A stretch of 64,000 nucleotides of DNA, taken from the NCBI RefSeq assembly GCF_002197985.1, contig NZ_NBYK01000010.1:1-64000 (forward strand), read 5' to 3'. Shown in pieces: positions 1 to 64,000 of the stretch (positions are counted from its first letter, which is position 1; every line of letters begins with the position of its first letter). A program made the translations under genes and the position numbers. Below the pieces are notes generated by a model. It was not told the origin of the DNA, did not search any database, and worked only from the letters and a program-made list of their open reading frames with translations. The stretch comes from Halopseudomonas aestusnigri (lineage in GTDB: Bacteria > Pseudomonadota > Gammaproteobacteria > Pseudomonadales > Pseudomonadaceae).

Positions 1-33
1 TTTTTTATGCGCCCAATATCTTCACCACCAAGT

Positions 34-1056
34 TTAGAGACCGACCACCGGCGGCTCCTGCTCAAGCATTACACCGTAACGCTGAAACACGTCGTGCCTG
101 ATTTTCTCGGCCAGCCCGAGCACCTCGGCACCACTACCTCCGCCGGGATTGACCAGTACCAGCGCCTGCTCACTGTGCACGCCGACCGACCCCTCTCGAT
201 AGCCCTTCCAGCCCGCCTGATCAATCAACCAGCCCGCCGCCAGCTTTACCTGTCCGTCAGCCAGCGGAAATTGCGGCATCGCCGGGAACCGGGTGGCGAG
301 CTGATCTGCCGCCAAGCCAGGGACCAGTGGATTCTTGAAAAAACTTCCCGCATTGGGCACGACTGCCGGATCCGGCAGCTTGCTTCGCCGAATCGACATG
401 ACCAGCTCGGCGACAACCCTTGCATCCGGCCGACTCAGGCCCGTCGACGCCCAGGCCGCAGCGAGCGGCGCGTAATCCACTCGCAACTGAGCACGTGTGT
501 GCAAACGCAGGCGAACACGGAGAATGACAAAACGTCCGGCGGCACGCTTGAACACGCTGTCACGATAGGCAAAATCGCACGCATCACGGGTAAAGCAGCG
601 AATTTCGCCGGTCTCGCGATCAAGGGCATCCAGGCTATCAAACAGATCACGCACTTCGACACCGTAGGCGCCAATGTTCTGCACTGGCGCAGCGCCCACC
701 GTACCCGGAATCAGCGCCAGGTTCTCCAGCCCGCTCAAGCCAAGATCCAGCGACCAGCCCACGAGACGATGCCAGTTCTCCCCTGCCTCGGCCTCGATCA
801 GCACGTCACTGCCCCGACGCTGCAAAATCCGCCGCCCCCGACTGCACATCACTACGACGAGCCCCGAAACAGGACCGGCCACCACGATGTTGCTGCCACC
901 TCCCAACAGGGTAACCGGCCAGCCATGCGCGTCAGCCTGCGCGAGCGCTTCGCGCAGCTCGACGTCAGATTCCACCCGCACCAGATACTCAGCGCGTTCG
1001 CGAATAGCCATCGTGTTGAACGGCTGCAGGTCAGCGTTGGTCTCCAGCGTCAGCAT
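34..1056 (-). CDS. murB: UDP-N-acetylenolpyruvoylglucosamine reductase
   Basis: MurB reduces UDP-GlcNAc-enolpyruvate to UDP-MurNAc with NADPH and FAD in the cytoplasm, the second committed step of peptidoglycan synthesis. The 340-residue length fits the E. coli-like long MurB class. Visible motifs are the N-terminal NTMAIRERAEYLV and GGGSNIVV FAD-binding stretch, the IPGTVGAAPVQNIGAYG flavin loop, and PNAGSFFKNP, whose Ser is the conserved proton donor. The ATG overlaps the end of the phosphatase gene by 7 bp, so this is the last gene of the minus-strand operon. The 33 bases beyond its stop hold no feature I can name. Confidence 0.97.
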   Translation of the reverse strand: MLTLETNADLQPFNTMAIRERAEYLVRVESDVELREALAQADAHGWPVTLLGGGSNIVVAGPVSGLVVVMCSRGRRILQRRGSDVLIEAEAGENWHRLVGWSLDLGLSGLENLALIPGTVGAAPVQNIGAYGVEVRDLFDSLDALDRETGEIRCFTRDACDFAYRDSVFKRAAGRFVILRVRLRLHTRAQLRVDYAPLAAAWASTGLSRPDARVVAELVMSIRRSKLPDPAVVPNAGSFFKNPLVPGLAADQLATRFPAMPQFPLADGQVKLAAGWLIDQAGWKGYREGSVGVHSEQALVLVNPGGGSGAEVLGLAEKIRHDVFQRYGVMLEQEPPVVGL

Positions 1057-1517
1057 CCGTTGTGCGCCTCATCCAATAGCCCGGCGGAGGCCGCCTCCAG
1101 CATGTCCAGCACCTGCTCAAAGCCTTCATCACCACCGAAATACGGATCGGGTACCTCTGCGGGCAAGGACGGCGCATAACTCATGAACAGCCGAATTCGG
1201 GCCGCACAGTTGGCTGGCGCGACCCGCAACAGGTTCTCCAGGTTGCTGCGATCCATCGCCAGTATCAGGTCGAACTGCTCAAAGTCGTCTGCGCACACGG
1301 CGCGGGCACGCTGGGCACTGAGATCGTAACCGCGGCGGCGGGCTGCCAGCTGGGCCCTGCGATCAGGCGCCTCGCCGGCGTGATAGCCGCCGGTACCGGC
1401 CGAGTCCACGGTGTAGTGCGCCTGCAGCCCGCGCTCGGCGAGCATGGCTTCGAACACACCCTGCGCAGTAGGCGAGCGACAGATATTGCCCAGACAAACA
1501 AACAGAACTCGAGTCAT
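1050..1517 (-). CDS. low-molecular-weight protein-tyrosine phosphatase
   Basis: This is a 155-residue LMW-PTP family enzyme. The N-terminal P-loop CLGNICRSP carries the CX5R(S) active site (Cys near residue 8), and DPYFGG near the C terminus supplies the general-acid Asp. The family dephosphorylates phosphotyrosine, often on exopolysaccharide or envelope kinases, but nothing here names a partner. It sits between kdsB (4-bp ATGA overlap) and murB (7-bp overlap), so it is translated with envelope-precursor genes. The same position is occupied in Pseudomonas genomes as I remember them. Confidence 0.95.
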
Positions 1518-2272
1518 GCCGACCCCAGCAGTGCCCGCACCCGCTCAAGATCCTCGGCGGTATCGACACCAGCCGGCAATGTCTGGCAGGCATCGGCGAC
1601 GTGAATACGGGTACCGAACCAGAGCGCCCGCAATTGCTCAAGTGACTCGGCCGTTTCCAGCGGACTGGCAGGCCAGCCAACGTAGGCATGAAGGAAGCTG
1701 ACCTTGTAGGCATAGATACCCACGTGGCGACGGAACGGAATGGCCTCCGGCAGCGCCGCCGGGCCGTTTGCAAACTGATCACGACACCAGGGCATGGGCG
1801 CTCGACTGAAGTACAGCGCGTAGCCCTGATGATCACAAACCACCTTGACTGCATTGGGATTGAACAGGGTCTCGCTGTCGTGAATCGGCTCAGCAAGGGT
1901 AGCGATACCTGCGTCCTGCGCCGCGATCAGGTTGGCCGCCACCTGATCAATGACCGCCGGCGGAATCATCGGCTCATCACCTTGCACATTGACCACACAG
2001 GCGTCGTCCGGCAGACCCAGCTGACTCACTACTTCCTGCAGGCGATCAGTCCCGGTCGGATGGTCCGCCCGGGTCATGATTGCCCTGGCGCCAAAAGCAG
2101 CACAGGCATCCATGATGCGCTGATCATCGGTGGCCACAATCACCGAGGCTGCACCGCTCTTGCACGCCTGCTGCCAGACATGCTGGACCATCGGCTTGCC
2201 GTCAATCAGCTGCAATGGCTTGCCGGGTAACCGGGTGGAGGCATAACGTGCCGGGATGATGACGTGGAACAT
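1514..2272 (-). CDS. kdsB: 3-deoxy-manno-octulosonate cytidylyltransferase
   Basis: KdsB activates Kdo with CTP to CMP-Kdo for transfer onto lipid A. At 252 residues it has the usual family length. The N-terminal [14 protein letters not shown] nucleotide-binding loop is followed by VATDDQRI and [11 protein letters not shown], all hallmark KdsB segments. It starts at an ATG 2 bp after the Trm112-like gene and ends in an ATGA overlap with the phosphatase gene. With lpxK upstream it makes this operon a lipid A/Kdo assembly unit. Confidence 0.97.
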
Positions 2273-2274
2273 GT

Positions 2275-2460
2275 TCAGTCACCCAACTTTTCATCGGCAT
2301 CCAGAGCCCGCGCTTCGGTTTCCAGCATCACCGGAATACCATCGCGCACGGGGAACGCCAGGCCGTCGGCGCGGCACCACAATTCCTGCTTGTCGTTACT
2401 CAGCACCAGCGGCCCCTTGCACAGGGGACAAGCCAGCACATCCAGCAATTTAGGGTCCAT
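2275..2460 (-). CDS. Trm112 family protein (YcaR-like)
   Basis: This is a 61-residue protein of the Trm112/UPF0434 family. The start [18 protein letters not shown] holds a CPLC pair, and [20 protein letters not shown] is the typical second half; the usual fourth metal ligand is not obvious. Eukaryotic and archaeal Trm112 proteins are small activators of methyltransferases. The bacterial role is not established, and its invariant place between lpxK and kdsB is the main clue. It is 3 bp from lpxK and 2 bp from kdsB, so it is surely co-translated. Confidence 0.93.
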
Positions 2461-2463
2461 CAG

Positions 2464-3486
2464 TTACTCCTGCTTGATTTCATCGGAAGGAGAAGGCACC
2501 AGGCGGTACAGCGCCGCCGCGAAAGCCTCACTCAATTGAGCCTCAACACTCAGATACCACCAGTTTTCTTGCGCCTGCGGCGCGCACTTCACCGCATCCT
2601 TCTCGGTCATCACCACCGGGCGGTCCGTCGGAAGAACCGACAGTATGGACGCGTCGTAATGCGCGTGGTCGGGAAAGATACGGGTATCAAAATCAAAGGC
2701 CAGGTCATCGAGGGTGCGAAAAAAGCGCTGCGGATTGCCGATGCCGGCCATGGCGGTCACCTGACGTGGCCCGGACCAGCGCGCCGCGGCAACCCGCTCC
2801 CCGGTTACCAGATTGACCAGTGCCCGAGGCAACAGTTGCATGCCAAAGCCATCGACCGCATCGCCGGCGGCGCCATTTCTGACCACCAGATCAACCGACT
2901 CCAGTCGCTCGGCCGGCTCACGCAGTGGCCCCTCAGGCAGACAGCGCCCGTTACCAAGCCCACGCTGCTGATCCAGCATGACCAGCTCGACAGTGCGCCC
3001 CAGCGCGTAATGCTGCAAACCATCGTCGCTGATAATCAGGTTTACATCCGTGGTGGCGAGCAGATGACGCGCAGCGGCGGGCCGATCGGGGTCAATCACC
3101 ACCGGCACGCCACAGCGGCGGACCAGCAAGGCTGGCTCGTCACCACAGACCGCAGGATCATCGGTGGCAGACACGCTCCACGGATAACTCGGCGGCCTGG
3201 CGCCGTAGCCACGGCTGACCACCCCAACCCGATAGCCACGCGCACGCAGATGCTCGACCAGCCACACCACCATCGGCGTCTTGCCAGTGCCGCCTACCGT
3301 GATGTTGCCAACCACGATCAGCGGCACTGGCGGCTGCCAGTGCGCGCGCGCACCGGTCAGATAAGCCTGTCTGCGACGCACCGCCAGACAGCGATACAGG
3401 GCAGAAAGAGGCCGCAGCAGAGCCAGCCAGGCAGCCTTGTCATACCAGGCACGCAGCAACCGCTGCTCCAGCGAGGGCACGCTCAC
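2464..3486 (-). CDS. lpxK: tetraacyldisaccharide 4'-kinase
   Basis: LpxK phosphorylates the 4' position of the tetraacyldisaccharide-1-phosphate intermediate to form lipid IVA at the inner membrane. It is 340 residues. The P-loop VGNITVGGTGKTPMVVWL lies at about residues 57-74 after the N-terminal membrane-associated helix, and the Walker-B-like LIISDDGLQHYALGR follows. The start is GTG, sharing a GTGA overlap with exbD, which implies translational coupling. Placement next to kdsB is the classic Pseudomonas arrangement. Confidence 0.96.
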   Translation of the reverse strand: MSVPSLEQRLLRAWYDKAAWLALLRPLSALYRCLAVRRRQAYLTGARAHWQPPVPLIVVGNITVGGTGKTPMVVWLVEHLRARGYRVGVVSRGYGARPPSYPWSVSATDDPAVCGDEPALLVRRCGVPVVIDPDRPAAARHLLATTDVNLIISDDGLQHYALGRTVELVMLDQQRGLGNGRCLPEGPLREPAERLESVDLVVRNGAAGDAVDGFGMQLLPRALVNLVTGERVAAARWSGPRQVTAMAGIGNPQRFFRTLDDLAFDFDTRIFPDHAHYDASILSVLPTDRPVVMTEKDAVKCAPQAQENWWYLSVEAQLSEAFAAALYRLVPSPSDEIKQE

Positions 3487-3917
3487 TGCTGCGCGTCCGC
3501 CTCGGCTTCACTGGTGGTCAGGCGCAGGCGATTGAAACCGAGCTGACCGGCGGCGTCCATGGCGGTAATGACATATTGGTGCGGGGTCTGGGCGTCTGCA
3601 CTGATCACCAGAGGGATCTGGCTGTCACCTGCGGACTCTTTTTGCAGCGCCGCCATCAGGGTCTTCAGGTCGGAGCTGATCAGGGTGCGTTCATTCAACG
3701 CCATCTCACCTGCCGCGTTGATGGTGAGTTCCAGCTGTTTGACGGTACGGTCTTCCACCCGCTCACCCGATACGGCCTCCGGCAGATCAAGCTTCAGCTG
3801 GGTTTCGCGGGTAAAGGTGGTGGACACCATGAAGAAGATCAGCAGCAGAAACACCACGTCGATCAGCGGTGTCAGGTTGACGCTGACCTCTTCTATCTTC
3901 TGCCGGCGAAAGTTCAC
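3483..3917 (-). CDS. exbD: ExbD/TolR-type biopolymer transport protein
   Basis: This is a 144-residue inner-membrane protein with one N-terminal transmembrane helix, LTPLIDVVFLLLIFFMVSTTF, whose Asp is the conserved proton-channel residue of ExbD/TolR. The rest is a periplasmic domain. With the adjacent ExbB homologue it should form a proton-driven motor. The tonB/tolA partner is not in this window, so TonB-type versus Tol-type work cannot be decided. The start is GTG, 2 bp after exbB, preceded by a G-rich Shine-Dalgarno in AAAGGGGGCC. It overlaps lpxK by 4 bp. Confidence 0.93.
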   Translation of the reverse strand: MNFRRQKIEEVSVNLTPLIDVVFLLLIFFMVSTTFTRETQLKLDLPEAVSGERVEDRTVKQLELTINAAGEMALNERTLISSDLKTLMAALQKESAGDSQIPLVISADAQTPHQYVITAMDAAGQLGFNRLRLTTSEAEADAQQ

Positions 3918-3919
3918 GC

Positions 3920-4603
<684 letters not shown>

Positions 4604-4687
4604 AAGCGATCCCTCCCCCAAAAACGTTGCCTACTCTAGCACAGCGAGCCGGCTCAAAGGCCCGCGCAAGCAGCGCACTACTGTTTG

Positions 4688-6931
4688 TTATTCATGCCAG
4701 AAACGCCGCGCCCTGTCGCGCCAGCGCCACTCCGGAACAAGCGGCCGATCCGGGCTCAGGATAAAGCTGACCGCACCGGCGCTGCCAGTATAAATTGCTT
4801 CACTGCCCAATTCGCGGTACCGATCCACAACCTGCTGATGGGGGTGTCCGAAGGGGTTATGATAGGCCGCGCTGAAGACAACCCAGTGCGGCTCAAGACG
4901 CCTGATGAAGGCATAGCTGGAAGAGCTGCGGCTGCCATGATGGGGCGCCAGCAACACATCAGCGGGCGCCAGCTGCGCCAGCAATTGCAGCTCGTCCGCC
5001 TTGCCGATATCACCTGGCAAGAGCACAGAGCGCTGGCCTGCCCATATCTGCAGAACGCAGGAGCGCGCATTGCCGTCCTCCCCTTCGTTCTGCGCCTGCA
5101 ACAGGCGAAAGCGCACGCCGTCCCAGACCCACTCCTGCCCGTTAGAACAGGGCACAGCCGCCAGCACCGCAGGCAGCTGCTCGGCCTCACCGCTGATCAC
5201 CCGGTGCGGTTGCAGCCGCTGCATGACGGCAACCGCGCCGCCGGCATGATCCGTATCAGCATGACTCAACAGCAGCAGATCCAGCTGACGGACACCCAGA
5301 CCAAGCAAGCCCGGGGCGACAACCGCCTCACCCAGGTCGAATCCGCTGGCATGCCGTGCGGCAGCGTCGTACAACAGATCGTGGCGGGCGGTCTGTACCA
5401 GAACCGCCAGCCCCTGCCCCACGTCCAGCACGACCACACGCGCCTCGCCCACCAGCGGACGCTCGTGCTGGGGCAGCAACAAGGGGAGAACACATAACAC
5501 CCCGAGCGGACGCAACAGCCCAACCGGCAACAGCCAGATCAGCACACCCAGCAGGCCAATCATCCAGGCCAGCCAGCCGGGGAACGGCAGATGCAGCACA
5601 GCGCCCCACTGCGCCACCCAGTCCAACGCAAGCATCAGCAGATTGAGCAGGCGGGCCGCCAGCAGAAGCAGCAGATCCACCCCGAAAAGCAGGTCAAGCA
5701 CAGCGCCAAGCAAAGCTGCAGGCACAATCAGCAGACTGACCCAGGGGATTGCCAGCAGATTGACGCCCATGGCGACGGTACTGGCCGGCATCCCCCACAG
5801 CAGCAACCAGGGCCAAAGGCCTGCGAAGGCAATCCATTGCGAGCGTCCCCAGCGCCACCATGGGGCACGGACGTGCAGCCGACCTCCCATCCCCAGTAAC
5901 AGCAGCCCCACCGCCATAAAGGACAGCCAATAACCCGCCCGCAGCGGTGCAGCAGGATTGACCAGGGTGACCATGACCATCGCCGCCAGCCACAGCTCAA
6001 TGGCCGGCAACTGACGCCGCCAAAGCTTCAGCAGCAACACCAGCGAGCACATCAGCAGTGCACGCTGAACCGGTACCTCCATACCGGCAAGTCCGGCATA
6101 TCCGGCCGCTGCCAGCAAGGCGACAGGTGCGCTCAACCACAGCTGAGGGCGTGACCAGCGTAGCGGAAGGTAACGCAGGACAAGGGCAGTCAGGGCAAAC
6201 ACCGCTGCCGCCAGCATGCCGACATGCAGGCCGGAGATAACCAGCAGATGGGTTGTACCGGTTGTCTGCAGTCGATCCCAATCCGCCTGGTCAAGCGCCT
6301 GACGGTCCCCCGTCAGCAAGGCCAGCAGCCGCCGCCCGCCCTCAACAGCCTCAAGCGAGCCGGCCAGGCGGGCCTGCAGTCGATCGCGCCACTGCCCCCA
6401 GCCCGGAGCAGGCTCAATGCGCTGGCCAGCTGTCACACTGCCGACTGCACCAATGCCCTGGGCATACAACCAGGCTTCGTAATCGAACGTGCCGGGATTA
6501 CGCATACCGCGAGGCCGCCGCAGACGTACCTCAAACCGCCAGTGTTCCCCCGCCGCCAGCGGCTCTCCACCCCACCAGTGCAGGCGCATGTTCGGCAAAG
6601 CCTGCCCACTCGCATCGCGTACATCGCGCAGCAGAAAGCGCCAGCCTGTTTCCGTCTGTGTGGGTAATGAGTCGATGCGACCACTGAGCTGAATACGCTG
6701 ATTATCCAGTGCCTCGGGCAAGCGCCGATCAAGCAGCAGCTGATGACTGAACAGGGCCCAGCAAAAAGCCAGCAGGAATGCCATAACAGGCCGGACTGCC
6801 GCTGCTGGCCGAAGACAGCAGAACACCAGCAAAAGCACGAAGCCGAATGCAAACGGCTGCCAGGGCGGCAGAGCCGAGAACAGCAGCGGACAGAGCAGCC
6901 CTGCCAGCAGGCTGAACAGCAGCAGGCGCAT
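4688..6931 (-). CDS. comEC: ComEC/Rec2 family DNA-uptake channel protein
   Basis: This is a ComEC/Rec2 protein of about 747 residues. An N-terminal pair of hydrophobic helices is followed by an OB-like soluble domain (RIQLSGRIDSLPTQTETGWRF). Then comes the multi-helix competence domain containing LLVISGLHVGMLAA and, at the C terminus, a metallo-beta-lactamase-like domain with SHADTDHAGG (HxDxDH) and LAPHHGSRSSSS. It moves single-stranded DNA across the inner membrane in natural transformation. I chose the ATG at 6931 (MRLLLFSLLAG) because the longer open frame upstream has no hydrophobic start and runs over the divergent gene's leader. Intact motifs suggest a functional gene. Confidence 0.94.
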   Translation of the reverse strand: MRLLLFSLLAGLLCPLLFSALPPWQPFAFGFVLLLVFCCLRPAAAVRPVMAFLLAFCWALFSHQLLLDRRLPEALDNQRIQLSGRIDSLPTQTETGWRFLLRDVRDASGQALPNMRLHWWGGEPLAAGEHWRFEVRLRRPRGMRNPGTFDYEAWLYAQGIGAVGSVTAGQRIEPAPGWGQWRDRLQARLAGSLEAVEGGRRLLALLTGDRQALDQADWDRLQTTGTTHLLVISGLHVGMLAAAVFALTALVLRYLPLRWSRPQLWLSAPVALLAAAGYAGLAGMEVPVQRALLMCSLVLLLKLWRRQLPAIELWLAAMVMVTLVNPAAPLRAGYWLSFMAVGLLLLGMGGRLHVRAPWWRWGRSQWIAFAGLWPWLLLWGMPASTVAMGVNLLAIPWVSLLIVPAALLGAVLDLLFGVDLLLLLAARLLNLLMLALDWVAQWGAVLHLPFPGWLAWMIGLLGVLIWLLPVGLLRPLGVLCVLPLLLPQHERPLVGEARVVVLDVGQGLAVLVQTARHDLLYDAAARHASGFDLGEAVVAPGLLGLGVRQLDLLLLSHADTDHAGGAVAVMQRLQPHRVISGEAEQLPAVLAAVPCSNGQEWVWDGVRFRLLQAQNEGEDGNARSCVLQIWAGQRSVLLPGDIGKADELQLLAQLAPADVLLAPHHGSRSSSSYAFIRRLEPHWVVFSAAYHNPFGHPHQQVVDRYRELGSEAIYTGSAGAVSFILSPDRPLVPEWRWRDRARRFWHE

Positions 6932-7033
6932 CTCATTCACGCAAACATCCTGTTTTGCTTTAGCCGTCAGGCAGTAGTGCCCGCCCGACATTCCATGCAT
7001 AATTGGCCCACGCCAGCCAGACCGAACCCTGCG

Positions 7034-7564
7034 ATGCCGCGCCGTTTCCTCAAACGCATGATGCCCCACCCCGACCGTATCAAGGGCAGCAAATCCCTGC
7101 AGTTCATGGGTAATTTGCTGCATGATCCGAATCTGTGGCATCTGAACCGACACAGCGTCTCACGCGCCATGGCGGTTGGCCTGTTCGTAGCCTTGATGCC
7201 AATACCGATGCAAATGGCCGTTGCCGCTGCCATCGCCATTATCGCGCGCTCCAACCTGCCAATTTCGGTCAGTCTGGTCTGGCTGACCAACCCGGTCACC
7301 ATGCCGCCGATTTTCTTCGCCCAGTATCAGGTCGGCGTATTGCTGCTTGGCGCATCCGAGCGCAGCATGCCGATGGAGCTGTCAGTGAACTGGCTGATGG
7401 CTGAACTGCATCACATTTGGCAACCCCTGCTGCTGGGGTCGCTGGTGGTCGGTACCGTCGTCGCAGCACTGGGTTACGTGTTGACGCTGTTGTATTGGCG
7501 CATGTGGGTGTCACGCAACTGGCAACGACGCAAATTGCGACGTCGTCGCCAATCGCAGGAGTGA
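7034..7564 (+). CDS. DUF2062 membrane protein
   Basis: This is a 176-residue protein that begins MPRRFLKRMMPHPDRI and carries the DUF2062 pattern, with NRHSVSRAMAVGLFVALMP and PISVSLVWLTNPVTMPPIFF as membrane segments and a third helix in LLLGSLVVGTVVAALGYVL. It ends in a basic cytoplasmic tail, RNWQRRKLRRRRQSQE. The function is unknown; the family is widespread next to comEC in pseudomonads. It is divergent from comEC, with about 100 bp between the start codons, and its stop lies 4 bp from the convergent lolD stop. Confidence 0.88.
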   Translation: MPRRFLKRMMPHPDRIKGSKSLQFMGNLLHDPNLWHLNRHSVSRAMAVGLFVALMPIPMQMAVAAAIAIIARSNLPISVSLVWLTNPVTMPPIFFAQYQVGVLLLGASERSMPMELSVNWLMAELHHIWQPLLLGSLVVGTVVAALGYVLTLLYWRMWVSRNWQRRKLRRRRQSQE

Positions 7565-7568
7565 AGCC

Positions 7569-8249
7569 TCAGGCCGACAGCAACTGGCCTTGACGCAGGG
7601 TGAGGGTACGATCCATCTGCGCAGCCAGCGCAAGATCGTGGGTTACTACCAGAAATGCCGTCTGCAGCGTCTGACTCAGTTCCAGCATCAGTTGCTGGAC
7701 ACTCTCGGCAGTATCCTGATCCAGATTACCGGTCGGCTCGTCGAGCAGCACACAGGCAGGCTTATTGATCAAGGCACGGGCAATGGCAACCCGCTGCCGC
7801 TCGCCACCTGACAGCTCCGCCGGCTTGTGCCCGATGCGCTTGCCCAACCCAACACGCTCCAGCATGGCTGTTGCACGCTCACGCGCCTCGGCAATCGGCG
7901 TGCGACCGATCAGCAGCGGCATGCAGACATTCTCCAGCGCACTGAACTCCGGCAGCAGATGATGAAACTGATAGACGAACCCGAGCTCCTCATTGCGCAG
8001 CCGGCCCCTCTCCACCTCTTTCAGGGCGGACAGCTGTCGCCCGGCCAGTCGCACCTCGCCTGATGTCGGTGTATCCAGGCCGCCAAGCATATTGAGCAGC
8101 GTCGTCTTGCCGGACCCGGAGCTGCCGACAATGGCCACACGCTCGCCACGCTGAAGGTGCAGCTGAACATTATTCAGTACCCGCAAATTCTGCGGCCCGA
8201 CGGCGTAGTCCTTGCACAGATCCCGACATTCGAGAACCAGATCAGTCAT
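7569..8249 (-). CDS. lolD: lipoprotein-releasing system ATP-binding protein
   Basis: LolD powers release of outer-membrane lipoproteins from the inner membrane to the LolA chaperone. The chosen ATG at 8249 gives 226 residues ([11 protein letters not shown]), matching the family; the open frame further upstream lies inside the permease gene. Walker A is [12 protein letters not shown], the signature is [15 protein letters not shown], and Walker B is [12 protein letters not shown]. It overlaps the upstream permease gene by 8 bp, so the two subunits are co-translated. Confidence 0.96.
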
Positions 8250-9486
8250 AGCGCAGCGCCTCCGCAGGCTCGGTTCGTGAGGCCCGCCAGGCGGGATAGA
8301 GGGTAGCAAGGAAGCTGAGACTCAGTGCCGTCACACAGATGACGACCACATCACTCCAGATCAGCTGGGATGGCAGGTAGCTGATGAAATACACATCCGA
8401 GCTGAGGAACTGAATACCCAGCACGCGCTCAAGCCAGGCGACTATCTCGGAGACATTCAGCGCGGCAAGCACGCCCAGAATACCGCCACTGAGGGTGCCC
8501 ACCACACCGATCAGCGAGCCCTGCACCATAAATATCCCCATGATCGCCCCTGGCGTGGCGCCCAGGGTCCGCAAGATCGCGATATCCGCCTTCTTGTCGG
8601 TCACCACCATAACCAGGGTGGAAATGATATTGAACGCAGCGACTGCGACGATCAGCATCAGCAGAAGACCAATCATGGTCTTTTCCATCTTGATCGCGGC
8701 AAACAGGTTACCGTGCGTACGGGTCCAGTCCTGGGCGTAGTAGTCACCCGGCAGTTCACGCACCAGGTCCCAGGCCACCTGCGGAGCCTCAAACAGGTTC
8801 TTCAATTTCAGCCGAACGCCCTGGACCTGGCCCGGTTCCCAGCGACTGAGCCGGGCAGCGTCATCAACGTGAATCATGGCCAGCGAGCTGTCCAGCTCGG
8901 CACCCACCTTGAAAACGCCTGTCACGGTGAAGCGCTTGAGTCGCGGAAAGACCCCCGCCGGGGTAACCGAGGCCTCAGGCAGCACGAATGTCAGCTTGTC
9001 ACCAACCGCCACGTTGAAGCGCTTGGCTATCAGCTCGCCGATCACGATGCCGAACTCTCCTGCCGCCAGATTATCCAGCGAGCCCGATTGCATGTGGTTT
9101 TCCAGAATCGAGACGCGCTTCTCTGCCTGCGGCTCGACACCGTTGACCAGCACCGGCGCAACGCTGCCGTTGTGCGTCAACATGCCCTGAAGCTGAATAA
9201 AGGGTGCAGTGCCAACCACCTTCGGATTCTGCTCGAAGCGCTCGGCCAGCGATTGCCAGTCACTGATCGGCTGGTAACCATTGATTGTGGCGTGTGGCAC
9301 CATACCGAGAATCCGTGTGCGCAACTCCCGATCAAAGCCGTTCATCACCGACAGCACCAGGATCATGACCATGACGCCCAGCGTCAGCCCGAGCATGGAA
9401 ATGAGCGAGATGAAGGAAATGAAATGATTTCGCCGCTTGGCGCGGGTATAGCGCAGGCCGATAAAAAAGGGTAAAGGTCTGAACAT
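8242..9486 (-). CDS. LolC/LolE family lipoprotein-releasing permease
   Basis: This is a 414-residue FtsX-like permease of the Lol exporter. A first helix ([31 protein letters not shown]) is followed by a large periplasmic domain of about 210 residues and three C-terminal helices, including [28 protein letters not shown], the standard family ending. Only one LolC/E-type gene is present beside lolD, whereas E. coli has lolC-lolD-lolE. It may act as a homodimer or hybrid (LolF-like), or the partner may be elsewhere. The start is ATG at 9486, divergent from the PilZ gene. Confidence 0.92.
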
Positions 9487-9598
9487 GAAAAGCGGTTTAC
9501 CTTATGCTCCAGCCGCAGCCGGTGGATTTTGAGCGACATGTTACACTGAACATCACAGTCTGGTCAGCGCCTGCCGACGGCGCGAATAGAGAATCGCC

Positions 9599-10159
9599 AT
9601 GCACACAGACCACGAAGACAGCCGCGAGTTCTTTCGTATTCAGGATCACATTCACCTGGACTGCAAGCCCATTGCCGGGCCGGAAGATGACCTGGGGGCC
9701 AGGCAAAGCGCCCTGTTCAATCTGCTTGCCGATCTGCACATGCTCGACTACGAGTCGCAGCATCTGCTGCGGCAGATCAGTGAGCGTGACAGGGCTCTGG
9801 CCCAATACCTCAAGATCATCAACAAACGCATCGATCTGCTTGGCAAGACGCTGGCCCTTGAGCTGGGCGATGACCTGGGCGAGCCGCAAGGCGTTACCCT
9901 GAGCGAAGGCGGTGTCGATTTCGAAAGCAGTGTGGCCTACCCGGCCGACAGCTGGGTAGCTGCGCGCCTGGTCCTGCTGCCTGCACCACTGGGCCTGGCC
10001 ATTCCGGCCCGGGTCGTGCGCTGCGAACCAACTGGCTCACCCGGCCGCTGGCATGTCGCACTGAACTTTGACCTGATCAATGACGCCCAGCGTCAGCTGC
10101 TGGCGCGGCATATTCTGCAGAAGCAGGCACAGGACATACGCGCCGCCAAATCCACCTGA
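9599..10159 (+). CDS. PilZ-domain protein
   Basis: This is a 186-residue soluble protein. The start (DSREFFRIQDHIHLDCKPI) and the later LSEGGVDFESSVAYPADSWVAARLVL are the two conserved blocks of a PilZ beta-barrel, with a helical stretch between (residues about 40-90). PilZ domains usually bind c-di-GMP through RxxxR and (D/N)xSxxG. Here the first reads RIQDH and the second TLSEGG, so both are degenerate and binding is doubtful. A homologue occupies the same place in P. aeruginosa as I recall. Its target is unknown. Confidence 0.82.
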   Translation: MHTDHEDSREFFRIQDHIHLDCKPIAGPEDDLGARQSALFNLLADLHMLDYESQHLLRQISERDRALAQYLKIINKRIDLLGKTLALELGDDLGEPQGVTLSEGGVDFESSVAYPADSWVAARLVLLPAPLGLAIPARVVRCEPTGSPGRWHVALNFDLINDAQRQLLARHILQKQAQDIRAAKST

Positions 10160-10172
10160 AAGGACCTCCGAG

Positions 10173-10466
10173 ATGAAAGCTACCCCTTCATTGCTGTTAT
10201 GCGCCTGCCTGGCTCTGGCCGGCGCCGCCCAGGCAGATACCCTGCGCATTCCCGTCGGCGAGCAGGCCGGCAGCCAGCACACGCCCCTGCCGCAGCGTGG
10301 CGCCAGTTTTGACAGCGTCACTGCGCGCTGGGGGGAACCGAGCAAGCGCCACGCTGCGGTCGGCCAACCGCCAATTACCCGCTGGGACTATCCGGGCTTC
10401 AGTGTCTACTTCGAGTATGACAAGGTCATCGACAGCGTGCGTCAGCATACGCCAAAGGCCCCCTGA
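10173..10466 (+). CDS. small exported protein of unknown function
   Basis: This is a 97-residue protein with a clear Sec signal peptide (MKATPSLLLCACLALAGAAQA, cleavage after AQA). The mature part of about 76 residues contains SFDSVTARWGEPSKRHAAVG and ITRWDYPGFSVYFEYDKVIDS, a pattern like small periplasmic proteins seen next to glycerophosphodiesterase genes in pseudomonads. I do not recognise a catalytic motif. AGGACCTCCGAG provides the ribosome site for the ATG at 10173. It lies 13 bp after the PilZ gene and 6 bp before the phosphodiesterase gene, so the three probably form one transcript. Confidence 0.85.
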   Translation: MKATPSLLLCACLALAGAAQADTLRIPVGEQAGSQHTPLPQRGASFDSVTARWGEPSKRHAAVGQPPITRWDYPGFSVYFEYDKVIDSVRQHTPKAP

Positions 10467-10472
10467 TCCGAC

Positions 10473-11204
10473 ATGACACTGATTTACGGCCACCGCGGTG
10501 CACGGGCAGAAGCACCGGAAAACACCCTGCCCAGCTTTCGCAAGGCGCTCGAGGCAGGCGTTACCCGGGTCGAACTGGACCTTCATCTTTCCGCCGATCA
10601 GCAACTGGTCGTCATTCACGACCCGACCCTGAAACGGACAACCGGCCTGCGCGGCAAGGTTGCCCAGCATACGGCAGCGGAGCTGTCGCGCATCGACGCG
10701 CGTTTCGGTCTGCCCGGCTGGCAGACGCCCTGTGCGATACCCACCCTTGCCCAACTCCTGCAGCAATGCCCGGAAATCGAGCATTACCAGCTTGAGGTAA
10801 AGAGCGGTTCAGAGCGTCAGTCACGAATCGTGCTGGACGCCATCGCCACGCTGACCGAACGATACAACCTGCACAACAAGGCCGTCGTCACCTCTTCCAG
10901 CCGAACATTACTGCGCTATGCCAGGCGCAGCAACTTCATGCTGCCAACCGGGCTGGTCGAAGAATACGGACTGCTGGATCCGGTAAAAAGCGCTCGACGC
11001 TACGGTTGCGACTATCTGATTCTGAACTGGAAACTATGCAGCCAACAGCGCCTGCGTGCAGCGCAGGCGGCCGGACTTCACGTGTCGGTATGGACAGTCA
11101 ACGACGCTGCGCTCATGCAGCGACTTGCCGAAATGGGGGTCGACAGCCTGATTACCGACCTGCCGTCACTGGCGGTGAAGGTAATCAATCAGGGGCGCGC
11201 ATAG
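10473..11204 (+). CDS. glycerophosphodiester phosphodiesterase
   Basis: This is a 243-residue GDPD family TIM-barrel. IYGHRGARAEAPENTLPSF supplies the HRG and EN catalytic residues, VELDLHLSADQQLVVIHDP the ExD metal ligands and following His, and LEVKSG a further Glu/Lys pair. There is no signal peptide, so it is a cytoplasmic UgpQ-like enzyme that splits glycerophosphodiesters to glycerol-3-phosphate and alcohol. It follows the small exported protein by 6 bp. A GC-rich hairpin (GGGGCGC/GCGCCCC) spans its stop codon before the convergent sthA. Confidence 0.93.
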   Translation: MTLIYGHRGARAEAPENTLPSFRKALEAGVTRVELDLHLSADQQLVVIHDPTLKRTTGLRGKVAQHTAAELSRIDARFGLPGWQTPCAIPTLAQLLQQCPEIEHYQLEVKSGSERQSRIVLDAIATLTERYNLHNKAVVTSSSRTLLRYARRSNFMLPTGLVEEYGLLDPVKSARRYGCDYLILNWKLCSQQRLRAAQAAGLHVSVWTVNDAALMQRLAEMGVDSLITDLPSLAVKVINQGRA

Positions 11205-11210
11205 CGCCCC
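11192..11210. terminator. GC-rich hairpin between convergent genes
   Basis: GGGGCGC at 11192-11198 pairs with GCGCCCC at 11204-11210 around a 5-nt loop. It covers the phosphodiesterase stop and ends just before the sthA stop. There is no T tract, so termination efficiency is uncertain. Confidence 0.45.
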
Positions 11211-11216
11211 GAACAC

Positions 11217-12614
11217 TCAGAACAGCCTGTTCAGGCCATCCAGCGCAGCCACCCGGTAGGCTTCGGCCATGGTCGGATAGTTGAACGTAGTATTGACGAA
11301 GTAGTTGATGGTGTTGGCGCCATCTTTCTGGTTCATGATCGCCTGACCGATGTGCACGATCTCGGCGGCCTGGTCGCCAAAGCAATGGATACCCAGTACC
11401 TCGAGCGTCTCGCGGTGGAACAGGATCTTCAGCAGGCCGACCGGCTCACCACTGATCTGCGCACGCGCAATACTCTTGAAAAAGGCCTGGCCAATCTCAT
11501 ACGGCACACATGCATCGGTCAGCTCCCGTTCGGTTTTACCCAGCGAGCTGATTTCAGGAATCGTGTAAATGCCCGTCGGCACGTCATCGACAAAGCGCCA
11601 GCCGTCATTGCTGACAATATTGCCCGCCGCTGAACGCCCCTGGTCAAAGGCTGCACTGGCCAGGCTTGGCCAGCCGATCACATCACCGACCGCATAGATA
11701 TTCGGCACGCTGGTGCGGTAGTTTTCATCCACTTCCAGCTGACCACGGCCATTGGGATGCAGAGCCACGTTCTCAAGGCCCAGTCCATCGGTGTTGCCGG
11801 TACGCCCGTTACACCACAGCAATGCATCGGCCTTCAGCCGCTTGCCGGACTTGAGCTGCAGGACAACGCCTCGGTTGTCCAGCCCTTCGATCTTTTCATA
11901 CTCCTCGTTATGGCGAATCAGCACACTGCTGTTGCGCAGGTGATAACTCAGCGCATCGGAGATCTCATCGTCGAGGAAGCTGAGCAGCCGATCACGGGTA
12001 TCGATCAGGTCAACCTTGACCCCAAGACCACAGAAAATCGAAGCGTACTCGCAACCAATGACACCGGCACCATAGATGATCAGCGTGCGAGGTGTATGGT
12101 TGAGCTTGAGAATGGTGTCACTGTCATAGATACGCGGATGACTGAAATTAACGTCAGCCGGACGATATGGACGCGAGCCGGTGGCAATGATCACCTCTTT
12201 GGCGATCAGCTTTTCCACCGCGCCGGAGCCGTCTACCACCTCGATGGTATGTTCGTCGGCAAAGCTGCCCTTGCCAAAGAACACGTCAACCCGGTTGCGT
12301 GCGTAGTAGCTGGTGCGCGAAGCCACCTGCTTGTTCATCACCTTCTCGGCACTGCGCAGAACGTCCGGAAACGAGAACCAGCGCGGTTCACCAATCTGCC
12401 GGAACATCGGATTGGTGTTGAACTGAATGATCTGCTTGACCGAATAACGCAACGCCTTCGACGGGATGGTGCCAAGATGGGTGCAATTACCGCCCACTTC
12501 ACGACGTTCTTCAACCACAGCCACCTTGCGACCATGCTTGGCGGCATTCATCGCCGCGCCCTCACCCGCCGGGCCGGAGCCCAGCACCACTACGTCGTAG
12601 TTGTATACGGCCAT
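11217..12614 (-). CDS. sthA: soluble pyridine nucleotide transhydrogenase
   Basis: SthA is a cytoplasmic flavoprotein that equilibrates NADPH + NAD+ with NADP+ + NADH. At 465 residues it has family length. The N-terminal FAD motif [20 protein letters not shown] is followed by [15 protein letters not shown], where the thioredoxin-reductase-type CxxxxC pair has lost its second Cys (Thr instead), as in true SthA. The second dinucleotide fold is [15 protein letters not shown], and [23 protein letters not shown] is the C-terminal FAD motif. It stands alone on the minus strand, between nqrM and the convergent phosphodiesterase. Confidence 0.96.
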
Positions 12615-12669
12615 TCAGTCTGTTCCTTGTATCTCGCAAAAAGAGGGTGCCACGCGTCACCAACAGCGA

Positions 12670-12912
12670 CTAGTCGACCTTGGTCGCGTCGCGGGCAAGA
12701 TCAGCATTAAGCGGACGCTGCGGCGCACCGGCGTTGGCACTGGCCTCCTCACACTTGGTGACATCACCACCACAAATGCCGCAGGCCTTGTCGACACCTA
12801 CCGCACCGATCCCACCGCAGGAGCCGGCAATCGGCTTGCGGCCCATCATGACACCCACAGCCATGCCGGCCACACACAGCAGCATCACCATAAAGGCCAT
12901 TAACCAAACCAT
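12670..12912 (-). CDS. nqrM: Na+-NQR maturation protein NqrM
   Basis: This is an 80-residue protein with one N-terminal membrane helix (MVWLMAFMVMLLCVAGMAVGVMMG). A cysteine-rich segment follows, SCGGIGAVGVDKACGICGG and then TKCEE, with four conserved Cys after the helix. This is the NqrM (DUF539) signature. NqrM is needed to build the Fe site held by Cys of NqrD and NqrE in the inner membrane. It follows apbE by 3 bp at the end of the nqr operon. Confidence 0.94.
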   Translation of the reverse strand: MVWLMAFMVMLLCVAGMAVGVMMGRKPIAGSCGGIGAVGVDKACGICGGDVTKCEEASANAGAPQRPLNADLARDATKVD

Positions 12913-12915
12913 GTT

Positions 12916-13938
12916 TTACTCCTTGCCCGGGGTCAGGGCATCAAAGCGGGGCGTCACCCTGGACTCGAACGTGTCACCCTCGCGAACAACAAAAAACGCG
13001 GCGATATCATGCGCCAGCGCATATTTCCATCCTGCCTCTTCGCCCATGATCATGAGCACGGTAGATAGCCCGTCAGCCTTCGCGGCAGACGGATCAAGCA
13101 CGGTTACCGACGCCAGGCGATGCATCACCGGACGCCCGTTACGAGCATCGAAGGTATGCGAAAACCGCTGTCCGTCGAGCTCGAAATAATTGCGGTAATC
13201 TCCAGAGGTCGAAACCCCCTCGCCGTCAAGCGAGACAATGATCTGGGCGACACGGTTGTCGTCGCGCGGCTCTTCAATGGCAATACGCCAAGGCCGATCA
13301 CCGGGCTTGCGGCCAACGGCCTTGAGCTCACCGGTCAACTCCACCATATAGCTTTTGATGCCGAACTGCTCAAGTCGTTCAGCTACCCGGTCAACCATGT
13401 AGCCAGCTCCCACGCTGCTCAGGTCGACGGTTAACGCACGATCCTTGCAGAGCTGGGTGCCCTGCAGGTGCAGATGCTGCTGGCCAACCGATTGCATTGT
13501 CTCGGCAAGTGCCTGCGGGTCTGGCACGCTCTGTAACTGAGGGTCGCCGTGGAAGCCCCAAAGCTGGAGCAATGGCGCCACGGTAATATCAAATGCTCCG
13601 CCACTCTCCTTATGCAGCCGGTCTGTCAGAGCAACCAGTGTCAGAACCGACTCCGGCATATCCATACAGGTCCCGGCCGGTGCCGCATTGAAACGCGCCA
13701 GGTCGGAATCGGAGCGCCAGGTCGATACTTCATCGTCAAAACGCGCCAGCATGGCGTCAATATCGGCCTGCAGGGTCTCGACATCCGGCGAATCATCGAC
13801 CGGCACCCACTTGATCGAATAGGTACTGCCCATGGTTGCACCGTATATTTCTGCAACCGGGTCCACAGAATTGAAACAGCCCGTTAGGGCTGTTGCCAGG
13901 GCAACAGCAATAACGGGCCGGATAACGCTCAGCCGCAT
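12916..13938 (-). CDS. apbE: FAD:protein FMN transferase
   Basis: ApbE attaches FMN covalently to Thr in NqrB and NqrC. It is an exported lipoprotein: the signal peptide ends in the lipobox LTGC near residue 20. The mature enzyme shows IYGATMGSTYSIKW, VDLSSVGAGYMVDRVAERL (the FAD-binding loop), VELTGELKAVGRKPGDRPW and, near the C terminus, LDPSAAKADGLSTVLMIMG with the Mg2+-site Asp. The ATG at 13938 overlaps the nqrF stop, which favours it over the longer frame beginning at 13983. Co-location with its NqrB/NqrC substrates makes the assignment firm. Confidence 0.95.
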   Translation of the reverse strand: MRLSVIRPVIAVALATALTGCFNSVDPVAEIYGATMGSTYSIKWVPVDDSPDVETLQADIDAMLARFDDEVSTWRSDSDLARFNAAPAGTCMDMPESVLTLVALTDRLHKESGGAFDITVAPLLQLWGFHGDPQLQSVPDPQALAETMQSVGQQHLHLQGTQLCKDRALTVDLSSVGAGYMVDRVAERLEQFGIKSYMVELTGELKAVGRKPGDRPWRIAIEEPRDDNRVAQIIVSLDGEGVSTSGDYRNYFELDGQRFSHTFDARNGRPVMHRLASVTVLDPSAAKADGLSTVLMIMGEEAGWKYALAHDIAAFFVVREGDTFESRVTPRFDALTPGKE

Positions 13939-13939
13939 A

Positions 13940-15163
13940 CTAGCCGCCGAAGTCGTCGAGCAGGATATTCTCGGGTTCGACACCCAGGTCCTGCAGCATC
14001 TTGATCACGGATGCGTTCATCATCGGCGGTCCACACATGTAGAACTCGCAGTCCTCGGGCGCCGGATGGTCCTTCAGATAGTTCTCGAACAGGACATTGT
14101 GGATAAAGCCGGTCGGGCCTTCCCAGTTGTCTTCAGGCAGCGGATCGGACAAAGCCAGATGCCACTGGAAGTTGTCGTTCTCGGCCGCCAGTTGATCGTA
14201 CTCTTCGACATAGAACGCCTCGCGCAGCGAGCGCGCGCCGTACCAGAAGCTCATCTTGCGCGTGGAATGCAGGCGCTTGAGCTGGTCGAAGATGTGCGAA
14301 CGCATCGGAGCCATGCCGGCGCCGCCACCGATAAACACCATCTCGGCGTCGGTATCACGCGCAAAGAACTCACCAAAGGGACCGTACACGGTAACCTTGT
14401 CACCCGGTTTCAGCGAGAACACCCAGGAGGACATCTTACCGGGCGGCAGGTCATCACGACCGGGCGGCGGCGAAGCCACACGGATGTTGAACTTCACCAG
14501 ACCCTTCTCTTCCGGATAGTTCGCCATGGAATAGGCACGAATAGTCGTCTCATCGACCTTCGATACGTACTTCCACAGGTTGAACTTGTCCCAGTCACCG
14601 CGAAATTCCGGCTGAATGTCGAAATCCTTGTAGTGGACGGTGTGCGGCGGGCATTCCAGCTGCACATAACCACCGGCTCGGAAGTCAACGTTCTCACCTT
14701 CGGGCAGTTTCAGGGTCAGTTCCTTGATGAAGGTTGCGACGTTCGGGTTGGAAGCGACAGTGCACTCCCACTTCTTCACGCCGAAGACTTCTTCAGGCAC
14801 TTCAATTTCCATATCCTGCTTGACCGGAGTCTGGCAGGACAGACGCCAGCCTTCCTTCGCTTCACGCTTGGTAAAGTGCGACTCCTCGGTCGGCAGCATT
14901 TCGCCGCCACCGCTTTTCACGATGCACTTGCACTGAGCGCAGGTACCGCCGCCGCCACAGGCAGACGACAGAAACACGCCATTGCTGGCGAGGGTATTAA
15001 GCAGCTTGGACCCGGCAGCCACAGTGACCTTGCGCTCACCGTTGATGTCGATAGTGACATCGCCGCTGCTGACCAGCTTGGAACGGGCGATCAGAATGAT
15101 GGCCACCAGCGACAGCACGATCGCGGTAAACATCCCGACGCCCAGATAGATTTCCATGTTCAT
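13940..15163 (-). CDS. nqrF: Na+-NQR subunit F, NADH dehydrogenase
   Basis: NqrF is the electron entry subunit: NADH to FAD to a 2Fe-2S cluster. It is 407 residues. An N-terminal membrane anchor ([19 protein letters not shown]) precedes a plant-type ferredoxin domain with cysteines in [17 protein letters not shown] and a fourth in LSCQTP. The FAD domain follows, with the RAYSMANYP motif, then the NADH domain with [13 protein letters not shown] and [11 protein letters not shown] second in-frame ATG lies two codons downstream. GAGGAG precedes the first ATG. Confidence 0.97.
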
Positions 15164-15178
15164 CAGTTACAGCTCCTC

Positions 15179-15790
15179 TTACAGTTGAACGCCGGAGAAG
15201 GACATGAAGCCCAGCGACATCAGACCAACAGTAATGAAGGTGATGCCCAGGCCACGAAGCCCGTCCGGTACATCGCTGTACTTGAGCTTTTCACGGATGC
15301 CCGCCAGGGCAACGATGGCCAGCGCCCAGCCGATACCGGCACCGGCGCCATACACCACGCTTTCACCGAAGGCGTAGTCACGTTCAACCATGAACAGGGA
15401 AGCACCCATGATCGCGCAGTTAACCGTGATCAGCGGCAGGAACACACCCAGCGCGTTGTAGAGCGCGGGCACGAACTTGTCGAGCAGCATCTCGAGGATC
15501 TGTACGATCGCCGCGATGACACCGATATAGCTGAGCAGACCCAGGAAGCTCAGATCAACGTTCGGCATGCCGGCCCAGGCCAGCGCGCCATCCTTGAGCA
15601 AGTAGGTGTAGATCAGGTTGTTGGCCGGCACCGTGATGGTCAGTACCACAACCACCGCAATACCCAGACCCAGCGCGGTCTGAACCTTCTTGGAGATGGC
15701 GATAAAGGTACACATCCCCAGGAAGAAGGCCAGCGCCATGTTTTCGACGAAAATCGCCCGCACCAGCAGGCTGATGTAATGTTCAATCAT
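15179..15790 (-). CDS. nqrE: Na+-NQR subunit E
   Basis: NqrE is a six-helix inner-membrane subunit of 203 residues. It begins [27 protein letters not shown], where the Cys is one of the ligands of the intramembrane Fe centre shared with NqrD, and the later half-helix [11 protein letters not shown] holds the second Cys. It is homologous to RnfA, but the presence of all six nqr genes in order rules out Rnf. It is 3 bp from nqrD and about 15 bp from nqrF. Confidence 0.97.
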
Positions 15791-15793
15791 GGC

Positions 15794-16465
<672 letters not shown>

Positions 16466-16467
16466 GA

Positions 16468-17247
16468 TTATGCCTCCCCTGCACGAAGATGTTCGAGGAA
16501 CGGACCGAAGCCGTCTTCACCCAGCCAGAAACGCACCAGATTCTCTACACCACGACTGGTCAGCGTGGCGCCGGCCAGCGCGTCCACCTGGTGTTCGGCG
16601 TTCGGGTTGCTTGGATCAACGCCGCCCTTGACGACGCTGATAGCCGGTTCGCCGGACTCGTCAAAGACAACCTTGCCAGTCCACTGAGCCTTCCAGTTCG
16701 GGTTATCCACCTCGCCACCCAGACCGGGAGTCTCGGCGTGCTGGTAGAAGCCAAGGCCGACGACGGTCTTCAGATCGCTTTCCAGCGCCATAAAGCCGTA
16801 CAAGGTCGACCACAGGCCATAGCCGTGGATCGGCAGGATCAGGGTCTTGATGCTGCCATCGGGATTTTCCACCACATAAACGGTGGAATAGTCAGCGCGG
16901 CGACGGATGCTGGCAATATCCTGCTCGCCATCCAGCTGCTGGGACATGGCCGGATCTTTCGACGCTTTCTGCTGATCGAATGTCAGCGCATCCAGAGCAT
17001 CACTGAACTCACCAGTACGCAGATCAACCAGACGCGGCGTGATCTGCTGGAACTGCTCCTGCACACTGACACCCGGCTCGAACAAACCGGCAATCTGCAG
17101 AATGTTGCGCTGCTTGTCCTGCAGTTTGTTGGTCGTCTGCACCGGCTTGAGCGCAACCGCGGCGGCGGACACCACGACGGAGCAGACCAGACAGACGAGC
17201 AGCGCGACCGTCAGCGTGCGGGCAACGGATTCTTTCTTAGCGGACAT
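16468..17247 (-). CDS. nqrC: Na+-NQR subunit C
   Basis: NqrC carries covalently bound FMN on the periplasmic side. The protein is about 259 residues from the ATG at 17247 ([18 protein letters not shown]), which I prefer because it overlaps the nqrB stop by 11 bp and directly precedes the single membrane helix. The flavinylation motif is [22 protein letters not shown], the (S/A)GAT sequence that ApbE modifies at Thr. The upstream 20 codons of open frame lie in nqrB and are not conserved-looking. Confidence 0.96.
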
Positions 17248-18451
17248 TACGTGCAAGCCTCCGTTTGATGTTGGCCTGAACCACGAAGTGGTCGATGAGC
17301 GGAGCAAACAGGTTGGCGAACAGAATCGCCAGCATCATGCCCTCGGGGAACGCCGGGTTGACGACACGGATCAGGATAACCATCAGACCGATCAGTGCAC
17401 CAAAGAACCACTTGCCGGTGTTGGTCATCGACGCCGATACCGGATCGGTCGCCATGAAGATCATGCCGAAAGCGAACCCGCCCACTACCATGTGCCAATA
17501 CCAGGGCATGGCGAACATCGGGTTGGTGTCAGAGCCAATCATGTTGAACAGCAGGCTGGTTGCAACCATGCCGAGCATCACGCCGGCGACGATGCGCCAG
17601 TTGGCGATCTTGGTCAGCAGCAGAACCGCACCACCGATGAAGATGGCCAGGGTAGACACTTCGCCCATGGAACCCTGCATGTTGCCGTAGAAGGCGTCCA
17701 GCCAGGTCAGGCCGCTGGCAACGATCTGCTCGACACCGCCGGAAGCAGCCATGCTCAGGGCAGTCGCGCCGGCATAACCGTCCACTGCAGTCCAGACCGC
17801 GTCACCGGACATCTGCGCCGGATAGGCGAAGAACAGGAACGCACGACCGGTCAGTGCCGGGTTGAGGAAGTTTTTACCGGTACCGCCGAACACTTCCTTA
17901 CCGATCACAACACCAAAACTGATACCCAGAGCGACCTGCCACAGCGGAATGCTCGGCGGCACGATCAGGGCAAACAGGATGGAGGTCACGAAGAAACCTT
18001 CGTTGACTTCATGCTTGCGGATGGACGCGAATACCACTTCCCAGAAACCGCCGACCAGGAAGGTCACAGCGTAGACCGGGAGGAAGTAGGCTGCACCGTG
18101 GATCAGATTGTCCCACAGGCTGGCCGGATCAAATCCGGCGAACATGGCGATCAGCGCCAGACGCCAGTTGTCCTGGGCAGCCAGCAGATCCGGGTTGCCG
18201 GCATAGATGCTGTTGGCCTGGAAACCGATGTTGTACATCCCGTAGAAAATGACCGGGAAGGTGCACAGCCATACGGTAATCATCATGCGCTTGAGGTCGA
18301 GACCGTCGCGCACGTGCGCAGTCGTCTTGGTGACGCTGCCCGGGCGGTAGAAGAAGGTATCAACGGCTTCGTAGAGGGCGTACCACTTTTCGTGCTTGCC
18401 GCCCTTCTCGAAGTTATGCTCGATCTTGTCGAGGAATGAACGCAGGCTCAT
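17237..18451 (-). CDS. nqrB: Na+-NQR subunit B
   Basis: NqrB is the largest membrane subunit (404 residues, about ten helices). It carries covalent FMN and riboflavin and forms the Na+ path. The FMN-attachment motif is [16 protein letters not shown] at about residues 227-242. Other conserved segments are [25 protein letters not shown] and [21 protein letters not shown]. It starts with an ATG next to the nqrA stop and overlaps nqrC. Confidence 0.97.
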
Positions 18452-18452
18452 G

Positions 18453-20142
<1,690 letters not shown>

Positions 20143-20658
20143 ATGTCACTGCCGAGCATCTTCCTCAGCGCTTTGCTGCTGCTCGCTTCAACCAGCGCCG
20201 CAGCAACCACCGAGACGACGCTGACTACCCGCAATCAGCACCTGTTTCGCTACCTGTTCGTGGATGTCTACACCGCCACACTGTACGCCCCGAGCAACAG
20301 CAACCTGACCGGTATTCTCGACAGCGGTCAACCGGTTCGACTAACCCTGCAGTATCACCGCTCGATAGACCGGGATGACATGATCAAGGCCGCCCAGGTC
20401 ACACTGGAGCGCCAGCACCCGGCATCCCGACTTGCCCAACTGCAAGCCGACATCGACCAGTTGCACACCCATTTCGTCGACGTCAGCGAGGGAGACACCT
20501 ATAGCCTGGCTCGCACTGCCGACGGAGAACTCCAGCTGTACCATAACAATCAGCTCAGCTTCAGCAGCAAGACCCCGGGCCTGGCCGATGCGTACCTTGG
20601 CATCTGGCTCGGCCAAAACGGGCTGTCTGACGACCTGCGCAGCGCCCTGCTGCGCTAG
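20143..20658 (+). CDS. exported chalcone isomerase-like protein
   Basis: This is a 171-residue protein with a Sec signal peptide (MSLPSIFLSALLLLASTSAAA). The mature part matches the bacterial chalcone-isomerase-like family: FRYLFVDVYTATLYAP, VRLTLQYHRSIDRDDMIKAA and LADAYLGIWLGQNGLSDDLRSALL. Plant CHI members close flavanone rings, but bacterial periplasmic homologues have no established role, so no enzymatic function should be assumed. GGGGAG precedes the ATG at 20143. It ends 23 bp before a strong bidirectional terminator shared with the convergent gap gene. Confidence 0.85.
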   Translation: MSLPSIFLSALLLLASTSAAATTETTLTTRNQHLFRYLFVDVYTATLYAPSNSNLTGILDSGQPVRLTLQYHRSIDRDDMIKAAQVTLERQHPASRLAQLQADIDQLHTHFVDVSEGDTYSLARTADGELQLYHNNQLSFSSKTPGLADAYLGIWLGQNGLSDDLRSALLR

Positions 20659-20681
20659 CAACGCAGCAAAAGCAGAAACCG

Positions 20682-20719
20682 AGCAACAAAAAAGGCGCCG
20701 AAGCGCCTTTTTTGTTGCT
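20682..20719. terminator. bidirectional intrinsic terminator
   Basis: A perfect 17-bp inverted repeat (AGCAACAAAAAAGGCGC and its complement) surrounds a CGAA loop, with A and T tracts on both flanks. It lies between the convergent chalcone-isomerase-like gene and gap. Confidence 0.95.
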
Positions 20720-20733
20720 GCCATATCCGACAA

Positions 20734-22173
20734 TCAGACCGGGAACGCCGGCGGATTGACGTGGGCCATATCTTCCAGAATGCGCACAACCTGGCAGCTG
20801 TAGCCGAACTCGTTGTCGTACCACACGTACAGAATCACACGATTGTCGTTGCAGATGGTTGCTTCGGCATCGACCACACCAGCGTGACGCGAACCCACGA
20901 AGTCAGTGGAAACCACTTCCTGCGAGTTGGTGAAGTCAATCTGCTTGTGCAGCTCGGAGTGCAGCGCCATGTGACGCAGGTAGTCGTTGACCTCATCGCG
21001 ATTGGTCGACTTTTCCAGGTTCAGGTTCAGAATCGCCATTGAGACGTTCGGAGTCGGAACACGGATGGCGTTGCCGCTCAGCTTGCCAGCCAGCTCCGGC
21101 AGTGCCTTGGCGACCGCCTTGGCTGCACCGGTCTCGGTGATAACCATGTTCAGCGCAGCGCTGCGACCACGACGATTGCCCTTGTGGAAGTTGTCGATCA
21201 GATTCTGGTCGTTGGTGTACGAGTGAACCGTCTCAACGTGGCCATTGGCGATGCCGAACTTGTCGTTGATCGCTTTCAGTACCGGCACGATGGCATTGGT
21301 GGTGCAGGACGCCGCAGAAATGATCTTGTCTTCGGGTGTAATGGCAGCGTGGTTGATGCCATGAACGATATTCTTCAGGTCGCCCTTGCCGGGCGCAGTC
21401 AGCACTACCTGGGACGCGCCCTTGCACTGCAGGTGCTGGGACAGGCCGGCTTCGTCACGCCACACACCGGTGTTGTCGACAACAATGGCATCTTCGATAC
21501 CGTAGGCTGTGTAATCGATACTGGTCGGATCGCTGGCGTAGATAACCTGAATCAGGTTGCCGTTGGCAGTGATGGTGTTGTTTTCTTCATCAATGGTGAT
21601 GGTGCCCTGGAAGGAGCCGTGAACCGAATCACGACGCAGCAGGCTGGCACGTTTGGACAGGTCGTTGGTTGCGCCCTTGCGGACAACGATGGCGCGCAGG
21701 CGCAGGCCATCACCGGCACCAGCCTTCTCGATCATGATGCGCGCCAGCAGGCGACCGATGCGACCGAAGCCGTACAACACCACGTCACGACCCTGACGGC
21801 GCTCGCCGGTCTTGCCGATAACACTGGCCAGCTCGACCCGCAGGAAGGCATTCAGGTCGTCGCTGCCGGAGGCACGGAACTTGTTGACCAGACGGGCAAG
21901 ATCGATGGAGGCCGGGCCCAGGTTCAGGTCCAGCAGTTCCTTCAGAACCGGGAAGGTGTCATGAACCGACAGCTCATTGTCATCGATCTGACGAGCGAAA
22001 CGGTGGGATTTCAGCAGGCTGATGACCGAGCGATTGACCAGGCCACGACCGTAAACGGAGGTGACAACGTTATGCTCACGGTACAGACGGCCAATCAGAG
22101 GAATCATCGCCTCAGCGGTGGCTTCACGGTCCGTCCAGTTTTCCAGACACTGCTCAAATTGGGCTTGAGTCAC
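20734..22173 (-). CDS. gap: glyceraldehyde-3-phosphate dehydrogenase, N-terminally extended
   Basis: This is a GAPDH family protein of about 479 residues. The NAD-binding GFGRIGR begins only near residue 135 rather than at the N terminus, so about 130 extra residues precede the Rossmann fold. Catalytic Cys lies in SAASCTTNAIVPVLKAI (about residue 290), and WYDNEFGYSCQVVRI closes the catalytic domain. I prefer the GTG at 22173 (product VTQAQFEQCLENW) because GGAAGG lies 7 nt upstream; a TTG five codons earlier lacks this. The long GAPDH-like type is usual in pseudomonads at this locus. The role of the extension is unknown. Confidence 0.92.
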   Translation of the reverse strand: MTQAQFEQCLENWTDREATAEAMIPLIGRLYREHNVVTSVYGRGLVNRSVISLLKSHRFARQIDDNELSVHDTFPVLKELLDLNLGPASIDLARLVNKFRASGSDDLNAFLRVELASVIGKTGERRQGRDVVLYGFGRIGRLLARIMIEKAGAGDGLRLRAIVVRKGATNDLSKRASLLRRDSVHGSFQGTITIDEENNTITANGNLIQVIYASDPTSIDYTAYGIEDAIVVDNTGVWRDEAGLSQHLQCKGASQVVLTAPGKGDLKNIVHGINHAAITPEDKIISAASCTTNAIVPVLKAINDKFGIANGHVETVHSYTNDQNLIDNFHKGNRRGRSAALNMVITETGAAKAVAKALPELAGKLSGNAIRVPTPNVSMAILNLNLEKSTNRDEVNDYLRHMALHSELHKQIDFTNSQEVVSTDFVGSRHAGVVDAEATICNDNRVILYVWYDNEFGYSCQVVRILEDMAHVNPPAFPV

Positions 22174-22357
22174 GGCTTTACCTTCCAAGTCTTGATAACC
22201 AAAGGGCGCATATTATGCTTTCAGCGCGCACCTTAGGCAATGATCAGGACAAAATCCAGCCGGTGCGGGCACAAACGCAACGAGCACGGTAAACTGCCTG
22301 CCGTTGCCAGCCGCGCATCGGCCAGCACGCCACCGAACCGACCTCAAGAGTTATCGC

Positions 22358-25300
22358 ATGCCCGCATCAAAGCTGCTGCTATCTCCTCCATTGACGGCCG
22401 CCACCGGCAACCGCCTGTACTGGTCCGGCCTGCAGGGCGCCGCTCGCGCCCTGGCCATCGCCGAAGGTGCCCAGCAGCACGACGGCCTGAGCCTGGTGAT
22501 CACACCCGACACCGCTGCTGCCGACAGTCTGGAGCAGGAGCTGCGCTTTTTCGCACCACAGCTCCCCGTTATCAGCTTCCCCGACTGGGAAACCCTGCCG
22601 TACGACCGTTTCTCTCCGCACCAGGACATCATCTCCCAGCGCCTTAAAACGCTGTTCCAGCTGCCTCGCATCGGTCAGGGCATCCTTGTTGTACCCATGA
22701 CTACGGTGCTGCACCGGCTGCCGCCGCGTGATTTTCTGGGCGGCTCGGTCCTGCTGCTGGAGATTGGCCAGCAACTGGACATCGACCGGATGCGCATCAA
22801 CCTCGACGCGGCCGGCTACCGCTGCGTCGACACGGTCTACGAACACGGTGACTACGCGGTACGGGGAGCGCTGCTGGATCTCTATCCAATGGGCAGTGCC
22901 CTGCCCTACCGCATCGACCTGCTGGACGACGAGATCGAGACGCTGCGCACCTTTGATCCGGAAACCCAGCGCTCGATAGACAAGGTTGACCGCATACACC
23001 TGCTGCCGGCCAAGGAATTCCCGCTCGACAAGTCGGCGCTGACCGGCTTTCGCGCGCGCTTTCGCGAACGCTTTGAAGTGGATCATCGGCGTTGCCCGCT
23101 GTACATGGACCTCAGCGAAGGCCTTGTTCCGCCAGGCATTGAGTACTATCTGCCGCTGTTCTTCGACGAACTGGCCAGCCTGTTCGACTACCTGCCGGAC
23201 AATACCCGGCTGTTCACCCTGCCCGGCATCGAGCAGAACGCCGAGCACTTCTGGCAGGACGTACGCACCCGCCACAGCGAACAGGGCGTAGACCCAACTC
23301 GCCCGCTGCTGCCGCCAGGCGAACTGTTTCTGCCGGTTGAGGAAGCCTTTGCGCTGCTCAAACAGCATCCGCGCATTGTCTGCCATCAGGATCGTCCTGA
23401 CGAATCGCAGGCCAGCGTATTTGATTGCCCGTTGCCGCCCGACCTGGCGATCGACAATAAACTGGAAAATCCGCTGGCAGCGCTTCAACGCTTCCTGCAG
23501 CAGCACCCGGGCCGCACCCTGTTTGTCGCCGAGACCGCCGGACGCCGCGAAGCCCTGACCGAGCTGCTCGCCCGCATCCAGATCAAACCGGATGACGTCG
23601 ACAGCTGGCCGGCCTTCAGCACCGGCAGCAGCCCCGTCGCCATCACCATCGCGCCGCTCGACCAAGGCATGCTGATCAACAGTGCCGCCGTTGCCCTGAT
23701 TGCCGAAAGCCAGCTGTTCGGCCAGCGTGTCATGCAGCGCCGCCGCCGTGGCAAGGCGACCGATCTCGGCGACGCGGTAATCCGTAACCTGACCGAGCTG
23801 CGCGAAGGCGCGCCGGTGGTTCATATCGACCACGGCGTCGGCCGCTATCGGGGCCTCACCAACCTGACCGTTGAAGATCAGCAGGCCGAGTTTTTGGTGC
23901 TGGAGTACGCCGACGAGGCGACGCTGTACGTGCCGGTCGCCAACCTGCACCTGATTGCCCGCTATTCCGGCAGCGATGACGACAGCGCGCCGCTGCACCG
24001 CCTGGGCTCTGATCAATGGCAGAAGGCGCGGCGCAAGGCCGCCGAGAAGGTTCGCGACGTCGCCGCCGAACTGCTCGACGTATATGCCCGCCGGGCCGCG
24101 CGCCAGGGCTTCAGCTTCGCCGACCCTGAACAGGACTACCAGAGCTTTGCCGACGACTTCCCGTTTGAGGAAACCGCCGACCAGCTGGCCGCCATTGAAG
24201 CGGTATTCAAGGACATGACCAGCCCGCAGCCGATGGACCGCCTGGTCTGCGGCGATGTCGGCTTCGGCAAGACCGAGGTCGCCATGCGCGCGGCCTTCCT
24301 CGCGGTGCACAGCGGCAAGCAGGTCGCGGTCCTGGTGCCGACCACCCTGCTCGCCCAGCAACACTACAACAGCTTCAAGGACCGCTTCGCCAACTGGCCG
24401 GTGCGCGTGGAAGTCATGTCGCGCTTCAAATCCGCCAAGGAAGTCAAAGCCGCGGCCGCCGAGCTGGCCGAGGGCAAGGTCGACATCATGATCGGCACCC
24501 ACAAGCTGCTGCAGGGCGACGTCCAGTTCCAGGATCTCGGCCTGGTGATCATCGACGAAGAGCACCGCTTTGGTGTGCGCCAGAAAGAAGCACTAAAAGC
24601 ACTGCGCAGCGAAGTCGATGTGCTGACCCTGACCGCTACCCCGATCCCGCGCACCCTGAACATGTCGTTTTCCGGCATGCGCGACCTGTCGATCATCGCT
24701 ACACCGCCCGCACGCCGGCTGTCGGTCAAGACCTTCATCATGGTGCAACAGAAACCGGTGGTGAAAGAAGCGATCCTGCGCGAGCTGCTGCGCGGCGGCC
24801 AGGTCTACTATCTGCACAACGACGTCGAGACCATTGAAAAATGCGCCGCCGATCTGGCCGAACTGGTGCCGGAAGCGCGCATTGGCATCAGCCACGGCCA
24901 GATGCCCGAGCGCGCACTGGAACAGGTGATGCGCGATTTCTACCATCGCCGCTTCAATATTCTGGTCACCAGCACCATCATCGAAACCGGCATCGACGTA
25001 CCCAGCGCCAACACCATCATCATTGAGCGCGCCGACAAGTTCGGCCTGGCCCAATTGCATCAGCTGCGCGGGCGCGTTGGCCGCAGCCACCACCAGGCCT
25101 ATGCCTACCTGCTCACTCCGGAAGGCCGAAAGATCACCAGCGACGCAGAGAAACGACTGGAAGCCATCGCCGCAGCCCAGGACCTGGGCGCGGGTTTCAC
25201 TCTGGCCACCCACGACCTCGAAATTCGCGGCGCCGGCGAGCTGCTGGGAGAAGGCCAGAGCGGCCAGATTCAGGCAGTCGGCTTTACCCTGTATATGGAA

Positions 25301-25843
25301 ATGCTCGAACGCGCCGTCAAGGCGATCAAGCAAGGCAAGCAGCCTGAGCTGGAACAACCACTGGGCGGCGGAACCGATATCAATCTGCGCCTGCCGGCGC
25401 TGATTCCCGAAGACTATCTGCCCGACGTGCACGCTCGCCTGATCCTCTACAAGCGCATCGCCAACGCCGCAGACGAGGATGCGCTGAAGGATCTTCAGGT
25501 TGAAATGATCGACCGCTTCGGCCTGCTGCCGGAACCGGTAAAAACCCTGTTCCGGATCACCTCGCTGAAACTGCGTTGCGAGCCGCTGGGCATTACCAAG
25601 ATTGACGTGGGTGCCGAGCATGGCCGTATCGAGTTTGCTGCCGATACCCGCATCGATCCGATGGTGCTGGTGCGCATGATTCAGGACAACCCGCAGCGCT
25701 ATCGACTTGAAGGTGCTACGGTATTTCGCTTCAATTCGCCCATGGGCAATGCCGAGCTACGCCTGAACACGGTCGAAGCCCTGTTTGAGCGCCTCGCCAA
25801 CATCCCGAAAGACACCCCTCAAGGCAAAGGAAAACGCCCATGA
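22358..25843 (+). CDS. mfd: transcription-repair coupling factor
   Basis: Mfd removes RNA polymerase stalled at lesions and recruits UvrA. It is 1161 residues from the ATG at 22358. The UvrB-homology module lies at the N terminus (SFPDWETLPYDRFSPHQDIISQ). The RNAP-interacting domain starts near GAPVVHIDHGVGRYRGL. The translocase has Walker A GDVGFGKTEVAMRAAF, the DEEH box VIIDEEHRFGV, and TATPIPRTLNMS. HQLRGRVGRS is motif VI, and the C-terminal TRCF domain follows. It overlaps the next gene by ATGA. Confidence 0.98.
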   Translation: MPASKLLLSPPLTAATGNRLYWSGLQGAARALAIAEGAQQHDGLSLVITPDTAAADSLEQELRFFAPQLPVISFPDWETLPYDRFSPHQDIISQRLKTLFQLPRIGQGILVVPMTTVLHRLPPRDFLGGSVLLLEIGQQLDIDRMRINLDAAGYRCVDTVYEHGDYAVRGALLDLYPMGSALPYRIDLLDDEIETLRTFDPETQRSIDKVDRIHLLPAKEFPLDKSALTGFRARFRERFEVDHRRCPLYMDLSEGLVPPGIEYYLPLFFDELASLFDYLPDNTRLFTLPGIEQNAEHFWQDVRTRHSEQGVDPTRPLLPPGELFLPVEEAFALLKQHPRIVCHQDRPDESQASVFDCPLPPDLAIDNKLENPLAALQRFLQQHPGRTLFVAETAGRREALTELLARIQIKPDDVDSWPAFSTGSSPVAITIAPLDQGMLINSAAVALIAESQLFGQRVMQRRRRGKATDLGDAVIRNLTELREGAPVVHIDHGVGRYRGLTNLTVEDQQAEFLVLEYADEATLYVPVANLHLIARYSGSDDDSAPLHRLGSDQWQKARRKAAEKVRDVAAELLDVYARRAARQGFSFADPEQDYQSFADDFPFEETADQLAAIEAVFKDMTSPQPMDRLVCGDVGFGKTEVAMRAAFLAVHSGKQVAVLVPTTLLAQQHYNSFKDRFANWPVRVEVMSRFKSAKEVKAAAAELAEGKVDIMIGTHKLLQGDVQFQDLGLVIIDEEHRFGVRQKEALKALRSEVDVLTLTATPIPRTLNMSFSGMRDLSIIATPPARRLSVKTFIMVQQKPVVKEAILRELLRGGQVYYLHNDVETIEKCAADLAELVPEARIGISHGQMPERALEQVMRDFYHRRFNILVTSTIIETGIDVPSANTIIIERADKFGLAQLHQLRGRVGRSHHQAYAYLLTPEGRKITSDAEKRLEAIAAAQDLGAGFTLATHDLEIRGAGELLGEGQSGQIQAVGFTLYMEMLERAVKAIKQGKQPELEQPLGGGTDINLRLPALIPEDYLPDVHARLILYKRIANAADEDALKDLQVEMIDRFGLLPEPVKTLFRITSLKLRCEPLGITKIDVGAEHGRIEFAADTRIDPMVLVRMIQDNPQRYRLEGATVFRFNSPMGNAELRLNTVEALFERLANIPKDTPQGKGKRP

Positions 25844-26406
25844 AACTGCTGAGCAAACTGCTCTCGATTGCCCTGCTGTCCACCTTGGCCGGCTTCTCGC
25901 TGGTGGCCAGCGCCGAAGAGTATCTGGTCGAAGTCGTCTTTTTCGGTCAGCCGTCGGCACCGCTGGTACAGGGCAGCAATCCGGAGCTTGATTGGGAAGT
26001 AGACGCGGTAGATCTGGAAAACACTGCGCGAACCGATGTTCGCGCCATCGACCAGACCCGCTACCGCCTCAGTGACCAGGCCCGCAAGCTGGAGCAGAAC
26101 GGCTATCAGATCTACCTGCATCAGGCATGGTCACAACCACTGGATAACGACCTGGTCGTCGCCCTGCACCGCGGCAATCCAGAAAACGGGGTTTATCCGA
26201 TTCAGGGGCTGGTTAACCTGCGCCAGGCAACCCTGACCGAACTGAAGGTGGCGTTCTGGCGCAACCGCTCAGCGGCGGAACTGCAACTGCAGTCCGAGAC
26301 GCCACTGATTTCCGAGTTCCTGCATCAAACCCGCGCTTTGCGCCCGGGTGAAGTTCATTACCTGGACCATCAGAGCCTTGGCATGCTGGTCACCATCAGC
26401 CGCTGA
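25840..26406 (+). CDS. CsiV family exported protein
   Basis: This is a 188-residue protein with a signal peptide (MKLLSKLLSIALLSTLAGFSLVASA). The mature part has the CsiV pattern: YLVEVVFFGQ near its start, KLEQNGYQIYLHQAW in the middle and LRPGEVHYLDHQSLGMLVTI at the C terminus. Vibrio CsiV binds peptidoglycan and supports growth with D-amino acids by activating LpoA/PBP1a; a similar cell-wall role here is inference. It is translationally coupled to mfd through an ATGA overlap. It ends against a GC-rich hairpin with mtnP. Confidence 0.82.
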   Translation: MKLLSKLLSIALLSTLAGFSLVASAEEYLVEVVFFGQPSAPLVQGSNPELDWEVDAVDLENTARTDVRAIDQTRYRLSDQARKLEQNGYQIYLHQAWSQPLDNDLVVALHRGNPENGVYPIQGLVNLRQATLTELKVAFWRNRSAAELQLQSETPLISEFLHQTRALRPGEVHYLDHQSLGMLVTISR

Positions 26407-26414
26407 TCACCTCA

Positions 26415-28336
<1,922 letters not shown>

Positions 28337-28340
<4 letters not shown>

Positions 28341-29323
28341 ACCAGATCAAACTCCCTCAACAAGGAAACAGCCTGACGCCATTCAGGCGTCGCATGGTAA
28401 TCGGCACCGGCCGGCTTGAGCGTCAGCATGCGAGCGATGCGCGCCGGGCATTGCAAGCCTTGCTTCTGCGCGTGCACCAGCCCTTCTTCCGCCGCCGCAC
28501 GATCATTGCAGATCAGCAGCATGTCGCACCCCGCCGCCTGCGCCGCGTCAATCCGCTCCGCCATACCGCCGACCGCATGCGCACCGGCCATGGTCAGGTC
28601 ATCACTGAAAATGACGCCATCAAAACCCAGCTCTGCGCGCAGGATGTCCTGCAGCCAGCGGATGGAAAACCCGGCAGGCAAAGGGTCGACCCGAGAATAC
28701 ACAACGTGCGCCGGCATGATGCCGTCCAGCTTGCCGGCAAGCGCCGCAAAGGGCACCAGATCGCTCTGGCGAATATCCTCCAGTGACCGGTCATCTACCG
28801 GCAGCGCAAAGTGCGAATCCGCCTCGGCCCAGCCGTGGCCAGGGAAATGCTTGCCGGTGGCCGCCATACCCGCCGCGTGCAGACCATCAATGTAGGCACT
28901 GGCGAGACGCGCCACGCGATCAGGATCGCCGCCCAGCGAGCGGTTACCGATCACCTGGCTACGACCGTAATCAAGATCAAGAACCGGCGCAAAGCTGATA
29001 TCGATACCACAGGCCAGCATCTCGGTCGCCATTACCCAGGCAGCAGCCCGGGCCACCGCGTCAACGTGGGCGTCATCCACCGCAGCGACGTCAGCCAGCG
29101 CGGGCAGCCTGAGTACGTCACGGCGCAGGCGCTGAACGCGCCCGCCTTCCTGGTCTATCGCAATCAGCATGTCCGGGCGCTCCTTGCGGATGGCCCTCAC
29201 CAGCTCGGCGACCTGGCGCGGCGATTCTGTATTGCGCGCAAACAAGATCAAGCCGGCGACTTCCGGCTGACGCAACAACTGCCTGTCCTCTGCTTCCAGC
29301 CACAGGCCAGGCAGATCCAGCAT
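28337..29323 (-). CDS. nagZ: beta-N-acetylhexosaminidase
   Basis: NagZ is a cytoplasmic family-3 glycosidase that removes GlcNAc from 1,6-anhydro-muropeptides during cell-wall recycling. The chosen ATG at 29323 gives 328 residues (MLDLPGLWLEAEDRQLL), the typical family start; the longer frame upstream overlaps the transpeptidase gene. Landmarks are IAIDQEGGRVQRLR, GKHFPGHGWAEADSH (KHFPGHG with the His/Asp dyad loop) and FSDDLTMAGAHAVGG with the catalytic Asp nucleophile. Its products can influence AmpC induction in pseudomonads. Confidence 0.96.
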
Positions 29324-29372
29324 CAAGGCACCCTGTTTCAATATTGCTTCTCCTGAAAACGACAGCGCATCA

Positions 29373-29861
29373 TCACTGCGCGTCAATCTGAACGCTACAA
29401 CCGACCGGCGTACGTTCGAACAGTTCCAGCATGTCGGCATTACGCAGACGAATGCAGCCATGGGACAGCGGCGCACCCATCGGCTGATCGTCGCCGGTAC
29501 CATGCAGATAGATATAGCGGCGCTGAGAATCAACCCGGCCACCGCGGTTGAATCCGACCTGCTCACCGCAGAGCCAGAGAATTCGGGTCAGAATCCAGTC
29601 ACGCTCGGGAAATTGCTCCGCCAGCGCCCGGGTCCACACCTCCCCGGTGGGACGCCGGCCGATGAACACGGCCCCCAGCGGCTGACCATCGCCGATTCGT
29701 GCGCGCACCCGATGGGCGCCGCGCGGCGTGCAACCGGAGCCTTCCTGCTCGCCAGGGCCATTAAGCGCTGTGGATACGGCATAACGACAGACAACCTCGC
29801 CAGCGCAGAAGCCAACCAGGGTCTGATCGTTCAGGGAAATATGAATATGATCGAGCTGCAT
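29373..29861 (-). CDS. L,D-transpeptidase family protein (YkuD)
   Basis: This is a 162-residue YkuD-domain protein. The active-site motif is IYLHGTGDDQPMGAPLSHG followed by CIRLRN, with His, Gly and catalytic Cys in place. No signal peptide is evident from the ATG at 29861, which has a strong GGAGGTGAC ribosome site. A cytoplasmic or atypically exported enzyme is therefore possible; the family usually cross-links or anchors peptidoglycan in the periplasm. It is about 50 bp upstream of nagZ on the same strand, which ties it to cell-wall metabolism. Confidence 0.88.
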   Translation of the reverse strand: MQLDHIHISLNDQTLVGFCAGEVVCRYAVSTALNGPGEQEGSGCTPRGAHRVRARIGDGQPLGAVFIGRRPTGEVWTRALAEQFPERDWILTRILWLCGEQVGFNRGGRVDSQRRYIYLHGTGDDQPMGAPLSHGCIRLRNADMLELFERTPVGCSVQIDAQ

Positions 29862-29917
29862 GTCACCTCCAGCGCTGCGCACACCTTAGCGGACAGCGCA
29901 GCGGAGGTAAATGCAGG

Positions 29918-30586
29918 TTACAGCGCCATCGCCTCGGGCCGGCTCAACGTCGCGCTCTCGGCGCGCATTCCGGCCGCCAGGAACGGAACCATCAGCCGCA
30001 ACACATCGTCGACCGGACGCGGCTCGCCCAGCTCCGCCTCCGCAATCGCACGCAGCGCCTTCATACTGGACATGGTGAAGGCCGCGCTGCCGAGCATAAA
30101 GTGAACGCGCCAGAACAGCTCCTGCGGAGGGATGCCCGGCACAGCACTGACCAGAAGCTGCATATAACGCTGAAATACCTTGCCATACACCTCGCTGAGG
30201 TATTTGCGCAGATGGCCCTGGCTCTGGTTGAATGCGAGCCCTAGCAACCGCATGAAGGTTGAGAGGTCATGGCCGTTGCGCGGCTTCACTGCCAGCGCCT
30301 GCTGAACCAGCATTTCGAGCAGAACCTCAAGACTGGGTGGCGCGCCCTTGTCACGCGACTCGCGCAGATCCAGTTCCTTCTCAAGGCTGCTGACGAAGGG
30401 GTCCAGGAACCGGACGAATACGGCCTGAATCAATGCCTTCTTTGAGCCAAAATGGTAGTTGACCGCGGCCAGATTGACGCCTGCCTTGCTGGTAATCAGG
30501 CGTAGAGAGGTTTCCGCGAAACCCTTTTCGGCAAAAAGCTGTTCTGCGGCGTCAAGTATTCGCTTGACCGTGTCGGACTGCGCCAT
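29918..30586 (-). CDS. psrA: TetR-family fatty-acid-responsive regulator PsrA
   Basis: This is a 222-residue TetR regulator from the ATG at 30586 (MAQSDTVKRILDAAEQLFAEKGFAETSLRLI). The HTH lies at about residues 28-47 (SKAGVNLAAVNYHFGSKKAL), followed by a long all-helical ligand domain. In Pseudomonas, PsrA represses its own gene and fadBA, activates rpoS, and releases DNA on binding long-chain fatty acids. Identity is supported by position next to lexA-sulA and by two matching operators in its own promoter. GGGGGAG precedes the ATG. Confidence 0.93.
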   Translation of the reverse strand: MAQSDTVKRILDAAEQLFAEKGFAETSLRLITSKAGVNLAAVNYHFGSKKALIQAVFVRFLDPFVSSLEKELDLRESRDKGAPPSLEVLLEMLVQQALAVKPRNGHDLSTFMRLLGLAFNQSQGHLRKYLSEVYGKVFQRYMQLLVSAVPGIPPQELFWRVHFMLGSAAFTMSSMKALRAIAEAELGEPRPVDDVLRLMVPFLAAGMRAESATLSRPEAMAL

Positions 30587-30604
30587 GCGCTCCCCCAAGT
30601 GAGG

Positions 30605-30649
30605 CAAACATTCGTTTCAAACATACGTTTAAAACGATTTTAGTGTCAA
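30605..30649 (-). promoter_or_regulatory. psrA promoter with tandem PsrA boxes
   Basis: On the minus strand TTGACA (30644-30649) and TATGTT (30620-30625) are separated by 18 bp. Two boxes of the known (G/C)AAAC-N2-4-GTTT(G/C) form overlap and follow the -10: CAAAC-N4-GTTTC at 30605-30618 and CAAAC-N4-GTTTA at 30618-30631. They share one base. The layout predicts tight autorepression. Confidence 0.85.
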
Positions 30650-30727
30650 CCCCAGACTACCTCCCTGCCCACGTAAATCCCATCCTCCCTTTGGCAAACC
30701 GGTGAACAGCGACACGAAAATTAGGGG

Positions 30728-30779
30728 TTGCCGGAGCAAAACAACTGTATATAATCTCAGTTACTGGATAAAAACACAG
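30728..30779 (+). promoter_or_regulatory. lexA-sulA promoter with two LexA boxes
   Basis: TTGCCG (30728-30733) and a perfect TATAAT (30750-30755) lie 16 bp apart. LexA boxes of the CTG-N10-CAG form are at 30745-30760 (covering the -10) and 30764-30779 (covering the start site). They are 19 bp apart from start to start, so two LexA dimers would sit on nearly the same face of the helix. Confidence 0.95.
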
Positions 30780-30789
30780 GCAACCCGCC

Positions 30790-31398
30790 ATGCAGAAACT
30801 TACCGCGCGACAACAGCAGGTTCTGGCGTTCATCAAGGAATACATGGACAGCAACGGCTACCCGCCGACGCGCGTCGATATTGCCAAGACTCTGGGCTTC
30901 AAGTCGCCCAACGCAGCCGAAGACCATCTGCGCGCCCTGGCCCGCAAGGGTGCTATCGAGATGATCCCGGGCGCCTCGCGCGGTATTCGCCTGCCGGAGT
31001 CGGATAGCGAAGCCAGTGATGACCAGCTTCCGGTGATCGGTCGAGTGGCAGCCGGTGCGCCGATTCTGGCGCTTGAAAATATCGAAGACCATTGCCGTAT
31101 CTCCCCAGACTTTTTCACCCCCCGCGCCGACTACCTGCTGCGGGTACATGGGGAAAGCATGAAAGATATCGGCATCATGGACGGCGACCTGCTGGCAGTA
31201 CACCGCACCAGCGAAGCCCGTAATGGGCAGGTCGTAGTGGCCCGCATAGGAGAGGAAGTCACGGTAAAACGCTTTCAGCGCCAGGGCCGCAAGGTTTCGC
31301 TGATGGCAGAAAACCCGGACTTCAGGCCGATTGAGATCGACCTTGCAGAACAGGAACTTACCATTGAAGGTTTAAGCGTCGGAGTTATCCGCCGCTGA
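30790..31398 (+). CDS. lexA: SOS repressor LexA
   Basis: LexA is a 202-residue repressor-protease. The winged HTH occupies residues 1-65 ([29 protein letters not shown]). The self-cleavage site is Ala88-Gly89 in [10 protein letters not shown], and the catalytic dyad is Ser123 (HGESMKDIG) with Lys160 (EVTVKRF). RecA filaments trigger cleavage after DNA damage. Two boxes in its own promoter give autoregulation. It is followed 10 bp later by sulA, so both respond together. Confidence 0.98.
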
Positions 31399-31408
31399 GG
31401 AGCTGATC

Positions 31409-31897
31409 ATGCAGTACGCCCGCACCGAGCAACAGACCCTGACACAGACCGACCTGTTTCACAACGCCCTGATGGCAACACGCCTGAAGCACCGTGCCTT
31501 TACGCAGCCAGCACAGGCACTGCCGCAGGATGATGAACAGGATGGCAGTTACAGCGAGATGACCCTGCAAGGCAGCGCCCGCCAGTGCCTGCAATGGCTG
31601 GCGCCGGTACTGCGCGAACTGAGTCAGAAAGACAGCCGGCGCTGGCTTACCCTGATCGACCCGCCCGCTGCACTCAGCCAGCAATGGCTTCGCGGCGCCA
31701 ACCTTGATCCTCAACGCATCATGATCGTGCGCTCCAAGGCCGGCATGGACAGCCTCAAACTCTGCTGCGACCTGCTCAGGATGGGCGGCAGCCATACCGT
31801 TGTCAGCTGGCTTGATCACGACAGCTGCATTGCCCCGCGCCTGGAACGAGCGGCCCAGGCCGGCCGCTGCCACAGCCTGAACGTCCATCTGGGCTGA
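31409..31897 (+). CDS. sulA: SOS cell-division inhibitor SulA
   Basis: This is a 162-residue SulA family protein; the C-terminal half RWLTLIDPPAALSQQWLRGANLDPQRIMIV followed by SCIAPRLERAAQAG is the conserved FtsZ-binding region. SulA blocks FtsZ polymerisation during the SOS response. It lies 10 bp behind lexA with GAGGAG before the ATG and has no promoter of its own, so it depends on the LexA-controlled promoter. A terminator follows within 15 bp. Confidence 0.93.
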   Translation: MQYARTEQQTLTQTDLFHNALMATRLKHRAFTQPAQALPQDDEQDGSYSEMTLQGSARQCLQWLAPVLRELSQKDSRRWLTLIDPPAALSQQWLRGANLDPQRIMIVRSKAGMDSLKLCCDLLRMGGSHTVVSWLDHDSCIAPRLERAAQAGRCHSLNVHLG

Positions 31898-31910
31898 AAA
31901 CAGATACAAA

Positions 31911-31935
31911 AAAGGCCAGCTCAATGCTGGCCTTT
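31911..31935. terminator. bidirectional terminator after sulA
   Basis: AAAGGCCAGC pairs with GCTGGCCTTT around a TCAAT loop between the convergent sulA and the 80-residue protein gene. The T tract on the plus strand is short (three). Confidence 0.85.
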
Positions 31936-31953
31936 GAACTATCGCGGTTCCGA

Positions 31954-32196
31954 TTAATGCAGGACACGGCTTTCAGGGATGGCGTCACCGTCGTCATCCT
32001 CATCCATCATCTGGCCAGCGGCCTGCATGCCGGCACTGATCATTGCCTTGGCTACTTCAATATAGCTTTCCTGCAAATATTCGCGCGCATCGCGGGAAAA
32101 CTCGATCACCACCAACGGCTCACCCTCTTCGTCGGAACGGCGCAGAGCAACCTTGCCATTGGCGAGCTCGACGATTTCAAGGAAGGGTGAAGGCAT
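31954..32196 (-). CDS. conserved small acidic protein
   Basis: This is an 80-residue protein, MPSPFLEIVELANGKVALRRSD at the start and an acidic tail (MMDEDDDGD). The middle, VVIEFSRDAREYLQESYIEVAKAMISAG, is predicted helical. I recall an uncharacterised orthologue in the same place in P. aeruginosa, between sulA and topA. No function can be stated. The ATG at 32196 has AGGAGA 7 nt upstream; the longer frame begins within untranslated sequence. It is transcribed away from DUF6586 with a 70-bp gap. Confidence 0.8.
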   Translation of the reverse strand: MPSPFLEIVELANGKVALRRSDEEGEPLVVIEFSRDAREYLQESYIEVAKAMISAGMQAAGQMMDEDDDGDAIPESRVLH

Positions 32197-32268
32197 TGCG
32201 GATATCTCCTGTCTGAACTGCGCGCAGTGTAACACAGCGCCGTACTCACAGCATCCGCGATACCGCCT

Positions 32269-32769
32269 TCACCATTCCTGCATGCCGTCGCGATAGGCAC
32301 GCACGCGACGGGAAACCTCCTGCAGGGCCTCCTCGGCTTGCACGCTGGTCCACTCAGTGACGGGCGTGGCACTGGTGGCAATCAGCGAGTTGGTCGAGTT
32401 GTCGATCGGCTGCGGCGGTGCCTGCAATCGCTGCCAGGCGGCAATAACACCGGCCAGCCAGGTGCCAGCGCTGTCGGCCAGCTCGGTGAGTTCCGCCAGC
32501 TCAGGACCGGGAAAACGACTTACCACCGCGGGCACCAGCACCGACTCGACCTGACGCGCATCAACCAGCGGCCAGCGGTACCGGTCTGCCACCTCATGAA
32601 TCAGCGCCAATACGCCCCGGTAGAGGTGAAATACCGCATGCTCACGATGATACTGCGCCTGCGTCAGCGCATCGATCGCGTCGCTCTGCTCTGCCTGCTG
32701 CCAGGACTCGATCGCACGGCGGGCAAAATACAGCGCCTGATTGGTGCGGGTATAGACTTCATTAGCCAT
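32269..32769 (-). CDS. DUF6586 family protein
   Basis: This is a 166-residue cytoplasmic, mainly helical protein, beginning MANEVYTRTNQALYFARRAIESWQQAEQ and containing REHAVFHLYRGVLALIHEVADRY. It matches the pseudomonad DUF6586 group found directly downstream of topA. No catalytic motif is seen and its function is unknown. It starts 11 bp after the topA stop, which suggests co-transcription with topoisomerase I. Confidence 0.8.
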   Translation of the reverse strand: MANEVYTRTNQALYFARRAIESWQQAEQSDAIDALTQAQYHREHAVFHLYRGVLALIHEVADRYRWPLVDARQVESVLVPAVVSRFPGPELAELTELADSAGTWLAGVIAAWQRLQAPPQPIDNSTNSLIATSATPVTEWTSVQAEEALQEVSRRVRAYRDGMQEW

Positions 32770-32780
32770 GGTTGCCTGCC

Positions 32781-35402
32781 TTACCGCTTGGCCTTCTTGC
32801 TGCGGCCGTCATCCACCGACCACTGCTTGCCATCATGGAAAGCCCGCCACCCTGTGGGCTTGCCCTCAACTTCGGTCTGCACGTACTGCTCCTTGGTCTT
32901 GCGGCTATAGCGCACGACAGTCGGATTGCCGTCAGGATCAGCCACCGGCGCATCCAGCAGGAAGTGGTATTTCGGATCGATCTCCGCCTTGTGCGGAATC
33001 AGCTCCTTGACCAGAGGCGCCCGGGTTTCCCGGTTTTTCGGGAACTGGCTTGCAGCCAGGAACAGGCCGGAAGCACCGTCGCGCAGTACGTATACATCAT
33101 CAACCTTTTCACACTTGAGTTCCGGCATCGGCACCGGATCCGCTTTCGGCGGCGCGGCCTCACCGTTACGCAGCAGCTTGCGGGTGTTCTTGCACTCGCT
33201 GTTGGTACAGCCGAAATACTTGCCGAAACGACCGGTCTTGAGCTGCATTTCGCTGCCGCACTTGTCGCACTCAAGGGTTGGACCATCATAGCCCTTGATC
33301 TTGAACTGACCTGTCTCGATCTCGAAACCCGAGCAATCCGGGTTGTTACCACAGACATGCAACTTGCGCCGCTCGTCGATCAGGTAACTGTCCATCGCCG
33401 TGCCGCAGATAGCGCAACGATGCTTGCCACGCAGTACGCGAGACTCGCCTTCTTCGTCATCTGCCGCCACTTCATTGCCCGGCACCAGATTGATAGTCGC
33501 CTTGCAACGCTCTTTCGGTGGCAGGGCATAACCGGAACAGCCGAGGAACACACCCGTCGAGGCCGTACGAATCATCATCGGTCGCCCACAATCCTGACAC
33601 GGGATATCGGTCATCGTCGGCTGATTCGCGCGCATCCCCTTATCTTCACCAGACGCAGAGGCGGCACTCAACTTGGCGCTGAAATCGGCATAAAAATTAT
33701 TCAGCACCTGCTTCCACAGCACTTCACCGTGAGCGACGTCATCCAGTGACTCCTCCATCTTCGCGGTAAAGCCATAGTCCATCAGATTCGGGAAGCTCTC
33801 GTTCAGGCGCTCGGTAACGATATCGCCCATCTTCTCCGCGTAGAACCGGCGGTTATTCAGGGTGACGTAGCCACGATCCTGAATCGTGGAAATAATCGAC
33901 GCATAGGTCGAGGGGCGGCCAATCCCGCGCTTTTCCAGCTCCTTGACCAGGCTTGCTTCGGCGTAGCGCGCCGGCGGCTTGGTGAAGTGCTGCTTGGGGT
34001 CCAGACCCTGCAGTGCCAGCACATCATCAACCTTGATCTCCGGCAACACCTCGTCTTCGCCGCCCTTGCCCTGCTGCGGCATCACCCGGGTATAGCCGTC
34101 AAACTTGAGAATGCGGCCCTTGGCACGCAATTCAAACTCGCCAGCGGCTACCTGGATACTGGTCGACAGGTACTTGGCCGGCGTCATCTGACACGCCACA
34201 AATTGACGCCAGATCAACTCATACAGACGCTCAGCATCGCGCTCCATACCCTTAAGGTCGGCCTGCTTGAGCTTGACATCAGACGGACGGATGGCTTCGT
34301 GTGCTTCCTGCGCGCCTTCCTTGCTGCTGTACAGGTTCGGCTTTTCCGGCAGATAGGCGTCGCCAAAGTTGCTTTCGATATAGCTGCGCGCCATCGCAAT
34401 GGCATCCGCCGACAGATTGGTCGAGTCGGTACGCATATAGGTGATGTAACCCGCCTCGTAGAGACGCTGGGCCATCATCATGGTTTTCTTCACACTGAAA
34501 CCCAGGCGCGTACTGGCAGCCTGCTGCAGTGTGGAGGTAATAAAGGGCGCATTCGGACGCGAGCTGGTCGGCTTGTCCTCACGCTTGACCGCCTTGTAGA
34601 CCGCCTTTTCAAGCACCGCCAGCGCGGCATCGGTCTGCGCCTTGTTGGTCGGGCGGAAGGTCTCACCGTTCTGCTTGACCACCTCGAAGCGGACACTTTC
34701 TGCCTTGGGCGTGTTCAGGCGCGCATGCACCTCCCAGAACTCCTCAGGCACAAAGGCACGGATTTCGCGCTCACGATCAACGATCAGCTTGACCGCCACC
34801 GACTGCACGCGGCCAGCAGAAAGCCCGCGAGCAATCTTCTGCCACAACAGCGGCGAAACCATATAACCCACCACGCGATCAAGGAAACGACGCGCCTGCT
34901 GGGCATTGACCCGGTTCATATCCAGCTCGCCAGGCTGCGAGAACGCCTCCTGGATAGCCTTTTTGGTGATTTCGTTGAACACCACGCGCTTGTAGCGTGA
35001 ATCGTCGCCACCGATGCTCTCGCGCAGGTGCCAGGCAATGGCTTCTCCTTCGCGGTCCAAGTCCGTTGCGAGATAGACGGTGTCGGCGTCCTTGGCCAAA
35101 CGACGCAGTTCGTCGACGACCTTTTCCTTGCCGGGCAGAATTTCGTAGTGGGCTTTCCAATCGTTCTCCGGATCGACCCCCATGCGCTTGACCAGTTGCG
35201 CCCTGGCTTTCTGCTGCTTTTCCTGCTCGCTGGCAGCGGTCTTGCGCCCACCCTTGGGTTTGCTTTCGGTCTTGCCACTGCCGCTGGTGGGCAGGTCGCG
35301 AATATGGCCGATACTCGACTTCACCACATACTCGTTACCGAGATACTTGTTGATTGTCTTGGCCTTGGCTGGCGACTCCACAATGACCAGTGCTTTTCCC
35401 AT
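32781..35402 (-). CDS. topA: DNA topoisomerase I
   Basis: TopA is a type IA topoisomerase that relaxes negative supercoils. It is 873 residues from the ATG at 35402. The TOPRIM domain starts [17 protein letters not shown] and has [14 protein letters not shown] with the DxD metal site. The active-site Tyr is in [14 protein letters not shown]. Three C-terminal four-Cys zinc modules are seen ([16 protein letters not shown] and CDKCGSEMQ), then a zinc-ribbon-like tail ending in a basic KKAKR. Confidence 0.98.
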
Positions 35403-35495
35403 GGATACTTTTTTTCCTGACCCGAACTGAACTCGAAACTGGCGACTCAGCCACATCACACGGCAAACTGCCGGATGGGCTGGAGGGGCCAGAGC

Positions 35496-35708
35496 CTACA
35501 CGTCTTCGCTGATAAAGGTAAAGCGCGGATGTGACTCGCCGTCAACCTCGACCACTTCGTTGAACATGGCCAGCGGTCTTACCCAGAGGTCGAAATCGCC
35601 GTACAGGGTTCGATACACGACGAGCGGCTCCTCGGTCTCCGAGTGCCGCGCCAGACCAATGACCTGATAGTCCTTTCCTTTATAGTGCCGATAACGTCCC
35701 GGACGCAT
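35496..35708 (-). CDS. DUF1653 family protein
   Basis: This is a complete 70-residue protein, MRPGRYRHYKGKDYQVIGLARHSETEEPLVVYRTLYG, then WVRPLAMFNEVVEVDG. This is the DUF1653 beta-rich domain, found in many bacteria alone or fused, with no assigned function. It lies between topA and fadA, about 90 bp before the topA start, and could be co-transcribed with topA. A terminator separates it from fadA upstream. Confidence 0.9.
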   Translation of the reverse strand: MRPGRYRHYKGKDYQVIGLARHSETEEPLVVYRTLYGDFDLWVRPLAMFNEVVEVDGESHPRFTFISEDV

Positions 35709-35746
35709 TACTGCTCTCCTCTGTATCCAGTGTCAGCATCAATAAA

Positions 35747-35773
35747 AAAGCCGAGGCACAAGGCCTCGGCTTT
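35747..35773. terminator. intrinsic terminator after fadBA
   Basis: AAAGCCGAGGC (35747-35757) pairs with GCCTCGGCTTT (35763-35773) around a 5-nt loop, followed on the minus strand by a T tract from the AATAAAAAA at 35741-35749. It lies 19 bp after the fadA stop. Confidence 0.92.
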
Positions 35774-35791
35774 CGCTACCACCTGCAGACT

Positions 35792-36997
<1,206 letters not shown>

Positions 36998-39145
36998 TTA
37001 ACCGAAGAATTTCTGACCGTTCTTCGCCATTTCACGCAGCTTTTCAGTCGGTGCGTACATGGCGCCGAACTCGGCGTATTTATCAGCAATGGCAACAAAC
37101 TCAGCCACGCCGATGGTGTCGATGTAACGCAGGGCGCCACCACGGAAGGGCGGGAAGCCGATACCGTAGACCAGACCCATATCTGCGTCAGCCGCGGACT
37201 CGACGATGCCATCTTCCAGGCAGCGTACGGTTTCCAGGCACAGCGGAACCATCATGATTTCGATGATTTCCTCGTCGGTGAACTCGCGCTGCTCCAGAAC
37301 TACTTCTTTCAGCAGCTCATAAGCCTTGGCGTCGACAACCTTCTTCGGCTTGCCCTTCTTGTCCATCTCGTAGGCATAGAAGCCGCTGCCGGTCTTCTGA
37401 CCCAGACGGCCGGCGTCATACATGACGTCAACAGCGGTGCGGGTCTTGTCGGCCATACGGTCCGGGTAGCCTTCAGCCATGACGTCACGGCCGTGGTGAC
37501 CGGTGTCCATGCCGACAACGTCCATCAGGTAAGCCGGGCCCATCGGCCAGCCAAACTTTTCCATGACCTTGTCAACGCGCTGGAAGTCGGCACCCATCCC
37601 GATCAGGCGAGCAAAGCCACCGAAATACGGGAACAGGATACGATTGACCAGGAAGCCGGGGCAGTCGTTGACCACAACCGGGGTCTTGCCCATCTTCTTG
37701 GCGTAGGCAACGGTGGTGGCGACCGCTTTGTCGCTGGACTTCGCGCCACGGATAACCTCAACCAGCGGCATCATGTGTACCGGGTTGAAGAAGTGCATGC
37801 CGCAGAAGTTTTCCGGACGCTTGAGCGCCTCGGCCAGATAGGTGATGGAGATAGTCGAGGTATTGGAAGTGATGATGGTGTCTTCCGTTACCTGACCTTC
37901 CACTTCTGCCAGCACCGCGTGTTTGACCTTCGGATTCTCGACAACCGCTTCAACCACCAGGTCAACTTCCTTGAAGTCGCCGTAGGACATGGTCGGACGG
38001 ATGGCGTTCAGCGCCTTGGCCATTTGCTCAGGCTTCATGCGGCCTTTGGCAACACGCTTGCCCAGCAGCTTGGAGGCTTCGTCCAGACCCAGCTGGATGC
38101 CTTCCTCGCGGATATCCTTCATCAGGATCGGAGTGCCCTTGACGGCAGACTGGTAGGCGATACCGCCACCCATGATGCCTGCGCCCAGTACGGCAGCCAG
38201 CTTCACATCACCAGCCTGCTTATCGTACTTCTTGGCTTTGTGCTTGAGTACCTGATCGTTCAGGAACAGACCAACGAGGCTGGCAGCAACAGAGGTCTTG
38301 GCCAGCTTGGCAAAACCGGCAGCTTCAATTTCCAGCGCCTTTTCACGGCCGTGGTTGGCTGCTTTCTGGATGGTCTTGATCGCTTCAACCGGCGCCGGAT
38401 AGTTCGGGCCTGCCTGACCGGCGACGAAACCCTTGGAGGTTTCAAACGCCATCATCTGCTCGATGGTGTTCAGCTTGACCTTTTCCAGTTTGGGCTGACG
38501 CTTGGCCTTGTAGTCCAGCTCGCCGGCGATGGCGCGCTTGATCACGTCAATGGCAGCCGCCTTGAGCTGATCATCGGCAACAACCGCATCAACTGCACCG
38601 ACTTTCAGAGCCTTGTCAGCGCGCTGCTCGGTACCGCCGCAGATCCACTCGATGGCGTTGTCCACGCCGATCAGGCGCGGCAGGCGAACGGTGCCGCCGA
38701 AGCCCGGGTAGATACCCAGCTTGACTTCCGGCAAACCGATCTTGGCGCTGGCGGCCATGACACGGAAATCGGCCGCCAGACACATTTCCAGACCACCACC
38801 CAGCGCGATGCCATTGATGGCAGCAACGGTGGGAACGTTCAGGTCTTCAAATGCGTTGAAGATCTTGTTGGCTTCCAGGTTCCCGGCAACCAGATCTTCT
38901 TCCGGCAGCTTGAACGTACCAACGAATTCGGTGATGTCGGCGCCGACGATGAAAACGTCCTTGCCGCTGGTGACAACAACGCCGGTGACATCGGCATTGT
39001 TCTGGATGGCCTCTACCGCCGCCTGCAGCTCGGACAGAGTGGCGCTGTTGAACTTGTTGACCGACTCGCCCTGCAGATCAAATCTGAGCTCGACGATGCC
39101 GTCTTCAAGGCCTTGAACCGTGATGGCTTTACCTTCGTAAATCAT
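36998..39145 (-). CDS. fadB: fatty acid oxidation complex subunit alpha
   Basis: FadB is a 715-residue multifunctional enzyme. The N-terminal enoyl-CoA hydratase/isomerase domain has [21 protein letters not shown] and [21 protein letters not shown] with two catalytic Glu. The hydroxyacyl-CoA dehydrogenase domain starts at [18 protein letters not shown] (about residue 317), with [17 protein letters not shown] carrying the His. The ATG at 39145 follows GGAG by 8 nt and gives the standard Pseudomonas length; the frame is open one codon further to a TTG. A PsrA-type box lies about 130 bp upstream. Confidence 0.98.
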
Positions 39146-39672
39146 CAACTGATCTCCACGCTATGAAAAGCACATGAGAAACACCGGCCAGCCACGTCTC
39201 TTTGCCGACACGTCGCCCGCCAGTGTCATGAACGATCCCGATAATCGGGGGACACGCTGAATCAAAAAATTCATACGACCGTTTGATTCGGGTGCGCACA
39301 CCTTCTTTGAATTCAGCCCTGTTGTCAATTGGGGGACGGCATCAGCGCCGCCAAAACAGCTGTCTTCCCCCAACAAAAACAACAAATAAATTCTTTAAAA
39401 ACAATTAGATAAAAAGAACACCCAATTCCAAACCAGGCCATCAACTTTCTCTTCAAGCAATGCAGCCTGCAGCAAAAAACCCGTCGCCACCGCAGTCTCG
39501 GCTGCCGCCAGGCCATGAAAAACGGCCGGAAACAGTCTGCATCAACGCCCTGATCGGCGCTATGCTGAGAATAGACGAGGTTCGCCAGGCGGCCGCTTAA
39601 GCCCTCGAAGAAACGGGCTGCACCTTGCTCGACAAGACTGCTAGTATCGCTGCAAAAAAGGAGAAAGAGCCG
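39146..39672. promoter_or_regulatory. fadBA / uspA intergenic region with PsrA-type box
   Basis: This is 527 bp without a credible gene. At 39272-39285, read on the minus strand, is CAAAC-GGTC-GTATG, one base off the PsrA pattern, followed by an AT-rich TTTTTTGATT that may hold the -35. The section 39330-39600 is AT-richer than the surroundings and shows no recognisable element. Confidence 0.7.
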
Positions 39673-40110
39673 ATGCTGTACAAACATGTGCTGGTCGCGG
39701 TTGACCTGATCGAAGAGTGCCGCGCAGTCGCTGACCACGCCCTGCAGCTGGCCAAAGCCCTGGATGCAAAGCTGTCATTGCTGCACGTGGTAGAACCGCT
39801 GGCAATGGCATACGGCGGAGATGTACCAATGGACCTGTCGATGCTGCAGCAACAGCAGTTCGAGCAGGCAAAGGAGCGCATGCAGCTATTTGCTGCGGAT
39901 TACGGCCTGCCTGAAGAGCAGCTGCAGATTGCCTTCGGCCATCCGCGCCAGGAAATCCACCGGGTCGCCACCGAGCAGGATTGCGACCTTATCGTCGTAG
40001 GCAGCCACGGCCGCCACGGCCTGGCGCTGCTGCTGGGCTCGACCGCCAACGACGTACTGCACGGCGCGCCCTGCGACGTGATCGCAGTGCGGCTGGGGAA
40101 GAAGGGCTAG
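39673..40110 (+). CDS. universal stress protein A family
   Basis: This is a 145-residue UspA-fold protein, MLYKHVLVAVDLIEECRAVADHALQLA at the start and VVGSHGRHGLALLLGSTANDVLHGAPCDVIAVRL at the end. The latter holds the GxxG(9x)G(S/T) nucleotide-binding pattern, so ATP binding is plausible. Related proteins rise in stationary phase and oxygen limitation. GGAGAAAGAG lies before the ATG at 39673. It converges on the ABC-F gene across a repeat region. Confidence 0.9.
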   Translation: MLYKHVLVAVDLIEECRAVADHALQLAKALDAKLSLLHVVEPLAMAYGGDVPMDLSMLQQQQFEQAKERMQLFAADYGLPEEQLQIAFGHPRQEIHRVATEQDCDLIVVGSHGRHGLALLLGSTANDVLHGAPCDVIAVRLGKKG

Positions 40111-40127
40111 CGCCCCTGCGGGGGCGC
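40110..40127. repeat. GC hairpin after uspA
   Basis: GCGCCCC (40110-40116) and GGGGCGC (40121-40127) form a stem directly after the uspA stop codon. It could end transcription, but it has no T tract. Confidence 0.5.
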
Positions 40128-40179
40128 AAGCCACAAGCCTCAAGCTGCAGGAGAAACCCGGAAGACAGCCTTCCCTCGC

Positions 40180-40221
40180 TTGTAGCTTGTAGCTTGTAGC
40201 TTGTAGCTTGTAGCTTGTAGC
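40180..40221. repeat. six tandem TTGTAGC heptamers
   Basis: Six exact copies of TTGTAGC fill 42 bp between uspA and the convergent ABC-F gene. Just before them (about 40128-40148) are three degenerate heptamers in the opposite orientation (AAGCCAC, AAGCCTC, AAGCTGC), so the two blocks can pair as an imperfect inverted repeat. Confidence 0.95.
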
Positions 40222-40235
40222 TAAAGCGAGATGGC

Positions 40236-42158
40236 TTAGCCGCCCGCCATATCCTCCAGCTCCGCCCAGCGCTCCATGGCGGCGTCCAGTTCGGCCTGTT
40301 TGGCTTCCACTGCCGCCAGCACCGGGGCGGTCGCTTCATGGGACTGCAGGTAGAAATCGGGATCACCGACCTGCACCTGCAAGGCTTCCAGCTCCGCTTC
40401 CAGCTTTTCCAGCACCGCAGGCAAGCCATCCAGTTCGCGCTGCAACTTGTAGCTGAGTTTGGGCTTGGCGGCCGCTGCCGGTGCTGCCGGAACCGGCTCA
40501 GGGGTCGGCTCGGCAACAGGCGCACTCTGCGGCTGCGCCTTTTCACCCCACTCCGCCAGCTGGTCGACGCTACCGCCCTGACGCAGCCAGTCGGCATAGC
40601 CGCCGACATACTCACGCACCCTGCCCTGACCTTCAAACACCAGGCTGCTGGTGACCACGTTATCCAGAAACGCCCGGTCGTGGCTGACGATCAGCACGGT
40701 GCCGTCGAAACCGGCGAGCACTTCCTCAAGCAATTCAAGGGTTTCCACGTCGAGATCGTTGGTCGGCTCGTCAAGCACCAGCAGGTTGGCGGGCTTGCTG
40801 AACAACCGCGCCAGCAGCAGCCTTGCGCGCTCACCACCGGACAATGCCTTGACCGGCGTACGGGCGCGCTCGGCAGAGAACAGAAAGTCCCCGAGATAGC
40901 TGATGATGTGGCGGCGATCGCCATTAATCTCGATGAAGTCGCGCCCTTCGGAAATATTGTCGATCACGGTCTTTTCCGGATCGAGCTGGTCACGCAACTG
41001 ATCGAAGTAGGCGACCTCCAGCCGCGTGCCGCTATGAATGCGGCCACTGGTCGGCTGCAACTGCCCCAGCAGCAGCTTGAGCAGGGTACTTTTGCCGGAA
41101 CCGTTGTTGCCGATCAGACCGATCCGATCCCCGCGAATCACATTAAGCGACAGGTCACGCACCAGCGGCGCGCGGCCAGGCCAGGCAAAGCTGACATTCT
41201 CGACCTCAATAACCCGCTTGCCGGACGCCTCGGCAGTTTCCAACTGAAAGCTCGCCTTGCCCTGACGCTCAATACGCTGGGCACGCTCGTCCCGCATCGC
41301 CTTGAGTGCGCGCACACGGCCTTCGTTACGGGTACGACGGGCCTTGATGCCTTGACGAATCCAGACCTCTTCCTGCGCCAGCTTCTTGTCGAACAGCGCA
41401 TTGGCTGTCGCCTCGGCTGCCAGTTGCTGCTCCTTGTGCTCCAGGAAGCTGCGATAGTCACCCTGCCAATCAATCAGCTGACCGCGATCCAGTTCAAGAA
41501 TGCGGGTCGCCAAGGCCTGCAGGAATGCCCGGTCGTGGGTGATAAACAGCACCGCACCACGGAACTCCAGCAGCACGCTTTCCAGCCAGGCAATGGTATG
41601 AATATCCAGGTGGTTGGTCGGCTCGTCCAGCAGCAGCACGTCCGGCTCTGCCACCAGCGCCTGCGCCAGCAGCACCCGGCGGCGCCAGCCACCGGAGAGC
41701 TCCGACATCTGCTTGTCGGCCGGCAATCCGAGCCGGGTCAGGGTGGTATCGACCAGTTGATCAAGACGCCAACCGTCCTTCGCCTCCAACTGCCCCTGCA
41801 CCTTTTCCAGCCGTGCCAGCTCGGCATCACCCATATCGCCTGAGATCAGATGATGATACTCGGCAAGCAGCTCACCGACACCAGCCAGACCGGACGCCAC
41901 CACGTCATAGACGGTCTTGTCATCGGCCGCCGGCAGCTCCTGCGGCAACTGCCCCACCTTCAATCCCGGGGCAAACCAGATCTCGCCTTCGTCGGCTGTC
42001 TGCTCACCGGTCACCAGGCGAAACAGGCTGGATTTACCCGCACCGTTGCGACCAATCAGGCAGACCCGCTCGCCACGATCGAGCTGAAAGCCCACTTTAT
42101 CCAGCAGCGGATTGAGCCCGTAGGCCAGAGATACATCGGAAAACGAAAGCAGCGGCAT
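40236..42158 (-). CDS. ABC-F family ATPase (Uup/YheS-like)
   Basis: This is a 640-residue soluble ABC-F protein with two ATPase domains and no membrane helices. The first has Walker A GRNGAGKSSLF and signature LSGGWRRRVLLAQAL; the second has GNNGSGKSTLL and LSGGERARLLLARLF. The linker (about residues 230-310) is charged and basic. The C-terminal extension from about 530 has an Ala/Pro-rich hinge then a coiled-coil-like helix (LQRELDGLPAVLEKLEAELEALQ). Family members act on ribosomes as translation factors. YheS versus Uup cannot be decided by eye. Confidence 0.93.
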   Translation of the reverse strand: MPLLSFSDVSLAYGLNPLLDKVGFQLDRGERVCLIGRNGAGKSSLFRLVTGEQTADEGEIWFAPGLKVGQLPQELPAADDKTVYDVVASGLAGVGELLAEYHHLISGDMGDAELARLEKVQGQLEAKDGWRLDQLVDTTLTRLGLPADKQMSELSGGWRRRVLLAQALVAEPDVLLLDEPTNHLDIHTIAWLESVLLEFRGAVLFITHDRAFLQALATRILELDRGQLIDWQGDYRSFLEHKEQQLAAEATANALFDKKLAQEEVWIRQGIKARRTRNEGRVRALKAMRDERAQRIERQGKASFQLETAEASGKRVIEVENVSFAWPGRAPLVRDLSLNVIRGDRIGLIGNNGSGKSTLLKLLLGQLQPTSGRIHSGTRLEVAYFDQLRDQLDPEKTVIDNISEGRDFIEINGDRRHIISYLGDFLFSAERARTPVKALSGGERARLLLARLFSKPANLLVLDEPTNDLDVETLELLEEVLAGFDGTVLIVSHDRAFLDNVVTSSLVFEGQGRVREYVGGYADWLRQGGSVDQLAEWGEKAQPQSAPVAEPTPEPVPAAPAAAAKPKLSYKLQRELDGLPAVLEKLEAELEALQVQVGDPDFYLQSHEATAPVLAAVEAKQAELDAAMERWAELEDMAGG

Positions 42159-42413
42159 AACTCACCTGTTGGCTATCAAGCCGGACATTCTACCCTGTGC
42201 GGCGGCAACACATAACCGCCACCCGGCGATTGATTAAGGAAGCACTGATTAATTCCACGTGCCCTCTGCGAGCGGAACCGAGAAGTGCCTGCTCCCCCCC
42301 CTATGCCGATATCAGGCAAACCGCTAAGCTGTAGCAACAGCCTTGTCGTCCGTCGCACTCGCGACGAGCAGCTGACGTTCAATCGCGCTACACCGCCCTG
42401 CGGCAGGATCATC

Positions 42414-44351
42414 ATGCGTTACCAAACCCGCTTCGCTCTTCGTCACACCCTTATCGTCATCAGCGCTCTGCTGCTGCCCGCGCTGTCGCACGCTGACGGC
42501 CGCATCGAAAGTCAGCGACTGGCCTATGACCGGGCCCTGGTCAGCATAGAAAAGCAGCAGTGGGCCGTGTTCCAGCAGCTCGAACCCGGTCTGCGCAGCT
42601 ACATTCTTTACCCCTATGTGCGCCAGGCCTATCTGAATCAGACCTTTGCCAGCGCATCAGACGAAGATCTGGCCCGATTCGTTACCGGGCACAGCGACCT
42701 GCCGTTTGTCGCACGACTCAAGGACCGCTGGCTGACCCGGCTGGCCAGTGAGGGCAAGTGGGCGCTGTTCGATCAGCACTACCTGCCCGGCGACAGAAAC
42801 GCCAGCCAGGACTGTCGACGCGCCATGCACCAATGGGACCTGGGCGACCGCGCCGGCGCCATGCAGCAGACCCGCACGCTTTGGACGGTTGGCCGCTCTC
42901 AGCCCAATGCCTGCGACCCCCTGTTTGAGCGCTGGCGCGCCGCTGGCGGCCTGACGGACGAGATCGTCTGGCAGCGTATTCGACTCGCCCTGCTCTACCG
43001 ACAGGACGCGCTGGCGCGCTATCTGACCAAACTGATGCAACAGAATCAGGCACTGGCGACCCTGTTTGTCGACACTGCTACCCAGCCGGCCAAACTGGCC
43101 GATGCCGACCGCTACCGGGGCCTGCCGGCCAGCAAGATGGCAGATATCGCCACAGTCTCGCTGCGCCGCATGGGCCGCGACGACGCCAGTGGGGCGCTCG
43201 CTCTATGGCCTCATTACCGCGACCTGCCGTACAGCGACGAAGACCGTCTGGCCATCACCCGCGACATTGGCGTGCGTCTGGCCAAGAAGATCGACCCGGC
43301 GGCGCTGCCGTTCATGGCCGCCAACGATCCACACATGCAGGACAACGATGTCAGTGAATGGCGTGTGCGACTGGCCTTGCGCACCCGCCAATGGGATACC
43401 GCCCGACAGCTGACTGAACAGCTGCCGGCATCACTTGCCGAACAGAGCCGCTGGCGCTACTGGCGCCTGCGCAGCACCCAGCTGTCCTCCAGCTCCGCCG
43501 GTGAGCTGGTCAGCGAATACAAGTCACTGGCCCAGGAACGGGACTTTTACGGATTCCTGGCCGCCGAGCGTGCCCGCCAGCCCTACGCCCTCAATCACCA
43601 GCGCGCCAATGTCGCCGACGAGGTAATGCGCAGTGTGCAACAGGATCCGGGCATCCTGCGTGCCCGCGAGTTTCTTGATCGCAACGACGTTATCAGCGCC
43701 CGGCGGGAGTGGTATCACGCCGGCGAGCGCTTCAATCGCGAGCAACTGATTGCCCAGGCGGTGCTGGCAAACGACATGGCCTGGTACTTTCCGGCCATCC
43801 GTGGAGTCAGCCAGGCGCAGTACTGGGACGATCTGGATATCCGCTTCCCAATGGCCTACCAGCAACCGATTCAGGATCAGGCCCGTGCGCGCCAGATCAA
43901 CTCCACCTGGGTCTACGCGATCACCCGCCAGGAAAGCGCCTTCATGGCCGACGCTCGCTCGCATGCCGGCGCCATGGGCTTGATGCAACTGATGCCTGCC
44001 ACCGCACGGGAAACTGCACGTCGCTACGCCATTCCCTATTCAGGCAACCACGACGCACTGATCCCGGAGCGCAATATCGCACTGGGCGCCGCCTATCTGT
44101 CCGGTCTCAGCCAGCAGTTCCGTGGCAATCGCGTCCTCGCGTCTGCCGCCTACAATGCCGGCCCGGGGCGCGTGCGCCAGTGGACACGGGACATGGGCAG
44201 CCTGCCCGCCGATGTCTGGATCGAATCCATCCCATTTGATGAAACCCGCAAGTATGTGCAGAGCGTGCTGAGCTACGCGGTGATCTACGGCCAGAAACTC
44301 GGCATTCAGCAACCGGTGATGGAGCAGCACGAGCGCTATCTGGAACCGTAA
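42414..44351 (+). CDS. slt: soluble lytic murein transglycosylase
   Basis: Slt70-type enzyme of 645 residues that cleaves peptidoglycan to 1,6-anhydromuropeptides in the periplasm. A signal peptide (MRYQTRFALRHTLIVISALLLPALSHA) is followed by a long all-helical superhelix (about 30-450). A C-terminal lysozyme-like domain has the catalytic Glu in ITRQESAFMADARSHAGAMGLMQLMP and ends with AYNAGPGRVRQW. I chose the ATG at 42414 since only it gives a signal peptide. It feeds NagZ, encoded elsewhere in the window, with recycling substrates. Confidence 0.95.
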   Translation: MRYQTRFALRHTLIVISALLLPALSHADGRIESQRLAYDRALVSIEKQQWAVFQQLEPGLRSYILYPYVRQAYLNQTFASASDEDLARFVTGHSDLPFVARLKDRWLTRLASEGKWALFDQHYLPGDRNASQDCRRAMHQWDLGDRAGAMQQTRTLWTVGRSQPNACDPLFERWRAAGGLTDEIVWQRIRLALLYRQDALARYLTKLMQQNQALATLFVDTATQPAKLADADRYRGLPASKMADIATVSLRRMGRDDASGALALWPHYRDLPYSDEDRLAITRDIGVRLAKKIDPAALPFMAANDPHMQDNDVSEWRVRLALRTRQWDTARQLTEQLPASLAEQSRWRYWRLRSTQLSSSSAGELVSEYKSLAQERDFYGFLAAERARQPYALNHQRANVADEVMRSVQQDPGILRAREFLDRNDVISARREWYHAGERFNREQLIAQAVLANDMAWYFPAIRGVSQAQYWDDLDIRFPMAYQQPIQDQARARQINSTWVYAITRQESAFMADARSHAGAMGLMQLMPATARETARRYAIPYSGNHDALIPERNIALGAAYLSGLSQQFRGNRVLASAAYNAGPGRVRQWTRDMGSLPADVWIESIPFDETRKYVQSVLSYAVIYGQKLGIQQPVMEQHERYLEP

Positions 44352-44392
44352 GGATGCCAACGGGTTGGGGACGCTACGCCCCCATGATGCGT

Positions 44393-44486
44393 AGGGTGGC
44401 CTAAGCCGAAGGCGTGTCCACCAGAAACGCTACCAGACAGCATCGTGTGCAGGGTGGACTAAGCCAAAGGCGTGTCCACCGGAAAG
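44393..44486. repeat. two REP-like stem-loop repeats
   Basis: Copies at about 44393-44428 and 44451-44486 share AGGGTGG, CTAAGCC and GGCGTGTCCACC with few changes. Each folds as GGTGGAC (or GGTGGCC) against GTCCACC with an inner GCC/GGC pair. They lie between the slt and cheV 3' ends, spaced 58 bp from start to start. Confidence 0.85.
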
Positions 44487-44488
44487 GC

Positions 44489-45421
44489 TCAGGCATCGAG
44501 AAGCTGCAGGCGCGTGCGCACGGTTTCTACCAGTTGATCAGGTTGGAACTTGGACAGAAATCCGTCACAGCCCACCTTCTCGACCATCGCCTTGTTGAAA
44601 TTGCCAGACAGGGAGGTGTGCAGCACCACGTACAGGTTCTTCAGGCGCGGATCCTGGCGAATCTCGGTGGTCAGGCGGTAGCCGTCCATCTCCGGCATTT
44701 CCGCGTCGGTAATCACCATCAGCAGCCGCTCGTTGATGTCTTCACCCGCATCAACCCAGGCTTTGAGCATCTTCAGGGCTTTCAGACCATCCGTTGCCAC
44801 ATGCAGTTTCAGGTCCAGCTGGGCCAGCGTGTCGCGCACCTGATTTACCCCGGTCGGCGAATCATCCACTACCAGCACCTCACGTCCGCGAGCACGCTCC
44901 AGCAGCGGATCCTCCAGCAGCGCATCACTGACACGGGTATTGAACGGCACGATCTCGGCCAGCACTTTTTCCACGTCGATGATTTCAACCAGCCGCATAT
45001 TCTCCAGACGGGTAATGGCGGTCAGATAATGCGCGCGACCTGCACCCCGCGGCGGGGGCTGCACGGCGTCCCAGTTGAGATTGAGAATACGGTCCACCGT
45101 GCGCACCAGGAAAGCCTGAACCGACAGGTTGTACTCGGTCACGATGATGGTGCTGTCGGGTTCGGCCTTCTGCGGCTGAAGGCCTATGGCTCCGGAGAGA
45201 TCAATGACCGGAATGGTCTGTCCACGCAGGTGAATCACACCAACGACGTGCGGATGGCGCTGCGGCATCTGAGTCAGAGCCGGCAGCGTGAGCACTTCGC
45301 GAATCTTGAACACGTTGAGGGCAAACAGCTGGGGGCCGGCCAGCTGAAACAGCAATATTTCCAGCCGGTTCTCGCCTACCAGGCGAGTCCGCTGATCGAC
45401 CGTATCCAGTACCCCTGCCAT
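44489..45421 (-). CDS. cheV: chemotaxis protein CheV
   Basis: This is a 310-residue CheW-REC fusion. The N-terminal CheW domain starts MAGVLDTVDQRTRLVGENRLEILLF and contains PHVVGVIHLRGQTIPVIDLS. The C-terminal receiver domain runs from EVLVVDDSPTG to the end, with phospho-acceptor Asp in VITDAEMPEMDGYRL and a conserved Lys in FLSKF. It couples chemoreceptors to CheA and allows adaptation by phosphorylation. The ATG at 45421 matches the family start; the open frame upstream begins with a TTG. It stands alone on the minus strand with no other chemotaxis gene in the window. Confidence 0.94.
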   Translation of the reverse strand: MAGVLDTVDQRTRLVGENRLEILLFQLAGPQLFALNVFKIREVLTLPALTQMPQRHPHVVGVIHLRGQTIPVIDLSGAIGLQPQKAEPDSTIIVTEYNLSVQAFLVRTVDRILNLNWDAVQPPPRGAGRAHYLTAITRLENMRLVEIIDVEKVLAEIVPFNTRVSDALLEDPLLERARGREVLVVDDSPTGVNQVRDTLAQLDLKLHVATDGLKALKMLKAWVDAGEDINERLLMVITDAEMPEMDGYRLTTEIRQDPRLKNLYVVLHTSLSGNFNKAMVEKVGCDGFLSKFQPDQLVETVRTRLQLLDA

Positions 45422-45517
45422 AACTCGCCTCGCCAAACCGTAAACTCAGGGACTGGCAGGATGCCAGCCCGGTTCAGGCAGTATAGCGCCAGTCAGGCGA
45501 GGAAAGACAAGTCGTGC

Positions 45518-46102
45518 TCAGTAGTAGGCGTTTTCGGTTACCGAGTGGTCGGTAGCGTCACGCACCCCGTTAATCTCCGGAATCCGCGCGATCATGGTTT
45601 TCTCAATGCCTTCCTTGAGGGTCACGTCCACCATGCCGCAACCCTGACAACCGCCGCCAAACTGCAGAATGGCAATACCGCCCTCGACAACATCGATCAG
45701 CTTGACCTCACCACCGTGGCTGGCCAGCCCCGGATTGATTTCAGTCTGCAGCAGATAGTTGATTCGGTCGTTCAACGGGCTGTCATCGTTGACCATCGGA
45801 ACCTTGGCGTTTGGTGCCTTGATGGTCAGTTGACCGCCCATGCGGTCGGTGGCGAAGTCAACGAGCGCCTCCTCCAGAAAAGGCTCACTCACCGCATCGA
45901 TCCAGACACGGAAGGACTCCAGCGCCAGCAGGCGGTCCTCGGGCTTCTCTTCACCAGGCTTGCAGTAGGCGATACAGGTCTCCGCGTAGGGCGTGCCCGG
46001 CTGCGTGATAAACACCCGGATGCCGACACCCTCGGTGTCCTGCTTTGACAGCAGATCAGCCAAATACTCTTCTGCTGCCTTGGTAAAGATAATGCCTGCC
46101 AT
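45518..46102 (-). CDS. nfuA: Fe/S biogenesis scaffold NfuA
   Basis: NfuA is a 194-residue Fe-S carrier. The N-terminal half is an A-type-like domain that lacks the usual cysteines ([13 protein letters not shown]-like start, [16 protein letters not shown]), and the C-terminal Nfu domain has [20 protein letters not shown], where the CxxC binds a 4Fe-4S cluster at a dimer interface. It delivers clusters under iron or oxidative stress. The ATG at 46102 follows AGAGG; the earlier TTG is less likely. It is divergent from metH, with about 170 bp between starts. Confidence 0.95.
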
Positions 46103-46269
46103 GAAATGCCTCTTGCTCAATGACCAGAGGGTGCAAGTGTAAGGGATGCGGCTGCACGAATAAAGCCCTACCTTTTTGCTTGGTTATTACCGTCAGCGCA
46201 CAGAGATTCAGCCTGCCCGCGCTCCGTGGTATGCTTTGCGGCTTTTCAGCGCGCCATTTCGGAGTACCC

Positions 46270-49200
46270 ATGTCTGACCGTAGCACCCGCCTGACCGCCC
46301 TGCGTACAGCACTGCAGCAGCGCATTCTGATCCTTGATGGCGGCATGGGGACAATGATCCAGAGCTACAAGCTGGAGGAACAGGACTACCGGGGCGCGCG
46401 TTTTGCGGACTGGCCAAGCGACGTCAAGGGCAACAATGATCTGCTGCTGCTGAGCAAACCAGAGGTCATCGCCGAGATCGAAAAGGCGTATCTGGACGCA
46501 GGCGCCGACATCATCGAAACCAATACCTTCAACGCCACGCGCATCTCCCAGGCTGATTACGGCATGCAGGAACTGGCGTACGAACTGAACGTCGCCGGCG
46601 CACGGGTTGCCCGCCAGGTTTGCGATGCCAAGACAGCAGAAACGCCGGATCGCCCGCGCTTTGTCGCCGGCGTACTCGGCCCGACCAGCCGCACCTGCTC
46701 CATTTCACCGGACGTCAACGACCCCGGTTATCGCAACGTCACCTTTGACGAGCTGGTCGAGAACTACACCGAGGCCACCCGCGGCCTGATCGAGGGCGGC
46801 GCCGACCTGATCCTGATCGAGACGATCTTCGACACCCTGAACGCCAAGGCTGCGATCTTTGCGGTTCAGCAGGTGTTCGAAGAAGACAGTGTCGAACTGC
46901 CGATCATGATTTCCGGCACCATCACCGACGCCTCCGGTCGCACCCTGTCCGGCCAGACCACCGAAGCCTTCTGGAACTCGGTGCGCCACGCCAACCCGAT
47001 CTCCGTTGGTCTGAACTGCGCCCTTGGCGCCAAAGAACTGCGCCCCTATCTGGAAGAGCTGTCGAACAAGGCCGGCACCCACGTATCCGCGCACCCCAAT
47101 GCCGGCCTGCCGAACGAGTTTGGTGAATACGACGAAACTCCGGCGCAGATGGCCGTCGTGGTCGAGGAATTTGCCGCTGCAGGCTTCCTGAACATTATCG
47201 GCGGCTGCTGCGGCACTACTCCGGGCCATATCCAGGCGATTGCCGAAGCGGTTGCGAAGTATTCACCGCGCGTCATTCCCGACATCCCTCGTGCCTGCCG
47301 CCTGTCCGGCCTTGAGCCGTTCACCATCGATCGCAACTCACTGTTCGTTAACGTCGGCGAACGTACCAACATTACCGGCAGCGCCAAGTTCGCCCGCCTG
47401 ATCCGCGAAGAGAACTACGCCGAAGCGCTGGAAGTGGCCCAGCAGCAGGTCGAAGCCGGCGCCCAGATCATCGACATCAACATGGACGAGGGCATGCTCG
47501 ACTCCAAGGCGGCGATGGTCCGGTTCCTGAATCTGATCGCCTCCGAGCCGGACATCTCCCGTGTGCCGATCATGATCGACTCCTCAAAATGGGAAGTCAT
47601 CGAAGCGGGCCTCAAGTGCATCCAGGGCAAGGGCATCGTCAACTCCATTTCCATGAAGGAAGGGGTAGAACAATTCAAGCAGCACGCTCGCCTGTGCAAG
47701 CGCTACGGCGCTGCGGTCGTGGTGATGGCCTTCGACGAAAAGGGTCAGGCTGACACAGAAGCACGCAAAACCGAAATATGTCAGCGCAGCTACGACATTC
47801 TGGTCAACGAAGTCGGCTTCCCGCCGGAAGACATCATCTTCGACCCGAACATCTTCGCCGTGGCCACCGGCATCGAAGAGCACAACAACTATGCCGTCGA
47901 TTTCATCAACGCCTGTGCCTATATCCGTGACAACCTGCCCTACGCATTGAGTTCAGGGGGCGTATCCAACGTCTCATTCTCGTTCCGTGGCAACAACCCG
48001 GTACGCGAAGCCATTCACTCTGTGTTCCTCTATTACGCCATCCGCAACGGCCTGAGCATGGGTATCGTCAACGCCGGCCAGCTGGAAATCTACGACGAGA
48101 TTCCGCCGCTGCTGCGTGACCGGGTGGAAGACGTGGTGCTCAACCGGACTGCGGAAGCAACCGAAGCGCTGCTGGCGATTGCCGATCAGTTCAAGGGCGA
48201 CGGCAGCGTCAAGGAAGCCGAAAATGAGGAGTGGCGCAGCTGGCCGGTTGAAAAACGCCTTGAGCACTCGCTGGTCAAAGGCATCACGACCTGGATCGTC
48301 GAGGATACCGAGCTGGCCAGGCAGGCCTGCGCGCGCCCGATCGAGGTTATTGAAGGCCCCTTGATGGCCGGCATGAACGTAGTCGGCGACCTGTTCGGTT
48401 CCGGCAAGATGTTCCTGCCGCAGGTGGTCAAATCGGCCCGCGTCATGAAACAGGCCGTTGCGCATCTGATTCCGTTCATCGAGGAAGAAAAAGGCGACAC
48501 CCCCGAGGCCAAGGGCAAGATCCTCATGGCTACGGTCAAGGGCGACGTACATGACATCGGCAAGAATATCGTTGGCGTGGTGCTCGGCTGCAACGGCTAT
48601 GACGTGGTTGATCTGGGCGTGATGGTCCCGGCGGAAAAGATCCTGCAGACCGCCATCGACGAAAAGTGCGACATCATCGGCCTGTCCGGACTGATCACGC
48701 CGTCGCTGGACGAGATGGTCCACGTTGCCCGCGAAATGCAGCGTCGCGACTTCCACCTGCCGCTGATGATCGGTGGCGCCACCACCTCAAAGGCCCATAC
48801 CGCAGTCAAGATCGAGCCGCACTACCAGAACGACGCCGTGGTCTACGTGACCGACGCCTCGCGCGCGGTCGGTGTCGCAACATCACTGCTGTCCAAAGAG
48901 CTGAAGGGCGGCTATGTCCAGCAGGTTCGCGAAGACTACGCGGTGGTGCGTGAGCGCACCGCCAACCGCTCGGCCCGCACCGAATACCTGAGTTACCAGC
49001 AGGCGCTCGACAACCGCTTGCAGCTCGACTGGAACGACTACACCCCGCCAGCCCCCCGCGTACAAGGTGTCCAGCTGCTGGACAACATCGACCTGCGCAC
49101 GCTGGCTGAGTACATCGACTGGACACCGTTCTTCATCGCCTGGGACCTGGCCGGAAAATACCCGCGCATCCTGCAGGACGACGTGGTTGGCGAAGCCGCC

Positions 49201-49962
49201 ACCTCGCTGTTCAACGATGCTCAGGCGCTGCTGGAAAAAATCATCCGAGAGAAGCGCCTGACGGCCCGCGCCCTGTTCGGCTTCTGGCCAGCCAACCAGG
49301 TCGATGGCGACGACATCCAGCTGCGCAATGAGAACGGTGAGCCACTGGCCCGTCTGCATCACCTGCGCCAGCAGAACATCAAGCCGGACGGCAAGCCCAG
49401 CCTGTCGCTGGCCGACTTTGTTGCCCCTGAAAACAGCGGCAAGACCGACTATGTAGGCGGTTTTATTACCACTGCCGGCATCGGCGCCGAGGAAATGGCC
49501 AGGGAATACGAAGCCAAAGGCGACGACTACAACGCGATCATGGTCAAGGCACTGGCAGACCGCCTGGCGGAAGCCTGCGCCGAATGGCTGCACGAACAGG
49601 TGCGCAAGACCTACTGGGGCTACGCCGACGACGAGAAGTTGGCAAACGATGACCTGATCCGCGAAAAATACCGCGGCATTCGTCCGGCACCGGGCTACCC
49701 TGCCTGCCCGGACCACACCGAAAAGGCCACCCTGTTCAGCCTGCTTGACCCCCAACAGCAATGCGGCGTCAGCCTGACCGAGCACTTTGCCATGTATCCG
49801 GCGGCATCGGTCAGCGGCTGGTACTTCTCGCACCCGCAGAGCCAGTACTTTGCGGTTGGCAAAATCGGTCGCGATCAGGTCGAGCGCTACAGTCAGCGCA
49901 AACAGCAGGAGCTGGACGGTGTCGAGCGCTGGCTCGCCCCGAACCTGAACTACGACCGCTGA
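46270..49962 (+). CDS. metH: cobalamin-dependent methionine synthase
   Basis: MetH transfers a methyl group from methyltetrahydrofolate to homocysteine through cobalamin. It is 1230 residues, close to E. coli MetH. Modules in order: homocysteine domain with Zn ligands in VGLNCALG and [11 protein letters not shown]; pterin domain from [13 protein letters not shown]; cap and B12 domain with the lower-ligand His in [14 protein letters not shown]-terminal AdoMet reactivation domain with [15 protein letters not shown]. No cobalamin riboswitch is evident in the short upstream region. Confidence 0.98.
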
Positions 49963-49966
49963 ACCG

Positions 49967-51301
49967 ATGGCCCTGCTGCCGGCGCGCGAGCGGCTGACAC
50001 GCATCACCACCCTTGGTCTGCCGATCATGGGTGGCATGCTCAGCCAGAGCCTGCTCAACCTGATTGATGCCGCCATGGTCGGCAGCCTGGGCAGCGAGGC
50101 ACTGGCCGGCGTCGGCCTGGGGAGCTACGCCAACTTCATGGCTGTTGCACTGGTCATGGGCCTGGGTGCCGGGGTACAGGCCATGGTCGCCCGCCGCAAG
50201 GGCGCCGGCGCAACCGGCGAGATCGCCGGACCATTGAATGAAGGCCTGCTGATCGCCCTGCTGCTGGCCATTCCCCTGACGCTGATTGGCTGGACCCAGG
50301 CTGACGCCATCATCCGTTTTCTGGCCGACGACCCGGCGGTCGTAGAGGTCGGCACCCATTATTTTCAGTGGCGCGTGCTGGCGATTGCAGCCGTTGGCGC
50401 CAACTTTGCGTTCCGCGGCTACTGGAACGGTATCCACAACGCCGGCCGCTATCTGCAGATCCTGGTGATCATGCATCTGGCCAACATTGGCATAAGCTAC
50501 GGCCTGATCTTCGGCCACTTCGGTCTGCCGCAGATGGGCGCCGAAGGCTCCGGCGCCGGTACGGCGATCGCTATGCTGATCGGCTGCGCGCTCTACTTTG
50601 CCACCACTCTCTACAGCGGCCGCAAACACGGCTTTCTGCGCGCCCGCCCCCGCTGGCGGGACATCCGCGCCATGCTCCGGCTGGCGGTGCCGAACTCACT
50701 GCAGCAATTCTTTTTCGCCACCGGTATCACTACGCTGTTCTGGATCATTGCCCAGATAGGCACTGACGAACTGGCGATCGCCCACGTGCTGATCAACCTG
50801 GCATTGTTCCTCATCCTTCCCGGCGTCGGCCTGGGCATGGCCGCAACCACGCTGGTAAGCCATAGTCTCGGCCAGAATGATGCAGAGGAAGCCTATCGCT
50901 GGGGCTGGGACGTGGTGCGGGTAGCAGCATGCACCCTGTTTCTGCTTGGCATGCCATTCTGGCTGGCGCCACATCTGATTCTCGGCCTGTTCACCCCGGA
51001 TGCAGACCTGATCGCCCTCGGCGAATGGCCGCTGCGCATCACGGGCCTGGGCATGAGTCTGGATGCAACCGCCCTGGTACTGACCCAGGCGTTGCTCGGA
51101 GCCGGCGCAAGCCGCACCGTGATGGGCGTCAACATGGGCAGTCAGTGGCTGCTGTTTCTGCCCTGCGCCTATCTGATTGGCCCGGTGCTGGGGGGCGGGC
51201 TGCTGGCGGTCTGGCTGCTGCAATCAGTCTATCGCTGCATCAACTCGCTGATATTTGCCTTCATGTGGCGCAGACGGCACTGGGCCGCAATCGATATCTG
51301 A
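49967..51301 (+). CDS. MATE family efflux transporter
   Basis: This is a 444-residue MATE (NorM/DinF-type) antiporter with about twelve membrane helices in two halves. The first starts GLPIMGGMLSQSLLNLIDAAMVGSLGSEALAGVGLGSYA, the second RLAVPNSLQQFFFATGITTLFW. Such proteins expel cationic drugs with Na+ or H+; the substrate cannot be inferred. It begins 4 bp after the metH stop, so it is likely co-transcribed with metH. Whether a Na+ gradient from Na+-NQR powers it is only a possibility. Confidence 0.92.
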   Translation: MALLPARERLTRITTLGLPIMGGMLSQSLLNLIDAAMVGSLGSEALAGVGLGSYANFMAVALVMGLGAGVQAMVARRKGAGATGEIAGPLNEGLLIALLLAIPLTLIGWTQADAIIRFLADDPAVVEVGTHYFQWRVLAIAAVGANFAFRGYWNGIHNAGRYLQILVIMHLANIGISYGLIFGHFGLPQMGAEGSGAGTAIAMLIGCALYFATTLYSGRKHGFLRARPRWRDIRAMLRLAVPNSLQQFFFATGITTLFWIIAQIGTDELAIAHVLINLALFLILPGVGLGMAATTLVSHSLGQNDAEEAYRWGWDVVRVAACTLFLLGMPFWLAPHLILGLFTPDADLIALGEWPLRITGLGMSLDATALVLTQALLGAGASRTVMGVNMGSQWLLFLPCAYLIGPVLGGGLLAVWLLQSVYRCINSLIFAFMWRRRHWAAIDI

Positions 51302-51358
51302 CCTGCGCCAAGGCGCAGGAGCGACTAAGCTGCTGAGAACGGATAACGTGGAGGCAGC

Positions 51359-51589
51359 ATGAGCGACTCACGGGACAAGCCACAAAACGAAGAACCGATG
51401 CGCCTGCGTGACACATTGCAGAGCGTGCTTGCCGCGGCCCTGGGCGTGCAGAGCAATCGCGCCAGGGAGCGCGACTTCTCCAAGGGCAAACCCAGCCATT
51501 TCATCGCCCTTGGCGTGGCCTTTACCCTGCTGTTTGTGATGGTAGTTCTGGGCGTGGTAAAGCTCGTGCTCTACCTCGCCGGTGTCTGA
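51359..51589 (+). CDS. DUF2970 small membrane protein
   Basis: This is a 76-residue protein with a charged N-terminal half (MSDSRDKPQNEEPMRLRDTLQSVLAAALGVQSNRARERDF) and one C-terminal transmembrane helix (FIALGVAFTLLFVMVVLGVVKLVLYLAGV). This is the DUF2970 pattern; its function is unknown. GGAGG lies 7 nt upstream of the ATG. It follows the MATE gene by 57 bp. Confidence 0.9.
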   Translation: MSDSRDKPQNEEPMRLRDTLQSVLAAALGVQSNRARERDFSKGKPSHFIALGVAFTLLFVMVVLGVVKLVLYLAGV

Positions 51590-51600
51590 ATCCGGCGCAC

Positions 51601-51711
51601 CTACTGGCCGCTTAGCCAGAATACCGCCGCCACTACCACGATAACGATCAGCGCAACCGATGCCACCGCATCGAGTGAAGACTGGTTGTTCTGTGACTGC
51701 TGGTCAGCCAT
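51601..51711 (-). CDS. 36-residue single-helix membrane protein
   Basis: A short minus-strand frame runs from ATG at 51711 to TAG at 51601. It encodes 36 residues: a Gln/Asn/Ser-rich polar start (MADQQSQNNQSSLDAVA) and one hydrophobic helix (SVALIVIVVVAAVFWLSGQ). AGGGGG lies about 8 nt upstream. It is divergent from cysI and converges on the DUF2970 gene, only 11 bp away. I recall a similar tiny protein beside cysI in other Pseudomonas, which supports a real gene. Its function is unknown. It could share the control region with cysI. Confidence 0.7.
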   Translation of the reverse strand: MADQQSQNNQSSLDAVASVALIVIVVVAAVFWLSGQ

Positions 51712-51788
51712 GGCCTGGCCCCCTGATTATTGTTATGGTCAACACCCAGTAAAGACCATGGTACCGGGCCGTACAAGGCGGTTTTCTA

Positions 51789-51854
51789 TGTGCATTTTCA
51801 ATCTAAAGATATAGATAAACATTCCTTTTGTGCATATTCAAAAACTGCTATTGT
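51789..51854 (+). promoter_or_regulatory. cysI upstream region with paired direct repeats
   Basis: TGTGCATTTTCAA (51789-51801) recurs as TGTGCATATTCAA (51829-51841), 12 of 13 bases identical and exactly 40 bp apart, in an AT-rich stretch. ATTCCTTTTG just before the second copy resembles the ATTCC-TT half-site described for CysB. A weak -10 TATTGT lies at 51849-51854. An activator-dependent promoter is likely; the regulator is inferred. Confidence 0.55.
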
Positions 51855-51922
51855 CTGCCCGCCCAAGCCTGATGGGCCATGACTAGCGAAGGGCCGTCAG
51901 TGCCCGATGAACAGGTTTCTGT

Positions 51923-53581
51923 ATGTATATCTACGACGAATATGATCAGCAGATCGTCGAGGACCGCGTAAAGCAGTTCCGCGATCAGACCCGCCGCTTT
52001 CTCGCAGGCGAGCTGAGCGAAAGTGAGTTCCTGCCGCTGCGACTGCAGAACGGCCTGTACGTCCAGCGCTACGCCCCAATGCTGCGCGTTGCGATTCCCT
52101 ACGGGCTGATTTCCGCCCGGCAGGTACGCAAGCTGGCCTTCATCGCCCGTACCTACGACAAGGGCTATGTTCACTTCAGCACCCGCCAGAACGTCCAGTT
52201 CAACTGGCCGGCCCTGGAGGATGTGCCGGACATTCTGGCGCACCTGGCTGAAGTGCAGATGCATGCCATTCAAACCAGCGGCAACTGCATCCGCAACACC
52301 ACCACCGATCAGTTCGCCGGTGTTGCCGCTGATGAACTGGTCGATCCGCGTCCGTGGTGCGAGATCATTCGTCAGTGGTCCACTTTCCATCCCGAATTTG
52401 CCTTCCTGCCGCGCAAGTTCAAGATCGCAGTCAACGGCGCCGAGGCGGATCGTGCCGCCATCGGCGTACACGACATTGGTCTGAACGTCGTGCGCAACGC
52501 CGCTGGCGAAATCGGCTTCCGTGTACTGGTTGGCGGCGGCCTCGGCCGTACCCCGATGGTGGGCTCACAGATTTGCGAGTTCCTGCCATGGCAGCACCTG
52601 CTGACCTATCTCGACGCCATTCTGCGTGTGTACAACCGCTATGGCCGTCGTGACAACAAGTACAAGGCGCGCATCAAGATTCTGGTCAAGGCGCTGACTC
52701 CCGAGGTCTTCGCCGAGAAGGTCAACGCCGAATGGGCGCACACCAAGGACGGCCCGGCCACCCTGACCCAGCAGGAGCTGGATCGTGTTGCCGGCCACTT
52801 CTCTGCGCCTGCCTATGAGCAGTTCAGCGGCGATGACGCCGGCTACCTGGCCAAGCGTGAAGCTGAAAAAGGCTTCAACAACTGGGCCATGCGCAACGTT
52901 CAGGCGCACAAGGTGCCGGGCTACGCCGCCGTCACCCTGTCGCTGAAACCGACCGCAGTTGCCCCGGGCGATGCCGACGACAAACAGCTTGAAGCCATTG
53001 CCGACCTGGCCGACCAGTTCAGCTTCGGCGAACTGCGCGTTACCCACCAGCAGAACCTGGTGCTGGCCGACGTACGCCAGAGCGACCTGTATGACCTCTG
53101 GCAAGCCTGCCGCAAGCACGGCTTCGCGACCCCGAATATCGGCCTGTTGACCGATATCATCTGCTGCCCCGGCGGCGATTTCTGTGCTCTGGCCAACGCC
53201 AAGTCGATTCCGATCGCCGAAGCCATCCAGCGTACCTTTGATGACCTGGATTACCTGCACGACATCGGCGATCTGGACCTGAACATCTCCGGCTGCATGA
53301 ACGCCTGCGGCCACCACCACGTCGGCCACATCGGCGTACTGGGTGTCGACAAGAAAGGTCAGGAGTTCTATCAGGTCTCCCTCGGCGGCAACAGCGGCCG
53401 TGATGCCAGCATCGGTCAGATCCTCGGCCCGTCCTTCTCGGCCGAAGACATGCCCAGCGTCATGACCAAGGTAATCGATGTGTACATCGAGAACCGCACC
53501 CCCGAAGAACAGTTCCTCGATACCTTCAAGCGTATCGGCATGGCACCTTTCAAGGAGCGCGTGTATGCAGCGACTAATTAA
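51923..53581 (+). CDS. cysI: sulfite/nitrite reductase hemoprotein (CysI-type)
   Basis: This is a 552-residue siroheme and 4Fe-4S reductase. Cluster and siroheme cysteines are in ICCPGGDFCALANAKS (CX5C) and NISGCMNACGHHHVGHIG (CX3C). Two ferredoxin-like substrate domains are seen, with HFSTRQNVQFNW and SGNCIRNTTTDQFAG in the first half. In Pseudomonas this gene is the assimilatory sulfite reductase feeding cysteine synthesis. It starts MYIYDEYDQQIVEDR and overlaps the DUF934 gene by 17 bp, the usual pairing. Confidence 0.95.
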   Translation: MYIYDEYDQQIVEDRVKQFRDQTRRFLAGELSESEFLPLRLQNGLYVQRYAPMLRVAIPYGLISARQVRKLAFIARTYDKGYVHFSTRQNVQFNWPALEDVPDILAHLAEVQMHAIQTSGNCIRNTTTDQFAGVAADELVDPRPWCEIIRQWSTFHPEFAFLPRKFKIAVNGAEADRAAIGVHDIGLNVVRNAAGEIGFRVLVGGGLGRTPMVGSQICEFLPWQHLLTYLDAILRVYNRYGRRDNKYKARIKILVKALTPEVFAEKVNAEWAHTKDGPATLTQQELDRVAGHFSAPAYEQFSGDDAGYLAKREAEKGFNNWAMRNVQAHKVPGYAAVTLSLKPTAVAPGDADDKQLEAIADLADQFSFGELRVTHQQNLVLADVRQSDLYDLWQACRKHGFATPNIGLLTDIICCPGGDFCALANAKSIPIAEAIQRTFDDLDYLHDIGDLDLNISGCMNACGHHHVGHIGVLGVDKKGQEFYQVSLGGNSGRDASIGQILGPSFSAEDMPSVMTKVIDVYIENRTPEEQFLDTFKRIGMAPFKERVYAATN

Positions 53582-54062
53582 GAACGGTGCAGTCGTTAAC
53601 GACAGCTGGCACGTTCTGGACAAGGACGCCACCCTGGACGGCCTGCCCAATAGCGACAGCATCATCGTGCCGCTGGCGCTTTGGCTGGAGCACGCTCACG
53701 CCCTGAAAGCCCGCGACGGTGGCCTGGGTGTCTGGCTGGACAGCGACGAAGAAGTGGAAAGCATCGCCGGCGATCTGGATCACTTCCAGGTCATCGCGCT
53801 GAACTTCCCGGTCTTCAGCGACGGCCGTAATTACTCCAACGCCCGCCTGCTGCGTGATCGTTACCAGTACCAGGGCGAGGTACGCGCCATCGGCGACGTA
53901 CTGCGCGACCAGCTGTTCTTCATGCAGCGCTGCGGCTTTGACGCCTTTGCCCTGCGTGCCGACCGTAATGCCGAGGAAGCACTGGAAAGCCTGAAAGACT
54001 TTTCCAACTGCTACCAGGCTGCGACGGACCAGCCCTTACCGCTGTTCCGCCGCCGCGCCTGA
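53565..54062 (+). CDS. DUF934 protein linked to sulfite reductase
   Basis: This is a 165-residue DUF934 protein, MQRLIKNGAVVNDSWHVLDKD at the start, with IALNFPVFSDGRNYSNARLLRDRYQYQGEVRAIGDVLRDQLFFMQRCGFDAF as the conserved core. The family is found almost always behind cysI and is thought to help sulfite reductase, perhaps in electron delivery, but no mechanism is established to my knowledge. AAGGAG lies upstream of the ATG at 53565, inside the cysI 3' end. The overlap suggests translational coupling and a fixed ratio. Confidence 0.92.
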   Translation: MQRLIKNGAVVNDSWHVLDKDATLDGLPNSDSIIVPLALWLEHAHALKARDGGLGVWLDSDEEVESIAGDLDHFQVIALNFPVFSDGRNYSNARLLRDRYQYQGEVRAIGDVLRDQLFFMQRCGFDAFALRADRNAEEALESLKDFSNCYQAATDQPLPLFRRRA

Positions 54063-54065
54063 GGC

Positions 54066-54104
54066 GCACAAAAAAACCGGGGCACTGCCCCGGTTTTTTT
54101 GTGC
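54066..54104. terminator. strong bidirectional terminator
   Basis: An 18-bp perfect inverted repeat (GCACAAAAAAACCGGGGC and complement) around an ACT loop, with A and T tracts on both sides, separates the convergent DUF934 and acuI genes. Confidence 0.96.
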
Positions 54105-54122
54105 CTGCTGCAGGGCTGCCGA

Positions 54123-55109
54123 TCAACCCAGATTAACGACTACCCGACCGATCATCTTGCCGGCCAGAATGCGCTCGATCTCGGCGGGCAACTGCTCCAG
54201 CGTCACCTCGCGCTCAAGATTGTGCAAATCGGTCTTCCATTGCAGTGACAGCCGATCCCACATCGACGCCTTGACCACCAGCGGCAGCTCTACCGAGTCG
54301 ACGCCCAGCAGGTTCACATTGCGCAAAATGAACGGGAACACACTGGCTGCAAATCCGCCGCCAGCAGTCATTCCGCAGGTCGCAACACTGGCACCATAGC
54401 GCAGCGACTTGACCACATTGAACAGAATGTCGCCACCGACGGTATCCACCGCGCCAGCCCACTGTTCCTTGAGCAACATTTTCTCGACACCCGCCGCCAG
54501 CGCAGCGCGATCAACGATCTGGCTGGCACCCAGGCCCTTGAGCATATCCACCTGATCGGCCTTGCCGGTCGAGGCTGCCACCTCGTAACCCAGAGATGCC
54601 AGCATGGCCACCGCAATACTGCCTACACCACCGGTGGCGCCGGTTACCAGCACCGGGCCCTGCCCCGGCGTAAGGCCCGCCTGCTCCAGCTTGTCGATAC
54701 ACAGCGCCGCCGTCAGGCCGGCAGTACCCAGCACCATGCTGTCACGCAGCGACAGCCCTTCCGGACGCTTGATCACCCAGCCGGCCGGCACGCGGATGTA
54801 TTGACCAAAGCCGCCAGAGGTATTCATGCCGAGGTCGTAGCCGGTGACGATCACCTCATCACCGACTGCCAATTCAGGCACCGAGCTGGCCTCCACCACA
54901 CCGGCCGCATCAATACCCGGGGTATGGGGGAAGTTCCGCGTCACACCCTTGTTACCGGTGGCCGAGAGTGCGTCCTTGTAGTTCAGGGAGGAGTAGCGCA
55001 CACGAATGAGCACATCCCCTGCAGGCAGCTCATCCACATGCTGTTGCTTGATCTCGGTGACATACCGGCCGTCCTGCTCCGACACCACCAGCGCCTTGAA
55101 TTCAGACAT
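54123..55109 (-). CDS. acuI: acrylyl-CoA reductase / YhdH-type quinone oxidoreductase
   Basis: This is a 328-residue zinc-free medium-chain dehydrogenase of the YhdH/AcuI family. It starts MSEFKALVVSEQDGRYVTEI and has SSLNYKDALSATGNKGVTRNFPHTPGIDAAGVV, with the NADPH fold at VLVTGATGGVGSIAVAMLASLGYEV. AcuI members reduce acryloyl-CoA to propionyl-CoA; in marine bacteria this detoxifies DMSP breakdown products, but no DMSP genes are nearby. AGGAG sits 5 nt before the ATG at 55109. It follows sohB by 8 bp. Confidence 0.9.
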   Translation of the reverse strand: MSEFKALVVSEQDGRYVTEIKQQHVDELPAGDVLIRVRYSSLNYKDALSATGNKGVTRNFPHTPGIDAAGVVEASSVPELAVGDEVIVTGYDLGMNTSGGFGQYIRVPAGWVIKRPEGLSLRDSMVLGTAGLTAALCIDKLEQAGLTPGQGPVLVTGATGGVGSIAVAMLASLGYEVAASTGKADQVDMLKGLGASQIVDRAALAAGVEKMLLKEQWAGAVDTVGGDILFNVVKSLRYGASVATCGMTAGGGFAASVFPFILRNVNLLGVDSVELPLVVKASMWDRLSLQWKTDLHNLEREVTLEQLPAEIERILAGKMIGRVVVNLG

Positions 55110-55117
55110 ATCCACTC

Positions 55118-56143
55118 CTACCAGAAACGTTGATTGTTGAAGCGCGACACCCAGGTCAGCAACAGTCGGTCCGCCGCCTGGGCCAGCCCGCCGGACAACC
55201 GGTCCTGCAGGCGCTTGCGCTGCTCAAACTGCACCTCAAATACATCAGCCTGCCTGACCCGCTCACACAGGTACTGGTCACTGGTCTTGATCTCGTCGGC
55301 CAGCCCGCGCAGCAAGGCCTCGCTGCCGAACCAGACCTCACCTGTGGCGACCGTCTCAATGTCCAGGCTTGGGCGATAGCGCGCAACAAACTGCTTGAAC
55401 AGGCGGTGAATGTTTTCCAGGTCATCCTGAAACTTTTCCCGCGCCTTGTCACTGTTCTCGCCAAATACCGTCAGTGTGCGCTTGTACTCCCCCGCAGTCA
55501 GCATTTCAAAATCAATATCGTGCTTTTTCAGCAATCGATTGAAGTTGGGCAACTGCGCGACAACGCCGATCGAGCCCAGCATGGCGAAGGGTGCCGCCAG
55601 AATCCGATCAGCGATACAGGCCATCATATAGCCGCCACTGGCTGCCACCTTGTCGACGGAGATGGTCAGCGGGATACCCGCCTCGCGCACACGCACCAGC
55701 TGCGATGACGCAAGCCCGTACGCATGCACCATGCCGCCACCACTTTCCAGGCGAACAACGACCTCATCCTGCGGACGCGCCAGCTCCAGCACCGCCGTCA
55801 CTTCATGGCGCAGATTTTCCAGCGCACTGGCCTTGATGTCGCCATGAAAGTTGAGCACATAAACGCGCCCGCGCTCATCCTGGGCTGCATCCTTGTCGCG
55901 GGCCTTCGCCTCCTGCTTAAGCTGCTTCTGCCGGGCCTTGCGAGCGCCCTTGCTGAGCACCATCAGCCCAAGCTGCTCGTGCATGCGCTGCAGACGGTCG
56001 TTCAGGCGAGTCACACTCAGTGTGCCCTCGACGCGCTTGCTGCGCGCCTTGCCGGCAGCAATCATCGCCAGAATCAGCGCCACCACCACCAGCACCGTCA
56101 GGGCCTTGGCAAGAAAATAGACATATTGATCAAACCATTCCAC
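55118..56143 (-). CDS. sohB: inner-membrane serine protease SohB
   Basis: SohB is a peptidase S49 (SppA-like) protein of about 341 residues. An N-terminal helix (FLAKALTVLVVVALILAMIAAG) anchors it. A charged linker follows, then the protease core with catalytic Ser in DKVAASGGYMMACIADRI and Lys in LTAGEYKRTLTVFG. I prefer the GTG at 56143 (product VEWFDQYVYFLAK) because GGGAG precedes it by 6 nt and it matches the usual short N terminus; another GTG lies seven codons upstream. It should be co-transcribed with acuI. Confidence 0.92.
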   Translation of the reverse strand: MEWFDQYVYFLAKALTVLVVVALILAMIAAGKARSKRVEGTLSVTRLNDRLQRMHEQLGLMVLSKGARKARQKQLKQEAKARDKDAAQDERGRVYVLNFHGDIKASALENLRHEVTAVLELARPQDEVVVRLESGGGMVHAYGLASSQLVRVREAGIPLTISVDKVAASGGYMMACIADRILAAPFAMLGSIGVVAQLPNFNRLLKKHDIDFEMLTAGEYKRTLTVFGENSDKAREKFQDDLENIHRLFKQFVARYRPSLDIETVATGEVWFGSEALLRGLADEIKTSDQYLCERVRQADVFEVQFEQRKRLQDRLSGGLAQAADRLLLTWVSRFNNQRFW

Positions 56144-56230
56144 AGTGTTCTCCCGTCTCTGCACAACCCGCTAAGCACAGCAAGCATACAGGATCATCAG
56201 GGCATGGGCGCAGGCCGTCCGGGGAAAATT

Positions 56231-56282
56231 CAAACGCCCGTATGATTTTTGGTTGACAGCTTCGCGAGCTTGCCCCTAACCT
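56231..56282 (+). promoter_or_regulatory. PsrA-type box and promoter of the phosphatase-SCP2 pair
   Basis: CAAAC-GCCC-GTATG at 56231-56244 is nearly identical to the box upstream of fadB (CAAAC-GGTC-GTATG), and both are followed by a T-rich run. A TTGACA -35 lies at 56253-56258 with a plausible -10 TAACCT at 56277-56282 (18-bp spacer). The box would lie just upstream of the -35. Confidence 0.65.
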
Positions 56283-56313
56283 CCGTCTACATAACATTAC
56301 AAGGCGGCAGATT

Positions 56314-57018
56314 GTGGGCAGTATCTATCTGATCAGGCACGGACAGGCATCACTTGGCGCAGCCAACTACGACGTCCTGTCCCCCCTCGGCATCCGCCAG
56401 GCACAGCTGTGCGGCGAACATTTCGGCGCGCTTGGCCTGCAGTTCGATGCCTGCTACGCCGGCACCCTGCAACGCCAGATCGATACCGCCCGCCACGCGC
56501 TCGACGCGATGAATCAGTCCTCCCTCGCGGTCCAGAGCGACGCCAGCTTTAACGAATACCACTCTGACCAGGTGCTTGAAAGCTACCTGCCGCAGGTGCT
56601 TGAAGCCATCCCCGACGCCGAGCATTACCTGAAGAACGCAGGACAGTTCCGCAAGGAATTTCAGCGCGTTTTCAGTCACGCCGTGACACTCTGGATAACC
56701 GACACCTGCGAGCGCCCCGGCTGTCCGTCCTGGCAGAGCTATGTCGACCAGGTTGCCAGCGGCCTGCGCCGGGTTATCGATGACAACCGCGGCAGCGGCC
56801 AGAACATTGCCGTATTCGCATCGGGCGGCACCATTACCGCCGCCCTGCAACTGATCACGCAAATGCCGGCCACCAGCGCCTTTGAGCTGAACTGGCAAAT
56901 CGTGAATACCTCTGTAAGCCGCCTGCAGTACCGTGCAGACAAGCTGAGTCTGGCCTACTTCAATAGCCAGGCACATCTTGAGATTCACCGCCAACCCGAG
57001 TGGATCAGCTTCAGATGA
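56314..57018 (+). CDS. histidine phosphatase family protein
   Basis: This is a 234-residue phosphoglycerate-mutase-like protein with the RHG signature at the very start (IYLIRHGQASLGAANYDVLSPLGIRQAQ). The second catalytic Arg lies in YAGTLQRQIDTA and the second His region is less clear (VFASGGTITAAL, where GG replaces the common GHGG), so catalytic competence needs care. It starts at a GTG with AAGGCGG upstream. With the SCP2 gene 49 bp downstream and a PsrA-type box ahead, a role in lipid or acyl-CoA metabolism is inferred. Substrate unknown. Confidence 0.85.
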   Translation: MGSIYLIRHGQASLGAANYDVLSPLGIRQAQLCGEHFGALGLQFDACYAGTLQRQIDTARHALDAMNQSSLAVQSDASFNEYHSDQVLESYLPQVLEAIPDAEHYLKNAGQFRKEFQRVFSHAVTLWITDTCERPGCPSWQSYVDQVASGLRRVIDDNRGSGQNIAVFASGGTITAALQLITQMPATSAFELNWQIVNTSVSRLQYRADKLSLAYFNSQAHLEIHRQPEWISFR

Positions 57019-57067
57019 GTCGCAGTGCGCATCCCGCGCCCTGCATTACCTAGCAAAGGAACCACCA

Positions 57068-57382
57068 ATGACTACCGTTGCAGAAATCACCAGCCAAATG
57101 GAATCCAAGTTCAACTCAGCCGCTGCAGCCGGTCTGGATCTGGTATTCCAGTTCAACATCACCGACGACGAGAACTTCAACGTGACCGTCAAGGACGGCA
57201 GCTGCGCTGTAGCTCAGGGCGAAGCCGCCGATCCGAACGTGACCCTGATCATGGACAAGGAAACCCTGGTCGGCGTGATGACCGGTGAAACCGACGGCAT
57301 GCAGGCCTTCATGGGCGGCAAACTGCGCGCCGAAGGCGACATGATGCTGGCACTCAAGCTGGGCGAACTGTTCCCGGCCTGA
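57068..57382 (+). CDS. SCP2 sterol-transfer domain protein
   Basis: This is a 104-residue single-domain SCP-2 protein: MTTVAEITSQMESKFNSAAAAGLDLVFQFNIT, then DPNVTLIMDKETLVGVMTGETDGMQAFMGGKLRAEGDMMLALKLGELF. The last stretch is the typical lipid-cavity helix region. SCP2 domains bind acyl-CoAs and other lipids and are often encoded with fatty-acid enzymes. AAAGGA lies 8 nt before the ATG. Downstream, the SDR gene that would be the expected neighbour is separated from it by the allophanate hydrolase module. Confidence 0.92.
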   Translation: MTTVAEITSQMESKFNSAAAAGLDLVFQFNITDDENFNVTVKDGSCAVAQGEAADPNVTLIMDKETLVGVMTGETDGMQAFMGGKLRAEGDMMLALKLGELFPA

Positions 57383-57574
57383 TCCCAGGCAGACCGGCAG
57401 GCCGCCGCTCATTGGCACCTGCCGGTCCCTGCACCACAATTGCACTTCGTACTGCAGACCTGCACCAGCAATCCCCACTTCCTCGCCTGCCGCCTGACCA
57501 ACAACTCAATAAAACAACATAAGCCTCTGTTTTTATTGATAAATAACAAACAGGCACGACGATTGCTCTGTAAA

Positions 57575-57598
57575 TACCAACTTGTATCCAAGATGGTA
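57575..57598. promoter_or_regulatory. 24-nt near-palindromic operator before allophanate hydrolase
   Basis: TACCAACTTG (57575-57584) is mirrored by CAAGATGGTA (57589-57598) with a 4-nt centre; 20 of 24 positions are symmetric. It ends 7 nt before the start codon. A repressor bound here would block transcription or initiation. The GntR/FCD protein encoded downstream is the natural candidate. Confidence 0.7.
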
Positions 57599-57605
57599 TT
57601 CAGAC

Positions 57606-59408
57606 ATGACACAACAGACCCTCGGCTTTACCCTCTCCGACTGGCAACAGGCATATCAACAGGAAGGTCGCTCGCCTGCAGCAGTGCTCGGCGCCCTGCG
57701 CAACGAGCTGAACACTGACGATAACGCCTGGATCAGCCTTGCCAGCGAGGCCCAGCTCAACGAGCAGTTAGCCGCTCTGGATGAACGCCTGCAACAGGCA
57801 GACGGCAAGGTCGCATCGCTGCCACTGTACGGCGTCCCCTTCGCGGTAAAGGACAACATCGACGCAGCTGGCTGGGACACCACTGCCGCCTGCCCGGCCT
57901 TCGCTCATCAGGCTAGTGCCGATGCCACCGTCGTTGCCCGCCTGCGCGCGGCAGGTGCCATTCTGATTGGCAAGACCAATCTGGACCAATTCGCCACCGG
58001 TCTGGTCGGCACCCGTTCGCCATATGGCGCCGTCAGCAACAGTTTCAACGCCGATTACGTCAGCGGCGGCTCCAGCTCCGGCTCCGCCAGTGTGGTCGCC
58101 CGTGGCCTGGTACCCTTTGCGCTCGGCACCGACACCGCCGGGTCCGGCCGCGTGCCGGCCGGCTTCAACAATATTGTCGGCCTCAAACCGACCCGCGGCT
58201 GGCTCTCCAATACCGGACTGGTACCGGCCTGCCGAACCCTCGATTGCATCTCGGTATTCGCCCTGACTGTTGCCGACGCCCAGGCAGTCGCCACCATCGC
58301 CGGCGGCTTCGATCCCAACGACGCTTACAGCCGCGCCAACCCCTGTAGCGCGCCGGTCGGCTTGCCGGTCAGGCCGAAACTGGCCATACCGGCCAATCCC
58401 GAGTTCTTCGACGACACGCAAATGCAGGCAGCCTATGAGACAGCGCTCGAGAAGTGGCGCGCGTTCGGCGCAGAGCTGGTCGAGATTGACTTCAGCCCCT
58501 TTGCAGACCTGGCGGCTCAGCTGTATCAGGGCTCGTGGGTGGCTGAACGCACCGTCGCCGTTGGCGGCATGGAACCGGACAAAATGGATCCGGTCGTGCG
58601 CAGCATCGTCGAAGGCGGCCACAAATACAGCGCCTGCGAGGCCTATCAGGCCGAGTACATCCGTGCCGAGTTGTCACGCCAGATCAGCCTGATCCTGGCC
58701 GACTTTGATGCCCTGCTGGTGCCAACCTCGCCGACCATTCGCCGTATCAGCGAGATGGCGGAGGAACCGGTGCTCTACAATAGCCAATTCGGCACCTATA
58801 CCAACTTCACCAACCTGGCCGACTTGTGCGCACTGGCCTTGCCCGCAGGCATGCGCGAAGACGGCCTGCCCGCCGGCGTCACCCTGATTGCACCGGCCTG
58901 GCACGATCACGCCCTGGCCGAGCTGGGCAAACGCTGGCAGCAAGCCCAGGCACTGCCACTGGGCGCAACCGGCAAGCCCTGTCCGGGTGCGCAACAGACT
59001 ATTCAAGTGCCGGGTAGCGTGCGCGTAGCGGTGGTCGGCGCGCACCTGACCGGCATGCCGCTGAACTTCCAGCTGACCAGTCGCGACGCCGTGCTGGTCG
59101 AACAAACCCTGACCTGTCCGGATTACCGGCTGTATGCCCTGCCCGGCACCGTTCCGCCCAAGCCTGGTCTGGCGCGGGTTGCGCAGGATGGCGCACAGAT
59201 TATTGTCGAGCTGTGGGATATCCCGCTGGCCCGCTTCGGGGAATTCGTCGCCGAGATTCCGCCGCCGCTGGGCATTGGCAACCTGCAGCTGGCAGATGGT
59301 CGCTGGGTGAAGGGCTTTATTTGTGAACCGGCCGCACTCGCCGACGCCCGCGACATTACCGCCTTCGGCGGCTGGCGTGCATTCATTGCCAGCCTCAGTG
59401 CAGCCTGA
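57606..59408 (+). CDS. atzF: allophanate hydrolase
   Basis: This is a 600-residue amidase-signature enzyme that splits allophanate to ammonia and CO2. The Ser-cisSer-Lys triad is visible: Lys82 in PFAVKDNID, the GGSSSGSAS cluster at about 154-162, and Ser180 in LGTDTAGSGRVPAGFNN. The additional C-terminal domain (from about 460, VRVAVVGAHLTGMPLNFQL to FGGWRAFIASL) is the allophanate hydrolase hallmark and separates it from plain amidases. No urea carboxylase or cyanurate gene lies nearby, so the source of allophanate is not evident. Its Shine-Dalgarno is weak, under the palindrome. Confidence 0.93.
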   Translation: MTQQTLGFTLSDWQQAYQQEGRSPAAVLGALRNELNTDDNAWISLASEAQLNEQLAALDERLQQADGKVASLPLYGVPFAVKDNIDAAGWDTTAACPAFAHQASADATVVARLRAAGAILIGKTNLDQFATGLVGTRSPYGAVSNSFNADYVSGGSSSGSASVVARGLVPFALGTDTAGSGRVPAGFNNIVGLKPTRGWLSNTGLVPACRTLDCISVFALTVADAQAVATIAGGFDPNDAYSRANPCSAPVGLPVRPKLAIPANPEFFDDTQMQAAYETALEKWRAFGAELVEIDFSPFADLAAQLYQGSWVAERTVAVGGMEPDKMDPVVRSIVEGGHKYSACEAYQAEYIRAELSRQISLILADFDALLVPTSPTIRRISEMAEEPVLYNSQFGTYTNFTNLADLCALALPAGMREDGLPAGVTLIAPAWHDHALAELGKRWQQAQALPLGATGKPCPGAQQTIQVPGSVRVAVVGAHLTGMPLNFQLTSRDAVLVEQTLTCPDYRLYALPGTVPPKPGLARVAQDGAQIIVELWDIPLARFGEFVAEIPPPLGIGNLQLADGRWVKGFICEPAALADARDITAFGGWRAFIASLSAA

Positions 59409-59420
59409 GCAGGTCACACC

Positions 59421-60188
59421 GTGCAACTGAGCCAGCCATCCAACACAGCAGCTCGGCGGGAGAACCTCGCCGAGCGCATCCACGCGCGGCTCAAGGAGGA
59501 CATCCTGTCCTTCCGGCTGCTGCCCGGTGACCGCTTTTCCGAGGGTGAAATCGCCGCACGCATGAACGCCAGCCGCACACCGGTGCGCCAGGCACTCTAC
59601 CAGCTTGAGCGCGAAGGCTATCTGGAGGTGCGTTTTCGCAGTGGCTGGCAGGTCAGAAGCTTCGACTTTACCCGCTTCGAGGAGCTCTATGACCTGCGCA
59701 TCGTGCTGGAGATGGAAGCGCTCAGGCGTCTTTGCACCGGCCAGCCCGGCACCGCAGCAGAGCACATACTGAAAACCCTGCATGACACCTGGTGCGTAGC
59801 GCCCGCGCTGCGCACTGGTGACGGCCAGCAGGTGTTCGTCATGGATGAGCACTTTCACTGCCAACTGGTGGAAGCCGCCGGCAACGGCGAGATGACGCGT
59901 CTGCACGCCGAGATCTGCGAGCGCATACGCGTTGTCCGAAAACTGGATTTCGAGCGTGCCGAACGGCTCGACAAGACCTGGGAAGAACATGGGCAAATCC
60001 TGCGGCACATTCGCGCCGGCGAACTGCAACAGGCCCAGCACCTGCTGACCGCGCACATAGAGGCAAGCAAGGCAGAGGTACGCAAAGTCACCCTGCACAA
60101 GCTGCAACAGGCTCGCCAGCGCGCCCTGCAGGCAGCAGACAGCGTGCCTTCTACGCCGAATGCTGTCTGCCCTTCAGACACTCATTGA
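59421..60188 (+). CDS. GntR-family regulator with FCD domain
   Basis: This is a 255-residue regulator. The winged HTH lies at residues about 15-80 (LAERIHARLKEDILSFRLLPGDRFSEGEIAARMNASRTPVRQALYQLEREGYLEV). It is followed by an FCD helical domain with metal/ligand residues in DLRIVLEMEALRRL, MDEHFHCQLVEAAGN and WEEHGQILRHIRAGE. It starts at a GTG 12 bp after the allophanate hydrolase stop, so the two are co-transcribed and the regulator probably controls the pair through the palindrome at 57575-57598. Effector unknown. Confidence 0.92.
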   Translation: MQLSQPSNTAARRENLAERIHARLKEDILSFRLLPGDRFSEGEIAARMNASRTPVRQALYQLEREGYLEVRFRSGWQVRSFDFTRFEELYDLRIVLEMEALRRLCTGQPGTAAEHILKTLHDTWCVAPALRTGDGQQVFVMDEHFHCQLVEAAGNGEMTRLHAEICERIRVVRKLDFERAERLDKTWEEHGQILRHIRAGELQQAQHLLTAHIEASKAEVRKVTLHKLQQARQRALQAADSVPSTPNAVCPSDTH

Positions 60189-60365
60189 TCAAGACAATGG
60201 CCGGCCAACACCGGACCTGATGCATTCCCGGTTTTCTTGTTCGCACCCTGCCACTGCTTTAAATTAGGCGACCAAGCCGTGTCGCAGACAGCCTTGCTAT
60301 CAGCAACTGCCCGACACCCACTGACAGCCTCGTGAGCCGGGGCAGCACGACAACAAGGATTCATC

Positions 60366-61133
60366 ATGGAAAAGACCCAACTGTTCGACCTCGACGGCAA
60401 AGTTGCCCTGGTAACCGGCGCCAGCCGCGGTATCGGCGAGGCGATTGCCAAGCTACTGGCCCAGCAGGGTGCGCACGTGATCATCTCCAGCCGCAAGATC
60501 GATGACTGCCAGGCCGTTGCTGACGCCATCGTCGCCGCCGGCGGCAAAGCCTCCGCACTCGCCTGCCACATCGGCGACATGGATCAGATCGTTGCCACCG
60601 TTGCCGCCATTCGCGAGCAGTTCGGCAAGCTGGATATCCTGGTTAACAACGCCGCCGCCAACCCTTACTTCGGCAACGTACTGGACACCGATCTGGGCGC
60701 CTTCCAGAAGACCGTAGACGTCAACATCCGCGGCTACTTCTTCATGTCGGTTGAAGCGGGCAAACTGATGCGCGAAAACGGCGGCGGCAACATCCTCAAC
60801 GTAGCCTCCGTCAATGGTGTGGTTCCCGGTCAGCTGCAGGGTATCTACTCGATCACCAAGGCAGCAGTCATCAACATGACCAAGGTATTCGCCAAGGAGT
60901 GCGCTCAGTTCGGCATTCGCTGCAACGCCCTGCTGCCGGGCCTGACCGACACCAAGTTCGCCTCCGCCCTGACTACCAACGACGCTATCCTCAAGCCGGC
61001 ACTGCAGCGCATCCCGCTGGCCCGTGCAGCGGATCCGACCGAAATGGCAGGCACCGTCCTGTATCTGGTCAGCGACGCCTCAAGCTACACCACTGGCGCT
61101 GCGATCAACGTCGACGGCGGCATGCTCGCATAA
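60366..61133 (+). CDS. SDR family NAD(P)-dependent oxidoreductase
   Basis: This is a 255-residue classical short-chain dehydrogenase. The cofactor motif is ALVTGASRGIGEAIA (TGxxxGxG), NNAA occurs at about residue 95, catalytic Ser in NVASVNG, and YSITKAA gives the YxxxK pair. The C terminus TTGAAINVDGGMLA is typical. The closest-looking group is FabG-like or glucose/3-ketoacyl reductases; no substrate can be named. It has its own leader of 177 bp and ends at a terminator. In relatives, as I recall, SDR genes stand close to the SCP2/histidine phosphatase pair. Confidence 0.9.
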   Translation: MEKTQLFDLDGKVALVTGASRGIGEAIAKLLAQQGAHVIISSRKIDDCQAVADAIVAAGGKASALACHIGDMDQIVATVAAIREQFGKLDILVNNAAANPYFGNVLDTDLGAFQKTVDVNIRGYFFMSVEAGKLMRENGGGNILNVASVNGVVPGQLQGIYSITKAAVINMTKVFAKECAQFGIRCNALLPGLTDTKFASALTTNDAILKPALQRIPLARAADPTEMAGTVLYLVSDASSYTTGAAINVDGGMLA

Positions 61134-61151
61134 ACCTGCGGCATAAAGCAG

Positions 61152-61178
61152 AAAGGCTGCCCTGGGGCAGCCTTTTTT
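61152..61178 (+). terminator. intrinsic terminator after the SDR gene
   Basis: AAAGGCTGCC pairs with GGCAGCCTTT around CTGG, followed by a run of six T. It also lies at the 3' end of the convergent 216-residue protein gene. Confidence 0.92.
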
Positions 61179-61193
61179 GTTTCCGCAACGGTA

Positions 61194-61844
61194 TTACTGA
61201 AAGCGCTTGAGCGCGGCTTTGGCCTGTGTATTGAGCGGCTCGGGGGTCAAACCGGTCGGCCCGATTTCCAGCGAAAAGCGGGCGCCATCTACCAACGGAA
61301 CAAAACGCACCTCGAAGGCGTCCGCATGCACCAGCGACGCGCCGCCCGCACGGTCCAGCCACAGCCAAAGGTCACGCCAGGCCGGCGTCGAGTTCAGATT
61401 CGCCGCCAGCGCAGAACTGGCCCCGCGCTGCTGCTCAAGGGCAAGATAACGACCCAGCAGGCGGTGCAGTCGATATCCATCTTCCAGACCAATCAGCGAA
61501 GCCAGCCCCTGCCAACGCAAAACCTGAACTTCCAGCTCCCACAGATCACCGGCCAGACGCACGCGCTGCTCGCCCGCCGAGGTCGTAATCACTGCATCGT
61601 ATTGCTGGGGCGCAACCTGGGTAAAACTCAAGGTCCCTGCGGTGCCCTTGCCGTCAATGACACGGAAAGACTGGAGGTCCCAGGCCGCCAGCCCGAGAAC
61701 CGCGGCCAGTGCCAGCGCTGCCAGCAGCAAATTGCCGCGCAGCCAACCCGCCAGCCAGCGCAGGCGCCAACCCTGACTCAACGTCAGCAGCACCAGAACG
61801 GCGGCAATGATTGCCGCAATCAGGGCCAATCCCGGAAATTGCAT
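61194..61844 (-). CDS. membrane-anchored protein of unknown function
   Basis: This is a 216-residue protein with two N-terminal transmembrane helices (LALIAAIIAAVLVLLTL and LLLAALALAAVLGLAAWDL) separated by a basic hinge. A periplasmic-looking domain of about 155 residues follows (FRVIDGKGTAGTLSFTQVAPQQYDAVI to TPEPLNTQAKAALKRFQ). Pseudomonad orthologues have been labelled as efflux-pump-like, but nothing seen here supports transport. It lies 18 bp downstream of nudC on the same strand and may be part of the fimL-nudC transcript. Confidence 0.8.
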   Translation of the reverse strand: MQFPGLALIAAIIAAVLVLLTLSQGWRLRWLAGWLRGNLLLAALALAAVLGLAAWDLQSFRVIDGKGTAGTLSFTQVAPQQYDAVITTSAGEQRVRLAGDLWELEVQVLRWQGLASLIGLEDGYRLHRLLGRYLALEQQRGASSALAANLNSTPAWRDLWLWLDRAGGASLVHADAFEVRFVPLVDGARFSLEIGPTGLTPEPLNTQAKAALKRFQ

Positions 61845-61862
61845 CGTGGCTCCTCGCCCGAA

Positions 61863-62702
61863 TCAGCTTGGCACTGGCGGGGCTTCAACACCCGCCTGCC
61901 GCGCAAGATAGCAATCAATAAGCCAGCGCGAGATGGTGCCGCGCGGCGGTATCTTCGGCAACTCATCTATTGACCACCAGTAGGCCGCTTCAATCTCGCC
62001 CTCCTGAGGGATGATGTCGCCACCGGCATATTCGGCGTGGAAACCCAGCATCAGCGAATTGGGGAACGGCCAGCTCTGGCTGCCCAGGTACTCAAGGTTG
62101 CTGACCTCAAGATTGACCTCTTCCTTCACCTCGCGGTGCAGGCATTGCTCTACCGACTCGCCCGGCTCGATAAAACCGGCCAGCGTACTGAAAAATCCGG
62201 GAGGAAAATGCGGAGAACGGGCCAGCAGAATCTCACTGCCACGGGTGATCAGCACAATGATGCAAGGTGCCAGCTTGGGATACTCGCGCCGTTCACAGCG
62301 CACGCACTCCATCGCCCGCTCCTCTTCACGCGGCTGCATGGGCTCGCCGCAGCAGCCGCAGAAACGGTGACTCTGATACCAGGCATTCAGTTGCTGGGCG
62401 ACGCCCAACAGACGAAACAGCTGATCGTCGACCTGCCCGACCAGCGTGCGCAGTCCGTGCCAACTCAGGCCCGGCATGTCCAGGCTGTCGCTCAGGTGAA
62501 TCAGCTCGCAGGCCCGACCGTCGACCAGACCAAGAGGCAAACGGTGGCTCACATCGCCAAAGTACAACGCCTGATCCGGGTCATGCAGCAAGCTGCCGTC
62601 GTACATGGCAAATTGATTCTGATAAAACACCACGACCACGCCCTGCTGCTGCGCAGCAGCATCCAGGCGCGAGGCGGGTTGAAACACACGAAAGGATCTC
62701 AT
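61863..62702 (-). CDS. nudC: NAD(+)/NADH pyrophosphatase
   Basis: NudC hydrolyses NADH to NMNH and AMP and removes NAD caps from RNA. It is 279 residues. A four-Cys zinc site is seen in FCGCCGEPM and CVRCERREYPKLAP, and the Nudix box is GFIEPGESVEQCLHREVKEEV (the GX5EX7REUXEEXGU pattern, ending EEVNL). It ends with the SQSWPFPNSLM motif preceding the variable tail. It overlaps the fimL stop by 4 bp (ATGA), so it is translationally coupled to a motility regulator gene. Confidence 0.96.
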   Translation of the reverse strand: MRSFRVFQPASRLDAAAQQQGVVVVFYQNQFAMYDGSLLHDPDQALYFGDVSHRLPLGLVDGRACELIHLSDSLDMPGLSWHGLRTLVGQVDDQLFRLLGVAQQLNAWYQSHRFCGCCGEPMQPREEERAMECVRCERREYPKLAPCIIVLITRGSEILLARSPHFPPGFFSTLAGFIEPGESVEQCLHREVKEEVNLEVSNLEYLGSQSWPFPNSLMLGFHAEYAGGDIIPQEGEIEAAYWWSIDELPKIPPRGTISRWLIDCYLARQAGVEAPPVPS

Positions 62703-64000
62703 TCGGACGTATTCCCCGATACAGCGTATCCCAGTTCAGCCATGCTGTCCTCGGCCAGCGCCAGCACATCGCCTGAGGCTACCGTTGCACGCTCAGCTGA
62801 CTCCAGATAGAACTCGATACTGGTCAAGGCATCGGCCAGCACCTCCAATTGGGCATCCGTCGGTACCTGCTTGCGCTCAAGCATGGTTTCACGGATGAAG
62901 TTCGCTGCCATGCTGATAATTCTGGCGGCACGCCCCATGCCCAGGAACAGCAGACCGCCGCGAACCGTCTCCAGCGAGGGCGGCACGTTGAGCAAATGCA
63001 TGGCGTCGTTACCGGATTCCATGTACGCCGTGATGGACCGTTTCGCCAGTGCCAGGCCGGCTTGTGATTCCTCGATCAGAACGATGCGGGCCTCTTTCAG
63101 CTCCAGCGGTTCGGCAAACTCACCCTCGGCACCGGCAGCCGTATCGCCTGCAAAAGCCGAAGAGTCGAGTCGATTGACTGCTGTTTCAGCGCGCAACACC
63201 GCATCGGCGACCTGTTCCAGCACAGCAACGTCACCAGGCTGCCAACCGGCAAGACGACCGGAAATGGCGTGAATCGCCTCGGACTCGGCCTTGAGGTCAA
63301 GCATCGACAGCGTTTTCCACAGTCGCTCCAGTCCAGACGACAGGCTTTCCAGTGACTGTTCGGCATCCCCGGCATTGCGCGCCAACAGATCCAGCAGATC
63401 CTTCAGGGCGTTAACCTCTTCCCGCAACGCTTCGGCCACAGAGCGCATGACATCAATGCCGGGACCATGCAGCTTGGCAAAGGCGTCGTTCAACTCGTAT
63501 TCGGTAAAGCCGGGATCCGGCAACTGATAGGCCGTGCTCACTTCGGCGCAACGATCACAACCGGCATCGGCCAGTGCAACGAGAAACAACAGCTCGCGCA
63601 ACAGCCCTTCATTGAGTCGGTGCTCGGCGGCATTGAGCAGGGCTCCCCGAATTTCGCGATCCAGCAGCGCGAACAGGCGCTTGCGCGCGGGGGTCAGATT
63701 CAGCGGCGTTTGCTCAATGGCTTCCAGGGCCGCCCCGGCAACCCAGCACAGGGTCGCCATGCGTGAGGCAAGGCTGCCCTCAAAGCGTGCCAGCGCGCGC
63801 TGCATCAGCGGTACAGACGCCGCCAGCCCGTCATCGCGCAGCAACCCCAGCAGACCCAGTTGATACATCTGGCGCAGTCGGCCGGCGACCTTGGGTTCAA
63901 CGGGCCCGGTTGCACCCTTGCGGAACCCGGCTGGCAAGCCGGCCACCGGCAGCGGATAAAAATGACTGTCAGGCAACGCGGGGACACCCGGCCGGTGCTG
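62699..64000 (-). CDS. fimL: FimL-like regulator of twitching motility, 5' part missing
   Basis: This is a partial gene: the frame is open through the right window edge, so only about 434 C-terminal residues are visible. The sequence RLRQMYQLGLLGLLRDDGLAASVPLMQRALAR and NDAFAKLHGPGIDVMRSVAEALREE resembles P. aeruginosa FimL, a ChpA N-terminus-like helical protein without phosphotransfer His that promotes type IV pilus function and cAMP levels through FimV and CyaB. The apparent start at 63976 is TTG and is probably internal. The pairing with nudC supports the call. Confidence 0.85.
   Translation of the reverse strand, partial: QHRPGVPALPDSHFYPLPVAGLPAGFRKGATGPVEPKVAGRLRQMYQLGLLGLLRDDGLAASVPLMQRALARFEGSLASRMATLCWVAGAALEAIEQTPLNLTPARKRLFALLDREIRGALLNAAEHRLNEGLLRELLFLVALADAGCDRCAEVSTAYQLPDPGFTEYELNDAFAKLHGPGIDVMRSVAEALREEVNALKDLLDLLARNAGDAEQSLESLSSGLERLWKTLSMLDLKAESEAIHAISGRLAGWQPGDVAVLEQVADAVLRAETAVNRLDSSAFAGDTAAGAEGEFAEPLELKEARIVLIEESQAGLALAKRSITAYMESGNDAMHLLNVPPSLETVRGGLLFLGMGRAARIISMAANFIRETMLERKQVPTDAQLEVLADALTSIEFYLESAERATVASGDVLALAEDSMAELGYAVSGNTSE

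Follow-up and report, generated by a model that had tools for sequence, protein, structure and literature searches.

Introduction

PsrA recognizes operators of the consensus (G/C)AAAC-N2-4-GTTT(G/C). Published accounts describe PsrA as a repressor of fadBA5, PA0506 (fadE1) and psrA and as an activator of rpoS (PMC13104628, PMC5722320, PMC11890623), and long-chain fatty acid is described as removing PsrA from DNA at fadBA5 and lasR (PMC13104628). For SBW25, the transcription start of rpoS is reported to map about 12 bp after C565 of the -10 element and the PsrA site to lie 50-29 bp upstream of C565, i.e. at approximately -62 to -41, with deletion of psrA lowering transcription from the rpoS promoter 4- to 6-fold (PMC11838912). 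A compilation of regulons (Leyn et al. 2016/RegPrecise) is described as holding 673 PsrA sites in 76 genomes. In a second area of fatty-acid metabolism, ACAD10/11 and LvaA/LvaC are reported to act on 4-hydroxyacyl-CoAs by way of a 4-phospho intermediate (PMC11342911, PMC12440821), and a histidine phosphatase is described within the lva cluster of P. citronellolis (PMC6692424).

Here we compare these systems with an operon of Halopseudomonas aestusnigri that encodes a small SCP2 (sterol carrier type) protein. The operon lies in a stretch of 64,000 nucleotides, analysed as a whole and referred to below as the window, in which an initial annotation had placed a histidine phosphatase/SCP2 gene pair in the fatty-acid regulon on account of a PsrA-type box before it.

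Results

The promoter of the operon carries a PsrA-type operator of 18-base palindromic form, TTCAAACGCCCGTATGAT (56229..56246, forward strand), identified by sequence and conservation, within which lies the 14-base core CAAACGCCCGTATG (CAAAC-N4-GTATG; 56231-56244, forward strand). The core is followed on its 3' side by a T-rich run and then by TTGACA, with 8 bp between the end of the box at 56244 and the hexamer; box, run and hexamer had all been reported initially and are present at those positions. The -35 element TTGACA (56253..56258, forward strand) begins 24 bp after the first base of the operator and is separated by an 18-base spacer from a probable -10 element, TAACCT (56277..56282, forward strand), which would place the transcription start of the SCP2 operon near 56289.

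Relative to the published PsrA core, the box has one mismatch (GTATG); it has none to the 18-base form found in this genome, WTCAWACNNNNGTWTGAW. The same deviation from the core occurs in the fadB box of the window, where the operator ATCAAACGGTCGTATGAA (39270..39287, reverse strand) lies downstream of the -10 element, a repressor position, before fadB (36998..39145, reverse strand), whose product has enoyl-CoA hydratase and 3-hydroxyacyl-CoA dehydrogenase domains. The 14-mer of the fadB leader, CAAACGGTCGTATG (39272-39285, reverse strand), shares with the SCP2-promoter box its half-sites, its N4 spacing and the G..C edges of the spacer, as had been proposed. The window also holds psrA itself (29918..30607, reverse strand; TetR family; ATG at 30586), for whose product the best NCBIfam model is a PsrA-type repressor, at 230 bits and so under the model cut-off of 300. 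Tandem PsrA boxes overlap the -10 element of the psrA promoter (30603..30633, reverse strand): box 1, CAAACATTCGTTTC (30605-30618), matches (G/C)AAAC-N4-GTTT(G/C) exactly and thus bears out the canonical form ascribed to this promoter, and box 2, CAAACATACGTTTA (30618-30631), shares one base with it.

The 14-mer alone is statistically weak, with five matches at up to one mismatch against 2.2 expected. When the window was ranked with a matrix trained solely on the psrA promoters of other genomes, the first four places were taken by the two psrA boxes, the fadB box and the SCP2-promoter site, and 0.37 chance hits per 64 kb are expected at the score of the last. The 18-base form WTCAWACNNNNGTWTGAW has two exact sites in the window, and five sites at up to two mismatches against 0.70 expected. 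Throughout the 3.83-Mb genome it occurs exactly four times, before each of two FadE-type acyl-CoA dehydrogenase genes, fadB and the SCP2 operon. Seven further sites have one mismatch: one is in the psrA promoter, one is the rpoS-upstream site within nlpD, and five are in or next to unrelated genes. The identity of the regulator as PsrA is supported by this company, namely two FadE-type genes and fadB among the exact sites and the psrA and rpoS-upstream sites among those with one mismatch.

The exact form occurred 137 times in 37 Halopseudomonas genomes (two to five times per genome), where the reversed pattern had no occurrence. Among 25 genomes of other genera it was present one to four times in 17 and absent from eight (all four g17 genomes, G038, G044, G045 and G059), and the reversed control matched once each in G044, G047 and G063. 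A chance origin of the box is ruled out by these whole-genome and genus-wide counts, not by the 14-mer alone.

Conservation of the box before orthologous genes shows which gene the promoter serves. An SCP2 orthologue is present in 34 of the 37 Halopseudomonas genomes, the remaining three being 75-81% complete, and the box precedes it in 34/34; a phosphatase orthologue is present in only 19 of the 37, with the box in all 19. The 15 SCP2-bearing genomes without the phosphatase all retain both a box with no mismatches and TTGACA before SCP2, so that the boxed promoter reads directly into this gene (in L191 the box is further upstream, at -252). We sampled the wider family through 148 genomes from a larger group, 117 of which gave a match: 19 Halopseudomonas, 88 of other genera and 10 g5 genomes whose partial phosphatase match was not counted as possession of the gene. 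Of the 88 phosphatase-bearing genomes outside Halopseudomonas, 84 have the box at up to two mismatches, and the misses are all four genomes of g17. We looked for SCP2 in 16 of 41 genomes (31 without a phosphatase match and the 10 g5); in these 16 phosphatase-less genomes of other genera the box stands before SCP2 with at most one mismatch in 11 and is absent in five. Genome G145 is represented by two loci, L067 and L089; it enters the 84/88 as a single genome, whereas the 136-promoter alignment and the 58 phosphatase rows used below contain both entries.

Absence of the box from orthologous promoters had been named at the outset as grounds for rejecting a PsrA-controlled operon; the scan of related genomes found the box in 34/34 and 84/88, and this ground for rejection falls away. 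The original proposal of a regulated phosphatase-SCP2 pair therefore holds for the promoter and for SCP2 and fails for the phosphatase, which is dispensable. Since 15 of 34 genomes lack the phosphatase and yet keep the box, the regulated core is SCP2, the two genes do not form an obligate unit, and the emphasis that had been laid on the phosphatase was misplaced. On this comparative evidence, the promoter belongs to SCP2, and a phosphatase gene may or may not stand between them. In one locus (L088, genome G155) a second, weaker box, TTCAAACGCTCTTTTCAA, with two mismatches, lies approximately 80-95 bp before the phosphatase and overlaps the upstream side of the main box.

Loss of the box gives a further line of evidence. 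In the four g17 genomes (loci L098, L099, L172-L175, L241 and L242) the exact box is absent genome-wide, and there is no acceptable box at the psrA promoter or at the SCP2-operon promoter in any of the four, despite retention of TTGACA at the latter. These genomes still encode a PsrA, of 62-64% identity and with a nearly unchanged recognition helix, that is altered at positions where the other 32 aligned sequences do not vary, among them 9, 10, 57 and 61 (numbered from the TTG at 30607); the changes K57 to N/S and Q61 to E both fall within the TetR_N match at 17-63. Loss of the psrA gene is thus too simple a cause for the loss of the boxes, and g17 stands as a case of rewiring or loss of the PsrA regulon. 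The SCP2-promoter box is also lacking in g3 (1/1; G038, which has no clear PsrA) and in g12 (2/2; the PsrA of G047 is merely 44% identical), while G044 (g9; PsrA 60% identical) and G061 (g10) have lost the box and kept TTGACA. In G044, G045 and G047 psrA itself has no good box (three to four mismatches), and G045 combines a one-mismatch box before SCP2 with a poor psrA box (three mismatches). The operator is missing along with that of psrA in g17 (4/4) and along with a clear PsrA in g3 (1/1), and the correspondence is imperfect in G044, G061 and G045.

A different regulator that binds a similar palindrome could produce some of these patterns, because sites of TetR-type proteins can look alike and PsrA is retained in g17 despite the loss of the box. 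We regard this as highly improbable: three of the four exact sites in the genome precede PsrA-type targets, the fourth being the SCP2 operon itself, and the boxes of the psrA and SCP2-operon promoters have disappeared together in g17. Membership of the SCP2 promoter in the PsrA regulon is well supported by conservation, genomic company and the co-loss in g17, and the fatty-acid control first proposed for this promoter is, on the same comparative grounds, very likely right.

The operator could alternatively serve the gene on its other side, or both directions. Across the shared intergenic region lies a divergent gene for a sohB-type protease of family S49 (55118..56164, reverse strand), with a gene of the YhdH/AcuI acrylyl-CoA reductase family beyond it (54123-55109, reverse strand); sohB is a recurrent divergent neighbour of the SCP2 locus. 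The sohB start is approximately 65-86 bp from the box, depending on which of two possible starts is used, and many of the neighbourhoods read have a sohB-type gene in this divergent position. Control of sohB is nevertheless extremely improbable in view of the position of the box relative to the promoter that faces the phosphatase and SCP2. We aligned 136 promoters on TTGACA, which all 136 possess (the boxless L260-L262, from g12 and g3, were left out), and 130 of them contain the box, the six without it being those of g17 (four), G044 and G061. The distance from AAAC to TTGACA is 21 bp in 112 of the boxed promoters, 20 bp in 17 and 19 bp in one, so that a spacing of 19-21 bp holds in 130/130.

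This spacing also bears on the sign of control. We compared it with that of 20 sites before other genes, together with the sites of the genome itself. The TTGATA of rpoS begins 26 bp after the start of the box (six sites and our own), close to the 24 bp of the SCP2 promoter, while the order is reversed at the other targets: the -35 element begins 28-29 bp before the box at fadE (nine sites and two of our own), with the consequence that the box overlaps or abuts the -10 element, 40-41 bp before it at fadB (five sites and our own) and 16 bp before it at psrA (own site only). When the rpoS convention is applied to the inferred start, the SCP2-promoter box occupies -60 to -43. The SCP2 promoter thus has an operator upstream of the -35 element, centred near -52 and at near-fixed spacing. 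The rpoS promoter, inside nlpD, shares with it the operator centre about 52 bp before the start and upstream of the -35 element, a -10 element of the form NANCCT and a box-to--35 spacing that is constant in the seven rpoS sites measured; it differs in its TTGATA and 17-base spacer, as against TTGACA and 18 bases, and in its target, which here is a metabolic or lipid-binding operon. The fadBA5, PA0506 (fadE1) and psrA promoters have in common with the SCP2 promoter the palindrome and the N4 spacing, and fadB also the asymmetric GTATG half, but their boxes lie on or downstream of the -10 element instead of upstream of the -35. As judged by its layout, the SCP2 promoter is the geometric twin of the activated rpoS promoter, and this geometry points to activation by PsrA and not to repression of the fad type.

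Two considerations run counter to activation. An activator-dependent promoter has no need of a perfect -35 element such as TTGACA, and polymerase could be hindered at the -35 element by a TetR dimer bound beside it at -60 to -43. PsrA may therefore repress the SCP2 promoter as it does fadBA and fadE, in which case oleate would induce the SCP2 operon along with beta-oxidation. Such repression would agree with the operator variant, which is that of fadB, with the fit of an SCP2 acyl carrier to beta-oxidation and with the published role of PsrA as a repressor of fatty-acid degradation genes (PMC5722320, PMC11890623). The boxes of the repressed genes, however, lie on or downstream of the -10 element, and the SCP2 box is upstream of the -35 at a near-fixed spacing, like that of rpoS; we consider repression a substantial possibility, though not the probable one. 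Activation would, since fatty acid takes PsrA off the DNA, lead to the prediction that oleate lowers expression of SCP2.

The SCP2 gene (57068..57382, forward strand; ATG start) encodes a stand-alone SCP2-domain protein of 104 aa (Pfam PF02036, E 2.8e-20), and its structure model (pLDDT 88.4) has SCP2 fold matches in the PDB. By sequence it is related there to AF1534 and to the human MFE-2 SCP2-like domain, and by fold to alkylsulfatase C-termini and SCP2 proteins. It thus resembles the SCP2 domains of peroxisomal beta-oxidation (MFE-2/HSD17B4, SCPx) in both fold and sequence (1ikt, E 1e-7) and the C-termini of the alkylsulfatases SdsA1 (2cfu) and Pisa1 (2yhe) in fold, but is not, like them, fused to an enzyme. 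Judged by its fold, the protein most likely carries acyl groups or acyl-CoA.

The phosphatase gene (56314..57018, forward strand) begins with GTG and encodes a histidine phosphatase branch-1 protein of 234 aa (Pfam His_Phos_1, E 6.5e-20), so that Pfam matches confirm both members of the pair as initially named. We take PA1831 and PA1830 to be the P. aeruginosa orthologues of the pair; PA1831 is annotated as gpmA. In 58 orthologue rows from 57 genomes, R8 and H9 of the RHG motif are invariant, and the second catalytic His of the (S/A)HG motif is absent from all 58: its place is taken by Ser170 (SGG), as shown by alignment with E. coli phosphoglycerate mutase (1e58), which has AHG there. Phosphatase activity is therefore not to be assumed. 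The initial annotation had suggested that the pair may traffic or hydrolyse acyl-CoA; of the two proteins, SCP2 has the fold of a lipid carrier, but the phosphatase is without this His. Eleven paralogous loci (L026-L036, approximately 30% identical) likewise have SSGG, with RHG intact. An invariant C-terminal His221 is found in the phosphatase and its paralogues, and another chemistry may be possible. The structure models of the SCP2 protein and the phosphatase have the expected folds and make their functions no sharper.

Neighbourhoods of other genera add a third gene. In at least 10 of 20 of them, according to rough lists of mechanically called ORFs, whose names come from inspection by eye except where a domain search is cited, an APH-family kinase gene lies behind SCP2, often followed by an SDR gene. 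The kinase of these relatives matches solved ACAD11 (E 1.1e-49), and a close orthologue is present in 13 of the 37 Halopseudomonas genomes. In seven of these 13 a further PsrA-type box stands 84 bp upstream of the kinase gene itself, exact in L135, L136 and L140 and with one mismatch in L141-L144; this box, too, is upstream of the likely kinase promoter. At the SCP2 locus of the window genome there is no ACAD10/11-type kinase, the only homologue (34%) being elsewhere in the genome. An allophanate hydrolase and a GntR-family gene (57606-60188) stand between SCP2 and an SDR oxidoreductase gene (60366..61133, forward strand; NCBIfam PRK07035), where relatives carry the kinase; the SDR is of the gene kind that trails it there. 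In the window no gene for an acyl-CoA dehydrogenase was found from the SCP2 promoter up to the SDR, and none was recognized next to the kinase in the rough ORF lists of the relatives, read by eye; one lies beside a kinase homologue in L152.

These neighbours invite comparison with the lva operon and the ACAD10-ACAD11 pathway, to which the relatives' ACAD11-like kinase and SDR behind SCP2 correspond, as does the histidine phosphatase to that of the lva-type cluster of P. citronellolis; the window locus differs in having neither the kinase nor an acyl-CoA dehydrogenase gene and in its putative regulator, PsrA. Ancestrally, the operon might have used its phosphatase and ACAD10/11-type kinase to set the level of 4-phospho-acyl-CoA in the catabolism of 4-hydroxy fatty acids, with SCP2 delivering the substrate. 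The ACAD11 match of the kinase beside SCP2, the boxes before the kinase in 7/13 Halopseudomonas and the phosphatase of the lva cluster (PMC6692424) agree with this arrangement, which we nonetheless hold to be doubtful. In the window, the interval from the promoter to the SDR contains no acyl-CoA dehydrogenase gene, the phosphatase is without its second catalytic His, and phosphatase and kinase have been lost independently in Halopseudomonas: a close kinase orthologue occurs in 7 of 19 genomes with the phosphatase and in 6 of 15 without it (a 51% copy elsewhere in G007 is uncounted). Because presence of the kinase is independent of that of the phosphatase, the idea that the phosphatase is an antagonist of the kinase is weakened.

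Discussion

We have compared an SCP2 operon of Halopseudomonas with the described targets of PsrA. Our preferred explanation, in which we place somewhat more belief than doubt, is that PsrA binds beside the -35 element of the SCP2 operon and activates it, with SCP2 as the core product and the phosphatase and kinase as options. PsrA would bind approximately 43-60 bp before the transcription start, adjoining the -35 element, and the bound protein would contact RNA polymerase and most likely activate the promoter as at rpoS. Long-chain fatty acid would take PsrA off the DNA, so that the SCP2 operon goes down as fadBA and fadE are released. SCP2, a small protein and most likely a carrier of acyl groups or of acyl-CoA, would be the product that stays under this control, and the histidine phosphatase and, in relatives, the ACAD10/11-type small-molecule kinase would be optional companions, often with an SDR gene behind.

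A literature search yielded no paper linking PsrA to SCP2 or to PA1831/PA1830 among the matches listed; the site lists of RegPrecise/Leyn et al. 2016 were outside its scope, and the SCP2 promoter may already be among their sites. As far as the literature searched is concerned, the SCP2 operon is very likely a new member of the PsrA regulon, an assignment based on genome comparison.

In a wider and more speculative proposal, to which we give little credence at present, PsrA may be a two-way fatty-acid switch in the Pseudomonadaceae. With no long-chain fatty acid present, PsrA bound on the -10 element or beyond it would repress beta-oxidation, and PsrA bound upstream, as at rpoS, would at the same time activate a widespread SCP2 lipid-carrier operon, in which a kinase of the ACAD10/11 type for 4-hydroxy (oxidized or endogenous) acyl-CoAs is often present. 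The cell would thus handle its own or hydroxylated acyl chains when there is no food fat.

Our analysis provides a widespread and functionally blank SCP2 gene with a likely regulator and a likely signal. With one sensor and one operator, SCP2 is predicted to respond in the opposite direction to fadBA, owing to the position of the operator, and, if this is true, the SCP2 promoter would be a further activated PsrA promoter that is directly comparable with rpoS. The independent loss of phosphatase and kinase makes SCP2 the first gene to study experimentally. Finally, regulation by PsrA would give a bacterial SCP2 protein the connection with beta-oxidation that is familiar from peroxisomes.
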